This document shows positions 1-64,000 of a DNA stretch of 64,000 bases, piece by piece. Source of the stretch: Natrialba sp. SSL1 (lineage in GTDB: Archaea > Halobacteriota > Halobacteria > Halobacteriales > Natrialbaceae); NCBI RefSeq assembly GCF_001861355.1, contig NZ_MASN01000052.1:186001-250000 (forward strand), given 5' to 3'. Below the pieces are notes generated by a model. That model was not told the origin of the DNA. It made no database searches and saw nothing but the letters and a program-made list of their open reading frames with translations. Numbering within the stretch: the first letter of the stretch is position 1; each line of letters starts with the position of its first letter. The translations under genes and the position numbers were made by a program.

Positions 1-181
1 CGGTTGCGGTTCGATTTCGATTTTGTGTGGACCGCTTCGTTTCGTTTCATCTCGTTTCCGAGTGTCTTACTTGACGTGAGACTGTGTGCGGACAGCGCCT
101 CGTATTCGATACCACCGGTTCGTGCGGTATTCGACCGGAATGTACAACAGGCCCCACGAAGACAGTGTGAGACGACCAGCG
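1..181. other. Intergenic start of window, no gene seen
   Basis: No reading frame here has haloarchaeal codon bias or a recognisable family. The first 25 bases are a degenerate pyrimidine-rich hexamer run (GGTTCGATTTCGATTTTG type). The stretch presumably holds the promoter of the nucleotidyltransferase that starts at 182, but no clear TATA box was picked. Confidence 0.5.
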
Positions 182-1060
182 ATGCACGCACTCGTCTTTG
201 CTGCCGGGCGTGGCACGCGGCTCCAGCCGTACACCGACGACACGCCGAAGCCGCTGCTCGAGGTCGGTGGCGAGCCGTTGCTCCGCCGAACGCTGCAGAC
301 GGTCACTGACACCGTTCCCGGGATCGAGCAGTTCACCATCGTCGTCGGCTACCGGGGTGACAAAATCGTCGACTGCATCGGGAGCACGGTCGACGGCGTG
401 CCAGTGTCTTACGCGTGGCAACGCAATCGGAAAGGACTCGCACACGCTGTCTGCCGGGCGGCCGAGGATGGCTACGGTGTCACACTCGCACCTGATGACG
501 AGAACGTGAACGTGAACGTGAACGAAAACGAGAACGAGAACGAGGACGGAGAGGAGGACAAAGACGCAAACGTGTCAGACACCGCCTTTCCGGACGACGT
601 ACTGACGATCAACGGCGACAACGCCCTCGACTGTGACCTCTCGGCGCTCGTCGACCGTCACCGCGAACCCGGCGTCGACGGGACACTCCTACTCGACCGC
701 GTCTCGCGAAACGAAGCCGAAGCGACAGCACTGTGTTCGCTCGCAGCCGACGGCCGTATTCGATCCGTCGAGTCGACACTCGAACGTGGGCAGACGACGG
801 GCTACATGGCCGCCGGCGTCCAGACCCACGACGGGCCCGACCTGCTCGACGCCTGTCGGACACTCGACCGCGCCGACAGCGGCGAGTTCGAACTCACGGC
901 TGCACTCGAGTCCCTGCTCGCTGACGGTGCCCAGTACGTCGGGGTCGAACTCGATGGCTGGCATCGAAACGTGAATACGCCGACTGATCTCGAGCGGGCG
1001 CGAGAACGGTTCGAAGGGAGCGCGGTTCGGAGCGAGCGCGGTTCGGAGCGAACGAAGTGA
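182..1060 (+). CDS. Sugar-1-phosphate nucleotidyltransferase family protein
   Basis: Probable NTP-transferase that makes NDP-sugars from sugar-1-phosphates for surface polysaccharide or glycan synthesis. The signature GRGTRLQPYTDDTPKPL lies within the first 25 residues, and the start chosen (MHALVFAAGRG) places the beta-alpha-beta nucleotide site at the very N-terminus; the frame is open 32 codons further upstream but without conserved sequence. Residues about 107-130 are an asparagine/glutamate dipeptide expansion (NVNVNVNENENENED) absent from the core fold and probably a surface loop. The C-terminal codons run into a 57-base repeat array, giving the odd tail SERGSERTK. Sugar specificity cannot be read from the sequence. 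It is far from the agl cluster at the other end of the window. Confidence 0.8.
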   Translation: MHALVFAAGRGTRLQPYTDDTPKPLLEVGGEPLLRRTLQTVTDTVPGIEQFTIVVGYRGDKIVDCIGSTVDGVPVSYAWQRNRKGLAHAVCRAAEDGYGVTLAPDDENVNVNVNENENENEDGEEDKDANVSDTAFPDDVLTINGDNALDCDLSALVDRHREPGVDGTLLLDRVSRNEAEATALCSLAADGRIRSVESTLERGQTTGYMAAGVQTHDGPDLLDACRTLDRADSGEFELTAALESLLADGAQYVGVELDGWHRNVNTPTDLERARERFEGSAVRSERGSERTK

Positions 1061-1185
1061 GCGAGAACCGCGGAACAGCGAACGGGGAACAGCGTGACCC
1101 GTGAGCGAACGAAGTGAGTGAGAACCGCGGACGAGGAGCGGAGAACAACGTGACCCGCGAGCGAGTGAACTGGGTGAGAACCGCG
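1046..1185. repeat. Three tandem copies of a ~57-base repeat
   Basis: A core beginning GAGCGAACGAAGTGAG and ending GAGAACCGCGG recurs at 1046-1073, 1103-1130 and, with more changes, 1159-1185, so the period is 56-57 bases. The spacers also share AACAGCG/AACAACG and GTGACCCG words. The first copy overlaps the 3' end of the nucleotidyltransferase gene. Function unknown. Confidence 0.75.
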
Positions 1186-1303
1186 AAAGTGCGATCAGTG
1201 TGTACCTAGTTGCAGTTGTTACTATAAGCCAGAACGGCGGCAGGTGGGAAGCATCCTGCCGATGACTACACGTGGCCGTGATCGTCCCTGAAACTTACGT
1301 GGC
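1186..1303. other. Intergenic spacer upstream of zinc-ribbon gene
   Basis: Holds TACTATAAGCC near 1220-1230, a possible TATA element, but it sits about 100 bases before the next start codon. Nothing else recognised. Confidence 0.4.
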
Positions 1304-1324
1304 GTGAATCCGAACCCGGACGAA

Positions 1325-1837
1325 ATGACGGTCTCGCTTGCGCTTCGGATCCTTGGCGTTCTCGCCGCCGGCTATCTGCTGTTCGTCACGCTGCTGGCGA
1401 TGGGCCCGATCGGGATGGCGGTGTTCGTGCCATTGCTCGTGATCGGGGCCGTCCAGGTGTATCGAACTCGAACCCGTCCCGAAAACGGCGGGCCAAGTGG
1501 CGAACTGCCGGACTACTGTCCGAACTGCGGCACGGCAATCGAGGCGGATGTATTCGACGCTACGGCTACGGACACTGCTGCTGGCGAGAAGGGCGATCAG
1601 GGTGACGAGCGTAATCGCCACGCGGACAGCAAGGGTTCCGATGAACAGCCGTGGCGCGTCCACTACTGTGCCGGCTGTGGTGCACCGCTTCAAGCCGGTG
1701 ACGACAGTGACTCGAGATTCGAGGCGGGCGAAACGGGCACCACCGGTCACACTGGCTCGACGAACTGCCCGAGCTGTGGCTCACCGAACGATGCGGGACG
1801 GGAGACGTGTGCGTACTGCGAGACGGTACTCGAGTAG
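1325..1837 (+). CDS. Membrane-anchored zinc-ribbon protein
   Basis: Small haloarchaeal protein of unknown role. One or two hydrophobic N-terminal helices (about residues 4-42) are followed by three CxxC-type zinc ribbons: CPNCGTAIEA, CAGCGAPLQA and CPSCGSPNDAGRETCAYC. The linkers between them are acidic and low in complexity. A GTG seven codons upstream (1304) is in frame and cannot be excluded; ATG at 1325 was preferred because it leads directly into the hydrophobic segment. The cytoplasmic zinc ribbons suggest protein or nucleic-acid contacts near the membrane, which is inference only. Confidence 0.75.
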   Translation: MTVSLALRILGVLAAGYLLFVTLLAMGPIGMAVFVPLLVIGAVQVYRTRTRPENGGPSGELPDYCPNCGTAIEADVFDATATDTAAGEKGDQGDERNRHADSKGSDEQPWRVHYCAGCGAPLQAGDDSDSRFEAGETGTTGHTGSTNCPSCGSPNDAGRETCAYCETVLE

Positions 1838-2797
1838 CTACACCAGCGCCTCGAGCAGGGAGCACTTCCGGCAGATATCACGGGTCGTCGTGGATCCACA
1901 CTCGGTACAGTCTTGAAGGTCTGCGCCGTCGTCGCCGCTGAACTCGTCGGACGTGATGCCCGCGAGTTCTTCGTATCCAGAGAGAATCGAGTGGCGGGTA
2001 CCGGGGTGGTTTTCCTCCAGGTCGTACAACAGCTGCTGAATCTCGCCGCGATAGGCCTCGCTCGCGTGTGGACACTCCGTGATGTGTGCTGGCAGGTCGT
2101 TGATGTGGGCGTAGAGTGCGACTTCCTTCTCGGGAACGTCACGAAGCGGCTTGGCTCGCGGGACGAACTCGTCCTGTTGCTCGCGCTCGGAGAGCGGTCC
2201 GAGGCTCGCATCGAAGTGTTTGGCGATTTGTTCGACGTCGCCCTCGAGGAAGTTCATCAGCGCGGTCTGGGCTTCGTCGTCCAGGTTGTGGCCCGTCAAG
2301 AGGAGGTCTGCGCCGAGGTCGTCTGCGTAGCGCGAGAGGATATCGCGCCGGAAGACGCCGCAGTAGGCGCAGGCGGCCATGTTTTCGGGGTCGTCCTCGA
2401 CCACGTCGTCCATCTGGATGCCGAACTCCTCCTCGTAGCTGACGACCTCGTGGCGAATGTCGAGCTCGTCGGACAGTTCGACGCAGGCGTCGAGGCTCTT
2501 GTCGCGGTAGCCCTCGATCCCTTCGTGAATCGTCAGGCCGACGAGTTCGATGCGCGGGTCCTTGGCGAACGTTTCGTGGAGAATCTGGGTGAGGACGACG
2601 CTGTCCTTGCCCCCAGAGAGGCCGATGACCCACGTTTGCGGGTTCTCCGGCGTCGCGTCCTTCGGGACCAGGTCGTCCCGGCGCACGCGCCGGCGTACCC
2701 GCTTCTCGACCGATTCACGGAAGTGATCCGCACAGAGGTGTGCCCCGGAGTAGGCGGCGTGCATGACCGCCTCCTCGTCACACCGATTGCAGTCCAT
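1838..2797 (-). CDS. ncsA: tRNA 2-thiolation protein NcsA (TtuA/Ncs6 family)
   Basis: Sulfurtransferase that thiolates the wobble uridine of tRNAs, adenylating the base and using sulfur from a ubiquitin-like SAMP carrier in archaea. The PP-loop ATP-pyrophosphatase motif SGGKDS is at residues 61-66. An N-terminal zinc ribbon (C3, C6, C22 and neighbouring His) and a C-terminal one (CTEC...CRKC) frame the domain, and CAYCGVFRR supplies the conserved cysteines. Length (319 residues) is right for the family. It is transcribed towards the zinc-ribbon gene, with which it is convergent and immediately adjacent. Confidence 0.93.
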   Translation of the reverse strand: MDCNRCDEEAVMHAAYSGAHLCADHFRESVEKRVRRRVRRDDLVPKDATPENPQTWVIGLSGGKDSVVLTQILHETFAKDPRIELVGLTIHEGIEGYRDKSLDACVELSDELDIRHEVVSYEEEFGIQMDDVVEDDPENMAACAYCGVFRRDILSRYADDLGADLLLTGHNLDDEAQTALMNFLEGDVEQIAKHFDASLGPLSEREQQDEFVPRAKPLRDVPEKEVALYAHINDLPAHITECPHASEAYRGEIQQLLYDLEENHPGTRHSILSGYEELAGITSDEFSGDDGADLQDCTECGSTTTRDICRKCSLLEALV

Positions 2798-2874
2798 CGC
2801 GGTGGCTTTGCCGTCGAACGCGTATGTCGGTTTCGTCTCCTGCGTGCGCTGTGGTCACTGGGATCGTTGGTGGG

Positions 2875-2968
2875 GACGTTGTCTGGGTCGCTACCAGGAC
2901 GTTGTCTGAGTCGTTACCGGGATCGTGTCTGGATCGCTACCAGGCTCGTTGCTGGAATCACTACTCGG
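2875..2968. repeat. Four ~23-base tandem repeats between ncsA and the hydrolase gene
   Basis: Units at 2875-2897, 2898-2920, 2921-2943 and a diverged 2944-2968 follow GAcgTTGTCTGgGTCGcTACCaG. The last unit overlaps the stop codon of the hydrolase gene. No gene or known element explains it. Confidence 0.75.
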
Positions 2969-3710
2969 CAGACTCGGGCGCTGCTGGTGTCCGTGGCGGG
3001 ACGACCGAGCGATCCTCGATGGCTTCAGCACCGTCCTGCAGCGAGTCGAGGAGCAGATCGACGTAGCGCTCGCGCGTCGGCGAGGAGAACAGTTCGTGGC
3101 CGCCGTCGTAGAGCACGACGTGCTCTGCGGGGACGCGCTCGCCGATCGGCTCGAGGTCGACGACGGAGTCACGCAGCGTACAGAAGACCACCGCATCGTG
3201 GTCGATCGTCAGGAGATTTTGCTGGGCGTGGTGGATCTCCCGGACGAACGCCGGTGAGACCCAGCGCGGAGTCGTCGAAATCTGGTGGTCCGTCGCCTTC
3301 TCGCCGAGCGCGTCGCGTCCCATTTCGCCGACCGGAATACACGGGAGCGTCGTCGGGACGCTGGAAACGAGATCGAGCGCTTGTTCGGGCAGATCAATGT
3401 TGTACCCCCACCACGGGCTCAGGTAGACGTGGTTGTCCGCACCGTCGAGCGCCTGCGCGACGAGTGCGCCCGCGCTGTGGGCGAGTAGCTGATACTCCTC
3501 CAGGTCGAGGACGTACTCTGCAACCGGCTCGAGCCAGTCAGCTTTGAAGTCCTCGATGTTCGTCGGAAGCTCGAAGGCGTGAACCCGGTAGCCGGCGTCG
3601 GTGAGCTTCCCGATGAGCCAGCTGACGTTCTCGTGGGTCCAGCGGTTGCCCCAGCCCATGACGAAGACGAGTTCGGTCTCGCCGTCCTCGTTGAAGACGC
3701 GGTGTCGCAT
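2961..3710 (-). CDS. Alpha/beta-hydrolase fold protein
   Basis: Probable serine hydrolase of the RBBP9/YdeN-like small alpha/beta-hydrolase type. The serine elbow appears as AHSAG (in LLAHSAGALVAQAL), preceded by VFVMGWGNRWTHENVSW, which fits the oxyanion-hole strand; a late GGHELF supplies a candidate catalytic histidine. Length is 249 residues. The start MRHRVF is supported by a GATAAAAA box centred 26 bases upstream, giving a leaderless message; the frame continues open far upstream but there it is antisense to two other genes. Substrate unknown. Confidence 0.78.
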   Translation of the reverse strand: MRHRVFNEDGETELVFVMGWGNRWTHENVSWLIGKLTDAGYRVHAFELPTNIEDFKADWLEPVAEYVLDLEEYQLLAHSAGALVAQALDGADNHVYLSPWWGYNIDLPEQALDLVSSVPTTLPCIPVGEMGRDALGEKATDHQISTTPRWVSPAFVREIHHAQQNLLTIDHDAVVFCTLRDSVVDLEPIGERVPAEHVVLYDGGHELFSSPTRERYVDLLLDSLQDGAEAIEDRSVVPPRTPAAPESAE

Positions 3711-3732
3711 ACGGTTCACTTCGGGCGGATCA

Positions 3733-3740
3733 GATAAAAA
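3733..3740 (-). promoter_or_regulatory. TATA box of the hydrolase gene
   Basis: Read on the minus strand this is TTTTTATC, centred about 26 bases before the ATG at 3710, the spacing of a leaderless haloarchaeal transcript. The same octamer precedes thrS. Confidence 0.6.
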
Positions 3741-3872
3741 CCTGCTCTCTTGACAGGACAGTGTGGTGACGTTGCCGGCGAGAGAACGGGCCGACGGCTC
3801 ACCGAGCAACAACGCACAGCCACGAACACAGTGTTTGGGAACTGCTTTGAAAGCGCCCGTGCGAGTCGACCC

Positions 3873-4346
3873 ATGTTCGATTCCCTCCGCGCCCGACTCT
3901 ATCGGCTCGGGTTCAATCTCTTTCCCGCCTATCGACGCACCGGCGGCCGAGTCACCTATATCGCGCCCGACTGGCAGGAGATCCGCATCAAACTCCCCCA
4001 CACCTGGCGGACGCGCAACTACGTCGGGACGACCTTCGGTGGCAGCATGTACGCCGCAACTGATCCGTTCCACATGATGATGCTCCTGAAAACCCTCGGC
4101 GACGAGTACACCGTCTGGGACAAGGAAGCCGAGATTCGCTTCACAAAACCCGGCACCGAGACGCTGTACGCGCGATTCACGATGACCGACGAAGAACTCG
4201 ACGCGATCCGCGCCGAACTCGACCGCGAGGGAACGGACTCGATCGATCGCCACTACACCGTCGACCTCGTCGACGCCGAGGGCACCGTTCACGCGACGAT
4301 TCGAAAGACCGTCTACGTGACGACGGATCGGTCGAAACGCGCCTGA
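3873..4346 (+). CDS. DUF4442 (hot-dog fold) protein
   Basis: Putative thioesterase-like hot-dog fold protein of about 157 residues. The N-terminus MFDSLRARLYRLGFNLFPAY leads into a TYIAPDWQEIRIKLP strand and the characteristic GTTFGGSMYAATDPF segment, which is equivalent to the active-site region of acyl thioesterases. The start is the first ATG with coding-like bias; the same frame is open upstream but with non-coding composition. Substrate is unknown, acyl-CoA being the family-based guess. Confidence 0.8.
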   Translation: MFDSLRARLYRLGFNLFPAYRRTGGRVTYIAPDWQEIRIKLPHTWRTRNYVGTTFGGSMYAATDPFHMMMLLKTLGDEYTVWDKEAEIRFTKPGTETLYARFTMTDEELDAIRAELDREGTDSIDRHYTVDLVDAEGTVHATIRKTVYVTTDRSKRA

Positions 4347-4397
4347 GCGGGCGTCGGCTGAGAAACCGTTTTGCAACTCGAGTACCCACCGTCGATA

Positions 4398-5207
4398 ATG
4401 AGCGACACTGGTGGCGATAGCGGGCGCGAGAGCGAAGCCGAGAGTGGAGGCGGGAACGGGAACAGGAATGAGAGCGGAAGCGAGACTGAGAGTGAAAACA
4501 GGAACGGATTCGACCGCGCCGACGCAGTCGACCGACTCGAGTCCCTCGTCGACACCGTGGAGAACGAACGGATGCCGGTTCCGGTCCGCGAGGTCTGGGC
4601 CTTCGGTGACGTTGCACTGGGGCTGGATCCGGTCGAACGGCTCGATATCTATCTGACCAAGGATATTCTGCTGCGTGACGAAAGCGCGCCCGCTGCAGGC
4701 GGCAGTGGAGGGAGCGACGAGCAGAATCCCGACGAGCGCTTTCAGGAATCCCACGGGATCGAAGGCGTCGGCAAATCCGTCCGCGCGGACTGGGCCGAGG
4801 AGTACCCCGAGTTCCTGCGCGCGAACGCAAACGGGCACGCCGCACCGGAGCAGTGTCTCGCAGCGCACCTCCTCGGAGACGAACACGGGACCGGCGACGA
4901 ACCGATCCACTTCGAGGTCTGCAACGCCTCCTTCGAGGACAACGTCACGCAGCGCCTTCGGGGTGCAAAACTGCGCGAAGACTATACCCAACTGCTCGAT
5001 CCTCGCGGCGTCTGCCTCTGGGCCGACGGTACCCGAAGCGACGAGGCGTTCCGAAAGCTCCGCGAGAGCGAACTCGCGCTCCCAACGCTGTCGGCGGCTC
5101 TGGAGATGCTCGGGATGGAAGACGAGGAGGCGACGACCGCGGCCAAGGAGCTACACGCCTGGCGCGAAGAGCAGGATGGCGTAACGGTACGCGGCGACGT
5201 CGTTTGA
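4398..5207 (+). CDS. Conserved haloarchaeal hypothetical protein
   Basis: I do not recognise a function. The first 35 residues are a Gly/Glu/Ser/Asn low-complexity leader (e.g. NGNRNESGSETESENRNG), after which a conserved-looking domain begins at FDRADAVDRLESLVDTVENERMPVPVREVWAFGDVALGLDPVERLDIYLTKD-type sequence, soluble and acidic, without membrane segments or cysteine motifs. The text VWAFGDVALGLDPVERLDI is reminiscent of nucleotidyltransferase-like folds but key acidic pairs are not obvious. It ends 19 bases from the convergent ModE-type regulator gene. Confidence 0.65.
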   Translation: MSDTGGDSGRESEAESGGGNGNRNESGSETESENRNGFDRADAVDRLESLVDTVENERMPVPVREVWAFGDVALGLDPVERLDIYLTKDILLRDESAPAAGGSGGSDEQNPDERFQESHGIEGVGKSVRADWAEEYPEFLRANANGHAAPEQCLAAHLLGDEHGTGDEPIHFEVCNASFEDNVTQRLRGAKLREDYTQLLDPRGVCLWADGTRSDEAFRKLRESELALPTLSAALEMLGMEDEEATTAAKELHAWREEQDGVTVRGDVV

Positions 5208-5226
5208 GGGGCGTCGGTTTACAGAC

Positions 5227-5949
5227 CTAACCGTCTTCGGCCACCGGAATCGCACGCGCAGCCGTCGCCTTGAACGAAGCCTGAACGTCCGCCCCGGACT
5301 CGAGTGCCAGTCGCTCCAGACTCGTCCGTGTGATGACGGTTTGCAGGCTCTGTCCCTCCCCCAGATCGAGCGTCACGCTTGCGATGGCGTCAGCGGCGTC
5401 AATGGCGGCGACGGTGCCCGTAAACTGGTTTCTGAGGCTCGTTTGCGCGGTCGTCTGTTCTTTCGCACCAGCACCGTCGGCGGACCCAGACGACGCAGAG
5501 AGAACGACCGCATCCGAGCGCACGCTGACCTGGACCGACGAGTCGTCGGCAGGAACCAGCGCGACGATCCGCCCGACGGGCGTCTCGACCGTTCCGAGTT
5601 CGCCCGTCCGATCGACGACGGTGCCCGGGAAGACGGATGCCGTGGCGCGAGCGACGCCGTCCAGTTCGGTCTGATGGCGTTCGAACTGCCGGAGCAGGTC
5701 GCGGGCGACGGGCGTGAGTTCGGTTCCGCCGCCGTCCGCGCCACCGCGGCGGCGTTCGGTGACCGCGCCGACGGCGTCCTCGAGTGCGACCACGCGACGC
5801 TGGAGGCGAGCGTAGGAGCGACCGAGCGCGTCGGCGGCAGCGTGCATCGAGCCGTGGTCGTCGATCGCGGCGAGCATCTCGACGTCCTGGCGGTCGATCG
5901 TTACGTCGCCGATCGTGAGTTCAGTCTGGTAGTCTTTTTCGACGGTCAT
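5227..5949 (-). CDS. ModE-type molybdate/tungstate-responsive regulator
   Basis: Transcriptional regulator with an N-terminal ModE/LysR-like winged helix (about residues 18-90: MLAAIDDHGSMHAAADALGRSYARLQRRVVALEDAVG) and two TOBE/MOP oxyanion-binding repeats (about 105-150 and 175-235, the second reading QFTGTVAAIDAADAIASVTLDLGEGQ). It lies directly downstream of the tungstate transporter genes on the same strand, so it is the likely sensor that controls them. Candidate operators lie upstream of tupA at 8559 and 8641. The GGTERRRGGADGGG-type loop in the wing is normal for the family. Confidence 0.88.
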   Translation of the reverse strand: MTVEKDYQTELTIGDVTIDRQDVEMLAAIDDHGSMHAAADALGRSYARLQRRVVALEDAVGAVTERRRGGADGGGTELTPVARDLLRQFERHQTELDGVARATASVFPGTVVDRTGELGTVETPVGRIVALVPADDSSVQVSVRSDAVVLSASSGSADGAGAKEQTTAQTSLRNQFTGTVAAIDAADAIASVTLDLGEGQSLQTVITRTSLERLALESGADVQASFKATAARAIPVAEDG

Positions 5950-5989
5950 GTGAGGGCGAGGTGATGGTAGTGGTATCGACTGCGAGCCA

Positions 5990-6757
5990 TCAGTAAATCA
6001 ATTCTCCGTCGATAAACTTGCGGGTTCGCGGGTCGGCCGGCTCCTCGAAGACCGTCTCAGTATCGTCGACCTCGATGATACCGTCGCCGAGCAACACCGC
6101 GACGCGGTCGGCGACCCGCCGGGCCTGGTTCATGTCGTGCGTCGCAATTGCGACGCCGATCCCGCGCACACTGGCCTCGCGGACTGCATCCTCGATCACG
6201 GCCGTATTCCGCGGGTCGAGGTCCGACGTGGGCTCGTCGAGCAGGAGCACGTCAGGATCGTACGCCAGCGCTCGCGCGAACGCGACGCGCTGGGCCTCGC
6301 CGCCCGAGAGGGAACTGGCGTGGCGATCGAGTTCGTCCGCGAGTCCGACGATGTCGAGCGCCTCCAGCGCGTCGCTGGTCCCGTTTCGAAGTCCGACGAG
6401 ATCGGCGATCTCGCGACGCAACCGGTCGGACCACGACTGACGGACGTGCAGGCCGTACTCCGCGTTCCGGCGCACGCTCGCGTCGAAGAGACTGGCGTCC
6501 TGAAACACCATGCCGATGCGCCGACGGAGTGCAAGACGCTCCTGCTGGCTGGTCGCCCAGACGTCGACGCCGTCGTACTCGAGTACGCCCTCGCGCGGTC
6601 GGTCGAAGAGCGCGAGGAGGCGCAGGAGTGTGGTCTTGCCGACGCCGGAGGGGCCGATGATGGCGACAACCTCGCCGGGGTCGACGCTGAGCGAGACGTT
6701 CTCGAGGACGGTGGTGTCGGCGTAGCCGTGGCGGATGGTGTCGGCGCGGAGAGTCAT
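5990..6757 (-). CDS. tupC: Tungstate ABC transporter, ATP-binding protein
   Basis: ATPase of a tungstate/molybdate importer. Walker A GPSGVGKT is at residues 35-42, the signature LSGGEAQR and Walker [12 protein letters not shown] are intact, and the D- and H-loops (ATHDMNQA) are present. Its 255 residues lack a C-terminal TOBE domain, as in TupC rather than ModC. The start codon overlaps the permease stop by four bases (ATGA), so translation is coupled. The downstream regulator gene begins 40 bases after the stop. Confidence 0.9.
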
Positions 6758-7563
6758 CGGGGACCACCGCCGTTGTCTCCGCTGCTGCCGGTACCGGTGT
6801 TACCACCGCTCCCACCCCCACTGCCGCCTCCGCTGTTCCCGAGCCAGATCACGAGCGCGTTGACGAACAGGACGAGGCCGACCAGGATCACGCCGAGGAT
6901 TAGTGCCGGTTCGAAGCGCCCCTGGCGGGCCTCGAGCTGGATCGCGGTCGTGATGGTCCGTGTGTAGGACTCGCCTTCGGGGCCGACGATGTTGCCGCCG
7001 ACGATGAGGACGCCGCCGACCTCGCTGATCGCGCGACCGAAGCCGGCGAGGACAGCTGTCGCGATGCCGTAGCGGGCTTCCTTGATCGTCACGAGTGCGA
7101 CATCGAGGCGGGTCCCGCCCATCGCGAACGCCGCGTCCCGAACCTGCTGTTCGACGCTCGTGACGGCCGCGAGGCTCACGCCGGTGATCACCGGTGCCGC
7201 GAGCACGATCTGGGAGAGGATCATCGCCTCGGGGGTGAACACGAGGTCGAGCGAGCCGAGCGGGCCCTGATTCGAAACGGCGAGCAAGACGACGAGCCCG
7301 ACGACGACGCTCGGAAAGCCCATCCCCGTCGTAATGACCGAGGCGAGTACGCTCTTTCCGGGGAACTCTTTGAAGCCGACGAACAGGGCGAGTGGGATGC
7401 TGATGAGCGTGCTCAGGACGACGGCGGTGAGACTCACGTAGAGCGAGACCTCGACGATGCTCCTGATGTAGGTCCACTCGAACGGGAAGTCAGCGGCGAA
7501 CGCGACGGTACCGGGTGCCGACTGGGCCACCCCACTCCATAGCTGGGAGCTGAACGCTGTCAT
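6754..7563 (-). CDS. tupB: Tungstate ABC transporter, permease
   Basis: Integral membrane permease with about five to six hydrophobic helices and the binding-protein-dependent transport EAA-like loop ([14 protein letters not shown] region follows FGRAISEVG). The C-terminus is a Gly/Ser/Asn-rich tail after LVIWLGNS, unlike compact bacterial TupB. ATG at 7563 is taken as start; a GTG two codons earlier (7569) overlaps the TAG stop of tupA. Partner of the ATPase just downstream. Confidence 0.88.
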
Positions 7564-7568
7564 CGACA

Positions 7569-8516
7569 CTACGACCCATCACCGGCATCATTGCCTGATA
7601 CTCGCCACTCCGCTGGGACGTACTGTTCGAAGTTCGGCTCCTCGCTGAGCGCCTCGGGATAGAACAACTGCTCGTCGTCGACGGTGTACTCCTCGATGAT
7701 CGACTGCCCTTCGAGGCTCGTGATGAAACCGATGTAGGCCATCGCCAGTTCGTAGTTGACGTTCTCGTGCACCGCGGGATTCACGGCGACGATCCCGTAG
7801 GGGTTGGCCAGATGGTCCGATCCGCCCTCGACCGGCCCCTGAACGTGGATCTCGAGGTCCAGATCGGCGCGCATCGAGAGGTACGTTCCCCGGTCCGTAA
7901 GCGTGTAGTCTCCCTGCTGGTTCGTCATCGAGAGCACGCTGCTCATCCCCTGGCCGGCATCGAGGTACCACTCGCCACCCGGCTCGCCGACGTCCGTCTC
8001 CTCCCAGAGCTCGAGCTCCTTCGTGTGCGTCCCCGAGTTGTCGCCGCGGGAGACGAACGTCGAGTCGGTTTCCGCGATGGACTCGAGTGCCCCGATCACG
8101 TCGTCGGCGTCTGCGGTCCCAGCCGGATCATCCGCAGGGCCGACGATCACGAAATCGTTGAACATCAGATCGCGCCGGTTCACGCCGTGACCGTCTTCGA
8201 TGAACTCGTCCTCCAGCGGCCGGGCGTGGACCATGACGACGTCGGCGTCGCCACGGCGACCGATCTGGAGCGCCGCACCCGTTCCCTCGGGAATCGTGTC
8301 GATCGTCACGCCGTAGCGGTTCTGAAACGGGACGTGGAGGTCGTCGAGCAGTCCCGTGTCGTACGTGCTAGTCGTCGTTGTCAGCGTGAGCGTCTCGCCT
8401 GCGACTCCCGGTGCGTCCTCGGCCGTCTCGTCGCCACCGAGACAGCCTGCGGCACCGGCAGCGAGGCCGCTTCCGATCGTCGCGATGAACGACCGCCGTT
8501 GTATCGCCATGGACAT
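7569..8516 (-). CDS. tupA: Tungstate-binding lipoprotein of ABC transporter
   Basis: Extracytoplasmic solute-binding protein. The N-terminus has a twin-arginine signal ([12 protein letters not shown]) ending in a lipobox AAGC, so it is a Tat-exported lipoprotein. The mature part contains [13 protein letters not shown], the [20 protein letters not shown] segment and NDFVIVGP, all hallmarks of TupA, which prefers tungstate over molybdate. Tungstate specificity is inferred from family resemblance. The start is ATG at 8516 or the ATG two codons later. First gene of the tup-regulator operon. Confidence 0.88.
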
Positions 8517-8558
8517 AACGATGTGAGAGAGGGAGCAAATAGCTATGGGACCTGGAGT

Positions 8559-8572
8559 AACCAGAATTGGTT
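8559..8572. promoter_or_regulatory. Operator-like inverted repeat upstream of tupA (copy 1)
   Basis: AACCA-GAAT-TGGTT, two five-base arms around four bases, 43 bases before the tupA start. The related sequence at 8641-8654 and a half site AACCAGAAT at 8591 share the arms. Likely binding site of the ModE-type regulator encoded at the end of the operon; inferred from position and repetition only. Confidence 0.55.
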
Positions 8573-8640
8573 CCTCCTCTCTTAGTTGACAACCAGAATA
8601 GGACACTACGGGTGATATCGCCGCGTTTGATAGCACCCGT

Positions 8641-8654
8641 AACCAGTTTTGGTT
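8641..8654. promoter_or_regulatory. Operator-like inverted repeat upstream of tupA (copy 2)
   Basis: AACCA-GTTT-TGGTT, same arms and spacer length as the copy at 8559. Centre-to-centre distance is 82 bases, about eight helical turns, which would place both sites on one face of the DNA. Confidence 0.5.
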
Positions 8655-8723
8655 CGGAGACAGGGAACGGGGATGGTGAGTACCGAGCTACGGAACCGAC
8701 CCGACTGGCGTCGACAGCGGCCG

Positions 8724-9512
8724 TCAGGAAATGTCGCGCCGCCTGAACCAGAACTGGCTGGCCAGCAGGAGGATGATCACCATCCCGATCAGCACCGCAG
8801 CGTCGCCGACAGCGTAGGTACTCTCGATGAGAATCTCGTTCGGGTCGAAGTACCGCATCGGAGCGATGGCCCCGACCGCCTCGTAATCCGTTCCCTCGAG
8901 GAGAGACTCGACGAGGAACAGCGCGAAGGTGACGCCGAGAGCGACGCGCTGGGCGATGCTCGCGCGGTCGAAGACCACAGATGCGAGCAAGCCGATGGCG
9001 GCACAGGCAAAGAGATACGGAATCGAGAACAGGTGAACGGCGAGCAGGTCGGCCCCCGAAATCGACTCGTCGATCAACGGCGCGCCGACGTAGACGACGA
9101 TGGGGGTGAGGATGTTGACGAGCACGATCGGAACGGCCATCGCAGCGAACTTCTCGCCGACGACGCGGGCGCGGGAGATGGGCAGCGAGAGAAGAACGTC
9201 CATCCGGCCGCGGTCGACATCGTCCGCAATGACGCCCGCCGTACTGTAGGCGAGGTAAAGCCCGAGGAGGATGATCCAGCCGAAGACGTAGAGTTCGACG
9301 GCGAGAAAGCCCTCGAGCGTCGCCATCGTTCGAATGCCCATGACCTGTAAGACGGGTTCCGGATAGGCCGCGAGCAGTTCGTCCATGTCCATCGCGTCAC
9401 GAAACGACGGAAAGATCCAGACGATGAGCGCGGCGAGCAGTGTGAGACCGATCGAGAGGTAGACACTCCCTTTGAACCGACGACGGCCATCGTAGCGCGC
9501 GAGATCAAGCAT
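8724..9512 (-). CDS. ABC-2 type transporter permease
   Basis: Integral membrane subunit of an exporter. About six hydrophobic helices can be seen: near residues 15-32, 60-85, 115-140, 150-170, 180-210 and 235-255, with the cytoplasmic loop DVDRGRMDVLLSLPISR typical of ABC-2 permeases. The start MLDLARYDGRRRF was chosen because it overlaps the ATPase stop by eight bases; the longer frame upstream is out of phase with the ATPase coding sequence. Cargo unknown. Confidence 0.85.
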   Translation of the reverse strand: MLDLARYDGRRRFKGSVYLSIGLTLLAALIVWIFPSFRDAMDMDELLAAYPEPVLQVMGIRTMATLEGFLAVELYVFGWIILLGLYLAYSTAGVIADDVDRGRMDVLLSLPISRARVVGEKFAAMAVPIVLVNILTPIVVYVGAPLIDESISGADLLAVHLFSIPYLFACAAIGLLASVVFDRASIAQRVALGVTFALFLVESLLEGTDYEAVGAIAPMRYFDPNEILIESTYAVGDAAVLIGMVIILLLASQFWFRRRDIS

Positions 9513-10551
9513 CGTCGCCACCTCCGCTGGATCGCGCCGTTCCATGCGTCTGTTCGTCGCCCACCTCGTCTTCCGACTCGTCTCTCCCGACACTGTCCGG
9601 CGATCGCTCGGCACCCACCTCGTCCTCCGCGCCGTAGAACCGCATGAAGATGTCCTCGAGTGGCGCCTCCTCAACCGAGAGGTCGAGCAGCCCGATTCCG
9701 TCGACTCGTTCGACCAGCGCGTTCACGTCACCGGTGAAGGTAAACGTACACTCCGTAAACGCTGCTTCCGAGTCATCCGCCGCCCCGTCCTCTCGGTCGA
9801 GACTCGTCTCGAGATCGTGGACACCCGCGAGCGACGACGGATCGAACCGCTCGAACGGGACCGGCTCTGCCGTCCGAAGCCGAACCACCTTCCCGCTCCT
9901 GTCGAGCAACGACTCGACCGGTTCGACCGTCACGAGCTGGCCCTCCCGAATGATGGCCACTCGGTCGCAGAGCCGACGCACCTCCCCCAGCACGTGCGAC
10001 GAGAAGAACACCGTCACGCCCCGCTCTCGCTCGGCTCGCAGAAACTCGGCGAATCGCTGTTGCATCAGCGGATCGAGCCCGCTCGTCGGCTCGTCCAGGA
10101 TCACCAGCTCCGGATCGTGCATGAACGTCAGCACCAGCCCCAGTTTGCGGACGTTGCCGTGTGAGTACTCGCGTACCTCCCTGTCGAGGGGTGGATCGAA
10201 CAGTTCGAGGAGGTCCTCGCTTCGCTCGTCTCCCTTGATTCGGGCGTGTAACTCGAGTACGTCCCGCCCAGTCGCCCCCTCATCGAAGGACGGACTATCG
10301 GGCAGGTAGCCGATATCGCGTTTGCCCTCGAGCAGGTCCGATTCGTCGGTGATGTCGTGGCCGAGCACGCGTGCGGTGCCGTCGGTCGGGGAGATGAGTC
10401 CGAGAAGCGCGCGGATCGTCGTCGTCTTGCCGGCCCCGTTCGGGCCGAGGTAACCGAAGATTTCGCCGCGCTCGACGGAGAACGTGACGTCGTCGTTGGC
10501 GACCACCTCGCCGTAGTCCTTCGTCAGTCCCGCGAGTTCGATTGCAGCCAT
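9505..10551 (-). CDS. ABC transporter ATP-binding protein (ABC-2 exporter)
   Basis: ATPase partner of the permease downstream. Walker A GPNGAGKT is at residues 36-43 and Walker B LVILDEPTSGLD is intact. The signature reads YSHGNVRKLGL, a divergence from LSGGQ that is seen in this multidrug/Na+ exporter subgroup. After about residue 230 there is a C-terminal domain ending in a long acidic, low-complexity tail (about 40 residues, VGRDESEDEVGDEQTHG). The two genes form a unit with an eight-base overlap. Confidence 0.88.
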   Translation of the reverse strand: MAAIELAGLTKDYGEVVANDDVTFSVERGEIFGYLGPNGAGKTTTIRALLGLISPTDGTARVLGHDITDESDLLEGKRDIGYLPDSPSFDEGATGRDVLELHARIKGDERSEDLLELFDPPLDREVREYSHGNVRKLGLVLTFMHDPELVILDEPTSGLDPLMQQRFAEFLRAERERGVTVFFSSHVLGEVRRLCDRVAIIREGQLVTVEPVESLLDRSGKVVRLRTAEPVPFERFDPSSLAGVHDLETSLDREDGAADDSEAAFTECTFTFTGDVNALVERVDGIGLLDLSVEEAPLEDIFMRFYGAEDEVGAERSPDSVGRDESEDEVGDEQTHGTARSSGGGDDA

Positions 10552-10697
10552 GGTAAACAGTTCACAGAGAGAGCATATGTAAGTCCGGTCGCTCGCCCTG
10601 CGTGGCAGGCGGTGGACACAGAGACGCTCAGTACCGACTACTCGATGCTGCGAGCGTAATACGAAGAATTTTGTCGCTGCTGTCGGTGGTCACCGAT

Positions 10698-10904
10698 ATG
10701 AGTTCGCTGTCGCCGTCTGCGCTTCTCGATCTGATTCAGTCGCCGCGTGTCGCGCTGCTCGCGAACGTCGCGCTCGTCCTCACCGGATCGGTGCTCGCAC
10801 TGCTTTCGCTGATCGACCTGCTCACCGGCGTTCTCATCGTCGTAATCGGGTTCGTCGGCATCTACGCGTCGTTGCTCGGACAGCGCACTGAGGACGAGGG
10901 GTAG
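10698..10904 (+). CDS. Small two-helix membrane protein
   Basis: Sixty-eight residues: MSSLSPSALLDLIQSPR, then two hydrophobic segments (VALLANVALVLTGSVLALLSL and LLTGVLIVVIGFVGIYASLL) with a short LIDL turn, ending in QRTEDEG. Good third-position GC supports expression as a protein. No function recognised. An earlier in-frame start at 10602 lacks coding character. Confidence 0.6.
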   Translation: MSSLSPSALLDLIQSPRVALLANVALVLTGSVLALLSLIDLLTGVLIVVIGFVGIYASLLGQRTEDEG

Positions 10905-10940
10905 CCGGAAAACAACACTGCTCACCTGTCGAAAAGCGCG

Positions 10941-11750
10941 TCACACTCGACCAACAGTAACAAAAAACGGAACGGCCTCGCGCCGGCGATACGCTCGCGC
11001 TTCCATCTGCTCGATTACGTCACGGCCCATCGCTCGCCACTCGCTTCGCAGGTCGTCGTACTCCGCCGCCGTCAACGCACCCTCGAGCATTGTCTCTCGG
11101 TCGTCGGCTAGCCCCGCACCCGTCGCCTTTCGCCGCGCCGCAGCGACTGCTCCCTCACTGTAGGGCGGTTCGACGGTTCGAACGTGGTCGTACCGGCGCG
11201 TCTCGAATACCTCAAAATCAGCATCCGCCGCTGCGAACGCCTCGCGGGCGTCGGCCCCGAGCGCAACGTCGGTCGCAACGCCGTCGAGATAGGCGTCGCG
11301 AGCCCGCCGCTCGAGAGCGTCCTCAGCACCGACACTCGAGTCCACCTCGACGGCACCGTTATCCGGCTCGACGGCTGCGACAAGGTCGCGCGAGACGCGA
11401 GCGAACTCGGAGAGCGCGGCCGCCGGGTCGGGCAGGTTAATCAACAGCGCCTGACAGACGACGAGGTCGAAGGCGTCGTCGGGGAACGGCAGTCGGTAGG
11501 CGTCACCGGCGACGGTTGGGATGGGCGGCGCGTTCGCCGCTGCGGCCCGAAGCAGGTCAGGGTCTGCGTCGCAGCCGACGACCTCGCCCGGCGACTCCGC
11601 CGCGAGCACGCGGCTCAGTTCGCCGGTCCCGCAGCCGACATCGAGAATCCGCTCGCGGGACTCGAGTGCGAGTGGTTCGAGTGCCGCCCGGGAGTCATCC
11701 CACATGCCCTCGCGGGTCCGGTGAAGGTAGTCTTCGGAGAACTCGCGCAC
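10941..11750 (-). CDS. Class I SAM-dependent methyltransferase
   Basis: Methyltransferase of unknown substrate. Motif I ILDVGCGTGELSRVL lies at about residues 36-50, followed by the acidic VVGCDADPDLL and FDLVVCQALLINLPDPAAAL, i.e. the Methyltransf_11/25 pattern of ubiquinone/biotin-type enzymes. A GGTAAAAA box 26 bases upstream supports the start and a leaderless transcript. Length 269 residues; the C-terminal third (YDHVRTVEPPYSEG onward) is specific to this subgroup. Confidence 0.85.
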   Translation of the reverse strand: MREFSEDYLHRTREGMWDDSRAALEPLALESRERILDVGCGTGELSRVLAAESPGEVVGCDADPDLLRAAAANAPPIPTVAGDAYRLPFPDDAFDLVVCQALLINLPDPAAALSEFARVSRDLVAAVEPDNGAVEVDSSVGAEDALERRARDAYLDGVATDVALGADAREAFAAADADFEVFETRRYDHVRTVEPPYSEGAVAAARRKATGAGLADDRETMLEGALTAAEYDDLRSEWRAMGRDVIEQMEARAYRRREAVPFFVTVGRV

Positions 11751-11772
11751 GGCTGCCAGTAAACGTGTGTTG

Positions 11773-11780
11773 GGTAAAAA
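11773..11780 (-). promoter_or_regulatory. TATA box of methyltransferase gene
   Basis: On the minus strand TTTTTACC, centred 26 bases before the start codon at 11750, consistent with leaderless transcription. Confidence 0.55.
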
Positions 11781-11887
11781 CGGGTCGATTTTCGGGGTGG
11801 AATTGGGGGTGGGGTTGGGATGTCTCGGGACGGAACCCGGGAGCTACTGACACTCCCGATCGCCACACACCCTTTCTGTCGCAGTGA

Positions 11888-12769
11888 TCAGGCCTCTACT
11901 TCCGCCTCTCGCAGCTCCTTGACTTTCTCGATGTTCCAGGCGAAGCCGCGACCGTCCTCGGTCGGCGTCTCGAGTGCAAACGGCAACTCGCGCAGGTCTG
12001 GGTGGTTGACGATCGCCTGCATACCGTCCTCTCCGATGTAACCCTCGCCAACGTGAGCGTGCTCGTCCTTGTGCGTGCCCACGTCGTGCTTCGAGTCGTT
12101 CAGGTGAATGTACTTGAGGTACTCGAGTCCGACCTCGTCGTCGAACCGGCCGACGGTCTCGTCGACCGCCTCGGGTGTCGTGAGGTCGTTGCCCGCGACG
12201 AGCGTGTGAGCGGTGTCGATACAGATGCCGATCTCCGTCTCTGTGCGGTCGATGATGCCCGCGAGGTGGGCGAACTCGCCGCCGAGTTTCGTGCCGCTGC
12301 CCGCGTCGGACTCGATCAGGATCTCGACGCCCTCGGGAACGTCGAGTTCGTCGATCAGGCTCGCCGCGTTGTCGAGGCCGCCCTCGACACCGGCCCCGGT
12401 GTGTGCGCCGAGGTGGACGTTGACGTACGGAACGCCGAGTTTGTCGGCGGCGTCGAGTTCGGCCTGCATGCTCTCTTTGGACTTCCGACGGAGGTCGTCC
12501 TTCGGGGTACAGAGGTTGACGAGGTACGAGGAGTGGATCACCCACGGTCCCTCGAGTTCCGCGTCAGTCTCCTCGCGGAAGCCTGCGGCGGCCTCGTCGC
12601 TGATCTCGGGCTGGGCCCAGACTTGCGGCGAGGTGGTGAAGATCTGTCCGCAGTTGCCGCCGAAGGCGAGCTGGCGGGAGATTGCGTTGCGAACGTCGTC
12701 GTACGGCGGCGTCTCGGTGTCGGAGGAGACGCGCGAACCGGAGATCGAAACGTGTGCGCCGACCTTCAT
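11888..12769 (-). CDS. nfo: Endonuclease IV (AP endonuclease)
   Basis: Zinc-dependent AP endonuclease of base-excision repair that cuts 5' to abasic sites. The TIM-barrel signatures are intact: [10 protein letters not shown] at the N-terminus, [27 protein letters not shown], and [28 protein letters not shown] with the metal-binding histidines and glutamates; [13 protein letters not shown] closes the barrel. The second ATG (12769) was chosen because MKVGAH is the family start; ATG at 12775 is also possible. Confidence 0.95.
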
Positions 12770-12819
12770 GGTCATGAATCCTCGTCAGTACCGGTTCGTG
12801 ATAGGTACTTCGGACCAAT

Positions 12820-12883
12820 CCGATCGTCCGCTCGCTACGAGCCGACCGTTCACTCACTACGAGCCGACCGTCCGCTCGCGACG
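12820..12883. repeat. Three 22-base tandem repeats upstream of nfo
   Basis: CCGATCGTCCGCTCGCTACG is followed by two near copies starting at 12842 and 12864. The array fills most of the gap between nfo and the convergent-side M48 gene and resembles the 23-base array at 2875 in period but not in sequence. Confidence 0.65.
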
Positions 12884-12899
12884 TTCCAACCGGGGATCG

Positions 12900-13862
12900 C
12901 TACGCGGCGGCCACCGACCGCAGCGCCCTGAGTCGCACCTCGAGCGGTGGATGCGTCGATCGCAGACCACCCGAGTCGACACCCTCGCCCAGCGTCGGCA
13001 CGACGTTGATCGCGTTCGTCGACTGCGCGTGACGGAGGTCCGTCGATGGTCGGCGACGGCGACGACGACGGCGATTCGCGAGCCGCTCGAGTGCTGACGC
13101 GAGCGCGCCAGGATCGCCGGTGGCTTCGACAGCCGCGCAGTCCGCGGCGAGTTCGCGCCCGCGAGCGAACACGCCGACGCCGACGAGCGACAGCGACGTG
13201 AGCGCCCAACCGAGCGGGTCGAGTCGCCAGTGGTCGTCTTCGTCGTTTTCGTCGGCTTCGTACAGGAACTCGGCAGCGAACAACGGGACGAGCAGCCACG
13301 AGGTGAGCTGGAGGTCGTCGTTCGCCAAGTGGGCACACTCGTGAGCCAGCACGGCCTCGCGTTCGTCACTCGAGAGCGTCTGCACGAGTCCCTTCGAAAC
13401 GACAATGACGGGTGAGCCACGGCGGCGGACAGCGAGTACCGGGTCGGTCGGCCGAGCGGTCGTGTACGCCAGCGGCATCACGTCCGGCCGCACCCGAACC
13501 TCGGGTGTTGCAATGCCGAACTGCGTCGCCAGTCGCGTCACCGAGGCCTCGAGCGATCGCCCTCCATCCGCGTCGATCTCCGCGGCTGGAACGGTCCCCT
13601 CGAGAAGTTCGACGCGCTCCAGTCGAATGGCGTGTGCGATGACGATCGCAAAACAGGGCAGGACCGGAATCGCGCCGATGGCGAGCGCCCACAGGAATCC
13701 CGTCTCGGTGAACTCGAGTGGCCCGAGTTGCATCGCGACGAAGATGAGAACAGCCGCGGCGAAGACGGTGACGACGTACGCGCTCGCGAGCAGCGTAACC
13801 GCGGTGATGCCGGCACCGAGCAGGGCTCGAATACCGATCCCGGTCGGTCCGGTCAGTCGCAT
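12900..13862 (-). CDS. M48 family metalloprotease (HtpX-like)
   Basis: Membrane-bound zinc protease probably involved in membrane protein quality control. Two pairs of N-terminal hydrophobic helices (about residues 8-50 and 58-82) precede the catalytic domain, whose zinc motif HECAH (in AVLAHECAHLANDD) is intact. Another hydrophobic pair follows. Near the end an Arg-rich stretch (RLANRRRRRRRRPS) interrupts the domain and is unusual for an acidic haloarchaeal protein. The start MRLTGPTG was chosen because upstream codons look non-coding. Confidence 0.88.
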   Translation of the reverse strand: MRLTGPTGIGIRALLGAGITAVTLLASAYVVTVFAAAVLIFVAMQLGPLEFTETGFLWALAIGAIPVLPCFAIVIAHAIRLERVELLEGTVPAAEIDADGGRSLEASVTRLATQFGIATPEVRVRPDVMPLAYTTARPTDPVLAVRRRGSPVIVVSKGLVQTLSSDEREAVLAHECAHLANDDLQLTSWLLVPLFAAEFLYEADENDEDDHWRLDPLGWALTSLSLVGVGVFARGRELAADCAAVEATGDPGALASALERLANRRRRRRRRPSTDLRHAQSTNAINVVPTLGEGVDSGGLRSTHPPLEVRLRALRSVAAA

Positions 13863-13935
13863 ACTGAGCGGTACGGCCGTCGGATCAAAAGCAGTCCGTT
13901 TTCGGGACCCGCCGAGCGAGTGGCGACGACAGACG

Positions 13936-14772
13936 CTACTGCTCTCCCGCCTCGAGAACCTCTCGCTCTCGGATCCACGCGTCCGATCCGTACTTTCGGT
14001 CAGCGAGCTCGCGGGCGGTCGCCAGTTCCTCGTCTCGCCACTCGCCCGGCGTCGCGTCACACCAGTCACCGAGCGCCGCCGCAAGGGTGTCGACTGCGTC
14101 CTCGCGGTCGATCCCGGACTCCTCGCGGATGCTCGTCACCCGGTCGGTGAAGGTGTCCATCTCGAGTACCTCGTCGAATACGCCGACGTGTTTGTCGGGT
14201 TCGCGGGCGTAACTCAGCGAGCCGTGCTGGATGACAACGTCGCGCTGGCGGTACTGGGCGTTACCGCTGATTTTTCGGGACTCTGTGGGCGAACTCGCCG
14301 GCGCGACCACGTCGTGGGCCGGGTTGATGTCCCGCAGATAGCACGACGGTTTGTAGATCGCCGACTGCTCGGCGGCGGCGAAGTCGGCGTCGACGCCCAT
14401 CTCTTCGAAGGCTGTGAGGATCGGCTCACAAAAGAGCGCGTAGCACTCCATCAGATCGCCCGGTACCTCCTCGGCCGGCGCGACGACCGTGTAGGAGATG
14501 TCGGCGTATCGGTCGTGATAGATTCCGCCGCCACCCGTCTGGCGGCGGGTTACGTCGATCCCCTCACGTTCACAAAAGTCCCAGTCCACTGAGTCTGCCT
14601 CCTGTCGGTAGCCAAGTGACAGGGTACTCGGCTCCCAGGAGTAGACGCGAACCGTTCGAACGTCCTCTTCAAGTGCCGTCCGAGCGGCGGCCTCCTCGAG
14701 TGCCATCTGTGTCGCCCCGTCGCGGGCCTCGTCGGTGATGAGTCGCCACTCGCGGTCGGCAAGCGCAGTCAT
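13936..14772 (-). CDS. Lipoate/biotin protein ligase A family protein
   Basis: Ligase of the LplA/BPL fold, presumably attaching lipoate (or octanoate) to 2-oxoacid dehydrogenase or glycine cleavage proteins. The motif RRQTGGGGIYHD matches the RRxSGGGxVYHD substrate loop, and ESRKISGNAQYRQRDVVIQHGSL holds the catalytic lysine and the SGNAQ signature. The C-terminal part (GVFDEVLEMDTFTDRVTSI onward) corresponds to the accessory region. The protein of 278 residues is close to archaeal LplA-N length. It is divergent from rio2. Confidence 0.88.
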   Translation of the reverse strand: MTALADREWRLITDEARDGATQMALEEAAARTALEEDVRTVRVYSWEPSTLSLGYRQEADSVDWDFCEREGIDVTRRQTGGGGIYHDRYADISYTVVAPAEEVPGDLMECYALFCEPILTAFEEMGVDADFAAAEQSAIYKPSCYLRDINPAHDVVAPASSPTESRKISGNAQYRQRDVVIQHGSLSYAREPDKHVGVFDEVLEMDTFTDRVTSIREESGIDREDAVDTLAAALGDWCDATPGEWRDEELATARELADRKYGSDAWIREREVLEAGEQ

Positions 14773-14948
14773 ACCTGTTCCTTGCCGCCGGTTGAGTTAG
14801 TGGTATGGGTTCGGTTCGTGAGAGAATGAGAATTCGGCACCCAGACAGAATCGGGAAATTCGTCGGATTCGATATAGCCCTATCCAGTTTACTTCGACAG
14901 TGTGCCGTGTCACGACGTTTTTACGTACACGGCGGCTACGCCGACTAT

Positions 14949-15872
14949 ATGGTGCGGAACGTCGCCGAAATGTTGCCCGAACTCGAGGAGCAGGATTTCT
15001 ATCTCCTCTCGGGGGTCGAACAGGGGATGCGCTTCTCGGAGTGGGTCCAGCGTGAGAAGCTCCCGAAGTTCTCGAGTCTCACCGAAGAGGAGGTGGACTA
15101 CCGCCTCGAGCGCTGTCTCAAACGGGGGCTCGTCGAGAAGAAAACCATCCAGTACGAGGGGTACACCCTGCAGTTCGAGGGCTACGACATCCTCGCGTTG
15201 CGCGCGCTCGTCGAGCGCGAGACGATCTCCGAGTTTGGCTCGCCACTGGGCGTCGGCAAGGAGAGTGACGTCTACGAGGTTCGATCGTACAAACCGCTCG
15301 CGCTGAAGTACCACCGCGAGGGGTATACGAACTTCCGTGAAGTGCAGAAAGAACGCGACTACACGTCCGACAAGGAGCACGTCTCCTGGATGTACACCGC
15401 CCGGAAGGCCGCTGAGCGCGAATACGAGATTCTCGAGGAGCTATACCCAGATGTCGCGGTTCCCCAGCCGATCGACCAGAACCGCCACGCCATCGTCATG
15501 GAGAAGATGGACGGCGTCGAACTCTCACGGACGAAACTCGAGGACGACCAGGTGCTCGGCGTACTCGATCTGCTCGTCTCCGAAATCGCACGTGCGTACG
15601 AACACGGCTACGTTCACGCAGACATGAGCGAGTACAACGTCTTCTTGGACGAGGGAGGCGTCACAATCTTCGACTGGCCCCAGGCCGTGCCGACGAATCA
15701 CGAAAACGCCGAGGAGTTCCTCCGGCGCGATCTCCGAAATGCGGTGGGGTACTTTCGCCGAAAGTATCCACAGCACGTTTCAGATGAAATCGATGGCGAC
15801 GAGGTTGCGACCGAAATTATCGACGGCGAGTTCGAGACGATTCGTCGGACACAAGCAAACAACGACGACTAA
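14949..15872 (+). CDS. RIO-type serine/threonine kinase Rio2
   Basis: Atypical kinase/ATPase that acts in small-subunit ribosome maturation. An N-terminal winged helix (about residues 1-90, VRNVAEMLPELEEQDFYLLSGVEQGM) is the Rio2 hallmark. The P-loop reads GSPLGVGKESDVYEV, the catalytic loop HADMSEYNV and the metal-binding loop IFDWPQA. The start MVRNVAEML is the family start; the frame extends 48 codons upstream with non-coding composition. Length is 307 residues as expected. Confidence 0.94.
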   Translation: MVRNVAEMLPELEEQDFYLLSGVEQGMRFSEWVQREKLPKFSSLTEEEVDYRLERCLKRGLVEKKTIQYEGYTLQFEGYDILALRALVERETISEFGSPLGVGKESDVYEVRSYKPLALKYHREGYTNFREVQKERDYTSDKEHVSWMYTARKAAEREYEILEELYPDVAVPQPIDQNRHAIVMEKMDGVELSRTKLEDDQVLGVLDLLVSEIARAYEHGYVHADMSEYNVFLDEGGVTIFDWPQAVPTNHENAEEFLRRDLRNAVGYFRRKYPQHVSDEIDGDEVATEIIDGEFETIRRTQANNDD

Positions 15873-16616
15873 CGATCCGCACGGCCCTATTTTGCGTCAT
15901 TTTGGGCGACTGAGTGTGAGTTGCTCGCAGTATCTGCCAGATGATTACTGTGAGACATTATGAAGTGGAACTAATAAACAGGATTTCGATATACAGAATT
16001 TCGTGACTATCTGAAAGTATGTAATTCGCCTTCCCCGCATGGAACTCGTAGAGAATACGCTGCTGATGGCCCGAGTGACCTCCTCCTCGCCGTTTACGGA
16101 GAGGGATCGAAGATCCCTCAGGCAGTCGGGCTACGCCCGACGACGGCGAGGCTTCCCACGAACCGAGGCCCGCTGCGTTGGGAACTTCCGTTTACACACC
16201 GACGGGGTGCTGGCGGGGCCACGCCGCCGTTACTCCTATCCGGCAGTGGGACCGAGGTTCTACCCTGCTGACTCGGAGTTATCTGGCTTGTTTTACGTCG
16301 GTCAGCACCCAGTGCGGCCACAGAACACGTACGTCTGTGGTGCGGCGATTCACGCCCGCCGTAAAACGACGGGATTCTCTCGCCTCAAGAAGATAGAACC
16401 GTTCTGTATACAGAACCGCGGTTCACGTCGAACACCGAACCGTTTCAACGAGTGGGATCTCGAAAAGCCTGCAGGCGATTTCTGAACCGGACGACCGTGA
16501 ACTGTAATTACGGCTGATCAATCAACGGAACGCATCGATTAGCAGCCTGTTAGTCGTATAGAAACGGTCTAGTGCTGTGCATAGCTATCACTCACTGTGT
16601 CATCTGTTCACTCGGG
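15873..16616. other. Long gene-free region containing a structured mobile-element remnant
   Basis: No reading frame here has haloarchaeal codon bias. The first 220 bases are AT-rich for this genome. From about 16094 to 16388 there is a block of hairpins described separately. The frame open from 16039 to 16485 is cysteine- and arginine-rich, basic, and lies over the hairpins, so it is not called as a gene. Confidence 0.6.
16098..16388 (+). mobile_element. Candidate non-autonomous IS200/IS605-type element (PATE-like)
   Basis: A 291-base block bounded by TTAC (16094-16097) and TCAA (16385-16388), the cleavage tetranucleotides known for IS608-type elements. At the left end are two perfect hairpins: GAGGGATC-GAA-GATCCCTC (16101-16119) and TCGGGC-TAC-GCCCGA (16126-16140). 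A third pairing links TTCCCACG (16153) with CGTTGGGAA (ending about 16184). Near the right end is CCCGCCGT-AAA-ACGACGGG (16355-16373, one mismatch), followed by ATTCTCTCGCC and TCAA, resembling the subterminal hairpin and omega-RNA 3' scaffold of TnpB elements. No transposase is encoded. Tetranucleotide ends alone are weak evidence; the hairpins are the main support. Confidence 0.5.
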
Positions 16617-16829
16617 ATGTCAGAGACAGCACTCGAGTACCAAAAGCACGTGCTCGCAACGGTGATCGATGAGGCAGTGTACGTCGGATCGACCTCAGAG
16701 GCGGAGGCCGAGCGGTTGCACAACCGACTCGCGGACGTAGAGTCACTGCAGTCGGTGGATCAGTTTTGGGATGATCTCTCGCGGGAGTACGAGGTACTTG
16801 AGGCCGAACTCGAGGCCAGAGAGGCCTGA
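16617..16829 (+). CDS. Small acidic hypothetical protein
   Basis: Seventy residues, predicted all-helical: SETALEYQKHVLATVIDEAVYVGSTSEAEAERLHNRLADVESL and then a second helix rich in Glu. No cysteines or membrane segment. Codon bias fits the genome. The ATG at 16617 is preceded by CTCGGG; an earlier in-frame start at 16572 has poor coding character. No family recognised; it precedes the L15e gene by 200 bases. Confidence 0.55.
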   Translation: MSETALEYQKHVLATVIDEAVYVGSTSEAEAERLHNRLADVESLQSVDQFWDDLSREYEVLEAELEAREA

Positions 16830-17031
16830 ACAGCGGGCGGATTGCGGTGGATCGTCACGACACGACACGGTCCGCCCGCTTCGAAGCTCTTATACTCGGG
16901 AGTTGGATAGGTGAAACCGACTCGCTGGATCGCGGGCACCAGCGGGCACCTGTTCGGCACGCGACGCCGCCACAGGACGGGATGTGATCCGGCGCTCGGA
17001 TTGAACCAGGAAACGCCCGCGGTGACAAACA

Positions 17032-17622
17032 ATGGCAAAAAGCTTCTACTCCCACATCAAGGAGGCATGGAAGGACCCCGACGACGGCAAGCTCGGGGAA
17101 CTGCAGTGGCAGCGAAAGCAGGAATGGCGAAAGCAGGGCGCAATCGAGCGCATCGACCGTCCGACCCGCCTCGACAAGGCGCGCGAACTCGGCTACAAGG
17201 CAAAGCAGGGCATCATCGTGACCCGCGTGTCGGTCCGCAAGGGGACTGCACGCAAGCAGCGCTTCAAGGCCGGTCGCCGAACCAAGCGCCAGGGTGTCAA
17301 CCGCATCGGGCGGCGCAAGAACATCCAGCGCATCGGTGAGGAGCGCGTTTCGCGCAAGTACCCCAACCTGCGCGTCCTCAACAGCTACTGGGTCGGCGAA
17401 GACGGCAGCCAGAAGTGGTTCGAAGTGATCCTCGTGGATCCCGAACACCCTGCGATCCAGAACGACGACGACCTGAACTGGATCTGCGACGACGCCCACA
17501 CGAACCGCGCGTTCCGTGGGCTCACCAACGCCGGCAAGGACAACCGCGGTCTCAACAACCGCGGCAAGGGCGCAGAGAAGGTCCGACCGTCCAACACGGG
17601 CGGTCGGGGTCGCGCGAAGTAA
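17032..17622 (+). CDS. rpl15e: 50S ribosomal protein L15e
   Basis: Archaeal/eukaryotic large-subunit protein. MAKSFYSHIKEAWK, the basic core RKGTARKQRFKAGRRTKRQGVNRI, KYPNLRVLNSYWVGEDGSQKWFEVILVDP and the glycine-rich C-terminus RGLNNRGKGAEKVRPSNTGG are all canonical. Length is 196 residues. A TTATAC box near 16889 suggests a leader of roughly 115 bases, longer than usual in this genome, but no clear structure was seen in it. Confidence 0.97.
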   Translation: MAKSFYSHIKEAWKDPDDGKLGELQWQRKQEWRKQGAIERIDRPTRLDKARELGYKAKQGIIVTRVSVRKGTARKQRFKAGRRTKRQGVNRIGRRKNIQRIGEERVSRKYPNLRVLNSYWVGEDGSQKWFEVILVDPEHPAIQNDDDLNWICDDAHTNRAFRGLTNAGKDNRGLNNRGKGAEKVRPSNTGGRGRAK

Positions 17623-17646
17623 GGTCTCGAATTCGATTCCGCTTTT

Positions 17647-17665
17647 GTATTTGTATTTGTATTTC
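17647..17665. repeat. Short (GTATTT) repeat after L15e
   Basis: Three GTATTT hexamers in a T-rich tract 25 bases after the rpl15e stop. It could act as a transcription terminator, since archaeal termination uses T-rich tracts, but this is inference. Confidence 0.4.
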
Positions 17666-17808
17666 TACGCCCACATAGCGACAGCGTCGTCGACGGGAGC
17701 CGTCGCGACAACAATCCGTGGTCCCCCCACTTACGGTGAGGCGCTTGCACAGCAACCCGCAGGAGCAGGACGAATCGGCCATCCCAGCGCCCGAGAGAAC
17801 GGCCTGGA

Positions 17809-17816
17809 GTTTAAAT
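17809..17816 (+). promoter_or_regulatory. TATA box of UspA gene
   Basis: GTTTAAAT centred 28 bases before the ATG at 17840, the spacing of a leaderless mRNA. Confidence 0.55.
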
Positions 17817-17839
17817 CACAGTCAGCCGTAGTGGCGACT

Positions 17840-18274
17840 ATGCCAAGCCACGTCCTCGTCCCAGTCGACGACTCGGACCGCTCGACCGACGCACTCGAGT
17901 TCGCCTGCCAGGAGTACCCCGACGCGACGATCACGGCACTACACGTCATCGATCCGGGTGACTTCTACGCCGCAACGGGGATCGAAGGCGGTGCGATGGC
18001 GAACTACGAAGAAATTCAGAAACACCACGAGAGCCGCGCCGACGAGCTACTCGAATCGGCCCGCGAACAGGCCGACACGCACGGGGTCGAGATCCAGACG
18101 GATCGCGTCGTCGGCGGCATCTCGCGCTCGATCGTGAACTATGCCGAGGAGAACGACGTTGACCACATTACACTCGGGAGCCACGGCCGGACTGGTGCGA
18201 GCCGGATTCTGCTGGGCAGCGTCGCGGAGAACGTCGCACGACGGTCGCCGGTGCCGGTGACGATCGTTCGGTAA
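17840..18274 (+). CDS. Universal stress protein (UspA family)
   Basis: Soluble nucleotide-binding stress protein, 144 residues. HVLVPVDDSDRSTDALEFA forms the first strand and helix with the conserved Asp, and GSHGRTGASRILLGSVAENV is the G-2X-G-9X-G(S/T) ATP-binding signature, so the protein belongs to the ATP-binding class. The ATG choice is supported by the TATA box 28 bases upstream; the frame extends far upstream but overlaps L15e in another phase. Specific role unknown. Confidence 0.92.
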   Translation: MPSHVLVPVDDSDRSTDALEFACQEYPDATITALHVIDPGDFYAATGIEGGAMANYEEIQKHHESRADELLESAREQADTHGVEIQTDRVVGGISRSIVNYAEENDVDHITLGSHGRTGASRILLGSVAENVARRSPVPVTIVR

Positions 18275-18414
18275 GCAACTCTACCAGTTCACGCCGACTC
18301 AAGAACAGGTCACTTGCTTGATGCCAGCGACTCCGGCTGGCTGTATCCGTGTCTACGTTCCGCACACGAGAACTCATACGAACGCTTAGGACCCCAACTG
18401 CGCTACGACCAGCC

Positions 18415-18855
18415 ATGAGTGCGCCACACACGACGCCTCCGCTCCAGGTCGCGTTCGTCTGCGTCCAGAACGCCGGCCGGAGCCAGATGGCGACCGCCTA
18501 CGCCGAACGCGAGCGCAGTAGCCGGGACCTCGAAGATCAGATCGAAATCCGCACCGGCGGCACTAGCCCTGCAGAAAGCGTCCACGACGAGGTGGTTGAG
18601 GTACTGTACGGTGATAAGATCGACATCTCGGATCGGACCCCGCGGGAGATTTCGGACGCGGTACTCGAGTCCAGCGACTACGTCGTGACGATGGGCTGTT
18701 CGACGCTGTCACTACCCGACGCCGTAGACAGCCGCGATTGGGATCTCCCGGACCCACACGGACAGAACCGTGAGCGAGTGCGCGAGATTCGCGACGAAAT
18801 CGAGGAACGCGTGTCGTCGCTCTTCGATGAGTTCGAGGCGGGACTCGAGAACTGA
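18415..18855 (+). CDS. Low-molecular-weight phosphatase / arsenate reductase family protein
   Basis: The phosphate-binding loop C-V-Q-N-A-G-R-S at residues 16-23 is the CX5R catalytic loop of LMW tyrosine phosphatases and thioredoxin-coupled arsenate reductases (CVQNAGRSQMA). The general-acid region reads WDLPDPHGQ, matching ArsC-type DPxG. A second redox cysteine is limited to C in MGCSTL, near where ArsC has its cysteine pair, so arsenate reductase function is possible but not certain. No ars genes are adjacent. Confidence 0.82.
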   Translation: MSAPHTTPPLQVAFVCVQNAGRSQMATAYAERERSSRDLEDQIEIRTGGTSPAESVHDEVVEVLYGDKIDISDRTPREISDAVLESSDYVVTMGCSTLSLPDAVDSRDWDLPDPHGQNRERVREIRDEIEERVSSLFDEFEAGLEN

Positions 18856-18922
18856 GCGTCGGGTGGATTGATCGGACGGAGAGACGTGTTTGTGGAGGAT
18901 ATCAACGAGAGGCGGACAGCGA

Positions 18923-19633
18923 TCAGACGGTCGTCAGCGCACCAACCGGTGCGTCGGTTCGCTCGCGGGCGCGTTCGATCCCGTCGTCACCGGCAGCGAT
19001 GAGTGCGAAGACGCCGGCGACCTCCGCCTCGGAGGTTTCGACGATGTCGAGGAGTAGTTCCTGCGTTTCGCCCGAGCGGATGAGGTCGTCGACGACGAGA
19101 ACGGAGTCACCGGCGTCGACGGCAGAGGCGGGTAGGTAGTAGGTGAGTTCGATGCCGGATTGGAGGCGCTGGCGGGCCTCGATGAACTCCTCGACGGCGG
19201 TCTCCTTGCTTTTCTTCGCGTAGGCACAGCGAGTGCCGTAGTAGCTCGCGAGCGAGGCGGCGAGCGTGATTCCGTCCGTCGCGGCGGTGAGGACGACATC
19301 TGGACGGTCGAACTCGAAGCCGTTGGCGACGACGGGCGCAACGAGATCGAGGAAGGACTGATCGAAGACGGTGCCGGAGTTGTCGACGTACCCCTCGTCG
19401 TCGACGCGAATGCGGGCGTTGAGTTCGTCCGCGATGGCCTCGCGACCGATGTCGTCGACGACTTCGCGGGCGCGTTCGGTACCGGGAAGGACGTGGCCGT
19501 TGACGTAGCGGTTGAGGTCGCCCGCCGGGAGGCCCGTCGTCTCCGCAAGTTCGTCGTAGGTTCGCGTCTCTTTCAGCATCCGCAAAACGTCGACCGCCCG
19601 AAGCTGGAGGGCAGCCTTCTCGGCTCGGTTCAT
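18923..19633 (-). CDS. gfcR: Phosphoribosyltransferase-type transcriptional regulator GfcR
   Basis: Archaeal regulator that combines an N-terminal helix-turn-helix (residues about 10-50: AVDVLRMLKETRTYDELAETTGLPAGDLNRYVNGHVLPG) with a type I phosphoribosyltransferase domain (PRPP motif SVLVVDDLIRSGET). In Haloferax, GfcR controls genes of glucose, fructose and glycolytic metabolism; the homology is clear, the regulon here is inferred. The start MNRAEKAALQLRAV is the family start; a TATA-like TATAGG overlaps just upstream. Length is 236 residues. Confidence 0.88.
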   Translation of the reverse strand: MNRAEKAALQLRAVDVLRMLKETRTYDELAETTGLPAGDLNRYVNGHVLPGTERAREVVDDIGREAIADELNARIRVDDEGYVDNSGTVFDQSFLDLVAPVVANGFEFDRPDVVLTAATDGITLAASLASYYGTRCAYAKKSKETAVEEFIEARQRLQSGIELTYYLPASAVDAGDSVLVVDDLIRSGETQELLLDIVETSEAEVAGVFALIAAGDDGIERARERTDAPVGALTTV

Positions 19634-19761
19634 ATAGGTATGCACGATTCCGCAACCATGTGGATTTCGATCTCCCCGTGAGTGAGAGACCATCACGAAC
19701 ATGGGATTTCGAGAGATGAAGCCGACTGTTAGAGAGAACGGCGGGACGAACCGTGGGTCGA

Positions 19762-20436
19762 CTATTTTCGACCGTACCGCCGCACCAGACGCCGCATCAC
19801 ACGTGCCTGCGCCTTCTGGAGTAGTCGCGACGCCGTACTCGAGGCACAGCCCAATTCGTCGGCAACCTCATCAACGCCGGCCTCACGCGGGACTTCGAAG
19901 TAGCCGACCTCAACAGCTGCCTCGAGCGCTTCGAACTGCCGCTCCGTCAGGTCGCCGCTGAGCGGGACGTGACGGCGGTCGTACTCACCGATCGCACGAA
20001 CGTCGACGCCGATTTCGTCGGGCAACCCATCGAGTAGCGCCTGTAGATCGTCGCCAGCGCCGACGATCGTCATGTAGAAATCGGCTACAGAATCGTAGAC
20101 GATTGGTGGCACGACCACGAGATCGAGCGCGGCGAACGCCTCGCGCCATCGGATGTCCTCCTGACGCGTCTCCTGACAGATGTAGACGTAAAACGTCTCG
20201 TCGTCGATCGGCGTGAGATCGTACCAGCGAACCGAGTCGACGGCTTCGATTCTCTCTTCGTAGGGGCTGCGATCGGCGTCGACGTAGAACAGTTCGTACT
20301 CGAGTCCGTCCTCGCGACCGACGACGTTCCACGTCAGTAGTTCTTCGTAGCGAACCACATTCGTCTCGCGGATGAATCGCTGCATCGGATGGAGCATCCA
20401 GTCGGGCTGTGAAAGGCGGACATCGAGGTGCTTCAT
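19762..20436 (-). CDS. Bat-type HTH-10 transcriptional regulator
   Basis: Haloarchaeal regulator with an N-terminal ligand/sensor-like domain (residues 1-155) and a C-terminal HTH_10 domain, seen as LTERQFEALEAAVEVGYFEVPREAGVDEVADELGCASSTASRLLQKAQARVM. No GAF or PAS signature could be read in the N-terminal half. It is divergent from the methyltransferase-like gene at 20602, with which it may share the palindromic TATA at 20471. Start chosen at MKHLDVRLSQPDWM, 12 bases after the predicted transcription start. Confidence 0.85.
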   Translation of the reverse strand: MKHLDVRLSQPDWMLHPMQRFIRETNVVRYEELLTWNVVGREDGLEYELFYVDADRSPYEERIEAVDSVRWYDLTPIDDETFYVYICQETRQEDIRWREAFAALDLVVVPPIVYDSVADFYMTIVGAGDDLQALLDGLPDEIGVDVRAIGEYDRRHVPLSGDLTERQFEALEAAVEVGYFEVPREAGVDEVADELGCASSTASRLLQKAQARVMRRLVRRYGRK

Positions 20437-20470
20437 CGGTCGTCGTTCAGTTCTGCGAGGACAGTTCACT

Positions 20471-20478
20471 TATATATA
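20471..20478. promoter_or_regulatory. Shared palindromic TATA box between divergent genes
   Basis: TATATATA reads the same on both strands. It lies 38 bases from the Bat-type regulator start and 43 bases from the first possible start on the plus strand, so one element could direct both divergent transcripts. Confidence 0.5.
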
Positions 20479-20601
20479 CACTAGTAGAGCCGCGAAAACG
20501 CGAACGGTGGTCCCGCCGTGACAATCCCATATGGGTCGACAACAGTTGGTGAAACGCGAGCAGCGAGCGACAACCGAGGAGCACGTGGCGGAGGTGCCGC
20601 C

Positions 20602-21228
20602 GTGATCGAACTCGGTTCGCTGTCGATACCGACTGCGGTGTTCGCCGTAAGTCTCGCACTCGTGATCGCAAACCTCTCGGGCATCGTCGCCAGCGCGCTC
20701 GGCGTTGCCACCTACTGGCCACCGGGCGAACGAACGTGGCAGTTCTACGCGCACTGGACGATTTCGCACCTGCTCAACGTCGTCCTGGCTGTACTCGCGT
20801 ATCTGGACTGGAACAGCCTCGGGCTTCCACGAGTCCCGAGTTTCGCTGCGGGTGCGGTCCTGTTCCTCGGCGGCTTCGCGGTCGCCTTCGCGGCCGGCCG
20901 TGATCTTGGCGTCGAGGAAACGAAGGGGCTGTCCGGTGAGTTGCGGACTGGTGGCTGGTATCGGTACTCGAGAAATCCGCAGTACGTCGGCTACATCGCC
21001 GCAACGGTCGGGTTTGCGTTGCTCACAAACTCGGCATTGGTGGCCATCGTCTGTACCGTCTTCCTCTGCTGGTGGCTCGCATTACCGTTCGCTGAAGAGC
21101 CCTGGCTACGCGAGCAGTACGGTGAGGGGTACGAACGCTACGCGGAACGCGTGCCCCGATTCATCGGCATCGAGACCGTTCGCGAACTCACTGGCGCACG
21201 AGATCAAGAGTCCACACTCACGGAGTGA
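20602..21228 (+). CDS. ICMT/PEMT-like isoprenylcysteine methyltransferase-family membrane protein
   Basis: Integral membrane protein of about 208 residues with four to five hydrophobic helices. The C-terminal GWYRYSRNPQYVGYIAATVGFALL and EEPWLREQYGEGYERYAERVPRF segments match the SAM-binding core of the isoprenylcysteine carboxyl methyltransferase / phospholipid methyltransferase superfamily. Substrate unknown in archaea. GTG at 20602 was chosen because the 28 codons between the earlier GTG (20518) and here have low third-position GC. Confidence 0.75.
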   Translation: MIELGSLSIPTAVFAVSLALVIANLSGIVASALGVATYWPPGERTWQFYAHWTISHLLNVVLAVLAYLDWNSLGLPRVPSFAAGAVLFLGGFAVAFAAGRDLGVEETKGLSGELRTGGWYRYSRNPQYVGYIAATVGFALLTNSALVAIVCTVFLCWWLALPFAEEPWLREQYGEGYERYAERVPRFIGIETVRELTGARDQESTLTE

Positions 21229-21405
21229 GACTGCCAAAGCAGAAATCGGTGAACAGAAACCGGCGAGCGTCCCTCAGACGGACACTTGGGCAGCATTTCC
21301 GGCACAATCCCATCGTTCCGTGGGTGCGTGATTGCGTGGATGCGTGGTGGGTACGTGATTGCGTGGGTATGTGGATACGCCGGTAGATCGCTATAGCAGC
21401 CCGTC
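21229..21405. other. Intergenic repeats after convergent genes
   Basis: Between the convergent methyltransferase-like gene and thrS. It contains GTGATTGCGTGG twice (about 21327 and 21356) within a G/T-rich run of related words. No gene seen. Confidence 0.5.
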
Positions 21406-23358
21406 TCAGCCCTGGAGGAAGTCCGGCTCGGAGCGCTGCTCGTCGCGCTCGGCGACGAGGTGGTCACGGAAGTCCTCGATTTCGACGTCGTACTCCTGAT
21501 CCTCGAAGCGGTCGCGGACCGAGATGTTCCCGTCCTCTTCCTCGTTGTCGCCGACGATGATCTGGTACGGCACCCGGTCGTCGTGGGCCGCGCGGATCTT
21601 TCGCTCGAGGGTGCTGTCGCGGTCGTCGACCTCGACACGGAAGTCGTCGAACTCGTTTGCGACCTGGTAGGCGTAGCCGAGGTTCGCGTCCGAAATCGGG
21701 AGGACGCGGACCTGTTCCGGCGCGAGCCAGAGCGGGAACTTGCCCTCGTAGTGCTCGATGAGCATCATGAAGAACCGCTCGTAGCTGCCGTAGAGCGCGC
21801 GGTGGATCATCACCGGCTCGTGCTCTTCGTTGTCCTCGCCCACGTAGGAGAGGTCGAAGCGGTCTGGCATGTTGAAGTCCAGCTGGACCGTCGGCCCGTC
21901 CCACGCACGGCCGATGGCGTCCTCGAACGCAAAGTCGATCTTCGGCCCGTAGAACGCGCCGTCGCCCTCCTCGATATCGTAGTCGAGATTGCGCTTTTCG
22001 AGGACGTTCTCGAGTTGCTCCTCTGCGTGCTCCCAGATCTCGTCGCTGCCGACGGACTTCTCGGGGCGCGTGGCGAGTGCCATCTCGTACTCGAGGTCGA
22101 ACGTCTCGAGTACGTCGATGATCATGTCCATGATCTCCTCGACTTCCTGTTCGATCTGGTCGGGGCGGATGAACAGGTGGCCGTCGTCGATCGTAAAGGC
22201 CCAGACGCGCGAGAGGCCCGAGAGTTCGCCGCGCTGCTCCTTGCGGTAGACCTTGCCGTTCTCGGCGTAGCGGATCGGCAGGTCGCGATAGCTCCAGGAT
22301 TGATCCTGGAAGATAGCGGCGTGGCCGGGGCAGTTCATCGGCTTTAGGCCGAACTCGTCGTCGCCGACATCGAAGATGAACATGTCGTCGGCGTAGTTCT
22401 CGTAGTGGCCGGAGCGGTGCCAGAGGTCCGTCTTGAAGACGTGTGGCGTCTCGACGTAGTCGTAGCCGGCGTCCTTGTTCAGGTCCTCGACGAAGTCCTC
22501 GAGTTCCTTCAGTACCGTCTTCCCCGGCGGGTGGTACAGCGGCAGGCCGGGACCAGTTACGTCCTGAATCGAGAACAGGTTCATCTCGTTGCCGATGCGG
22601 CGGTGGTCGCGCTTCTCGGCTTCCTGCTTTCGCTCGAGGAAGTCCTGGAGATCGCTCTCGTCTTCGAACGCGGTGCCGTAGATGCGCGTCTGCATTGGGT
22701 TCTCCTCGTCGCCGCGCCAGTAGGCGCCAGCGATTTCTAGGAGCTTGACGGGGCCGATCTCGCCCGTCGAGTCGACGTGCGGGCCGGCACAGAGGTCCTC
22801 CCACTCGCCCTGCTTGTAGAAGGTGACCTGCTCGTTCTCGTCGGCGAACTCGGAGAGGAGTTCGAGCTTGTAGGGCTCGTCCGCGAGACGCTCTTCGGCC
22901 TCTTCGATCGTGACTTCCTCGCGCTCGATCTCGTAATCCTCGTCGACGATGTCTGCGATTTCGGACTCGAGTGCGGCGAGATCTTCCTCGTCGATGTCGA
23001 GGTTGTCGAAGTCGTAGTAGAAGCCCTCGTCCGTCGGTGGACCGATGGCGAGGTCGACGTCGTCGTAGTGGCGCTCGACTGCCTGTGCGAGGCAGTGGGA
23101 GGCCGAGTGTCGCATGACGGCGAGGTACTCGTCGGACTGGTCCGTGATGATCTCGAGTTCGGCGCCGTCGTAGGCTGGTTGCTCCTTGGCGACGAGGTCG
23201 CCGTCGAGTTTGCCGGCGACGGTGTCGCGGCCGAGACCGGGGCCGATTTCGTAGGCGCAGTCTTCGACCGTTGCGCCCTCGTCGACGTGGAGTTCGGAGC
23301 CGTCCGGGAGGACGACCGTTAGCTGTGCTGGTTCTGATTGTGGGTCTGATTCTGACAT
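21406..23358 (-). CDS. thrS: Threonyl-tRNA synthetase
   Basis: Class II synthetase that charges tRNA-Thr. Domains in order: TGS (about residues 12-73), the bacterial-type N2 editing domain with [11 protein letters not shown], the catalytic core with MNCPGH and [20 protein letters not shown] (motif 2), [12 protein letters not shown]-type motif 3 region seen as [32 protein letters not shown], and the anticodon-binding C-terminus. The editing domain is of bacterial type rather than the archaeal D-aminoacyl deacylase-like one. Length is 650 residues. The gene has an apparent leader of about 210 bases. Confidence 0.96.
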
Positions 23359-23514
23359 GGCTCTGGCTGGTTGTGACTGGTGAACTTCTGTTGGTGGTGG
23401 CCCTGCGAGAAGTTCGGATCGGTGTCCGCCTGACCGTGTTCGGGTCCGAGTTCGTGGCCGTGTGTGGCGTGTACGTGTGCCGCTCTGCTGTGGGTCGCGG
23501 CCGACACAGCGAGC

Positions 23515-23566
23515 GGTAGGTGAGGGTTAGAAGCGGGCGAAAGCCCCTGTAAAGCGGACACCTACC
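23515..23566 (-). promoter_or_regulatory. Structured element at the 5' end of the thrS leader
   Basis: GGTAGGTG (23515-23522) and CACCTACC (23559-23566) form a perfect eight-base stem; inside it GGGC-GAAA-GCCC (23535-23546) forms a second stem. The outer stem starts about five bases after the transcription start expected from the GATAAAAA box at 23594. It may be a regulatory leader of thrS. On the plus strand the inner loop is a GNRA tetraloop, so a plus-strand RNA is also possible. Confidence 0.45.
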
Positions 23567-23593
23567 ATCGTAGCTACGGTTTGTCCGGTGCAG

Positions 23594-23601
23594 GATAAAA
23601 A
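23594..23601 (-). promoter_or_regulatory. TATA box of thrS
   Basis: On the minus strand TTTTTATC, identical to the box of the hydrolase gene at 3733. Expected transcription start is about 23571, giving a leader of about 212 bases before the thrS ATG at 23358. Confidence 0.55.
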
Positions 23602-23733
23602 CATTGTGATGAGGGTGCTCCAACGGATGTGAGCCGGGACGAAACGGGCAGGCAGAACGAAACGGATGGAAAGCGTGAGAGTGAGAGAGACGGCGGCCGA
23701 ACGGTTTTGAGTCCACCTCGCGAACCGATCACC

Positions 23734-24063
23734 GTGTTGGACCCATCAGACGACGATCCGTTCGAGGACCCGTTTGGGGATGACCCGCTCGACGATCCCT
23801 TCGGCGACGGCTCCACCGGAGACGGCGAAGCCGACGAGGACATCGCGAGTACGTTCGAGTCGATCGATCGGTCGACACTGCTGGCGTTCGTCACCGTCGG
23901 GGTCCTCGTTCACGGCGGGATCTTCGCAGCGAGTCTCGGCGCGATGCTGGTCGGATTCCGTGGGCAGTGGGTCGTCGGTGGATCACTCGCAGTCGCTGGA
24001 GTTGCAGCGCTCGTCCTCTCGGTGGGGATCTACCGTCGATACAAGGCCAAAGAGGACGCGTAG
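23734..24063 (+). CDS. Haloarchaeal two-helix membrane protein with acidic N-terminus
   Basis: About 109 residues. The N-terminal part has repeated DPFEDPFGDDPLDDPFGD, followed by two hydrophobic segments (LLAFVTVGVLVHGGIFAASLGAMLVG and VGGSLAVAGVAALVLSVGIY) and a basic end RRYKAKEDA. GTG at 23734 (MLDPSDDDPF) was preferred because conserved haloarchaeal homologues begin in this way as far as I recall; the frame opens at 23629 with a low-complexity extension. Function unknown. Confidence 0.65.
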   Translation: MLDPSDDDPFEDPFGDDPLDDPFGDGSTGDGEADEDIASTFESIDRSTLLAFVTVGVLVHGGIFAASLGAMLVGFRGQWVVGGSLAVAGVAALVLSVGIYRRYKAKEDA

Positions 24064-24100
24064 CTCAGTAGCAGAACGACGCACGTAGACAGCATCTCAG

Positions 24101-24150
24101 TCACGGTCAGTCACGGTCAGTCGCGGTCAGTCGCGGTCAGCCACGGTCAG
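24101..24150. repeat. Five 10-base tandem repeats at the pyrE 3' end
   Basis: TCACGGTCAG is repeated five times (24101, 24111, 24121, 24131, 24141) with single changes TCGCGGTCAG and CCACGGTCAG. The last copies encode the C-terminal Asp-Arg-Gly and stop of PyrE, so the array has grown out of the end of a coding region. Confidence 0.9.
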
Positions 24151-24727
24151 CGAGCAACTCACTCGCTGTCACCAGCGCTTCCATCTCGACATCTGCATCT
24201 TCGACGTTCTCACGGCCGCCCTCCTCGCGGTCGACGACCACCAGCGCGCGGTCGACCGTCGCGCCAGCCTCTCGAAGCGACTCGATCGCATCGACCAGAC
24301 TCGTTCCCGTCGTCACGATGTCCTCGAGTACCACCACTTCCTCGCCCGCCTCGAGTTCGCCCTCGATCAGGTTGGCCGTGCCGTACTCCTTGCGCTGTTT
24401 GCGCGCGATCACGTAGGGTGCGCCGGCGACGACACTGGTTGCGGCGGCGAGCGGGACAGCGCCAAGGGCGACGCCGGCGAGTTTATCGTCGGCGTCGATT
24501 CGGTCTGCAAAGGCCTCGGCGACGGTTTCGAGGCAGTCGGGGTCGGTTTCGAAGCGGTACTTGTCGACGTAGTACTCGCTGGTGCCGCCGTGGGCGAGTT
24601 CGAACTCGCCGAACTGGACGGCGTCGGCGTCTCGAAGTGCCTCGATGAGTGTTTCTGTGTCGACGGTGGTGTCGGTAGCGTCGGTAGCATCGGTGGCGCT
24701 CTCTCCCTCCTCGGAATCGGTCGTCAT
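24137..24727 (-). CDS. pyrE: Orotate phosphoribosyltransferase
   Basis: Enzyme of pyrimidine biosynthesis: orotate plus PRPP gives orotidine 5'-phosphate. The PRPP-binding motif [14 protein letters not shown] is clear, as are [22 protein letters not shown] (orotate-binding region with the conserved lysine) and [17 protein letters not shown] (flexible catalytic loop). The first 20 residues are an Asp/Thr-rich extension. Start [10 protein letters not shown] was chosen because upstream codons are non-coding in style. Length is 196 residues. Confidence 0.93.
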
Positions 24728-24959
24728 TGCTCGAAGTGGCGAGACGAACCGAAATAAGCGGTGTGGAACCGAGTCGCCGAAGTCAATATTGTGGCACCCT
24801 CGTTCGTGGCTCACACTATACGCACCGCGGACACCGTTCGTACAGCCAACCCCATCCCGACGCTCTCCCAGACGATACAGAACTCTCCGAAACCGACCGC
24901 ATACCAAGGCTATTTGTACACAGCCTTATCTGAATAGTCCGGTTTTGTACTAGTAACCC

Positions 24960-25442
24960 ATGAGTACCCCATCACCCTCTCCATCGACGAACGAGTCGGT
25001 ACATATCCTGTTGGTCGAGGACAACCCGGGCGACGTTCGGCTGGCACAGGAAGCGTTCCGGACCGTCGATATCGAGACGACGTTTCACACCGCCCGCGAT
25101 GGCGACGAGGCGCTGTCGTTCCTGCAAGAGCAGGTGTCGACAAGCACTGGTTCGGAGACGGACTCGAATCCAAGCATCGACCTCGTCTTGCTCGATCTGA
25201 ACCTCCCCCGAACGAGCGGCTTCGAGGTACTCGAGGAGATCCGAAGCGATCCCGACCTCGCGTCGTTACCGGTCCTCGTGTTGACGAGTTCGGAAGCGAC
25301 CGAGGATATCGCCAAGAGCTACGATCTGTGCGCGAACGCTTATCTCACGAAGCCAGACAGTCCGGGCGAGTTCGCTTCGCTCGGAAAGGCCGTCGAGTCG
25401 TTCTGGATGGACGAGGCGATGTTGCCGCCGGCACCGTCGTAA
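24960..25442 (+). CDS. Response regulator receiver protein (Rcp1-like)
   Basis: Single CheY-like receiver domain without an output domain. HILLVEDNPGDVRLAQEAF contains the acidic pair, DLVLLDLNLPRTSGFEVL holds the phospho-acceptor Asp, PVLVLTSSEATEDI the Thr/Ser and NAYLTKPDSPGEF the Lys. The DLNLPRxSGFEVL form is typical of Rcp1/phytochrome-type regulators that partner with hybrid or GAF/PAS histidine kinases. No kinase is adjacent, so it is an orphan here. Confidence 0.9.
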   Translation: MSTPSPSPSTNESVHILLVEDNPGDVRLAQEAFRTVDIETTFHTARDGDEALSFLQEQVSTSTGSETDSNPSIDLVLLDLNLPRTSGFEVLEEIRSDPDLASLPVLVLTSSEATEDIAKSYDLCANAYLTKPDSPGEFASLGKAVESFWMDEAMLPPAPS

Positions 25443-25515
25443 GCGGGTATGTCGACCTCGATACCGTGCTCAGTTCTCGACTGCTCGAGACGACGGTCGG
25501 ATCGGTGACCGACCG

Positions 25516-26061
25516 TTACCAGGGCTCGTTCTTCAGTCCGAGTTTGTACGCGATCATGTTCGTCGTCACGTGAAGAATCGGCGTCAGCACGACGACGACG
25601 AGGATGACGTCCCACGTAAACCACGTGAAGAACCACTGCGTCGCGAGCAGCGCTGTCAGCGGGAGCGAGACGACGACGAAGTCGAGCTGATCAAGTCCGG
25701 GGAACATCGCGCCGCGCTGGCGGCCAGTGCGGCGCTTGAGGAACGAAGCGAGAATATCACCGAGCATCGCACCGGCGGCGAGTCCGAGCGCTGCGAGCGG
25801 CTCGAACGCCGGCACGGCAAAGCCGAGCACGCTACTCACGTCGTCGGCGAAAAAGGTCAGCACGCCCGCGAGGACGAGTCCTGCCGTGATTCCCGCCGCC
25901 GTTCCGCGCCAGGTCTTGCCGTCGCCAAGCAGCCGCGCGTCGCCCATCGTCCGGCCGCCATCGATCGGTCTGCCTCCGCCGCCGAGCACCGCCGCGTTGT
26001 TCGGAACGTACGCCGGCAACATCGCCCAGAACGCAATCACGACTGTCTCGAGTACTGCCAT
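25516..26061 (-). CDS. carS: CDP-archaeol synthase (CDP-2,3-bis-geranylgeranyl-glycerol synthase)
   Basis: Integral membrane enzyme that activates unsaturated archaetidic acid with CTP, the step before polar head-group addition in archaeal lipid synthesis. Five hydrophobic segments are visible. Family signatures are PAYVPNNAAVLGGGGRPIDGGR, LGDGKTWRGTAAGI and GDILASFLKRRTGRQRGAMFPGLDQLDFVV. Length (181 residues) fits CarS/DUF46. Confidence 0.94.
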   Translation of the reverse strand: MAVLETVVIAFWAMLPAYVPNNAAVLGGGGRPIDGGRTMGDARLLGDGKTWRGTAAGITAGLVLAGVLTFFADDVSSVLGFAVPAFEPLAALGLAAGAMLGDILASFLKRRTGRQRGAMFPGLDQLDFVVVSLPLTALLATQWFFTWFTWDVILVVVVLTPILHVTTNMIAYKLGLKNEPW

Positions 26062-26158
26062 ATTCGCCGCGATGCGCCGAGATGCCTTAACCGGCAGTGA
26101 TTCGGTCTCGCCTCGGAGGCGGTTGTGTTACACACGGAACACGACGGGATGACGGATG

Positions 26159-27178
26159 TTAGGACGAATCGGGACGAACGACGACGTTCTCGAGTTCGGA
26201 GTCCTCATCGTGCTGTTTTCCTGCTGTCGCTTCGCTCGCACTGTCCTCACCAGCGGCTTCGAGCGTTCGGACGTTGCTCGCGACGATATCCGCCAGTCGG
26301 TCCCAGTGCTTCGGCGTGTGGCCGCCCGTGTGCGGCGTGATGAGACAGTTCTCGAGGTCCCACAGCGGGTGATCCGCTGGCAGCGGTTCGGGTTCGGTCA
26401 CGTCCAGCGCCGCGCCGCGAATCGCGTTCGACTGGAGCGCGGACACCAGCGCGTCAGTGTCTACGATCCCGCCGCGAGCGACGTTGACGACGACTGCGTT
26501 CGGCGGCAGCGTCGCGAGTTCCGCTTCGCCGACGAGGCCACGGGTCAGGTCGTTCAGCGGACAGGCGAGCACGACGTAGTCGCTACGGGCGAACGCGTCG
26601 TGGATGGCCGCCTCGTCGAAGCCGATGATCTCGTCGGTCGGTCCGCCCTTCGACGGCGTGTACCTGACGCCGATCGTGTCGACGTCGAAGCCCTCGAGTC
26701 GCGTGACGGTTTCTTGGCCGATCGAACCGAGGCCGACGACCGTGACGGTGCTATCGGTGAACTCGTGGGACTGGAAGTGTCGCCACTCGTTTTGTTGCTT
26801 GCGTCGCCACCCCTCGTGGAGATTCCGCGCGAACACCAGCATGTTGCCGATGGCTTGCTCGGCGATGCCAGGGGCGTGAATCCCGCCCGCGTTCGTTACG
26901 GTGACGCCGTGCTCACGGAACGCCGCCGACGGAAGGTGGTCAGTGCCCGCGAAGACGCAGGCGAACAACTCGAGTTGGTCGGCGCGCGCTAACTGGTCTT
27001 CGTCGATACTGATCCCGGTCACGACGCGAGCCTGTGGGACGAGGTCGCGTTCGTCAGCAGGTGTTCGGGCGAGCGCGACGGTGCGGTTCGGAAGTCGCTC
27101 GCGCAGTCGGTCGGCGTACGAGTCCATCGAGAGCCCCTCCGTTCCTTCACGGAGGACGACGATATCGGGAGCGTCCAT
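26159..27178 (-). CDS. ddh: D-2-hydroxyacid dehydrogenase family protein
   Basis: NAD(P)-dependent dehydrogenase. The Rossmann motif VVGLGSIGQETV, the NVARGGIVDTDAL segment carrying the catalytic Arg, the VTEPEPLPADHPLW Glu region and PHTGGHT with the catalytic His are all present. The haloarchaeal D2-HDH reduces a range of 2-oxo acids; the actual substrate is not readable here. The last 35 residues are a poorly conserved acidic tail after AADIVASNVRTLEA. Length is 339 residues. Confidence 0.88.
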   Translation of the reverse strand: MDAPDIVVLREGTEGLSMDSYADRLRERLPNRTVALARTPADERDLVPQARVVTGISIDEDQLARADQLELFACVFAGTDHLPSAAFREHGVTVTNAGGIHAPGIAEQAIGNMLVFARNLHEGWRRKQQNEWRHFQSHEFTDSTVTVVGLGSIGQETVTRLEGFDVDTIGVRYTPSKGGPTDEIIGFDEAAIHDAFARSDYVVLACPLNDLTRGLVGEAELATLPPNAVVVNVARGGIVDTDALVSALQSNAIRGAALDVTEPEPLPADHPLWDLENCLITPHTGGHTPKHWDRLADIVASNVRTLEAAGEDSASEATAGKQHDEDSELENVVVRPDSS

Positions 27179-27400
27179 GCTGGACGAGAGTAGTGAGAGG
27201 GTGCTCTTACCGGTTGTGACCGGTCGCGATGGTAAAGCCGTTGGCTAGGGGATGGCGCGTTGGCTGGGAGATGGTGGGTTCGTCACGAATCCGACTCAGC
27301 AGCGCCCATTCGTTCACTAATCGGAGAGTATTCGGATGCAGAGAGAGGCAGTCAGCGCGAGATATTAAACTCCTTATGACTGGCCAGCGAGGTCATCGAT

Positions 27401-28288
27401 ATGATCCCGCCGATCGCAAACCGGTTCGTTGCCGGGGAGTCTCCCGCCGAGGCCCTCGATCACGTCCGAACCGTCAACCAGCGAGATGTCAACGTAATCG
27501 TCAATCTGCTCGGCGAACACTACGACGACCGCGCGCCCGCGAGCGACGACGCCGCGGAGTATCGCTCGCTTATCGAAGATATCGCAAACGCCGATCTCGA
27601 CGCCTGTATCTCCGTCAAACCCTCTCAACTCGGTCTCGACCTCGGCGAGGATGTCTTCCGCGAGGAACTTGAGGACATCGTCGCTACAGCAGCCGACCGC
27701 GGCGTTTTCGTCTGGGTCGATATGGAAGACCACACGACGACCGATGCGACCCTCGACGCCTACGAAGAACTTGCCCGGGAGTACTACGGCGGTGACGGTG
27801 GCGGCGAAACAGACTCTTCGTCGGACCCGTGGGCCGACGGCGGCGTTGGCGTCTGCGTCCAGGCGAACCTCAAGCGCACGCGCGAGGACATCGAACGCCT
27901 CGCCGACGTGCCGGGCAAGGTCCGCTTCGTCAAGGGCGCGTACGACGAGCCAGCCGACGTAGCCTACACGAACAGCCAGCGGGTCAACGAAGAATACGAG
28001 GCGCTACTCGAGTACGCCTTCGAGCACTTCGAGGATGGCGTCGCGGTCGGCAGTCACGATCCGGCGATGATCGAGCGGGCGATCGAGTTGCACGAGGAGT
28101 ACGGGACGGAGTTCGAGATTCAGATGCTGATGGGTGTGCGAGAGGACGCACAGTACGACCTCGCCGAGGAGCACGAGGTCTGGCAGTACGTCCCCTACGG
28201 CGGGCGCTGGAAGTCGTACTTCTATCGGCGTGTTATGGAGCGAAAGGAGAACCTCTGGTTCGCGCTGCGTGCGATCATCGGCCGGTAA
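27401..28288 (+). CDS. Proline dehydrogenase
   Basis: FAD-dependent oxidation of proline to pyrroline-5-carboxylate, feeding electrons to the membrane. Shortened TIM barrel typical of monofunctional ProDH: ISVKPSQLGLDL, FVWVDMEDHTTTDATLD, GVCVQANLKRTREDIERL, VRFVKGAYDEP and VGSHDPAMI, EIQMLMGVRED, and the C-terminal VPYGGRWKSYFYRRVMERKENL with the substrate-binding RR pair. Residues about 128-147 (GGDGGGETDSSSDPWADGG) are a low-complexity insertion. A TATTAAAC box lies at about 27364. Confidence 0.92.
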   Translation: MIPPIANRFVAGESPAEALDHVRTVNQRDVNVIVNLLGEHYDDRAPASDDAAEYRSLIEDIANADLDACISVKPSQLGLDLGEDVFREELEDIVATAADRGVFVWVDMEDHTTTDATLDAYEELAREYYGGDGGGETDSSSDPWADGGVGVCVQANLKRTREDIERLADVPGKVRFVKGAYDEPADVAYTNSQRVNEEYEALLEYAFEHFEDGVAVGSHDPAMIERAIELHEEYGTEFEIQMLMGVREDAQYDLAEEHEVWQYVPYGGRWKSYFYRRVMERKENLWFALRAIIGR

Positions 28289-28347
28289 CGAGTGCAAACG
28301 GGACCCAAAGGGAAGGGCTCATTAGCCCGTAGTGAGAGGGAATCGAC

Positions 28348-29031
28348 ATGGCTTCGTGGAAGCGGGACTTTGCGAGCGGCCTGATCGTCCTCGGGCCCGT
28401 CCTCATTACGCTCTACGTCATCTACTGGCTCTACGGCCTCATCGCCGGCATTACGCCCGGCCTCATTCTCGAAGCGGAGGCACTCGAGCCGTTGATTGCC
28501 GGCGAGCAGACGCGCGAGCAGCTCGCACAGTTCCTTCGTGTCGTCGTCGCACTGACGGTCCTCATTATTCTGACGTTCTCCGTCGGCTATCTCATGCGGA
28601 CGACGGTCGGCAGTCTGGTCGAGCGCCTCGTCGACAACGTCGCCAATCGGGTCCCCGTCATGCGCGTCGTCTACAACGCGTCGAAGATGGCCGCCGAAAC
28701 CGCCTTCGGTGAGCAGGAATCGCTCCAGACACCCGTCAAACTCGAGGTGTGGGACGGGCTTCGAATGACGGCGTTCAAGACGGGGAAAGTCACCGAAGAC
28801 GGCAGAGAGGTGCTGTTCCTCCCAACGTCGCCGAACATTACGACCGGGTTCGTCATCGAAGTCCACTCAGAGCGCATTACGGAGCTAGATGAGGACGTCG
28901 AGGATGCGCTGACGCGGGTGTTGAGCGCGGGCTTCGGCGATGCGGACCGAACACGCGGGATGGATGCGGGTGTTCCGATCGACGTGATCGACGAGAGCAG
29001 CGCGAAGAAGACACAGTCCGACGACGATTGA
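28348..29031 (+). CDS. DUF502 family membrane protein
   Basis: Two hydrophobic helices (about residues 9-36 and 66-92) precede a soluble domain with VERLVDNVANRVPVMRVVYNASKMAAE, EVLFLPTSPNITTGFVIEV and an acidic end. DUF502 proteins occur in bacteria, archaea and plants; a role in trafficking of other membrane proteins has been shown only in plants. It starts 59 bases after the proline dehydrogenase stop and could be cotranscribed. Confidence 0.85.
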   Translation: MASWKRDFASGLIVLGPVLITLYVIYWLYGLIAGITPGLILEAEALEPLIAGEQTREQLAQFLRVVVALTVLIILTFSVGYLMRTTVGSLVERLVDNVANRVPVMRVVYNASKMAAETAFGEQESLQTPVKLEVWDGLRMTAFKTGKVTEDGREVLFLPTSPNITTGFVIEVHSERITELDEDVEDALTRVLSAGFGDADRTRGMDAGVPIDVIDESSAKKTQSDDD

Positions 29032-29037
29032 GCGGTT

Positions 29038-29076
29038 TTCCGTTTCCGTTTCTGTTTCTGTTCGCGTTCCCGTTCT
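29038..29076. repeat. Degenerate CGTTTC hexamer run
   Basis: Six or seven imperfect copies of CGTTTC/TGTTTC directly after the DUF502 stop, in a T-rich tract that may also serve as terminator. The rest of the spacer up to 29242 shows no gene. Confidence 0.55.
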
Positions 29077-29242
29077 CCCCTCCGATTCCTGTCGCGGGCC
29101 ACGGCAAGTAGCCTAGTCGCTCCTGGAAGAAGTCACGAAAGTAGAATCGACGCAGAAACCCGGTTTTGAGTGTGAACGTGTCCGTTCCCACCTCACGTTT
29201 TCCAGAACCGTTCCAAAGACGCGAGCAAGCAGAGCGTGACTC

Positions 29243-30172
29243 TCAAACGTACTGGAACCACTCGTCGTACTCGTCGGTCGTCCGCTCGACGACATCGAAG
29301 AACCGCGACTGGATATCCTCGGTCACGGGACCGCGCGAACCGTCACCGATGACGACGTTGTCGACCTTCCGGATCGGCGTCACCTCTGCCGCAGAGCCGG
29401 TGAAGAACAGTTCGTCAGCCGTGTTGAGTTCGCCTCGCGAAATCGAGACGTTGTCGTGGACCGTATAGCCCAGATCCTCGGCGAGCGTGATCACCGTGTT
29501 GCGGGTGATGCCGTCGAGAATCGACTCCGAGAGCCCCGGCGTGAAGATCTCGCCGTCACGGACGAGGAAGATGTTCTCCCCTGGCCCTTCGGCGACGTTA
29601 CCCTCCTTGTTGAGGACCAGTGCCTCGGCGTAGCCGTTCCGGCGTGCCTCCTCGCCCGCGAGCAGACTGTTGGCGTACAGCCCCGTGGTCTTGGCGTTCG
29701 TCGGCACCTGACTCGAGGCGTGCTTGCGCCAGGAAGAGACCATCACGTCGATACCCTTCTCGAGTGCCTCCTCGCCGAGGTAGGTGCCCCAGGGCCAGGC
29801 GGCGATAGCGGTTCGAGTCGGGCAGTCGTCGGGGCTGACGCCGAGTGAGTTGTAGCCGTAGAAAGCCACTGGGCGAATGTAACACGAGGAGAGATCCTGG
29901 CGGCGGATGAGCTCGAGCGTGGCCTCGGTGAGCTCCTCGCGCGAGTGGTCGATCTCCATCTCGTAGGGCTGTGCGGACTGGAAGAGACGGTCGAGGTGTT
30001 CCTCCCAGCGGAAGATTGCGGGGCCGTTTTCGGTCTCGTAGCAACGTGCGCCTTCGAAGATGCCGCTGCCGTAGTGGAGGCCGTGCGTGAGGACGTGGAT
30101 TTGGGCGTCGTCCCAGTCGACGAATTCACCGTCCATCCAGATCGTGTCGACGTCCATGTCGTCGAATCCCAT
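29243..30172 (-). CDS. ilvE: Branched-chain amino acid aminotransferase
   Basis: PLP class IV transaminase for the last step of Val, Leu and Ile synthesis. WMDGEFVDWDDAQIHVLTHGLHYGSGIFEGARCY is the canonical N-terminus; the PLP lysine is within TNAKTTGLYANSLLAG, and EALVLNKEGNVAEGPGENIFLVRDG and ELFFTGSAAEVTPI are family signatures. The start was set at MGFDDMDVDTIW (30172), 25 codons into the open frame. Length is 309 residues as expected. Confidence 0.95.
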   Translation of the reverse strand: MGFDDMDVDTIWMDGEFVDWDDAQIHVLTHGLHYGSGIFEGARCYETENGPAIFRWEEHLDRLFQSAQPYEMEIDHSREELTEATLELIRRQDLSSCYIRPVAFYGYNSLGVSPDDCPTRTAIAAWPWGTYLGEEALEKGIDVMVSSWRKHASSQVPTNAKTTGLYANSLLAGEEARRNGYAEALVLNKEGNVAEGPGENIFLVRDGEIFTPGLSESILDGITRNTVITLAEDLGYTVHDNVSISRGELNTADELFFTGSAAEVTPIRKVDNVVIGDGSRGPVTEDIQSRFFDVVERTTDEYDEWFQYV

Positions 30173-30282
30173 GATGAAGTGTGTTGCAAGCCACCGTACT
30201 AAGTGTTCGCGATTTCCGAGGCAAGCCCTGCCTGTGGTGAGTCTCACGGCGGGGCGGACAAGTCACGGCTTACCGGTCCGGA

Positions 30283-32346
30283 TTAGTCCCGGAAGCGGGT
30301 TGTCTCGATCACGACAGCGACGAAACCGACGACACCGATGGCAACGGCCCCGAACTGTAACAGCGTCGCGAAAGCGCTGTCGGGACTCGAGTCGTGGTCT
30401 TCGTGCTCGTCGTGAGCATGGTCCGCATGGTCATCGTGCTCGTCGTCATGCTCGTGATCGTGCTCGCCGTGGGCGTGACCGCCGTGACCGTCCGCCGACA
30501 CGGCAGTTGCATCGATCCATTCACTCACGTACGATCCGTCGGGAGCGCCGGTCACGCGAAGCTCCCAGTGACCCTCGTCTGGAAGGGGTTGAACCGTCGC
30601 GTACGTGCCGTCGTCGTGGGCCTCGAGTTCGACCTCGATCTCCGTCCCCTCCTCGCTGCTTGCAAGCAGTCGGACAGATTGGTCCGATTCGATCGGCTCC
30701 CCGTCGTCAAGGAATGTAATCTCGAAGACGATCGGCTCGTCCGTCTCGAGCGTGAACGACTCGTTTGTCCCGTCGACGGCCGGGAGCGCTGTCACCTCGA
30801 CGAGCACATCGTCGTACTCGTACTCGATCGTCGCTTCGGTAACGTCGTCGTCAACACCCGCGACCGCGGCCGTCGGCGCGGACGTAAGCACACCAGAGAG
30901 GAGCACGACCACGATCAAGAGTGCGACCTCGAGTCGAACAGCGTGAGCAATTCGGGATCCCGTGGTGAAGTCATCGTCCCGGTCGACTCCACCGTCGGTG
31001 CTCGCCGGTCGTGCGTCGCCAGTCGCCCCAGTTTTGCCGGCCGACTCGAGTCGTCCCAGGAGGACGAACCGAGTGACGCCACCGAGTGCGAGCGCCGCGG
31101 CGATGAGGACCAGTTTCGCGACCAGCGTGAGGCCGTAGAACGTGTCCGTGAGACCGTCAGCGGTCGGAACGTGCCAGGAGGCAAGGACGAGTCCCGTCGT
31201 CACGACGAGTGTGACGCCGACGAGCGCAAGGATCGAGTATCGGCGGATCGTTCGCGCGAGGAGCGCGGATCGGTCGTCGGTGTCGGCCGCGCGAACGTGT
31301 GGAAGGACGACGAACGCGAGGACGACCAGGCCACCGACCCAGAGGCCAGCGCCGACGAGGTGGACGAAGTCGACGAGCGCTCCCTGGAGTCGGTCGATCG
31401 CAGTCGCCGAGTGACTCGTCCAGGCGATCGTTCCCGCGATAGCGAGTGCCCCGATGAACGTGCCGACGAGCGACGTGCGACGGGGAGGCCGTCTACGAGT
31501 TATCGCCACCGTGAGCCCGACCAACGCGAGGCTGAGGACGGACTGGACGAGCCAGGCCTGACCGAGTGGCGTCTCCGCGAATTGGGTGATCGTCTCGACC
31601 GAGAGTGGCCCCAGTGCCGTGCTCCGAGCGAGTCCGAGGGCGAACGCCCCGACGAACATGAGTACTGCAGCACCGACGAGTAGTCGGGTGAGGCGGCGGT
31701 CGATTGCCTCTCGTCGCTGCGTGCGAGCGAAGGCTGGACCGACCGCAAGGGTCGTGATCGCCGGAATGCCGATCAGGCCGACGACGCCGATGAGCAACAG
31801 CGCTTTCGCGCCCGCCTCGACCGGTGGAACCGACTCGTCCGTCTCGTCGTCTTCGTACCCCTCGAGAACGGCGTCGCGGTCGAGCGGTTCGTCGCCGACG
31901 GCGAAGAAGAACGAGCCCGAGGTGGTGTGGCCGTCGTCAGCGAGGACTTCCCAGTCGACGGTGTACATGCCGTCCTCACCGCCACTGTCAGCGTCAACGT
32001 CGGCGTCAGCCTCGGCGTCGGCGTCTTCAATCGGCACGCGAACGATCTGCGTATCGTCGGAATCGATCTCGGGTTCGGCCGAGACGACCTCGCCGTCCGG
32101 ACCCTCAATGGTGATGTCAGCATTGACAACGCCGTCACCCGAGAAGTAGAGGGATACCTCCTCGGGTACGTCATCAACCTGCTCACCGTTTGCCGGGTCC
32201 GATTCGCTCAGGTAGGCGTGGGCCGCGGCCGGCGTCGCGACGAGTCCAATCGCGAGTGCAGCGACGACGAGACACGCGAGTATCGCCGCGAGAAGCGACC
32301 GGCGAGCGGGCACGTCGCGTTCAGTGAGCGACGATCTCGAACGCAT
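30283..32346 (-). CDS. CopC-CopD fusion, copper resistance/uptake membrane protein
   Basis: Secreted CopC domain joined to a CopD-like membrane domain, probably binding extracellular Cu(II) and moving or buffering copper. The Sec signal peptide ends AAA|HAYL, leaving His43 as mature N-terminus, as in CopC copper sites; LADDGHTTSGSFFF provides the second histidine and acidic residues. About eight membrane helices follow (residues about 175-430). After a further extracellular domain (about 440-640) there is a His/Asp/Glu tail (HGGHAHGEHDHEHDDE...), likely metal-binding, then a final hydrophobic helix. Three bases separate it from the upstream lipoprotein gene. Confidence 0.88.
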   Translation of the reverse strand: MRSRSSLTERDVPARRSLLAAILACLVVAALAIGLVATPAAAHAYLSESDPANGEQVDDVPEEVSLYFSGDGVVNADITIEGPDGEVVSAEPEIDSDDTQIVRVPIEDADAEADADVDADSGGEDGMYTVDWEVLADDGHTTSGSFFFAVGDEPLDRDAVLEGYEDDETDESVPPVEAGAKALLLIGVVGLIGIPAITTLAVGPAFARTQRREAIDRRLTRLLVGAAVLMFVGAFALGLARSTALGPLSVETITQFAETPLGQAWLVQSVLSLALVGLTVAITRRRPPRRTSLVGTFIGALAIAGTIAWTSHSATAIDRLQGALVDFVHLVGAGLWVGGLVVLAFVVLPHVRAADTDDRSALLARTIRRYSILALVGVTLVVTTGLVLASWHVPTADGLTDTFYGLTLVAKLVLIAAALALGGVTRFVLLGRLESAGKTGATGDARPASTDGGVDRDDDFTTGSRIAHAVRLEVALLIVVVLLSGVLTSAPTAAVAGVDDDVTEATIEYEYDDVLVEVTALPAVDGTNESFTLETDEPIVFEITFLDDGEPIESDQSVRLLASSEEGTEIEVELEAHDDGTYATVQPLPDEGHWELRVTGAPDGSYVSEWIDATAVSADGHGGHAHGEHDHEHDDEHDDHADHAHDEHEDHDSSPDSAFATLLQFGAVAIGVVGFVAVVIETTRFRD

Positions 32347-32349
32347 TAG

Positions 32350-33603
32350 TTAGCGGAGTCGACTGGAGTAGCCGACGCCCGAGTCTCCGACGTACTGGAC
32401 TGTGTCGACGCCTTCCTCGACCTCAACGTGGTCGACGACTTCCTGTGCTTCCATATCCACGATCGCGATGATTCCGTCCTCGTCGGCGGGCGTAATGAAG
32501 TAGTCGCCGCCGGCGACGCCGGAACGGTGGAAGTGGTGGGCACCCTCGGGGCGGACGATGTCGCCGACGTCGACCGTCTCGACGACGGCGAGTTCGTCGA
32601 CGTCGATGATCGACGCCTCGTCGGTGTGGGTGTGGGCGGTTGCGGCGTAGAGCGTGCCGTCCTCACTCTCGTGATAGCGAAGCGCGTCGGGGCCCTCCCC
32701 GACGTCGACGACGCCGAGTTCCTCGCTATCCTCGCTGGTCGCGTCGATGAACCGGATGCTGTCCCCGTCGAGGAAGCCGAGTACCTGCTCGTCGGGCGAG
32801 AGATACATCCCGCCAGAGAACTCGAGTGTGTCGACGATGTCGTCGTCCTCGGTGTCCACGACGACAGTCTCGTCCCCGAACTCGAAGTACGCCAGCCCCG
32901 TTTCAGGGCTGTACGCCTTGTAGTGGGTTCCCTGATCGTCGTCGTCGAATTCGATGAAGTCGCTTCGCTCGTAGTTTTCGAGGTCGATCACCGGTGCGCC
33001 GGGATCGTTCACGTTCGTCGCGTACCCCATCGAGCCGAAGTCCTCGTGGTAGAGCAGTTTGCCGTGGCCCTCGTTCTCGAGGCCCGATTCGACGATGTCG
33101 GTGACCTCGTGAGAGTCAGTGTCGATGACGTAGAACATGCCTTCGTCGTCCGAGTGAACCCACATCTCGTCGTCGTTCGGGTGATACATGTGCGTTGGCC
33201 CCGGACCGATGTCGACTTCGTCGACGATCTCGCGGCCGTCGGTGTCGATGACGAGCACCTGCGAGGGTGACTCTCGAATGACGTAGATCTCGCTGTAGTC
33301 CGCAGTGATTCGCGGATCGCCCCACCCTTCGTCGTCGAGATCATCCGTGATCTCGTCGACGACCGCACCGTTCTCGGGGTCGATGATCGCGATTGTATTC
33401 GGCGCGAAGGCGTACACGAGCCCTTCACTGCCATCACCATCACCATCGCCATCGCCGTTACCATTGTCGTCACCGTTCCCCGTCCCGTCTCCACCGTTCT
33501 CCGCACCGTTTTCATCGTCGTCGCTCAGACAGCCGGCGAGCGCAACCACAAACCCGCCGCCCATTGCCTGCACGAACCGTCGTCGATCTGTGGAGGGATC
33601 CAT
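32350..33603 (-). CDS. Tat-exported beta-propeller lipoprotein (YncE/YVTN-like)
   Basis: The N-terminus has a twin-arginine motif (DRRRFVQAMGG) and lipobox LAGC, so it is anchored outside the cell. A Gly/Asp/Asn linker (residues 27-58, GDGDGDGDG type) leads to repeated propeller blades with motifs such as VLVIDTDGREIVDEVDIG, FYVIDTDSHEVTDIV and IAIVDMEAQEVVDHVEV. Many His residues (HMYHPND, GHGKLLYHED, HTHTDE, GAHHFHRSG) suggest metal binding. It shares an operon with the CopC-CopD gene, three bases downstream, so copper handling is likely. Confidence 0.8.
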   Translation of the reverse strand: MDPSTDRRRFVQAMGGGFVVALAGCLSDDDENGAENGGDGTGNGDDNGNGDGDGDGDGSEGLVYAFAPNTIAIIDPENGAVVDEITDDLDDEGWGDPRITADYSEIYVIRESPSQVLVIDTDGREIVDEVDIGPGPTHMYHPNDDEMWVHSDDEGMFYVIDTDSHEVTDIVESGLENEGHGKLLYHEDFGSMGYATNVNDPGAPVIDLENYERSDFIEFDDDDQGTHYKAYSPETGLAYFEFGDETVVVDTEDDDIVDTLEFSGGMYLSPDEQVLGFLDGDSIRFIDATSEDSEELGVVDVGEGPDALRYHESEDGTLYAATAHTHTDEASIIDVDELAVVETVDVGDIVRPEGAHHFHRSGVAGGDYFITPADEDGIIAIVDMEAQEVVDHVEVEEGVDTVQYVGDSGVGYSSRLR

Positions 33604-33735
33604 ACCCGACTCTCCACACTCCGTATTATTCGTGGTTATGGTACGGCTGTCGAAAACGTGGTTCAGTTCTTGAATCCCGAACGCGGGGACGACCGCTACC
33701 GGTCTACCAGTCTAGCGACCTGACCATCTATCCAC
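33604..33735. other. Intergenic spacer, promoter of the copper operon
   Basis: Contains TCCGTATTATTCGTGG near 33622-33635, a plausible TATA region about 25-30 bases before the ATG at 33603 on the minus strand. No gene seen. Confidence 0.4.
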
Positions 33736-34260
33736 CTACCGCTCTCCCGACTCGTCGAGCAGTCCATCCACCAGCCGCGTAAACCGGTCGACCAACCGAT
33801 CCGGCACCGTCGGCTCGACCGTCGACAGCAACCGACCGGTCCCCTCCGCGTTCGCGAGTCGAAGCGTCACTCGATTGCGCTCGTCGTAGGACTTCTCGAC
33901 GACCCCCTGTTCGACGAGTCGGTCGAGGTGGTACTCGAGTGTACTCCGTGCAATGCCGAGCGTGTCAGCGACCGCGCCCGGAGTTGCGGGTTCGTGTTCG
34001 ATGAGATGGACGACGATGGTGCGGGCGGTTTCGCGCCGGAAGAGTGCAAGGGTGGCGCGTTCCCACTCGTCGTACTCGGGAGGATAGTAGTGGGTTCGAC
34101 CGTAGAACTCGCTGCGGACGAGTTCGTCCGCGGCGAGGAGTTGGCGGATGTGGTACTGGACCTGTCCGGGGGCGAACTCGGATTCGCGGACGAGTTCGTT
34201 GAAGTGAATGCCGGCGTTGTCCTGTACGTGGGTTCGAATCTGGCGTCGGGTTGTCGTCAT
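33736..34260 (-). CDS. Double winged-helix transcriptional regulator
   Basis: About 174 residues with two consecutive wHTH units: RQIRTHVQDNAGIHFNELVRESEFAPGQVQYHIRQLLAADELV (about residues 5-50) and TARTIVVHLIEHEPATPGAVADTLGIARSTLEYHLDRLVEQGVVEKSY (about 78-125). This layout is common in haloarchaeal regulators of the MarR/ArsR-like group. It is divergent from the membrane protein gene at 34633, and the two families often neighbour each other, so the pair may act together. Start set at MTTTRRQIRTHV. Confidence 0.82.
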   Translation of the reverse strand: MTTTRRQIRTHVQDNAGIHFNELVRESEFAPGQVQYHIRQLLAADELVRSEFYGRTHYYPPEYDEWERATLALFRRETARTIVVHLIEHEPATPGAVADTLGIARSTLEYHLDRLVEQGVVEKSYDERNRVTLRLANAEGTGRLLSTVEPTVPDRLVDRFTRLVDGLLDESGER

Positions 34261-34332
34261 AGTGTGAGAGAGTGGTGTGTCTGCTGGAGATTGGCAGTGG
34301 ATAGGGGGTGGGGTACAGTTGCGTTGGGGAGA

Positions 34333-34421
34333 TTGGTTGTAGTTGTGGTCGCGGTTGTGGTTGTGGTCGCGGTCGCGGTTGTGGTCACGGTCGCAATCGT
34401 AATCGTAATCGTAGTCGACTA
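34333..34421. repeat. Degenerate GGTTGTGGTCGC hexamer repeat
   Basis: About fourteen imperfect copies of a six-base unit (GGTTGT, GGTCGC, AATCGT). It lies upstream of the regulator gene and would encode a YDYDYDCDRDHNRD-type peptide on the minus strand, but that frame has no other support. Confidence 0.8.
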
Positions 34422-34632
34422 CGAGTTGGGTAGCAGCGCCTATGGGCGCGACCACCATAACGCGTTTTGCTCGTTCCCGATCGTCGGGAACGTTCCGAAA
34501 TCCGAATCGTGAGCGTCGTGAGGGAGAGCGTATCGCCGGTCAGCGGACGGCGGTTCGCTCTGCCGCCGGAAAAGGGACGATCGAAGCACATACGTCGGTT
34601 CGTTCCGGACCATCGCACGTAGCTTCGTGTCG

Positions 34633-34962
34633 ATGAACCATACGAATCCGTTCGAGGTCGAGTGGCTCGCGCCCGAGTTCGCGCCCGTGTTACTCGCCGT
34701 AATTTTCCTCGCGGTCGCCGGCACGACGATCCTCTTTGGCGCGGCGGTCGTGGCCTACTCGCGGCGGCGAACGACCCGTTATCTGTTGATCACGATCGTG
34801 CTCGGGCTGCTCGTCGCGCGGTCGCTGGTCGGACTCGGAACCGTGTTCGGCCTCGTCCCGATGACGGTACACCACCTCGTCGAACACAGCAGCGACTTCG
34901 CGATTGCTGTCCTCGTCCTGTACGCCGTCTATCGCAGCGGAACGGCAGCATCGACCGAGTAA
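34633..34962 (+). CDS. Three-helix haloarchaeal membrane protein
   Basis: About 109 residues with three hydrophobic segments: FAPVLLAVIFLAVAGTTILFGAAVVAY, YLLITIVLGLLVARSLVGLGTVFGLV and FAIAVLVLYAVYRSG. The loop MTVHHLVEHSSD is His-rich. The topology and the divergent wHTH regulator match a recurrent haloarchaeal pair of unknown function. An in-frame GTG lies two codons upstream of the chosen ATG. Confidence 0.72.
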   Translation: MNHTNPFEVEWLAPEFAPVLLAVIFLAVAGTTILFGAAVVAYSRRRTTRYLLITIVLGLLVARSLVGLGTVFGLVPMTVHHLVEHSSDFAIAVLVLYAVYRSGTAASTE

Positions 34963-34992
34963 GAGACCGACGTATGCTCGGTGGTCTGTTCC

Positions 34993-35718
34993 TCAGGCAA
35001 GCCGGTCGATGACGTCCCGTCCCTCGAGGTACGCGAACTCGTGGTCGGCGGCGTATGCGCGCGCATCTGCCGGCGAGAGTGCTTCACCCGTTTCGTCGTC
35101 TAACATCTCACAGACGACGACGGCGGGCGAGAGCGTGGTTTCCGCGGCGAGCGCGAGGCCGAGTTCGGTGTGGCCCTCACGCTGTGCCAGCAGCTCCGGT
35201 GCACCCTTCAGCAGGTGGACGTGGCCCGGAACGCGGAACTCCTCGGCGAACGCGGTCGCGTCAGGATCGGCCGCAGCCTCACCGAGCGCCTGAATCGTCG
35301 TCGAACGGTCGTTGTCCGTGATCCCGGTGTAGGTGTCGCGGTGATTGACCGTCAGCGAGAACGACGAGCGCTCGTCGTAGCCGAGCTGGTGGTCGGCGGT
35401 CGCGGGATGGTCGACCTCCTCGCCGTAGAACGGCAGGTCGAACGCCTCGGCCGTCTCGTGCCCGAGTGCGACACAGACCAGTCCGCCGGCGTCGTTTCGG
35501 AGTCGAGCAACGGCATCTGGTGTGACGAAATCGGCGTGATAGATCAGGTCAGTCTCGCCTTCACGGTCCGCCGCATCGTGGACGAGAATCGGCTCACCGG
35601 CCTGTAACGCGGCCAGCGCGTCGTCCACGGAGGCGTCACCAGCGGTGTCGAGACTCGCGTTCGCATCGCCGGATCCGCTCGTCCCGCCCGACGTCGTTCC
35701 CGCGTGCTGGCCCGTCAT
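34993..35718 (-). CDS. ribB: 3,4-dihydroxy-2-butanone 4-phosphate synthase
   Basis: Makes the four-carbon precursor of riboflavin from ribulose 5-phosphate. Active-site segments: [69 protein letters not shown]. Residues 1-30 are a Gly/Ser/Thr-rich extension. In archaea the usual DREGE and HTE metal ligands are kept, as here. The start overlaps the stop of the kinase gene by four bases, so the two riboflavin genes form one operon. Confidence 0.93.
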
Positions 35719-36422
35719 TCGCGATCACCCACCGAAATCGTGACGTGGTCGTCGTCGGCCAACTCGAGTTCGTCCCGGAGCTTCTCGGGGGCGATGACCT
35801 CGAGTTGGTCCTCGTCGTGGTGGGTCCGTTCCGGCGCGATGGTGTGGGCGTTCTCGTAGGTCTGCCCGTCGGCGGTCTCGACCGTGGCCGAGTAGCAGAC
35901 GGCGGGACCGTAGGTGCGGTCGTCGTCCTCCCAGCCGTCGATCGGGACGGGATCGAGCGAGGAGACGGCGCTCCGGCGGCGGACGCTCTCGTCTCGAAGT
36001 TCGACGTTGAGCGTGCCGGGAAACGGCTCGTATCCGAGGCGGTCCTCAAACTGGCGCTGGTAGCCGGGCAGCGAGATGTAGTGGCGACCCTCACCCATAC
36101 CGCTGGTGACGGTGCCTTCGAGTTCGACCTCCGAGTCTGCCTCGAAGATGCGACGATAGTCCTCATACTCGGCGTGGAGCGCGCGCTCGCCATCGTCGGT
36201 GATGGCCACCCACTGTCCGTCGCTGACCGTATCGCGTTCGAGGAGGGCAGCGCTTTCGAGGCGCTGGAGGCGACGGGAGGCGGTCTGGTTGGAGGCGTCG
36301 AGGCGGTCTGCGAGGTGAGAACAGGAGATTTTGACGTCGCCCGCGAGCCCGCCCTCGAGTGCGAGAAGCTTCAGGACGGCGAGTTCGTCGTGGCCGACGG
36401 CAGATTCCGCTGTCGTTGACAT
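35715..36422 (-). CDS. ribK: CTP-dependent riboflavin kinase with N-terminal HTH
   Basis: Archaeal FMN-forming kinase that uses CTP. The N-terminal wHTH (residues about 10-75: [43 protein letters not shown]) probably autoregulates the operon; the C-terminal DUF120 domain begins [23 protein letters not shown] and continues [13 protein letters not shown], both catalytic-site landmarks. Start [17 protein letters not shown] lies 17 codons inside the open frame. Its stop overlaps ribB. Confidence 0.93.
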
Positions 36423-36584
36423 AGACGAGGCTTTGTCAGCGCCAGTCAAAAGCGTACCGAATGTGGTATGCATATCAAAACTGCTACGCCGTTCGTGAGC
36501 GTTTATTCGCGCTTCGCTACCGTCGTCTTCGTGTGGCCGAGCAAAAGCCCTCCGATAGCGGTGGCGTTTCTGGAGGGTCGCTCA
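36423..36584. other. Spacer between ribK and the DICT pseudogene
   Basis: No gene with coding bias. Contains GTATGCATATC near 36466-36475, a possible TATA-like site for ribK. Confidence 0.4.
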
Positions 36585-37483
36585 TTACAGCTCCGCTGCG
36601 ATGCTTTCCTCGATCGCCGCAACCCGATCCGGAGCGAACGTGAAGAACCCCTCCCAGCTGCGATCGGCAGTCTCGAGACAGACGAGCGCCGCGCTACGAG
36701 GAGGAGTACTCGAGTCCCCATCGGATCGAAGGAGCGGATCGAAATCGGTCCGGCTGACTCCCGTCGCGTCCTCGCGCGGCTTCTGGTCAGTCGATCCCTC
36801 GCTGTCGGGACGATAGACGACGAACCAGGCGGTTCGGTACAGACGACTCCGCCCGGTGTGGACGGTGGCCTCGACCGCAGGCGGTTCGGGACCGCCGACA
36901 CCGTAGACGTGAACATCGATGTCCGTTCGCCCGAGTTGGTCGTATACGGCATGAGTTCCGACTTCGTCCTCGATCCGAGAGAGATGCTGGAACGAGCTCC
37001 GGAGAATGCCGCTCCCGTCCGACCAGGCGAGTTGCTCGATGTAGCGCGAGAGCAGGATCAACAGCAGCTTCTCCTTGTGCGAGCGGGGATACCCCCGCAG
37101 CTCGAGCCGGGTGTTCTCGAGTGCGGCCAGCACGGACGGAGCTCGATCTCGCCGAGGCCGCGGCTTCCGGTCGTGAACAGGTCGGAGTTGATCGCGAGAA
37201 TCGCGTCGTACAGGTCAGCCATTGGCGACGCTGCAATCGGTTCGCCATCTTCGAGTGCGACGACGACGGTGTCGTGTGCGTCGAGAACATCGTCGAGGTG
37301 GCGGTGGCGGTCGGCTCCCGCGGCTATCGATCGATCAGCGACCGTTACCTCGACGTGCGGACTGTCGACGGAATCCGCAAGGAGGTCGGTCAACGGTCCG
37401 CGCTCGGCACTCTCATCCGCAGCGACGACGGCAAGCGTCCGGCTGGCTGTCCCGAGCGAATCGAAAAACGGTCGAAGCGTCAC
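36585..37483 (-). pseudogene. DICT sensory-domain protein, frameshifted
   Basis: Two overlapping minus-strand frames together give one DICT-domain protein. The first (from GTG at 37483: VTLRPFFDSLG...) carries DVLDAHDTVVVALEDGEPIAAS and LYDAILAINSDLFTTGSRGLGEIEL, and the second continues VLAALENTRLELRGYPRSHKEKLLLILLSRYIEQLAW through to ADRVAAIEESIAAEL. The phase change lies at about 37130-37140, at GAGCTCCGTCCGTG; insertion of one C would restore GEIELPSVLAALENT. DICT proteins are haloarchaeal sensors or adaptors near two-component genes. Either a recent inactivation or a sequencing error. Confidence 0.8.
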
Positions 37484-37678
37484 TCCCAGACGTTCTGTGT
37501 GCGCGGTTGTAAGGATTATTGCCAACAATGCCGGTCTGGAGCCAGCGACGACCAGGATTTCGGGTTGGTTTGCTTCGTCTTGCCTCGTTTCGCTTCGAGT
37601 ACGATTGCACTCGAGTACCCAGATTGGAGTCGCGATGCAGTCACGGGTTCGTGCTGATCCAGTCGGAGGTAGCGCCGT
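37484..37678. other. Spacer downstream of Taw1 gene
   Basis: Contains a run of CGTCTTGCCTCGTTTCGCTTCG words and ACTCGAGTAC; no gene or terminator clearly seen. Confidence 0.4.
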
Positions 37679-38731
37679 TCAGTCGCCCGTGACTGGATCG
37701 CGCGCCCAGAATTCGCTTCCCTTCTTCAGCTTGGGCACCCACGTATCGCTGGTCTTCGAAAGGAGCGCGACGCGCGAGGAGGGGACACCTTTGCACTCGG
37801 TGAATTCGGGCATGTACTCCGCGACGGATTCGGCGAACTCGACAACTTCCTCGTGGTCGGGCATCGACGACCGGTCGAGTCGTCCCTGGGAGTGGCCGAC
37901 GTGCATGTACGCCTTGAGTTCGATGAAATCGGGGTCGGCCTGCTGGTAGAAGCCGGCGTACCAGTCGGGGTGGTGCATGTTCTCGCCTTTGACCAGCGTC
38001 GTTCGGAGGACCGTCCGGGTTTCCTCTTTCTCCCGCAGGACCTCCATCGTCTCGAGGAGGCGGTCCCAAGCGTCGTCCTCGACGGCCTTGACGACCTGAT
38101 CGAACGTGTGGCGTTCGGGGGCGTCGACGCTGACGTACAGCTGGGTGGGGTCACACTCCCGAAGCATCTCGGGACGGGTACCGTTCGAGACGAGGAAGGT
38201 GGTGATGTCCCGGTCGTGGAACGCCTCGAGCAGTTCCGGCAGGTAGGGGTACAGCGTCGGTTCGCCGTCGAGGGAGATGGCGACGTGACGGGGTTCCATC
38301 GCCTCGTCGAAGACCTCCCGGGGAACCTCGTCGTTCCCGCCGAAGCCCGACAGGAGCCGCTTCTGCAGGTCGATCGAGGCGTCCACGACGGCCTCAGGGT
38401 CGTCCCACTCGACGCCGTCCATCTCGTAGGCGTGGCCCTGGTGGTCGCGCCAGCAGAAGACACAGCGCTCGTTGCACTTCACGACCGGCGTCATCTGGAT
38501 GCAGCGGTGAGACTCGATACCGTAGTAGATGTTCTTGTAACAGCGGCCCTCACCGCGCAGGGCGTTTGCCGTCCATCCACAGGTCTGGGCGGCGGTGTGG
38601 TTCTCGCTGTGGTAGTTCGGACTCGAGACCTGTGCCGGTCCACCGTCGCGGTTACCATCGTCTGTCCCTGAATCGGCATCGGCGTCGGCCCCCACCTCGA
38701 CATCGACGCCTGCGTCGGCGGAATCGCTCAT
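37679..38731 (-). CDS. taw1: 4-demethylwyosine synthase (archaeal TYW1)
   Basis: Radical SAM enzyme that builds the tricyclic base of wyosine derivatives at position 37 of tRNA-Phe from N1-methylguanosine and pyruvate. The radical SAM cluster motif is CNERCVFCW; an additional N-terminal cysteine pair (CGWTANALRGEGRCYK) fits the second cluster of TYW1. HVAISLDGEPTLYPYLPELL, FLVSNGTRPEML and ELKAYMHVGHSQGRL are family hallmarks. The first 30 residues are an Asp/Ala/Gly repeat extension. Length is 350 residues. Confidence 0.94.
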   Translation of the reverse strand: MSDSADAGVDVEVGADADADSGTDDGNRDGGPAQVSSPNYHSENHTAAQTCGWTANALRGEGRCYKNIYYGIESHRCIQMTPVVKCNERCVFCWRDHQGHAYEMDGVEWDDPEAVVDASIDLQKRLLSGFGGNDEVPREVFDEAMEPRHVAISLDGEPTLYPYLPELLEAFHDRDITTFLVSNGTRPEMLRECDPTQLYVSVDAPERHTFDQVVKAVEDDAWDRLLETMEVLREKEETRTVLRTTLVKGENMHHPDWYAGFYQQADPDFIELKAYMHVGHSQGRLDRSSMPDHEEVVEFAESVAEYMPEFTECKGVPSSRVALLSKTSDTWVPKLKKGSEFWARDPVTGD

Positions 38732-38811
38732 GTTGCTCTCGCTTGGACAGGAGCCACTAAAAGACGTGTGGTGTCGCGCGTCGAACGAGCAGGATACCGG
38801 GATACGGAGGG

Positions 38812-39138
38812 TTACTCCGTCCGTTCCTCGGAGCTACTGCCAACGTTCGGACCGGGCGGCAACTCTCCCGGTTCGGCCGGTTCGTCCTCCTCGTTCGCGA
38901 TTTCGCGCTCGAACGTGTACAGGACGAGTCCGGTGTTCGCCGTCATGATGACACCCGTCGTCGGAACCGACGCGAACAGGTGAAGACCGACGCCGAGCAG
39001 AAAGGGGACCGCCGCGACTGCAGCCCAGAGTTGTGAGCGTGACACGTCGTTTCGCACCGCGTCGCGACCGATATAGACGTATATCAGCACCGTTCCGACG
39101 ACGCCGAACAGCGCGATCGCCGCGTCGACTGCATCCAT
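38812..39138 (-). CDS. Small membrane protein, hypothetical
   Basis: One hundred and eight residues: MDAVDAAIALFGVVGTVLIYVYIGRDA, LWAAVAAVPFLLGVGLHLFA and TTGVIMTANTGLVLYTFERE give three hydrophobic segments, followed by an acidic, Pro-rich tail. No function recognised. Start set at MDAVDAAIAL because the 20 upstream codons of the open frame have non-coding composition. Confidence 0.62.
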   Translation of the reverse strand: MDAVDAAIALFGVVGTVLIYVYIGRDAVRNDVSRSQLWAAVAAVPFLLGVGLHLFASVPTTGVIMTANTGLVLYTFEREIANEEDEPAEPGELPPGPNVGSSSEERTE

Positions 39139-39241
39139 ACGTGGCTCTTCGCCGGGACATGCAAAAGCGTTCTGCGTGGCGTCGGCCGCTGCTGACACGC
39201 CTGCCCACAGAGCCCCTCATCGACCCCGCTCGAACGCGCGC

Positions 39242-39913
39242 TTATCGAACTCGATCGAGCACCGACAGCGTCCCGTCGGCGTGTGCCTCTGCGAGCACCT
39301 CGTCGGCTGCCGCCCGTGCGGCGTCGTCAGCGTTCGAGACGGCAAAACTGCGGCCGACGGTCTCGAACGTCGAGACGTCGTTGATCGAGTCGCCGATCGC
39401 GACGCAGTCCGCGAGATCGAACCCGACGTGGTCCGCGATGAGTCTGACGCCCTCGCCCTTGTTCTGGTCGGTGTCCTTCACGTGGTAGGCGTAGCCGGTG
39501 TCGATCACCTCGAGTCCGGCCGCGGCGGCGAGTTCGCGCAGCGGTTCCAGCGGCTGGTCCCGGCTGACGGCAACCTCCGTCTCGCGCCAGCGGTTGACCG
39601 TGTCGCCCTCACCCCAACCGAGGTCGTAACCGGCGGCGCGGTACTCCGTGGCGACTGTCCGTGAAGCGTCGGCGTCGGCCGTGACGTGAACGTCGTCACC
39701 GGTGTAGACGATACCGCCGTTTTCGGCGACGACGAGTTCCGGAACACCGATGAAGTGACAGAGTGCGATCGGATAGGGAAAGGCCTTCCCGGTGGCGAGC
39801 ACGACCGGTGCGTTCCACTCGCGAAGCGGGTCGAACACGCGCGGATCGATGCCCCACCCATCGGGCCGAGTCAGCGTTCCGTCGATATCGAGAATCAGCG
39901 GTGGCGTGGACAT
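39242..39913 (-). CDS. HAD-family phosphoglycolate phosphatase (archaeal type)
   Basis: HAD hydrolase of Cof subfamily. LILDIDGTLTRPD carries the nucleophile Asp, VVLATGKAFPYPIAL motif II, KGEGVRLIADHVG the lysine and CVAIGDSINDVSTFETVG motif IV. These match archaeal phosphoglycolate phosphatase (about 224 residues), which salvages 2-phosphoglycolate; other sugar phosphates are possible. ATG at 39913 was taken as start. Confidence 0.9.
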   Translation of the reverse strand: MSTPPLILDIDGTLTRPDGWGIDPRVFDPLREWNAPVVLATGKAFPYPIALCHFIGVPELVVAENGGIVYTGDDVHVTADADASRTVATEYRAAGYDLGWGEGDTVNRWRETEVAVSRDQPLEPLRELAAAAGLEVIDTGYAYHVKDTDQNKGEGVRLIADHVGFDLADCVAIGDSINDVSTFETVGRSFAVSNADDAARAAADEVLAEAHADGTLSVLDRVR

Positions 39914-40138
39914 ACACGCAGCTAGCGGACCAGTACCTAAAACCATCTGACTGTCGTCGTCAGTTGCAACCGGACTGCACCGATTCGACCGTCGTCTCGA
40001 GTGGCCGAGAACTGAGGTCACACCACCAGTAATTCACAACGGTTGTACCAATTGATACAGATGCGCGAATAGTTATACCATCTCCAATATGTCCTGTGTG
40101 GCGATAAGAACTAAGACCAGTGCTGGGCGTTAGCACCT

Positions 40139-43100
40139 ATGGTGTGGAAGGGACGACGTCTCATACCGTCGTTCATCAGACGAAGTTACGCATTGAAGTT
40201 CGGTGTTGTCTTCCTCGTCCTCGGGCTCACGATCGGTGGTCTCGGGCTCGTTTCGACGACGCTGCTCTCCGAAAACGTCGAGGAAACCGCCCTCGATGAC
40301 CGGCAAGACGCAGCCTATCAGGAAGGCATCGCCATGGAAAACTGGCTCGAACAGAATCACAACCTCGTCGCTGCGACGGCAGACGCCCCCGTAACCGACA
40401 GCGGTGACCCGGAGCAAGTCGACGACTATCTTCAAGAAATATACTACGACATGCCCGAAGAGCGCATGAACGCACTCTACGTCGACACCGAATCCGGCGA
40501 CATCATCACGGGCATCGGTGCCGACGTCGATAATCTGGATGGTCTCGAGTTCCCCGATACTGCGGACCTCGATGGCGGTATGTCGACGAATCTAGTGCAG
40601 CAGACGGAGCCGTACATGATGCCGGATCAGCTGGGACTCTCGACGGATGCACATCCGGTCATTTCGTACTACGTCGGTGTCAACGACGGCGAAGGGGCGA
40701 TCGTGTTCACGTTCGACCTCTCCGAACGCTCGACTGAGATGGTCTCCGCCGCGGATTCGGGGACCGTCGTGACGATCGTCAACGAGGACGGGCAGATCGT
40801 CGGTGACGACGCCTATCTGGGTAACGACGGCGAGGGGAACGAGGAAACGCTGTCGTTCCTCTCCACGTACGAGGATCAAAGCGGCGTCCTCGAAGCAGCC
40901 CAACTCGAGAACCGCGGCTCGGTTCGCGTCGATGGCGCGCCGAGCGAGACGCTACAGAGCGAGCCGTACAACTTCGATCCTGACGGCTACGTCGTCGGGT
41001 ACTACACGACGAGCGAGGACTGGACCGTGCTCGTGCACACGACGGAGGCAGACGCGCTCGGCTTTGCCAACACCGCGACCCAGTTCGGCCTCTTGATCAC
41101 GTTCGTCGGCGTCGCCGTCATCGGCGTGTTCGGCACCGTTCTGGGACGAAACACGGCCCGATCGCTCAGCGATCTCTCCGGACGGGCAGCCGCGATCGAA
41201 GATGGCGAGTACGACACCGCGGTCGAATCCGATCGTATCGACGAAATCGGCGGGCTCTACAGTTCGATCGACGACATGCGTATCTCGCTGGTCGACCAGA
41301 TCGAAGAGTCCGAGCAGGCCCGAACGCAGGCCGAACAGGCCCGCGAGGAGTCAGAACAGGCCAGAGAGCAGGCCGACGAGGCTCGCGAAGAGGCAGAAGT
41401 GGCGAAAGAACGCGCAGAGCGCGCCCGCCAGGACGCCCAGGAGATGAACGAGCAGCTCGAACGGACCGCGACCGAGTACTGCGCCGTCATGCAGACCTGC
41501 GCCGACGGCGACCTGACCCAGCGTCTCGATCCGGACACCGAAAGCGAGCCGATGGCTGAGATTGCCGTCACGTTCAACGAGATGCTTGACGACCTCGAGC
41601 GCACCGTCGGCACCGTCTCGACGTTCGCCGGCGACGTCTCCGAGGCGACCGACGACGTGCAGGCTCGCGCGACCGAACTCGAGTCCACGAGCGAGACGGT
41701 CAGCGACTCCGTCCAGCAGATTACGGGCTACGCGGACCAGCAACACGAGCGCATGGAGACCATCTCCGGCGAGGTGCAGGGCATCTCCGCGAACATCGAG
41801 GAGATTGCAGCGACGGCTGACACCCTCGCGGAAACCTCACAGCACGCCGCCGAGCGCGCGAACGACGGCCGCGAGTCGGCCGGCGACCTCGTCAGCGAGA
41901 TGGAAGACATCGAGGAGCGAACCGAGGCAACACTCGAGGCGATCCGCGACCTCGACGAGTCGATGGCAGAGATCGACGAGATCATCGACGTCATCACGGA
42001 TATCGCAGACCAGACGAACATTCTGGCGTTGAACGCCTCCATCGAGGCGGCACACGCCAGCAACGCGAGTGCCAGCGACGGCGGCAGTAGCCGCGCCGGA
42101 AACGGCTTCGCCGTCGTCGCCAACGAGGTCAAACAGCTCGCAGAGGAGACCAAGGAGTCCGCCGCGGAAATCGACCAACTCATCGACACCGTCCAGTCCC
42201 AGACCGACGAGACAGTCGACGAGATGGAAGCAATGCGCGAACACGTCGTCGCAGGCACCGAGACGGTCGAGCAGTCCGCGACGGCGTTCCGCGAAATCGA
42301 GACCGAAGTGACCGAAGCCGACCACGGCGTTCAGGAAATCAGCGACGCGACCGACGGCATCGCCACCTCCACCCAGGACCTGGTCACGATGGTCGACGAC
42401 GTGACCGAAATCAGCACGGAGACGGCGAGCGAGGCAAGCGACGTCGCCGCCGCCGTCGAGCAGCAGACGGCCGCAATTTCGACCGTGAGCGAGAACGCAG
42501 ACGACCTCTCCGAGCAGTCGATAACGCTTCAGGAGTCACTCGCCGCGTTCACGACCGATGTCGACGGCGGAGCTGTTGATCCTGGCACGGGTGATGCGGC
42601 CGGGGCTGGGGAGCGGAGCGACACCGACGACAGCGCCGACGACGACCATCCCGGCACCGAACTCGAGTACGTCGACCCAGACGGACCCGAAACACTGCCG
42701 GCGGATGCTGCCGAATCGGATGCACTCGAGGAGGGTCAGGAGAGCCGTACAGACGAGGAAAGCGAGGGGGGCGACGCCGGCGAAGTTGAAGCAACGGAAC
42801 AAGCACAAGCGCACGTCCAGACACAAGCCCGATCGACCGCGGCGGCCGCTGGCGAAGGGAGTACGTCAGCAGGTGAAACTGCAGCCGACGATGCCGACGA
42901 TGCCGACGATGACGACCCGCACGCACTCCCCGCCGGCAAGACCGAGTCGGAACCGAGTGCACTCGAGTCCGGACTCGAGGATGACGAGAGTGATATGGGT
43001 GATGTGGGTGAGGTGAGTGAGAGCGATGATGACGGTGATGACGATGGTGACGGTGACAATGGGAGCGACGATGACGGCGAACCCGACGACGCAGAACCTG

Positions 43101-43486
43101 CAGACAGTGCCGAAGACGGCGATGAGGACGACACCGAGAGCCAGGATGCGGATCAGACCGTAGACACCGTCGACGACGACCGGCCGGCAGAGGGCGACAG
43201 TGACGACGAGGACGGTGTGGACAGCGACACCCAATCCAGTGCCGACTCCGATAGTGAGGATGGCGCAGACGACGCAGGTGACGCAGACAACGTAGACGAC
43301 ACGGACAGGACACCCGACACACCCGACACAGACGACGAGAACACTGCGACCGAAGCAGACGGCGAAGCGGCCGAAACTGAAGTCGATGGAGAAACAGACG
43401 CAGACGAACCCCGACCCGACGGGGAGACAGATGCAGACGAGACCGAAGTCGACGACGGGGCAGACACCACCGACTCGAGTACGTAG
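40139..43486 (+). CDS. Methyl-accepting taxis transducer with long acidic C-terminal tail
   Basis: Halobacterial Htr-type chemoreceptor. TM1 at about residues 21-43, an extracellular sensory domain (about 45-305) of dCache-like size, TM2 at about 310-332, HAMP near 333-385, a coiled coil rich in Glu/Gln/Ala (about 390-445), then the signalling bundle with the tip VITDIADQTNILALNASIEAAHA at about 618-640. A short Ser/Gly/Asn insert (SNASASDGGSSR) interrupts the tip return. From about residue 807 to 1115 a 300-residue Asp/Glu/Ser-rich tail follows that has no counterpart in other transducers I know. Ligand unknown. Confidence 0.9.
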   Translation: MVWKGRRLIPSFIRRSYALKFGVVFLVLGLTIGGLGLVSTTLLSENVEETALDDRQDAAYQEGIAMENWLEQNHNLVAATADAPVTDSGDPEQVDDYLQEIYYDMPEERMNALYVDTESGDIITGIGADVDNLDGLEFPDTADLDGGMSTNLVQQTEPYMMPDQLGLSTDAHPVISYYVGVNDGEGAIVFTFDLSERSTEMVSAADSGTVVTIVNEDGQIVGDDAYLGNDGEGNEETLSFLSTYEDQSGVLEAAQLENRGSVRVDGAPSETLQSEPYNFDPDGYVVGYYTTSEDWTVLVHTTEADALGFANTATQFGLLITFVGVAVIGVFGTVLGRNTARSLSDLSGRAAAIEDGEYDTAVESDRIDEIGGLYSSIDDMRISLVDQIEESEQARTQAEQAREESEQAREQADEAREEAEVAKERAERARQDAQEMNEQLERTATEYCAVMQTCADGDLTQRLDPDTESEPMAEIAVTFNEMLDDLERTVGTVSTFAGDVSEATDDVQARATELESTSETVSDSVQQITGYADQQHERMETISGEVQGISANIEEIAATADTLAETSQHAAERANDGRESAGDLVSEMEDIEERTEATLEAIRDLDESMAEIDEIIDVITDIADQTNILALNASIEAAHASNASASDGGSSRAGNGFAVVANEVKQLAEETKESAAEIDQLIDTVQSQTDETVDEMEAMREHVVAGTETVEQSATAFREIETEVTEADHGVQEISDATDGIATSTQDLVTMVDDVTEISTETASEASDVAAAVEQQTAAISTVSENADDLSEQSITLQESLAAFTTDVDGGAVDPGTGDAAGAGERSDTDDSADDDHPGTELEYVDPDGPETLPADAAESDALEEGQESRTDEESEGGDAGEVEATEQAQAHVQTQARSTAAAAGEGSTSAGETAADDADDADDDDPHALPAGKTESEPSALESGLEDDESDMGDVGEVSESDDDGDDDGDGDNGSDDDGEPDDAEPADSAEDGDEDDTESQDADQTVDTVDDDRPAEGDSDDEDGVDSDTQSSADSDSEDGADDAGDADNVDDTDRTPDTPDTDDENTATEADGEAAETEVDGETDADEPRPDGETDADETEVDDGADTTDSST

Positions 43487-43617
43487 CTGAACGTCCCCTC
43501 AGACTGGTGTCGGAAACGGGGTCTTGTCGCTGGTTCTCGAGTACCTGTTTTCTGCGGTGTGCTGCGAGAGCGCGTGTGTGCAGTGTCAGTACGTGTTGGT
43601 ACGTGGTGGCTGCGTGC

Positions 43618-43625
43618 AAATTTAT
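43618..43625 (+). promoter_or_regulatory. TATA box of SDR gene
   Basis: AAATTTAT centred 28 bases before the ATG at 43650; supports that start and a leaderless message. Confidence 0.55.
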
Positions 43626-43649
43626 GGACGCATCTCTGGTAGCGGTTGT

Positions 43650-44354
43650 ATGACTGAAACGAAAGTGGCAATCGTGACAGCGGCGGGAAGCGGTATCGGC
43701 GAAGCGTGTGCCCGACAACTCGCCGCGGATGGCTACACGCCGGTATTGTTGTCACGATCCGGAAGCGCTGTCGAGGTAGCGAACGACCTCGGCGGGGATG
43801 GCTTCGAAGGCTCAGTGACGGACCCCGACGACCTGGCAGCCCTCGTAGAAGCGACACACGACCGGTACGGGCGTATCGACGCCGTGGTGAACAACACCGG
43901 TCACCCGCCGTCCGGCGACCTCCTCGAGATCACTGACGAGGAGTGGCACGACGGACTCGACCTCGTGCTGTTGAACACCGTCCGGATGGCCCGACTCGTC
44001 ACACCGGTCATGGAGGAGCAGGGCCACGGATCGATCGTGAATATCTCCACGTTCTCGGCGTTCGAACCCTCGAGTGCGTTTCCCGTCTCGTCGGTGCTTC
44101 GAGCGGGCCTCGGGAGTTTTACCAAACTCTACGCCGACCAGTATGCCTCGGCGGGACTCCGGATGAACACGGTCCAGCCCGGATTCGTCGACAGTTACGA
44201 CGTCGACGAGAAGACCACGGCCCAGATTCCGATGGAGCGGCCGGCAGAGACGACAGAGATCGCAGACGCGGTCGCGTACCTGCTCTCGCCCGCGGCAAGC
44301 TATCTGACCGGGCAGAACATCCGCGTCGATGGCGGGTTGACCGCGTCCGTGTGA
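43650..44354 (+). CDS. SDR-family oxidoreductase-like protein lacking YxxxK
   Basis: Rossmann-fold short-chain dehydrogenase: cofactor loop VTAAGSGIGEACARQLA, NNTGHPP in place of NNAG, and a GSIVNIST strand with the conserved Ser. At the catalytic position where YxxxK is expected it reads AFPVSSVLRAGL, so Tyr is Phe and Lys is Ser. The C-terminal QPGFVDS and YLTGQNIRVDGG are normal. It therefore may bind NAD(P) without classical catalysis or use another mechanism. Substrate unknown. Start is supported by the TATA box 28 bases upstream. Confidence 0.85.
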   Translation: MTETKVAIVTAAGSGIGEACARQLAADGYTPVLLSRSGSAVEVANDLGGDGFEGSVTDPDDLAALVEATHDRYGRIDAVVNNTGHPPSGDLLEITDEEWHDGLDLVLLNTVRMARLVTPVMEEQGHGSIVNISTFSAFEPSSAFPVSSVLRAGLGSFTKLYADQYASAGLRMNTVQPGFVDSYDVDEKTTAQIPMERPAETTEIADAVAYLLSPAASYLTGQNIRVDGGLTASV

Positions 44355-44495
44355 GCGGTGACGAGGTGGGGTTACTCGAGTACAACCGACGACGAACAGC
44401 TACCAACTGGTAGCCAACGGCCAACAGCCAGTCGCCCCAGACGACATCGAACAGCCAAAAGAATGGAAAAAGCGCCTCCAGTGACGGGTAGCAGC

Positions 44496-45617
44496 TCAGA
44501 ACCACGGGACCCAGACCGTCGTCGGGAAGACGCCGGCAACGTAGAGCAGCGCCACCAGGAAAGTCCCGAAGACGATTGCTGCTGCGGGTGGGTCGACGTG
44601 GGTGTCGCCGTGGGCGTAGAAGGTGCGCTGGAAGACTTCACCGAAGAGCGCGCAGATGATCCCGAAGGCGAGGCCGACGATCAGCGCGATCTCGAGCCCC
44701 GTGTTCGCGAGGAGTGCGGCACTGTCGTAGGCGACTGGCGCGCCATCTGCAGCCTCAGCAGGGAGCGAGACGGCAAGTGCGGCGGTCGCCGCCGGCAGTG
44801 TGATGTGGTGAGTCACCGGCACCTTCTCGACGCCGCAGTTGAGGAAGACCAGCGAGGCCGCGCTGATCCCGAATCCGAGGAAGGCGCTGCCGGACGCGAT
44901 TCCGACGTACGCACCGAGGATACCCGCGACGAGGCCGATCATGGCGACGTGAGTCCAGCGGTACTGATGGGGGAGCCACGGCTCGACAGTGAACCGAGCC
45001 TGCTGCGTCGGGGTCTGCGTCGTCGACGCGTCGGTCACGGCCTGTGTTTCGCTCTCAGGTCGAGACTTGTTCTGACCGCCGTCGGTTGCCGTCCGGCGCT
45101 CCTCGCGCTCGAACGGCGTCATGTCGAGGATACCCGACCCGCGAACCTTGCCGATGATGCTGTAGCCGAGAATCAGCCGGTGGAACAGCGCGGAGAGCAC
45201 GACACCCATCGCAATGGGATCGTAGGGCATCCCCAGCTCCGCCGATACGACGACGAGCCAGTAGCCGATAATACCGAACGCGCCACCCACGGCGAGCACG
45301 TCGGGCTTCGTCCCGAGCGCGTAGGCGATGTTCTTCGCCTCGTGGTAGTCGTAATCGGTGTCGAGATAGCCTTTCCGCGCGGCGTATGCCGTCGCAGCGA
45401 CACCGCCTGCGAACGAAATCGCAGGCGAGAACGGTGGTCCGAAGGCGATTTCGTCGGTGATCGCAGCGGCCTCCGGATCGACGAGCACCGCCGCCTCCCC
45501 GGCGATCACCATGAAGCCGGTGAAGATGAACGCCGGCAGCGGCCCGAGTGCAGCGCCGAACGCACCGCCCGCGAAGGCGGCGATCATCTCGGCGAGGTCG
45601 AGTAGTTGCTCGATCAT
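44496..45617 (-). CDS. GlpX-like membrane protein, putative glycerol transporter
   Basis: Integral membrane protein with about nine hydrophobic segments, in two blocks separated by a polar linker (about residues 178-215). Motifs such as AGGAFGAALGPLPAFIFTGFMV, FHRLILGYSIIG and FLNCGVEKVPVTHHI recur in related haloarchaeal genes that sit with glpK. In Haloferax the corresponding gene next to glpK is called glpX and proposed to be a glycerol transporter; it is not related to bacterial GlpX. Its start overlaps the glpK stop by four bases (ATGA). No GlpF aquaporin is seen here. Confidence 0.75.
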   Translation of the reverse strand: MIEQLLDLAEMIAAFAGGAFGAALGPLPAFIFTGFMVIAGEAAVLVDPEAAAITDEIAFGPPFSPAISFAGGVAATAYAARKGYLDTDYDYHEAKNIAYALGTKPDVLAVGGAFGIIGYWLVVVSAELGMPYDPIAMGVVLSALFHRLILGYSIIGKVRGSGILDMTPFEREERRTATDGGQNKSRPESETQAVTDASTTQTPTQQARFTVEPWLPHQYRWTHVAMIGLVAGILGAYVGIASGSAFLGFGISAASLVFLNCGVEKVPVTHHITLPAATAALAVSLPAEAADGAPVAYDSAALLANTGLEIALIVGLAFGIICALFGEVFQRTFYAHGDTHVDPPAAAIVFGTFLVALLYVAGVFPTTVWVPWF

Positions 45618-47197
45618 GCACCGTCACCGCTGTCGCTCGCGTCACCGTCGGTTCCCGTCTCAGAACCGTCCCGCGCCCAGTCGAGCGATCGGTCGACCGC
45701 GTCGAGCCAACGCTCGTAGCGCGCGTCCGCCGTCTCGGCGTCCATCGTCGGATCGAAAGTCCGGTCGACCTGCCAATTGTCGCGCAGGCTGTCGACGTCG
45801 TCCCAGTAACCGACCGCGAGGCCGGCCGCGTAGGCCGAGCCAAGTGCCGTCGTCTCGTCGACGACCGGGCGAACGATCTCCGAACCGATGATGTCCGACT
45901 GCAGCTGACAGAGGAAGTTATTCTTGACCGCGCCGCCGTCGACCTTCAACGACCGCATCTCGATCCCCGAATCGGCCTCCATCGCCTCCGCAACGTCCCG
46001 GGTCTGGTACGCGATGGACTCGAGTGTCGCGCGGACGACGTGGGCCTTGCGAGTGCCGCGAGTCATCCCGACGATGGTGCCGCGGGCGCGCTGATCCCAG
46101 TGGGGCGCGCCGAGGCCGGTGAAGGCAGGGACGACGTAGACGCCGTCGGTCGTGTCGACGCTGCGGGCGAGTTCGGCCGTCTCGGAGGGGTTATCGATCA
46201 GCGACATGTCCTCCAGCCACTCGATGGCCGCGCCGGTGACGAAGATGGAGCCCTCGAGTGCGTACTGGACTGGCTCGCCAGAGCGCTGGAAGCCGATGGT
46301 CGTCAGCAGGCCGTGGTCGCTCTTGACGGCCTCGTTGCCGGTGTTCATCAGGAAGAACGAGCCCGTGCCGTAGGTGTTCTTGGCGTCGCCGGCGTCGAAA
46401 CAGGTCTGGCCGAACAGGGCCGCCTGCTGGTCGCCGAGCGCGCCGGCGACGGGAACCTCGGCCTCGAGGAAGCCCTCGGGGTCGGTGGTACCGTAGGTCT
46501 CGTCGTCGCTGGAGGGCCGAACTTCGGGCAGCATGGCTTCGGGAATCGAGAACTCCTCGAGGAGGTCGTCGTCCCACTCGAGGTCGTGGATGTTGTACAG
46601 CATCGTCCGCGAGGCGTTCGTGACCTCGGTGATGTGCTCGCCCGTCAGGTTGTAGATCAGCCAGCTATCGATCGTGCCGAAGAGCACGTCGCCGGCCTCC
46701 GCGCGGTCGCGGATGTCCGCCGGGCGGGCGCGCTCCATCTTGATCGGATCGGCCTCCTCGAGTAGCCACTCGGCCTTGGTCGCCGAGAAGTAGGCGTCGG
46801 GTTCGAGGCCGGTCTTCTCGCGGACGGTCTCGACCGTGCCGTTCGCCTCGAGTTCCTCGATGCGCTCGGTCGTCCGGCGGTCCTGCCAGACGATGGCGTT
46901 GTGGACCGGTTTACCCGAGTCGGCGTTCCACAGCACGGTGGTCTCGCGCTGGTTGGTGACGCCGATCGTCTCGAGTTGGTCGGGACTGATGCCGGCCTGG
47001 CCGAGCGCCTGCGTGATGACGGTCTTCGTGTTCTCCCAGATCTCCATCGGGTCGTGTTCGACCCAACCGGGTTCGGGATAGAACTGCTCGTGTGTTTCGT
47101 ACGCGTTCGCGACGACCTGCCCATCGTGATTGAAGACGATGAAGCGGGTGCCGGTCGTTCCCTGGTCAACTGCGCCGACGTATGTTGTGTCTGTCAC
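45614..47197 (-). CDS. glpK: Glycerol kinase
   Basis: ATP-dependent phosphorylation of glycerol to sn-glycerol-3-phosphate, first step of glycerol use. FGGY kinase signatures: YVGAVDQGTTGTRFIVFNHDG, GVTNQRETTVLWNADSGKPVHNAIVWQDRRT, GTGSFFLMNTGN and the second-domain LKVDGGAVKNNFLCQLQSDIIG. About 527 residues. GTG at 47197 (VTDTTYVGAVDQ) was chosen; another in-frame GTG at 47224 is equally compatible with a TATA at about 47249-47260. Glycerol from Dunaliella is a main carbon source for such archaea. Confidence 0.95.
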   Translation of the reverse strand: MTDTTYVGAVDQGTTGTRFIVFNHDGQVVANAYETHEQFYPEPGWVEHDPMEIWENTKTVITQALGQAGISPDQLETIGVTNQRETTVLWNADSGKPVHNAIVWQDRRTTERIEELEANGTVETVREKTGLEPDAYFSATKAEWLLEEADPIKMERARPADIRDRAEAGDVLFGTIDSWLIYNLTGEHITEVTNASRTMLYNIHDLEWDDDLLEEFSIPEAMLPEVRPSSDDETYGTTDPEGFLEAEVPVAGALGDQQAALFGQTCFDAGDAKNTYGTGSFFLMNTGNEAVKSDHGLLTTIGFQRSGEPVQYALEGSIFVTGAAIEWLEDMSLIDNPSETAELARSVDTTDGVYVVPAFTGLGAPHWDQRARGTIVGMTRGTRKAHVVRATLESIAYQTRDVAEAMEADSGIEMRSLKVDGGAVKNNFLCQLQSDIIGSEIVRPVVDETTALGSAYAAGLAVGYWDDVDSLRDNWQVDRTFDPTMDAETADARYERWLDAVDRSLDWARDGSETGTDGDASDSGDGA

Positions 47198-47483
47198 TGT
47201 GGTCACCCCGGATCGGTCACGCACCGAGTTTACCGTCGGTTACGTGTTATTGATAAACAGTCACGACGATCATTATAAATGTTACCGAATTCGTAGTGTA
47301 TCAACAAATCTGAACTACTGGAAACAGCCCACAGGGGAGCAGAACGGACCGCTACAGAGCGATCTATAGCAATGAGTATATTCGGACCATCGTCGCGAGC
47401 TGCTGTGTTCCGTGTTCACAGGATTGCTGTTCGTTATGGGCGCTTTACTGGCGTCGATAAAATAAAGGTCGCGGCGACCGACT
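47198..47483. promoter_or_regulatory. Divergent promoter region glpK / gpdA
   Basis: About 285 bases between divergent glycerol operons, likely the point of coordinated control. On the glpK side TTATTGATAAACA (47248-47260) and CATTATAAAT (47271-47280) give TATA-like sites; on the gpdA side ATAAAATA at 47457. Between them the sequence is AT-richer than its surroundings, but no convincing operator was found. Confidence 0.6.
47457..47464 (+). promoter_or_regulatory. TATA box of gpdA
   Basis: ATAAAATA centred about 24 bases before the GTG at 47484, which supports a leaderless message starting at that codon or a very short leader to the ATG at 47499. Confidence 0.55.
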
Positions 47484-49169
47484 GTGTCGAACGAAGGGAT
47501 GGCACACGATACGGCGGTCCTCGTCCTCGGCGGCGGTTCGACCGGCTGTGGCATCGCCCGCGATCTGGCGATGCGCGGCGTCGACGTCACGCTCGTCGAG
47601 CGGGGCAACCTCACGGACGGAACGACTGGCCGAATGCACGGTCTCTTGCACAGCGGCGGCCGCTACGCCGTCTCCGACCAGGCCAGTGCGACGGAGTGTA
47701 TCGAGGAGAACGAAATTCTCCGGGAGATCGCGAGCCACTGCGTCGAGGAGACCGGCGGCCTGTTCGTCCAGCGCCCCGAGGACTCGGACGAGTACTTTCA
47801 GGAGAAACTCGAGGGCTGTCGTGACTGCGGCATTCCCGCGACGGTACTTTCGGGGCGCGAAGCCCGCGGAGTTGAGCCGTACCTCGCCGAGGATGTCTCG
47901 CGCGCGATTCAGGTGCCGGACGGTGCGGTCGATCCGTTCCGCCTCTGCGTTGCGAACGCACTTGACGCCGAACGCCACGGCGCGCGCATCGAGACTCACG
48001 CCGAGGTGATCGACCTTCTGCGCGACGGCGACGAGATCTACGGCGTCGAAGTTCGTCACGACTCCGGCCCGGGAAAACGAACCCACAAATCGCCGGGCAC
48101 GACCGAGGAAATCACCGCCGAGTACGTCGTCAACGCGACGGGTGCGTGGGCCGGCCAGATCGGCGACATGGCCGACCTCGACGTAGCCGTCCGGCCCTCG
48201 AAGGGCGTCATGACCATCATGAACGTCCGACAAGTCGACACCGTCATCAACCGCTGCCGGCCGAAGGGCGACGCCGACATCATCGTCCCCCACGAGACGA
48301 CCGCCATTCTGGGCACCACGGACGAGGAGGTCGCAGATCCGGACGACTACCCCGAAGAGCAGTGGGAGGTCGACATGATGATCGACACCCTCTCCGAACT
48401 CGTTCCGATACTCGAGGAGGCCCGCACGATCCGATCGTTCTGGGGTGTCCGTCCGCTGTACGAGCCACCCGGAACCGGGACGCAGGACCCGACCGACATC
48501 ACACGAGATTTCTTCCTGCTCGACCACGACGAGCGCGACGGCGTCAGCGGCATGTCGAGCATCGTCGGCGGGAAGTTCACCACCTACCGCGCGATGGCCG
48601 AGGAGATTACCGACCACGTTTGCGCAAAACTCGGCGTCAGCGCGACCTGTGCCACCGCCGAGGAACCGCTGCCCGGCAGCGAGGATATCTCGGTGCTCGA
48701 AGAGGGCATGGACGACTTCGGCCTTCGATCGCCGATCGCCCGCCGAAGCAATCAGCGACTCGGCAGCCGCGCCGCGGACGTGCTGGAGACGGACGAGCCG
48801 AACCCCGTCGTCTGTGAGTGCGAGGGTGTCACCCGCGCTGAGGTACAGGACGCCATCGACCAGTCCGGCTCGGATCTGAACGCCGTTCGCATCCGCACCC
48901 GCGCCTCTATGGGCAACTGCCAGGGCGGCTTCTGCTGTCAAAACATGGCGACCGAACTCCACCCGCGCTACGACGAGGCAACCGTCCGCGAGGCGCTCGA
49001 CGAACTCTTTCAGGAACGCTGGAAGGGCGAACGACACGCGCTCTGGGGCGAACAGCTCTCGCAGGCGATGTTGAACTACGCGCTCCACGCGACGACGATG
49101 AACCGCGACAACGACCCCGCTGGCGCATCGACACAGGTCGACTACGCACAGTTCGACGGAGGTGCCTAG
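47484..49169 (+). CDS. gpdA: Anaerobic-type glycerol-3-phosphate dehydrogenase subunit A
   Basis: FAD-containing catalytic subunit that oxidises glycerol-3-phosphate to dihydroxyacetone phosphate. The FAD site is [21 protein letters not shown] and [18 protein letters not shown]-type domain to about residue 385. The C-terminal part carries [17 protein letters not shown] and [10 protein letters not shown], a BFD-like [2Fe-2S] binding region of GlpA. The GTG at 47484 fits the TATA spacing; ATG at 47499 is the alternative. Followed directly by subunit B. Confidence 0.94.
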
Positions 49170-50477
49170 ATGGCGATCACCGACGACGTACTCGTGATCG
49201 GCGGCGGCCTCGCCGGTGCGACCGCCGCGCTCGCCGCCTCGGACGCGGCCGAAGACGCACGCGTTCGCCTCGTAACGTACAAGCAGAGCACCCTCCGACA
49301 TGCGAGCGGACTGATCGACGTTCTGGGGTACGCGCCGAGCGGCGACGGACAACAACAGCCCATCGCCGATCCGTTCACCGCACTCGAGTCCCTCCCAGAA
49401 AGCCACCCCTACCAGCGCGTCGGAGTCGACGCCGTTCGAGAGGCACTCGCCTTCTTCGACGAGGTTGCCGGCGACGCCTACGCGGGCGCACATACCGACA
49501 GGAACGCGCTCGTCCCGACCCACGGCGGCACGGTCAAGCCGACCGCGCGGTATCCGGTTTCGACGGCCGAGGGGCTGGCGAGCGACGACCGCGACACCCT
49601 CCTCGTCGGCTTCAAGACGCTGCCCGACTTCGACGCTCCGCTCGCTGCGGCCCATCTCGAAGCGGCGGGCGCACCGTTCGACGCGCGCGGTGTGACGCTC
49701 TCGTTCCCAGGTATCGGCCGGGACGACGCGAAGGTAACGCGGTACGCGCATCTGCTGGATCACGACGAGCGCGTCGAGACGCTGACCGGCGAGACCGGCG
49801 CTCGGGAGGCGATCGCCGCGACCGTGAAACCGCATCTCGACGGGGAGTCACGCGTCGGCTTCCCGGCGATTCTGGGTGACGAACACCCCACTGCCGTCCG
49901 CGAAGCGCTCTCGGACGCGCTCGGCGCAGACGTCTTCGAAGTCCCGATGGGGCCGCCGAGTTTGCCCGGTCTTCGACTCGAGGATCTGTTGTACGATGCA
50001 CTCGAGTCGGCCGGCGTTCGCGTGACTGCGGGTGTGCCGGTGGTCGGGCACGAGACGACGAGTGAGGGGATGACAGCTGCCATCGACCACGTCGTCGTCG
50101 ACCGCCACGGTGCCGAGATTCCCCACGAGGCCGACCAGTACGTCCTCGCGACGGGCGGACTGGTCGGGAAAGGGATCGAATCGAACCGCAAGCGAGTGAC
50201 CGAACCGCTGTTCGACTGCTACGTTCCGCACGCGACGGATCGCTACAACTGGTTCGTCGACGACGTCTTCGGCGAACAGCCGTACGCCCGCTTTGGTGTA
50301 GTCCCGGATACGGAGCTTCGGCCACTCGATGCGGATGATGATCCCGAGTTTTCGAACCTGCGAGCGGCGGGGGCCGTGCTGGGCGGCTACGACTACGCGG
50401 CCGAGAAATCCGGCGCTGGCGTCTCGCTCGCGACGGGCTACGTCGCCGGTACGCACGCTGGGGAGGCGTGTCAGTGA
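49170..50477 (+). CDS. gpdB: Glycerol-3-phosphate dehydrogenase subunit B
   Basis: Second flavin-domain subunit of the GlpABC complex. The N-terminal DVLVIGGGLAGATAALAASDAAEDARV is a dinucleotide-binding motif. RHASGLIDVLGY, VPTHGGTVKPTARYP, YVLATGGLVGKGIES and LGGYDYAAEKSGAGVSLATGYVAGTHAG match GlpB. It starts on the base following the gpdA stop codon, so translation is coupled. Length is 435 residues. Confidence 0.93.
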   Translation: MAITDDVLVIGGGLAGATAALAASDAAEDARVRLVTYKQSTLRHASGLIDVLGYAPSGDGQQQPIADPFTALESLPESHPYQRVGVDAVREALAFFDEVAGDAYAGAHTDRNALVPTHGGTVKPTARYPVSTAEGLASDDRDTLLVGFKTLPDFDAPLAAAHLEAAGAPFDARGVTLSFPGIGRDDAKVTRYAHLLDHDERVETLTGETGAREAIAATVKPHLDGESRVGFPAILGDEHPTAVREALSDALGADVFEVPMGPPSLPGLRLEDLLYDALESAGVRVTAGVPVVGHETTSEGMTAAIDHVVVDRHGAEIPHEADQYVLATGGLVGKGIESNRKRVTEPLFDCYVPHATDRYNWFVDDVFGEQPYARFGVVPDTELRPLDADDDPEFSNLRAAGAVLGGYDYAAEKSGAGVSLATGYVAGTHAGEACQ

Positions 50478-50583
50478 TGCTGTATTCTCCTCCTCCCCCG
50501 CCCGTTCGGTTTCTACACCGACTGGCCGTGAATCGGACTCGAGTACCACCCCAGACGACAGGCGACACCGATCTCTCTGAGCT

Positions 50584-52020
50584 ATGAGTGATGCACAGCG
50601 ACCGAGCGACGACGGCGTATCGAGCGAGCAACCGAGCACTGGCGGTGTGGGCGGAGGCGACAGCGACAGCGGCGACGGCAACGACGAGTTCGAACCCGTC
50701 CAGGTCTTCCCCGAGGCCGAAGAGATGGACCTCCGGCCCGGTGCGGACAGCTGTTACAAGTGCTCGACCTGCGATACGAACTGCCCCGTCGCCGAGGTCG
50801 ACGACGAGTTCCCCGGGCCGAAGTTCCAGGGGCCGGAGCAGTGGCGGCTAAAGCGCCAGGACGACCACGACATCGACGACTCGGTGATGAAGTGTTCGAA
50901 CTGCATGCGCTGTGATAGTGCCTGTCCCTCGAGTGTCCCGCTCTCGCAGATGCACAACACGGCGCGGGCGGAGTACGTTGAGGAGAACATGAGCAAATTC
51001 TCGCGCGAGTACCTTCGCAACCGGGTGCTCGCGAACTACCGCCGCCTCGCGCCGCTGGCGTCGATGTTCCCGCGAACGGCGAACTTCGTGATGGGACGCT
51101 CGGTCACGAAGTGGCTCGGCGAGAAGACCCTGGGGATCACGAGCGAGCGCGACTTTCCCGAGTTCGCGACGGAGACGTTCCGCGAGTGGTGGACGGACAG
51201 GGGCGGGGCGAACGTCGAAAACGAGGATAAGCGCATCGCCTACTTCCACGGCTGTTATTCGAACTACAACACCCCCGAGGTCGCGAAGGCACTCGTGCAC
51301 GTCTACGAGCACTTCGGCTACGAGGTCATGGTCCCCGAACAGTCCTGTTCCGGCACGCCGATGTTCGCCAATGGCATGCTCGAGGACGCCCGCCGCGCGG
51401 CCGAGACGAACGTCCGCGAACTCGCCGCAGCCATCGAGGACGGCGCAGACGTTATCGCGTCGTGTAGCTCCTGCTCGATGTCGATTCGCCAGGAGTACCC
51501 CGAACTGTTCGACTTCGAGAATACCGAGGACGTCGCCGCGAATACCTGGGACGCCGTCGAGTACCTCCGCGTCCACGAGGATTTGATGGGTGCACTCGAG
51601 AACACCACCGTCGGCGACGAGTTCGACGACATGGCATATCACGCACCGTGTCATTCACGTAACCAGGGACTCGATGGACAGACGATCGAAGTGATGGACG
51701 CGATCGACGGCATCGACGCCCACGACGTGGGGGACTCCTGTTCGGGCATCTCGGGCACCTACGGGTGGAAAGAAGAGAACTACGAGACGTCGATGAAGAT
51801 CGGCGAGGAGATGTTCGAGCACATGGACGCAGCCGAGGCCGAGACCGGCCTGACGGAGTGTCCGACCTGTTCGATGCAGATGGAACACGGCACCGGCTAC
51901 GAGATCAAGCACACGCTCGAGGTACTCGAGGCGGCCCTCGTCGGAGACAGGGACGGAAGCGGGAGTGGCTCGCACGCAAGCGCAGGTGCGGGTACCGAGA
52001 CAGCGACGGAGTCGAACTGA
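50584..52020 (+). CDS. gpdC: Glycerol-3-phosphate dehydrogenase subunit C (iron-sulfur, membrane-associating)
   Basis: Electron-transfer subunit that links the dehydrogenase to the quinone pool. Two [4Fe-4S] ferredoxin motifs CYKCSTCDTNCPVAEV and CSNCMRCDSACPSSVP, then two CCG domains: HGCYSNYNTPEVAKALVHVYEHFGYEV with CSGTPMFANGM, and YHAPCHSRNQGLDGQ with CSGISGTYGW and CPTCSMQME. Both ends (residues 1-35 and 455-478) are low-complexity Gly/Ser/Asp. Its TGA stop overlaps the ATG of the next gene (ATGA). Confidence 0.93.
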   Translation: MSDAQRPSDDGVSSEQPSTGGVGGGDSDSGDGNDEFEPVQVFPEAEEMDLRPGADSCYKCSTCDTNCPVAEVDDEFPGPKFQGPEQWRLKRQDDHDIDDSVMKCSNCMRCDSACPSSVPLSQMHNTARAEYVEENMSKFSREYLRNRVLANYRRLAPLASMFPRTANFVMGRSVTKWLGEKTLGITSERDFPEFATETFREWWTDRGGANVENEDKRIAYFHGCYSNYNTPEVAKALVHVYEHFGYEVMVPEQSCSGTPMFANGMLEDARRAAETNVRELAAAIEDGADVIASCSSCSMSIRQEYPELFDFENTEDVAANTWDAVEYLRVHEDLMGALENTTVGDEFDDMAYHAPCHSRNQGLDGQTIEVMDAIDGIDAHDVGDSCSGISGTYGWKEENYETSMKIGEEMFEHMDAAEAETGLTECPTCSMQMEHGTGYEIKHTLEVLEAALVGDRDGSGSGSHASAGAGTETATESN

Positions 52021-53543
52021 TGAACCTTCAGGAGCGCATCGCACGACGACGATCGGCACACCAGGGGCGAACGGTGGTGGTCGACCGCGACCATCTGAGT
52101 CCAGTCGTCCACCGCCCGGAGCCGATCGGCCGCGGCCCCGTTCTGGAGCAGTTGCTGGACGAACTCGAGCCCGTCTTCGACGGCGAGTTGCCGGAGCCGG
52201 TCGCCGTTGTCGGCCCGCCGGGTTCGGGGACATCCGCGATCGTTACTGCGCTGTTCGATGCGCTCAACGACCGACTCGGAGAATCGAGCCGATCGATTGC
52301 AACGACGACGCGCGCGGGCAGCACCGGCCCGGTGACCTGGTTCGTCTACGTCGACGGTCGCCGCGTCGAGAGCGCCTTTGCGTTCTACCAATCCGTTCTC
52401 TCCGTGATTTCGGCGGAGCCGGTGCCCGAGAGCGGAATTGGAACGGATGACCTCCGAGAGCGACTGACCGCGCGCCTCGCGCGCCACGACCGTCGGGCTG
52501 TCGTCGCCATCGACCACCACGACGAACCCGAAACGCTTCGGTACGAACGGGCCAGAGAGCTCCTCGAACCGGTCAGTGACAGTGTCGCGACGATAGCGGT
52601 CGGCCAGTCGACACCCGAGAAGTGGGTGCCCGCTGACGGCGAGGCTGACGGCGATGTAGACGGCAATGCGGACCGGGATGAAGACGGAACCGGAATCAAG
52701 GCCGGCAAGAGCCGGACAGCGACCGGAGACGAGAGCACACAGCCAGCGCGCTCGGTCGTGACTGTGCCGGCCTACCGCCATCACGAACTCGTCGATGTCA
52801 TCACCGACCGCGCCTCGACCGGCCTCGCCGCGGGTGTCCTCGACCACGAGTCGGTGCGCGAACTCGCCATCTGGGCCGACGGCAACGCCCACGACGCGCT
52901 CGCCGCACTGTTCGGAGCGGCCTGCCATGCCACCGAGACCGACGCAACACGTATCGATGCCTCCCACCTCGAGGCGGCGCGGAGCGCGGTCCCTGCGGAC
53001 GGCGTCCACATCGACCGCGCGCTTGCACTCTCCGAGACGCGCCAGCAAGTGCTCGTCCATCTCGTCGATGTCGACACCGACGGCCGTCCGATCCGAGAGG
53101 TCGCGAGTGCCATTGCCGAGCGCTCGACGCTCACCAACGGCACGGTCAAGCGGTTCCTCTACGAGCTCGCAGATCGGGGCGTCATCGAACGCGTTCCGCT
53201 CCCGACGAGTGGCAGCGGTCGCCGTCCGAGCACAGTCGAACCTCGCTTCCCGACGCTCGTCTTTGGAGCACTCACGTCAGCAACGGCGGAGACAGCGACC
53301 AGCATGGATACGGAAGAGGACTCAGACACAGATCTGGATGCGGTACCGGACACGAATACAGAGACAGAGACGAATACGAACACAGAAACGGATACAAGCA
53401 CCGACACGGACACGGACACGGACACGGACGTAAATAGAGACGAAAACACAAAAGCAGATACGGACACAAGTACGGACACAGACACGGACACCGATAGAGA
53501 CGCAGACACAAACGCGAACACCAGCACGAACAGATCACCCTAA
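52020..53543 (+). CDS. ORC1/Cdc6-like AAA ATPase with degenerate Walker A
   Basis: Related to archaeal Orc1/Cdc6: an AAA fold in the first 270 residues and a C-terminal winged helix (RQQVLVHLVDVDTDGRPIREVASAIAERSTLTNGTVKRFLYELADRGVI, about 345-395). The P-loop reads GPPGSGTS, so the nucleotide-contacting Lys is replaced by Thr; the Walker B is AVVAIDHHDEPE. Nucleotide hydrolysis is therefore doubtful. Residues about 220-245 and the last 80 are Asp/Thr/Asn dipeptide repeats. Start overlaps the gpdC stop by one base. It is not the usual replication initiator context; a regulator or partner of the downstream CHAT protein is possible. Confidence 0.75.
   Translation: MNLQERIARRRSAHQGRTVVVDRDHLSPVVHRPEPIGRGPVLEQLLDELEPVFDGELPEPVAVVGPPGSGTSAIVTALFDALNDRLGESSRSIATTTRAGSTGPVTWFVYVDGRRVESAFAFYQSVLSVISAEPVPESGIGTDDLRERLTARLARHDRRAVVAIDHHDEPETLRYERARELLEPVSDSVATIAVGQSTPEKWVPADGEADGDVDGNADRDEDGTGIKAGKSRTATGDESTQPARSVVTVPAYRHHELVDVITDRASTGLAAGVLDHESVRELAIWADGNAHDALAALFGAACHATETDATRIDASHLEAARSAVPADGVHIDRALALSETRQQVLVHLVDVDTDGRPIREVASAIAERSTLTNGTVKRFLYELADRGVIERVPLPTSGSGRRPSTVEPRFPTLVFGALTSATAETATSMDTEEDSDTDLDAVPDTNTETETNTNTETDTSTDTDTDTDTDVNRDENTKADTDTSTDTDTDTDRDADTNANTSTNRSP
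53290..53540. repeat. (GACACN)n coding microsatellite in the ORC-like gene
   Basis: About 40 copies of a hexamer ACGGAC/ACAGAC encode an 80-residue Asp-Thr-Glu-Asn tail. Unit register is in phase with translation (six bases), so length changes by slippage would keep the frame. Confidence 0.8.
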
Positions 53544-53635
53544 CACACTAGCACACTAAACAGACCACCCGCCACTGGACCGATAGTACTCTTTTTAACA
53601 ATCGGCGTGAATGAGATGAATATTCCGGAGAAGAC
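53544..53635 (+). promoter_or_regulatory. Spacer with RBS and likely promoter of the CHAT gene
   Basis: CTTTTTAACAA at 53591-53601 is a possible TATA box and GGAGAAG (53627-53633) a ribosome binding site immediately before the CHAT ATG. The CHAT gene could thus be transcribed by itself or with the ORC-like gene. Confidence 0.45.
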
Positions 53636-55954
53636 ATGACGATTGAGTTCGCGGCAGTCACCGATCCGTCAGGGCTCGAGTTCCACGATTCGATCGAACA
53701 GCGGCATCTCCGCGTCGGCACACCGGAAACCGTCTCGCCCACCTCGGTCGATCCCCAGAACTTTCGATTCCCAGTCAACAAAACCTGCACAATAGCGACC
53801 GACGAAATCCGGTTCGATCAACCCTACTCCGTGACCATCCACGACGAAACGGGTCGAACCGAAGCGAACGTCGGCGTCGGCGAACGCACCACACTCGAGA
53901 ACCGCCCGCAGTTCGTCGGACTCAGCGGCCCGATCAAACTCTACTGTCGCATCGATACCGCAGGGACGGTCGACATCGGACTTACCGCCGTCCGAATCGA
54001 ACTCGAGTGCGAGACCACAGTTACGATCGGTGCGCGCTCGCTGCACGACCAGCCGGCGGGAACGATTACGACGCCGCCGGATATCGAATCGATGGCGGCA
54101 GCGCTCTCTGCGTTCCCCTCCGCGTTGAAGACCACGTCTCCGGAGCGGACGTGGCCAACGCTGCGCGGTCACCCACCGTTGATCGAACTCGGCGAAACGC
54201 TCGAAATCCCGAACGCGGTCAGGAAGTCGAATATCGGTCCCGAAACCGGAGCGAGAATACGGGCTGTGTCAGATACCGGCTCGCTGCCGGCCGACGAGAC
54301 AGCAGTTGCGACTGCAAACACACCAGCAGGAGACTCAGTGGTGGGACGAGGTACTGATACTGGCACTGGCACTGGTGCTGATGCTGGTACCGGCACCAGC
54401 ACTGACGCCGAAACCACCACCGAAACACCGGGCGAGGGAATCACGATAACCGTCCCAGAGCGCTACCTCGCGCTCTTTCAGGCCGCCCCGCTCGCGTTCT
54501 TCCTCGATGCCCAGATTCGGCCTGGAACCGAACCCGCGCTGCAGACGCCAGCGTTCGAGTACCCGCTCCCGAACGACGAGACGTTCGGTGACGAGATTGC
54601 GAACTTGCTCAAGCGCTTCTTCTTCCTCGACTGTCTCACCAGAACGGAGGGAATCTTCCAGTACGACCTCCTCGAGCGCTCCGAACTCGAAGACGAACTG
54701 CCGTTTGATCTCGGGACCACCTATGAGGAACCCCTCCCCGAACGGTTAGCGCGATATCTCGAGGTGCCGTTCGACCTCATCGAGACGCACGCACCTCGAT
54801 GGCCACTGACTGCGCACATCCCGCCCGAACCGGAGAGTATCGAGCTGTTGCCGTTCATCGTCAACGAACTGGGTATCGTCCGTCCCTCGCGCGGCAAGAC
54901 ACCGGCCGAACCACCGGCTGCGCCCGCAGCAGACGCCCGACTCGTTCGCTCGACGAGCGAGGCACCACCCGACACAATCGATCGATCACCCGCTCCATCA
55001 CCGCCGCCCTCACCAGCCGATCCACCGGATGAATCCGCGTTCGTCATCCCCACCGTCACCGACGAGTCCGTCGAACACGCCTGGTTCGGCAACAACGTCC
55101 CCCAGAACGCCTCGAAGGCGACTATCGAGGCCTATCGAAATCAGCTGCATCGCGACACGCGAAACGAATCGATCGAAATTCTCCTCGTCTGCAACGACGT
55201 CCGCATGCTCGACGAGCACGATCTGCTCGATGAGACCTACGGGAATCGAGACGAACTCCCGTTCAAGATCGACTCCGAGTTCGGCGTCGACAGCAACCAA
55301 CTTGCAACACTCCTCACCGAAGGCGGGTACGATTTCGTCCACTACATCGGCCACGCAACCGAAGACGGGCTGCGCTGTCCCGACGGTGAGCTAGACATCC
55401 GGACACTCGAGTCGGTCGACGTGGGCGTCTTCTTCCTGAACGCCTGTCGCTCCTATCAACAGGGGCTCGCGATGATCCGCCGTGGCGCGTTCGGCGGCGT
55501 CAGCACGTACGGTGACGTTGCCAACGAAGATGCTGTCGAAGCGGGCGAGACGATGGCCCGATTGCTCAACCGGGGCTTCCCGCTTCGGGGGGCACTCGAG
55601 ATCGCTCGCCAGAATACGGCACTCGGGGAACAGTATCTGATCGTTGGTGACGGGTCTGCTGATATTGCGCAGTCGGATGGGGGTGCGCCTGCTGTTGTCA
55701 AACTCAACCGTTGCGAGGCAGGAGTGATGGATTTCGCTATCCAGTCGTATTCCACAAAGGAGTTCCAGTTAGGAACGGCAACTGCTTCGAACCTCCCGTA
55801 CGTCAAAGATCGGCACTTGAGTCCTGGATGTACGCCATTCTCCAGTGTTAATGAGAGTGAGTTGCACGAGTATCTCTCCTGGAATGAGTTACCGATGTTA
55901 ATCGAGGAGACGCTCTCGTGGAACGACGGGATTGGTCCGTTTAGCGGTGACTGA
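53636..55954 (+). CDS. CHAT-domain protein (caspase-like cysteine protease)
   Basis: A 772-residue multidomain protein. An N-terminal beta-rich region (about 1-160), a Gly/Thr linker (about 225-265), a second domain (270-410, ITVPERYLALFQAAPLAFFLDAQIRP onward), a Pro-rich linker (420-475) and a C-terminal CHAT domain (about 500-690). The catalytic dyad is visible: His573 in FVHYIGHATEDGL and Cys604 in VFFLNACRSYQQG, spaced as in caspase/gasdermin-activating CHAT proteases. No membrane segment. Substrate unknown; the convergent gene at 56033 for a 44-residue hydrophobic mini-protein is an obvious candidate partner. CHAT proteases often act in defence or cell death, which is an analogy only. 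Confidence 0.85.
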   Translation: MTIEFAAVTDPSGLEFHDSIEQRHLRVGTPETVSPTSVDPQNFRFPVNKTCTIATDEIRFDQPYSVTIHDETGRTEANVGVGERTTLENRPQFVGLSGPIKLYCRIDTAGTVDIGLTAVRIELECETTVTIGARSLHDQPAGTITTPPDIESMAAALSAFPSALKTTSPERTWPTLRGHPPLIELGETLEIPNAVRKSNIGPETGARIRAVSDTGSLPADETAVATANTPAGDSVVGRGTDTGTGTGADAGTGTSTDAETTTETPGEGITITVPERYLALFQAAPLAFFLDAQIRPGTEPALQTPAFEYPLPNDETFGDEIANLLKRFFFLDCLTRTEGIFQYDLLERSELEDELPFDLGTTYEEPLPERLARYLEVPFDLIETHAPRWPLTAHIPPEPESIELLPFIVNELGIVRPSRGKTPAEPPAAPAADARLVRSTSEAPPDTIDRSPAPSPPPSPADPPDESAFVIPTVTDESVEHAWFGNNVPQNASKATIEAYRNQLHRDTRNESIEILLVCNDVRMLDEHDLLDETYGNRDELPFKIDSEFGVDSNQLATLLTEGGYDFVHYIGHATEDGLRCPDGELDIRTLESVDVGVFFLNACRSYQQGLAMIRRGAFGGVSTYGDVANEDAVEAGETMARLLNRGFPLRGALEIARQNTALGEQYLIVGDGSADIAQSDGGAPAVVKLNRCEAGVMDFAIQSYSTKEFQLGTATASNLPYVKDRHLSPGCTPFSSVNESELHEYLSWNELPMLIEETLSWNDGIGPFSGD

Positions 55955-56032
55955 CCGGTCTCTAGAAGACTAGTTGATTCTGCTCCGAGGACAGGGGTAA
56001 AATTATACGGTTAGCAGCTGATCTCGAGGTAG

Positions 56033-56167
56033 TTACGGACCAACCTGCGAGTTGGTGCCTGCAACAACCGTCCCTGCCTGGCTGAGCAGGATGCAGAGCG
56101 TGAACAGTGCGCCGATCATTCGTGGGTGCTGGGCAAGGTAATCCTTCATGCTGTCAGTTACGGACAT
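56033..56167 (-). CDS. 44-residue hydrophobic mini-protein beside CHAT gene
   Basis: Small gene for MSVTDSMKDYLAQHPRMIGA, then a hydrophobic segment LFTLCILLSQAGTVVAG, and NSQVGP. It has an AGGAGT ribosome-binding site (56171-56176) four bases before the ATG and a TAAATATA box at 56197. Start, hydrophobic core and Gly/Pro ending follow a short haloarchaeal family (DUF7503-like, from memory) found near CHAT genes. The AxAG end of the helix resembles a signal-peptidase site, which would release a tiny peptide. It may be a CHAT substrate or sensor; unproved. Confidence 0.7.
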   Translation of the reverse strand: MSVTDSMKDYLAQHPRMIGALFTLCILLSQAGTVVAGTNSQVGP

Positions 56168-56170
56168 TAC

Positions 56171-56204
56171 ACTCCTATGGTTACCACCAATGGAAATAAA
56201 TATA
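56171..56204 (-). promoter_or_regulatory. Promoter and Shine-Dalgarno of the mini-protein gene
   Basis: On the minus strand TATATTTA (56197-56204) is followed by AGGAGT (56171-56176) just before the ATG. A canonical SD is uncommon among the leaderless genes of this window. Confidence 0.55.
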
Positions 56205-56447
56205 TCTTATACTTTCATATGCAATGTTACAGAAATAAGTGACACGGTGCTGAACAGAGCATGTCAAACGATCCCGTGACTAGAACGCAGGTAAGTAAGG
56301 GCACACACGAGAGAAATTGGTCTGGGTGGCGCTGAGACAACAGAAATGCGGTGTCAGTGAGAATAGGGAACCGAACTCCCTAGAACAGCATCCGAAAAAT
56401 TCGATCGGTCAGCGAACGCAACGGGCAGCTATGTGAGGGGAGACTGT
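56205..56447. other. Intergenic region, no gene seen
   Basis: AT-richer spacer between the mini-protein promoter and the end of aglB. Only short open frames with no coding bias. Nothing recognised. Confidence 0.5.
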
Positions 56448-59342
56448 TTAGATGTCATCCGTCTCATCGTCTGCTGCTTCCTCGTCTGCGACGGTGTCAT
56501 CGCCGCCCTCCTCATCGTCGTCAGCTGTCTCGTCTTCATCGTCGTCCGCCGGCTCCTCGTCCTCAGTCTCGACCTCCTCGAGTTCGACGTCGAGCGTTTC
56601 ACCGTCGATGACTGCAGATTCCGAAACTTCCTGCGCTCCCTGGTACACGGTGAATGTCTCGCCGTCGGACATCGTGAACGAGAGTTCGTACTCGTCGTCA
56701 AGCGCTTCGACGGCACTGTTCGTGTAGCCGTCTTCGACGCCGAGTTCGTCGTCCGTCGCGTACGGGACCGTCAGCTCGAACGCACCGTTCTCGTCGACTT
56801 CACCCTGCTGGGTGTAGTTGAACGTGGTTCCGGTGTTGGTCTCGATCTCGAGCGTTGCAGTGACGATGTCGCCTGCAGAGACGTTCTCGTCATCAACGGT
56901 TCCGCTAAGGGTTGCACCTTCGACGCGCTCGTAGGTCTTGACGGAGGCGGTCTCACGCTGTCCGATCTCTTCGTACTCGAGGTTTGGATGCTGCTGGATC
57001 TGCTGCAGTTCGAGAAGCGTGTGCTGGCTCGATAGGTCCTGGTTGAGGCGGACTTGCGGTGTTCCGTCCTCCGCCGTTAGCACCTGATCGGTGTCGGAGT
57101 TGATGATCGCGTAACTCATGAACTGCGTCGCGTGCTCCTCGTTTTCGTGGACGAGGCGGTAGTTCTCCATTCCGACCGCGTTGTTGAAGTACAGCGACGA
57201 GAGGACCGTATCGTCGTACGGAACGTCGTTGAACATCTCCGCGACCTCGTCACGGTCGATCTGTTCGGTTCCGTCGTAGTCTTCCGGCGTAACGTAGTGG
57301 CTATGATCGGGTTCGGACCAGGTCGTGATGGCGGAGAACTTTCCGCTCGCCATTGCGTCGTCAATCATCACGTACCGGATCTCCTCGTCAGTCTGGTCGG
57401 CATCCGCGATGAGCTGCTCGAGTTCCTCGTCCGAGTGGTCATCGACCGACTCACCCGTCGCAATCGCATCGAGAATTAGCTCTGCGCGCTCCTCAGATTC
57501 AGCCGTTAAGAACGCCGATGAGGAGCGAGCATTCTGCTGGAACGGGTTCGAATGCGGGATCCGCTCTGACTGTGTCGTAATCAGATGGCCATAGTCCCAC
57601 CACGACATGACGCCGTAGCTTCCAACCGGATAATCAAAGTTCCCGTCCTCCGGATAGTCATAGCTGCCGAAGTAGTCGAGTTCACTGGCGTTGTCAGCGC
57701 CGCCCCAGTTACCTGGTTCGGGCGTGTTTTCTGCCAGCCAGTGGTTCGACTCTTCCCAGGTCGTCGCGTCGTCGTGTGGCTGTGCGTAGCTTCCCTGCTC
57801 CCACGCAGTGTTTCCTGCCTGTGCGATCGGCGGGAGCAACGGGGCAAACAGCAGCAGTGCGACCATGAACAGGACGATAACCTGGTATGTCTCGATCTGT
57901 CGGATCGAATTGACGCCGCTTCGGATATCGAAGTCGAACAGACGGACGACGTCAGCCACGAAGACGGCGTTCATGGCTACGACCGCGAGGACGAGATAGT
58001 AGGAGAATCGGATCTGGGTCGCTGCCATACTCATCAGGAACAACGACCAGACGATGATGAGAGTGTATTCGGTGCGGTACTCACGGCCGAGGAACGGCCG
58101 TGCGATCAGCAGGCCGAGACCGGCGAGCATCGTGTAGAACGCTGCGCCGAACTCGTCGAACATGAAGCTGGTGAAGTCACTAGGTGGTTGTGCTTCCTGG
58201 ATGGTGAGGTCCGTGGCAGTCTCACCGAACGGCAGCACGCGGCGGGTCGCGTTGTCCACGATCGTACTGAACAAGTCAGGAAGAACGACCCACATCAGAC
58301 CGAACGTGACAGCGAGCAAGCCACCGATCGCTGCGGGATAGAATCGTCGGTCGACATCGAATCCGTTCCACTGGCGCGCGAACCAGGCCATGAACACACA
58401 GCCACCAGCAACGAGTGCGGCGCTTAGCGGCTGGAGGTAGCTAAAGCTCGTCACACTCGTTCCGGGGTCTTCGATCAGCAATGCCGTCACGAGCGCGGTA
58501 ATGCCGAGACTGGTCGCACCAACGAATGCGACGTGGTCCGGCGAAATGTTTCGGACGTAGTCGAGACAGAGCTGGACGGTGAAGAAGATCGCGAGGATCC
58601 CGATCAGGACGACCCCTGGTGGCCAAACCCAGATGTAGAGCGACAGCGCGAGACCGGCAAGAGCGCTGTATATCGTCGGTTCACGAAGCGTCTCCCAGTC
58701 CTTGTCGACGAGGAGTTCGTAGATCGGTTGTTCGCGTTCTGCAGCGCGCAGCGCCACCATCAGCGCCAGGATGGCAATCGCCATAAACAGCACTTCGGCG
58801 ACGTGGTGCTGGAGTTGTCCGACCGTCGTTCGCGTGAGGAACTGTCCCGGGACGAGTGCGAGGAGCAGAATCGAAACGATTCCGCCGAGCGTTCCGCCGA
58901 GTCGGCGGCCGATGTAGAACACCGGAATCGCAACGAGGGCAGCCATCACGGGAACAGCGATCAGCGAGACCGTGTACAGTGTCTCCGTCGATGGATCGCC
59001 GAGGCCGACGATCATCGCGACGGTGACGATGAGCTGGTCGAACAGCGTTCCGAACTGGCCGACATACCGCCCAGTCGGGAACCCGGTCCAAATATCGTAC
59101 GGCATCGTGTACGGGTAGTTCTCTGCCGTCCACTCGATCGTTCGCCAGTGATACCACGAGTCGACTGCAGCGAGGCTCGGCGTTCCGTCCTCGGTGGTAA
59201 ACGCACTGTAAGACTGCAGCCGAACCCAGAGCATGAACAGTATCACAGCCCCGATTACGGGGATATGATACCAGTCGTCCCACGTCTCGAGAATGGAGGT
59301 GTTCGTCTCCTCCTCTTCGACGTGTTCAGTGTTGGTACTCAT
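56448..59342 (-). CDS. aglB: Oligosaccharyltransferase AglB
   Basis: Membrane enzyme that transfers the lipid-linked glycan to Asn of S-layer proteins, archaellins and other secreted proteins. About 13 hydrophobic segments lie in the first 510 residues. The catalytic signature WWDYG is at about residue 580, and an early acidic motif (AAVDSWYHWRT) supplies the metal site. The extracellular C-terminal domain runs to about 900, followed by an acidic tail (EEPADDDEDETADDDEEGGDD). Divergent from the AglG-like gene. Length (964 residues) fits euryarchaeal AglB. Confidence 0.96.
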   Translation of the reverse strand: MSTNTEHVEEEETNTSILETWDDWYHIPVIGAVILFMLWVRLQSYSAFTTEDGTPSLAAVDSWYHWRTIEWTAENYPYTMPYDIWTGFPTGRYVGQFGTLFDQLIVTVAMIVGLGDPSTETLYTVSLIAVPVMAALVAIPVFYIGRRLGGTLGGIVSILLLALVPGQFLTRTTVGQLQHHVAEVLFMAIAILALMVALRAAEREQPIYELLVDKDWETLREPTIYSALAGLALSLYIWVWPPGVVLIGILAIFFTVQLCLDYVRNISPDHVAFVGATSLGITALVTALLIEDPGTSVTSFSYLQPLSAALVAGGCVFMAWFARQWNGFDVDRRFYPAAIGGLLAVTFGLMWVVLPDLFSTIVDNATRRVLPFGETATDLTIQEAQPPSDFTSFMFDEFGAAFYTMLAGLGLLIARPFLGREYRTEYTLIIVWSLFLMSMAATQIRFSYYLVLAVVAMNAVFVADVVRLFDFDIRSGVNSIRQIETYQVIVLFMVALLLFAPLLPPIAQAGNTAWEQGSYAQPHDDATTWEESNHWLAENTPEPGNWGGADNASELDYFGSYDYPEDGNFDYPVGSYGVMSWWDYGHLITTQSERIPHSNPFQQNARSSSAFLTAESEERAELILDAIATGESVDDHSDEELEQLIADADQTDEEIRYVMIDDAMASGKFSAITTWSEPDHSHYVTPEDYDGTEQIDRDEVAEMFNDVPYDDTVLSSLYFNNAVGMENYRLVHENEEHATQFMSYAIINSDTDQVLTAEDGTPQVRLNQDLSSQHTLLELQQIQQHPNLEYEEIGQRETASVKTYERVEGATLSGTVDDENVSAGDIVTATLEIETNTGTTFNYTQQGEVDENGAFELTVPYATDDELGVEDGYTNSAVEALDDEYELSFTMSDGETFTVYQGAQEVSESAVIDGETLDVELEEVETEDEEPADDDEDETADDDEEGGDDTVADEEAADDETDDI

Positions 59343-59378
59343 TAGGTTGCACCAGACCCAAGCCGGGAATAAGTCTTG

Positions 59379-59386
59379 TTATATAC
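59379..59386 (-). promoter_or_regulatory. TATA box of aglB
   Basis: TTATATAC, reading GTATATAA on the minus strand, 40 bases before the aglB ATG at 59342; predicts a leader of about 14 bases. Confidence 0.5.
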
Positions 59387-59522
59387 ACGTCGTGTTTTGA
59401 TGACCGGTCGCACAGGGAGACTACTGTTGATGGGGATGAGTAGACCGCCATTCTGGAACGGACTGCATCGGACTCCATCGAAGGAAAAGGCTTATTCGCC
59501 ACTCACAGCAATGCTGCGGACG

Positions 59523-60464
59523 ATGAAGGTCTCCGTCGTCATCTGCACGTACGCGATGGAACGCTACGACGTCTTCTCCGAGTGCGTCGATAGCGTTCTC
59601 GAACAAACCTACGACCCGCTCGAGGTCGTCATCGTTGTAGACGGCAACGAGACTGTCTTCGAGCGCGTTACGGACGACTATGGAGACCTCGACGGTGTCG
59701 AATGCTACTGCAACGACGACAATCAGGGCATCTCCTACAGTCGAACCCGTGGTGCCAAACTTGCAACCGGTGATGTCGTCGCGTTCATCGACGACGACGC
59801 CGTCGCCGAACCCGACTGGATCGACGAACTCGCGCGGGTCTACGACGAAACCGACGCCATCGCCGTCGGCGGACACGCCAAACCCGACTGGGTGACCGAC
59901 AAACCCGATTTCTTCCCCGAGGAGTTCTACTGGCTCGTCGGCTGTGACGAACGCGGAATGGGCGAGCACATGGAGGAACTTCGGAACACGTACGGCTCCA
60001 ACATTTCTTTCCGGCGAAACGTCTTTCTGAACGTCGGCGGCTACGACGAGAACACCGGCCGGAAGGGCGACCGACACATCCAGGCCCACGAAGCGCCGGT
60101 CTGCATCCGGATGGCGAACAAGTACGGGAAGGGCGTCATCTACAACACTGACGCCGTCGTAAACCACAAGCTGTTCGACTATCGCGGGGAGTTCCGATGG
60201 CTGGTCTTTCGCTCGTTCTGGCAGGGCTACTCGAAGCGAATTATGGACTTGCTCCTACCCGAAGCCGCGGGAGACAAGAACGACTATCTGAAACAGCTCA
60301 TGCTCGAGTTCGTTCCTTCCAGACTGCGAGACCTAATTCGGAATCCATCGAGCCCGAAGGCGAAACAACTCGTCACGATTTTCATCTTTACCGCGGCAGT
60401 CGGCTTCGGCTATCTGTACGGACTTATCCAATCGGATGACAAACTCGTCGGTGCGGCTACGTAG
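59523..60464 (+). CDS. aglG: Family 2 glycosyltransferase, AglG-like
   Basis: Probable glucosyl-dolichyl-phosphate glucuronosyltransferase-like enzyme extending the S-layer glycan precursor. GT-A fold: VSVVICTYAMERYDVFSECVDSVLEQTYDPLEVVIVVDG, NDDNQGISYSRTRG, and the metal motif FIDDDAV. The C-terminus has an amphipathic/hydrophobic helix VTIFIFTAAVGFGYLYGLI, for membrane association. It neighbours aglB divergently, as aglG does in Haloferax; sugar identity is inferred. A TTATTC box at about 59492 supports the ATG at 59523 rather than earlier in-frame starts. Confidence 0.85.
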   Translation: MKVSVVICTYAMERYDVFSECVDSVLEQTYDPLEVVIVVDGNETVFERVTDDYGDLDGVECYCNDDNQGISYSRTRGAKLATGDVVAFIDDDAVAEPDWIDELARVYDETDAIAVGGHAKPDWVTDKPDFFPEEFYWLVGCDERGMGEHMEELRNTYGSNISFRRNVFLNVGGYDENTGRKGDRHIQAHEAPVCIRMANKYGKGVIYNTDAVVNHKLFDYRGEFRWLVFRSFWQGYSKRIMDLLLPEAAGDKNDYLKQLMLEFVPSRLRDLIRNPSSPKAKQLVTIFIFTAAVGFGYLYGLIQSDDKLVGAAT

Positions 60465-60469
60465 CGACT

Positions 60470-61384
60470 CTACTCGAGTGTAGGTGGCCCGCTGTTCGTC
60501 TCATTGTTTGCACCGCGGACGTACTCGAGATACTCGCGGTAGTACCCAAGACCACGAACACCCGTAAGAAACGTCGAAAGGGCACTGAAGGCCGCACGGT
60601 CGCTTGTCGGGAGATCCCGATCGGGAGATTTAATCCCTGACGGTCGCGGTGGAACGCCTAGCTCTCCGTATCGCTCTGGATAGTACTGCTGGAGTTGACA
60701 GAGTCCACGACCGACTCGACGATCCTTTTTGATCAGTGCACGCAGTGAGTTCCGAGTAGGGTGGGTCATCGTCACGTCCTCGGCGAAGTGCATCTTGTAG
60801 CCGGCTTCGTGTACCCGATTGCCGAATTCTTTGTCCCCACCGGATGTCAGGCGATGATCGAAGAGACCCACGTCCTCGAACACGTGGCGGCGAACGAACA
60901 GACAACACGTCGGTACGAACTGCTGGTACTCGAGATACTGTTCGATCGGAAACCCAGTGTGATGATCGTATCGGGCTGCGACCGTTGGGTTGTCGGGTAG
61001 CGTGAGTTCAACGTTACAGCCCATATAATCCGCATTGGTGGTTTCGAACTCGTTGAGTGCAGATTCTACCCAGTCATCAGGGACGGTCATGTCTGCGTCG
61101 ACGAAGGCTAGAATTTCACTGTCGGTTTCTCGAATTCCAGTGTTGCGGGCAGCGTAGGAGGACTGTCTCTCCCTTTCAAAGCGGAGTGTGGCCTGATCGC
61201 TCTCCGTAATGCCTTCAGCGACAACATGTGGTGTATTGTCGTTTGAGTTATTATCGACGACAGTTAGTGTAGCATCTCCCTCGAGTTGTGGAAGGATGGA
61301 TTCAATCGTCTCACTAGCGCCAACAGGATCATTGTATACGGGGACAACGATCGAGAGTTTTGCTGCTGTCTGTTGCTCACTCAT
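60470..61384 (-). CDS. Family 2 glycosyltransferase of the agl cluster
   Basis: GT-A fold enzyme of 304 residues. LSIVVPVYNDPVGASETIESIL, TVVDNNSNDNTPHV, SYAARNTGIRETDSEILAFVDADMTVPDDW includes the metal motif DAD. PTCCLFVRRHVFEDVGLFDHRLTSGGDKEFGNRVHEAGY is the acceptor-side region with conserved DKEFGNR (ED-type catalytic acid). No membrane helices except a weak hydrophobic C-terminal part. It is convergent with the AglG-like gene (5-base gap) and its start overlaps the AglQ-like stop by four bases. Confidence 0.85.
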   Translation of the reverse strand: MSEQQTAAKLSIVVPVYNDPVGASETIESILPQLEGDATLTVVDNNSNDNTPHVVAEGITESDQATLRFERERQSSYAARNTGIRETDSEILAFVDADMTVPDDWVESALNEFETTNADYMGCNVELTLPDNPTVAARYDHHTGFPIEQYLEYQQFVPTCCLFVRRHVFEDVGLFDHRLTSGGDKEFGNRVHEAGYKMHFAEDVTMTHPTRNSLRALIKKDRRVGRGLCQLQQYYPERYGELGVPPRPSGIKSPDRDLPTSDRAAFSALSTFLTGVRGLGYYREYLEYVRGANNETNSGPPTLE

Positions 61385-62508
61385 ATTGGGTCATGATCCG
61401 GGAGCGCTATGTCACTAAGCCGGGTAGCTTGATACAGTCTCGCTGTGAGCGTTTCGGCGTCTGGGGTGTTCCGGTCCATTCGATTTGTGTTCATGTTGTA
61501 GTGACGATTGAACTGTTTCGTGATCCACCATCGTCGCTCGTCTGCTGAACCGATGTCAAAGACTTCCATCGCAAAGGGCACCTCAAATCCAACGGGATTG
61601 TATGCCGGTCCATATTCGTTTTCCCATACCTTTTCCCGATACGCTGAGGATGTAATGTAGTTCAGGCTACGAGTACACTTTTCAGAACTCCAGAACGAGT
61701 GGTCGGGATATTGTTGTTTCAACAGCGCGAACGCATACAGGTTGAATGCGTGATACCCGATAGCCTTCCATCGAAGTTGCTGTTTCCGCGACGGCAGTGG
61801 AATACTGCTCGTCCCGAACGTCACACCAATACGGTTACGCTCGTCAACCCATGCAAGGTGCAGTAGCCGTCGAAGCGAGTCCGTCGGTTTGAGCGGGTGG
61901 AACACAAGACCCGATGGATAAAGCCGGAGATTCTGTTCCAGTTCATCGAGAAATCGCCGAACCCGAGTATCAATCTGTGAACTTGTCCAAGAAAGATTAG
62001 CCAATATGCCACCCGCTGCAGCGAACCAGATCTGATGGTTGAACGTTGCATCGAACGGCAGTGTTCGTCCGTCGATTTCCACGCGTTTCCAGATTCCCGT
62101 TCGCTCGTCCTGAGGGTGCATGAGAAAAACATCCTCGGCAAGTTGAGCGAGTTCTCGATCAGCGAGTGCGTCCGCAGCGACCGCTAGCGCCTCGATTGTC
62201 CAGGCCTGTCCGATGAGACCGTTACAGGCGTCCTTCCCATCTTCTGCCCGGTGGTGAAACGTCCATCCCTCGGGCCGCGAATCTTGGCTGCGAAGGTATG
62301 AACTTGTCCGCTCGGCTGCATTACGAAACGAATTATTACCTGTTTGTTGGTACAGGTGAGAAAAAGTGAGAAGCCAATGCGAAGTGTTCCGTACGGGCGT
62401 CTCTTTGTCGCCGTACAATCCGTTGTGTCCGGGAGAAATTGACCCATCGTCTCGTATTTCTGAGCGATGAGTGTTTGCCGTTTTGGCAATGTGTGATGAC
62501 AAATTCAT
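61381..62508 (-). CDS. AglQ-like protein of the glycosylation cluster
   Basis: About 375 residues, predicted alpha-barrel of the six-hairpin glycosidase type. The N-terminal part NTSHWLLTFSHLYQQTGNNSF and FHHRAEDGKDACNGLIGQAWTIEAL and later LPFDATFNHQIWFAAAGGIL match proteins annotated as AglQ in haloarchaeal N-glycan clusters, where a role as isomerase or hydrolase acting on a lipid-linked sugar has been proposed. Codon use is AT-richer than in the rest of the window, fitting a transferred locus. Start overlaps the downstream gene in an ATGA. Confidence 0.8.
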   Translation of the reverse strand: MNLSSHIAKTANTHRSEIRDDGSISPGHNGLYGDKETPVRNTSHWLLTFSHLYQQTGNNSFRNAAERTSSYLRSQDSRPEGWTFHHRAEDGKDACNGLIGQAWTIEALAVAADALADRELAQLAEDVFLMHPQDERTGIWKRVEIDGRTLPFDATFNHQIWFAAAGGILANLSWTSSQIDTRVRRFLDELEQNLRLYPSGLVFHPLKPTDSLRRLLHLAWVDERNRIGVTFGTSSIPLPSRKQQLRWKAIGYHAFNLYAFALLKQQYPDHSFWSSEKCTRSLNYITSSAYREKVWENEYGPAYNPVGFEVPFAMEVFDIGSADERRWWITKQFNRHYNMNTNRMDRNTPDAETLTARLYQATRLSDIALPDHDPI

Positions 62509-62851
62509 GTGTATTGATCGGATATGAATATAAAGTAGAGTATGATCTTTAATCTGTATTTTGAAGGAGTCCTAACAGAGAATGAGATGGGGGTTAAAAA
62601 CATAATAACATCTACATCACTTGGCAAGATGTGTGGGAGAGTGCGGAATAGTCGTATAATACATCATCAAACAGAGTATTATTCTATATAAAATATATAG
62701 ATGAATACATTCGTTATTATTAATGTTCCCCATATTGAACTATTAGTGTGGACGAATCGCCACCTTCTACAATATCATAATCACCTTTGCTTGAGAGTTG
62801 TAAATTAACAATTCACAAGTTACTTACCCCACTATTTGAGTTGTATCCCTA
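62509..62851. other. AT-rich intergenic region of glycan island
   Basis: About 340 bases with much lower GC than average. No gene. Several TATA-like words (TATATAAAATATATAG at about 62684-62700) could serve divergent transcription of the AglQ-like gene and the sulfatase gene. Low GC marks a likely recombination boundary. Confidence 0.55.
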
Positions 62852-64000
62852 ATGACGAGTGCTGCTCCAAATATTCTACTTGTGGTTTTAGACAGTACAA
62901 GAGCAAAAAACACGAGTTTACATGATTACGAACGGAAGACAACACCCTTCTTAGACCAATTCTCTGAGAACGCAACATTATACACACAAGCCCGTGCACC
63001 AGGGATGACCAGTTACCCTAGTCATGCAAGTATATTCACTGGCATGGAGGTTAAAGAACACGGTGCACATGATCTTCTTACCCACCAGCTAGATCCCACT
63101 AGTACGATTTGGCATACACTCAGTGAAGAACACGGATATACGACTGGTGTTTTCTCAGATAATGTCAATCTCACAGGCGACAAATCGCTCAAATCCTGCT
63201 TTGATCATGTTGTAGGCCGCCGGGGCCGACTATTTCCAAAGGCAGACGACCCCGATATCTTCTTCAATAGTCCAGAATATCTTGAAAATAATAACAACCG
63301 GTCAAAGTATATTGATTTCCTGACGCACTGTCTTAGGAGTGATCGCCCAATTAGAGGACTAGCAAATGGCGCTGCAAAACAACTTAGCCTTTCTCTCTCA
63401 TCATCCAGATTGGAACAACAACTTGACCATTCGGCAGATCGCTTCCTGAATCCATTTTATTCATGGATTGATTCACAGAACGGGCCATGGGCGGCTTGTC
63501 TCAATCTAATGGACACACATTTGCCGTTTTACCCTGCAAAAGAGTATGACCTCTGGGGGGGAAAAGAACTGCAACAGAAACAGGCAGATCTTGATCCTAC
63601 TTCGTGGAAAGTATACGGTGAACAGGTCTCCTGGGAGGATTGGAATGCTTTTGAAAATATCTACGACGGCACAATTAGGCAAGTGGATTCGTATCTCGAA
63701 GACCTTGTCACAGAACTTGAAGAACGTGAGATTCTTGACGAGACGCTCCTTGTCATAACATCTGATCACGGTGAGGGGTTTGGCGAATATAGTCGTGTCC
63801 GCCCTGATTTTCCCATTGCGGGACATATTGTGGGGTTGCATGAATCTCTTCTCCATGTTCCACTAATCGTCTCGTATCCTAACCAGTCGTATGGACGCGA
63901 AGTCTCTGACGCAGCGACACTTCGTTGTTTTCCAGAGGCAGTTAAGGCTGCTGTGAAAGGGGAATGGGACGGTAACGAGTTTGTTCCAGATGGGCCAGTT
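62852..64000 (+). CDS. Sulfatase-family enzyme (partial, runs off the window)
   Basis: The frame is open for 383 codons to the window end. N-terminal metal site NILLVVLDSTRAKNTSL; SYPSHASIFTG is the active-site region, with Ser/Thr instead of the Cys that becomes formylglycine in true sulfatases; ITSDHGEGFGEY and a later HVPLIVSYP are alkaline-phosphatase superfamily signatures. Such Ser/Thr variants are often phosphoglycerol or phosphoethanolamine transferases, so transfer rather than sulfate hydrolysis is possible. In the glycan island and AT-rich (GC well below the window average). It probably modifies a surface glycan. Confidence 0.82.
   Translation, partial: MTSAAPNILLVVLDSTRAKNTSLHDYERKTTPFLDQFSENATLYTQARAPGMTSYPSHASIFTGMEVKEHGAHDLLTHQLDPTSTIWHTLSEEHGYTTGVFSDNVNLTGDKSLKSCFDHVVGRRGRLFPKADDPDIFFNSPEYLENNNNRSKYIDFLTHCLRSDRPIRGLANGAAKQLSLSLSSSRLEQQLDHSADRFLNPFYSWIDSQNGPWAACLNLMDTHLPFYPAKEYDLWGGKELQQKQADLDPTSWKVYGEQVSWEDWNAFENIYDGTIRQVDSYLEDLVTELEEREILDETLLVITSDHGEGFGEYSRVRPDFPIAGHIVGLHESLLHVPLIVSYPNQSYGREVSDAATLRCFPEAVKAAVKGEWDGNEFVPDGPV

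Follow-up and report, generated by a model that had tools for sequence, protein, structure and literature searches.

Within a 64,000-nucleotide stretch of the Natrialba sp. SSL1 genome (hereafter the window), a 44-codon open reading frame runs towards the end of a gene for a far larger, caspase-like protein. This arrangement raises the question of whether so short a frame is a gene at all and, if it is, what its product does beside such a neighbour. The frame has an ATG start and a TAA stop and translates as MSVTDSMKDYLAQHPRMIGALFTLCILLSQAGTVVAGTNSQVGP:

56033..56167, minus strand: DUF7503 micropeptide gene, 44 amino acids plus stop, recognised from the open reading frame, a Pfam match and dN/dS within the genus.

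A Pfam search placed the micropeptide in PF24335 (DUF7503; E 7.2e-22), its 77.1 bits exceeding the gathering cut-off of 27 across the whole model (profile positions 1-42 of 42), and NCBIfam held no model matching it. Homologues are plentiful. Of 292 haloarchaeal genomes sampled, 250 have DUF7503, as do 65 of 77 genera, at one to six copies per genome; among 14 well-known control genomes, only Haloferax volcanii gave a match. The source genome carries a single copy, and orthologues are present in 7/7 genomes of the genus. Pairwise dN/dS among these seven copies is 0.03-0.13, well under 1, with changes mostly at third codon positions, and comparison with the closest relative revealed 0, 1 and 7 substitutions at codon positions 1, 2 and 3. 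On this comparative evidence the 44-codon ORF is a genuine gene, far beyond chance, as the first-pass annotation had proposed. Its description there as overlooked is correct in part: two plasmid records list no micropeptide coding sequence, the gene table being incomplete, but a Pfam family already exists. The Pfam entry gives no function and contains neither the protease partnership nor the tail arrays described below, and among the papers searched none dealt with DUF7503 or with haloarchaeal CHAT domains.

Strong expression signals had also been claimed for the gene, and two candidates lie upstream of its start codon:

56195..56200, minus strand: genus-conserved TTTATT resembling a TATA box, about 33 nt ahead of the start codon.
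56171..56176, minus strand: AGGAGT, proposed as a Shine-Dalgarno (SD) sequence, present in the window and unconserved across the family.

The TATA box is a genuine conserved feature: an AT-rich block and a TTTAWW-like element recur some 32-35 nt ahead of the start codon. The SD did not hold up as a strong signal: even sister species have AGGAAT or TTGGAAT at the AGGAGT site, and we rejected a shared SD signal for DUF7503 because its frequency is no higher than chance (SD-like 4-mers upstream of 104 copies, 12 observed versus 12.3 expected by shuffling). Separately, the promoter region (window positions 56168-56230 and homologous upstream regions) contains a ATTACCATTGG-N-CCATTGG-like element that recurs close to where transcription presumably starts; it is also found in some distant genera and is possibly an operator.

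The gene that meets the micropeptide gene end to end encodes a putative protease:

53636..55954, plus strand: CHAT caspase/separase-like protease, 772 amino acids, convergent with the micropeptide gene, 78 nt between the stop codons.
55352..55354, plus strand: His573 (HYIGH), a predicted catalytic residue; invariant among 57 sequences.
55445..55447, plus strand: Cys604 (NAC), a predicted catalytic residue; invariant among 57 sequences.

The Pfam CHAT profile matched 3 of 57 family members at E<=0.01 (best 3.6e-4) and gave no match to the window protein; PADLOC returned no match for the CHAT family, and our PDB sequence-profile search and the phage records searched likewise gave none. In Foldseek, the predicted model (pLDDT 82) resembled SAVED-CHAT (E 8e-7, probability 1.0) and separase (E 8e-6), and VIA-align yielded Z-scores of 16-20 over 168-260 residues to gingipain, separase and SAVED-CHAT. 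The protein also has the catalytic His and Cys of a clan CD cysteine protease (H573 and C604), and on the modelled fold the neighbour is a predicted caspase/separase-fold (clan CD) cysteine protease. We detected no obvious export signal in it.

The link between the micropeptide and a CHAT system, suggested at first for this locus, extends across the class. In 59 of 61 class-wide loci the next gene downstream, on the other strand, belongs to the same family of ~700-residue proteins, and 42 of 43 further DUF7503 copies have the same CHAT neighbour; the loci were picked via search hits and are non-random, and weak matches and paralogues were added among the further copies against this bias. Paralogous copies within one genome each have a CHAT of their own. 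Viewed from the protease side, one high-scoring CHAT clade has 127 genes, and 122 of them face a convergent small ORF: DUF7503 in 110 cases and a different ORF with a Gly-Pro end in 12. As a control, a convergent GP-ending ORF was found beside only 1 of 211 genes in the same loci, and that one was the orphan of L167, a weak DUF7503-like copy adjoining an unrelated regulator-like ORF. Over 292 genomes, 247 contain both genes, 3 DUF7503 only (G153, G174 and G209), 9 CHAT only and 33 neither; all eight CHAT-only genomes inspected (all nine but G180) have a different GP-ending partner. L107, one of the two remaining of the 61 loci, was rejected as an exception when a convergent CHAT missed by the gene caller was found there, and L099 was rejected as an unpaired DUF7503, its CHAT (L187) being on the same contig, 32 kb away. 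Second CHAT copies in L104 and L163 have no adjacent partner, and in a lower-scoring CHAT clade only 5 of 18 genes have a GP-ending convergent ORF, the ORFs ending STYGGP or PYTGP. Comparison between genomes shows the pair to be conserved, and we conclude from it that the micropeptide is a dedicated partner of the CHAT protease.

Two further sets of loci deserve mention. The source genome has a second, divergent CHAT, a member of the lower-scoring clade (L112; G000:C35, about 104.5-111.5 kb), whose convergent small ORF ends ERVSTYGGP; the related ORFs of L117 and L126 have KRVSTYGGP at this end. In L136 the CHAT is split into two ORFs and the end of the micropeptide is replaced, so that both halves seem to decay together; an intact near-copy, in L135, lies beside it.

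Stop codons overlap or lie no more than 10 nt apart in most CHAT-partner pairs, and in 24 pairs of the high-scoring clade the overlap is exactly 4 nt. Convergent 3' ends this close could in principle pair as antisense RNA and silence a small hydrophobic peptide, as in a type I toxin-antitoxin system. However, the gaps reach hundreds of nucleotides in some loci, the partners in L099/L187 are 32 kb apart, and the soluble partners described below have no toxin-like helix. We consider this the least probable of the explanations weighed here.

The N-terminal, hydrophobic and Gly-Pro organisation that the first-pass annotation had read from the peptide is present and conserved:

56120..56167, minus strand: N-terminal segment, residues 1-16, a short helix ending HPR (alignment and AlphaFold).
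56060..56119, minus strand: hydrophobic helix, residues 17-36, ending [VA]xA in a signal-peptidase-like -3/-1 pattern (alignment and AlphaFold).
56036..56059, minus strand: C-terminal tail, residues 37-44, GTNSQVGP, retained when the hydrophobic part is lost and repeated in tandem in one lineage.

AlphaFold predicted, for the 44 residues (mean pLDDT 77), a helix at 3-13, a break before P15 and a long helix at 15-40, with the C-terminal end at lower confidence. Among 109 membrane-type copies, P15 is invariant (109/109), residue 16 is Arg or Lys in 104 and Gln or His in 5, and G19, F22, Q30, G32, [VA]34 and A36 are near-invariant. The copies usually end in G43-P44, the terminal GP being missing in 15/109. 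A positive residue ahead of the helix and a tail without charge point to an N-in/C-out topology for the membrane form.

The hydrophobic segment is not a constant feature of the partner. In one genus, 6/6 genomes carry in the CHAT-adjacent slot a soluble ORF composed of 4-13 copies of [TN]ADGN[SG][SG]GISGP, which ends at the same overlapping stop codon:

L109:3883-4449, and likewise in L169-L173: tandem 39-nt repeat gene, 4-13 tail-like units, no membrane helix.

All 13 units of the L109 array differ from one another in DNA yet encode a single peptide (pS 0.58, pN 0.000), a comparison showing that the repeat units evolve under purifying selection. Elsewhere, the slot holds a ~40-residue partner that lacks a strong hydrophobic helix and ends CTYSGP (L174, L175, L179 and L180), these soluble partners other than the arrays being short ORFs with unproven start codons; in L110 and L111 it is occupied by another hydrophobic peptide, ending PGP or SGP. 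Five of the alternative partners were compared with Pfam, and none matched a family there. In the CHAT tree, the arrays are sister to L066, L174/L175/L180 to L155/L176, and L179 to L177. Because the soluble partners nest separately inside membrane-type CHAT clades, the membrane part was lost at least three times while a GP tail was kept. Judged by this comparison, the membrane segment is dispensable and the short GP tail stays in the slot, and we conclude that the C-terminal tail is the functional part of the micropeptide, the tandem arrays serving as a natural experiment that singles out the functional peptide. The proposed role of the micropeptide as a membrane-resident sensor is less convincing as a general one, since several lineages pair CHAT with a soluble partner that keeps only a C-terminal tail.

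These losses also bear on the possibility that the micropeptide is a membrane-active effector that CHAT frees or activates, by analogy with protease-activated gasdermins. A small hydrophobic helix beside a caspase-like protease would suit such a role, and the helix begins at a conserved R/K16, a possible cleavage site. However, a gasdermin-like system would have a membrane-inserting part in every member, whereas the pair is kept after loss of the hydrophobic segment in at least three lineages, and position 16 is not basic in the five copies noted above. A membrane effector is thus highly unlikely.

Secretion, the other role first suggested, is kept possible by the signal-peptidase-like pattern ahead of the tail, with V or A at -3 in 105/109 and A or G at -1 in 108/109 membrane-type copies. 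Signal peptidase would cut after A36 and free an 8-residue GP peptide that CHAT processes or responds to; the conserved leader and variable tail would fit such a signalling peptide, and the tandem repeats look like multi-copy pheromone precursors. Yet no export signal is present in the repeat-array and f8 soluble partners, and it would be odd for an exported peptide to be paired with a cytosolic protease. Overall, we regard a secreted signal as rather unlikely.

Our main reading, to which we give a probability of about 0.5, is that DUF7503 is a dedicated CHAT partner whose tail matters, most likely as a substrate or activating ligand. The micropeptide would present a C-terminal tail of ~8-12 residues, usually ending Gly-Pro; in most lineages the hydrophobic segment would anchor this tail to the membrane, and in some the tail would sit on a soluble chain, in one case as an array of many copies. 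CHAT would bind this tail physically, the tail probably being what the protease recognises; cleavage of the tail by CHAT, the topology and the downstream output are steps that we infer. The tails diverge in step with CHAT (Mantel r 0.41-0.51, p 0.001), a covariation that partly reflects shared ancestry. Tail divergence tracks the C- and N-terminal domains of CHAT most and the catalytic core not independently, in partial correlations that carry no p-values, and for this reason recognition outside the active site is hinted at, in a suggestive way only. Against the main reading, an N-in/C-out topology would put the tail outside and CHAT has no obvious export signal, which suggests a conflict that the soluble partners escape and the common membrane form does not.

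The one-to-one pairing, with a micropeptide under its own promoter, would also suit an inhibitor or antitoxin, in which a pseudosubstrate tail blocks CHAT at the membrane for as long as the micropeptide has not been lost or taken away. Securin, the inhibitor of separase, is a pseudosubstrate, and the CHAT fold resembles separase; moreover, the multivalent arrays fit an inhibitor as well as a substrate. There is, however, no sign that CHAT alone is toxic: the second copies in L104 and L163 stand without an adjacent partner, and the L099/L187 genes are separated. We treat inhibition as a possibility, though an improbable one.

The wider neighbourhood adds a further gene upstream of CHAT in the genus:

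52020..53543, plus strand: Cdc6/Orc-like AAA ATPase gene, start codon inferred.

Membership of this ATPase in the system is uncertain because many other loci have DUF7504 in its place. The ATPase gene has a low-complexity (TDTDTN)n C-terminal extension (window 53200-53540). DUF7504 genes adjoin CHAT in L055-L063, L078, L083, L088, L090, L097, L100 and L104; one member bears a HalOD1 domain, and DUF7503 and DUF7504 are numbered consecutively in Pfam. HalX regulators lie near the micropeptide in other loci. Genes for the N-glycosylation enzymes AglB oligosaccharyltransferase (window 56448-59342) and an AglG-like transferase (59376-60464) lie beside the micropeptide here, but a functional link to AglB was rejected: it is a neighbour in 13/61 loci, only in this genus and some relatives, and the adjacency is therefore local synteny. 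The sole Rfam match in the window was an eL15-Euryarchaeota ribosomal protein leader (16949-17012).

Taken together, a Pfam family without known function becomes half of a near-universal haloarchaeal protease pair, and the main reading makes a precise and cheap prediction, namely that the protease needs the last eight to ten residues of the micropeptide. Among known systems, separase likewise has a protease fold of this clan and a small regulator dedicated to it, securin, but there is no homology between securin and the micropeptide, and securin is long and disordered and no membrane micropeptide. In Csx29 (TPR-CHAT) and Csx30 of type III-E CRISPR, a CHAT protease similarly has a dedicated partner recognised via C-terminal residues, and Csx30 was no longer cleaved once its 20 C-terminal residues had been truncated (PMC10028731). 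Our CHAT model aligned to the Csx29 fold with Z-scores of 12-14 in VIA-align. Csx30, however, is a 565-residue protein rather than a membrane micropeptide, the regulators differ too, and type III-E Cas7-11 is not among the neighbours checked here (DUF7504, AAA ATPase, HalX regulator and AglB). Finally, extracts of H. volcanii have strong caspase-like activity to which no gene was assigned (PMC3615174), and we offer the micropeptide-CHAT pair as a candidate for this activity. Haloferax species also carry the pair, with adjacent stop codons, which makes the proposal testable; H. volcanii itself is represented here by its DUF7503 control match only, and CHAT as the source of its activity is purely hypothetical. 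More broadly, a class-wide two-gene haloarchaeal signalling module, in which CHAT is combined with a micropeptide bearing its cognate tail in tethered, soluble or tandem form, might tentatively be considered as the source of the unassigned archaeal caspase-like activity, although we think this unlikely.
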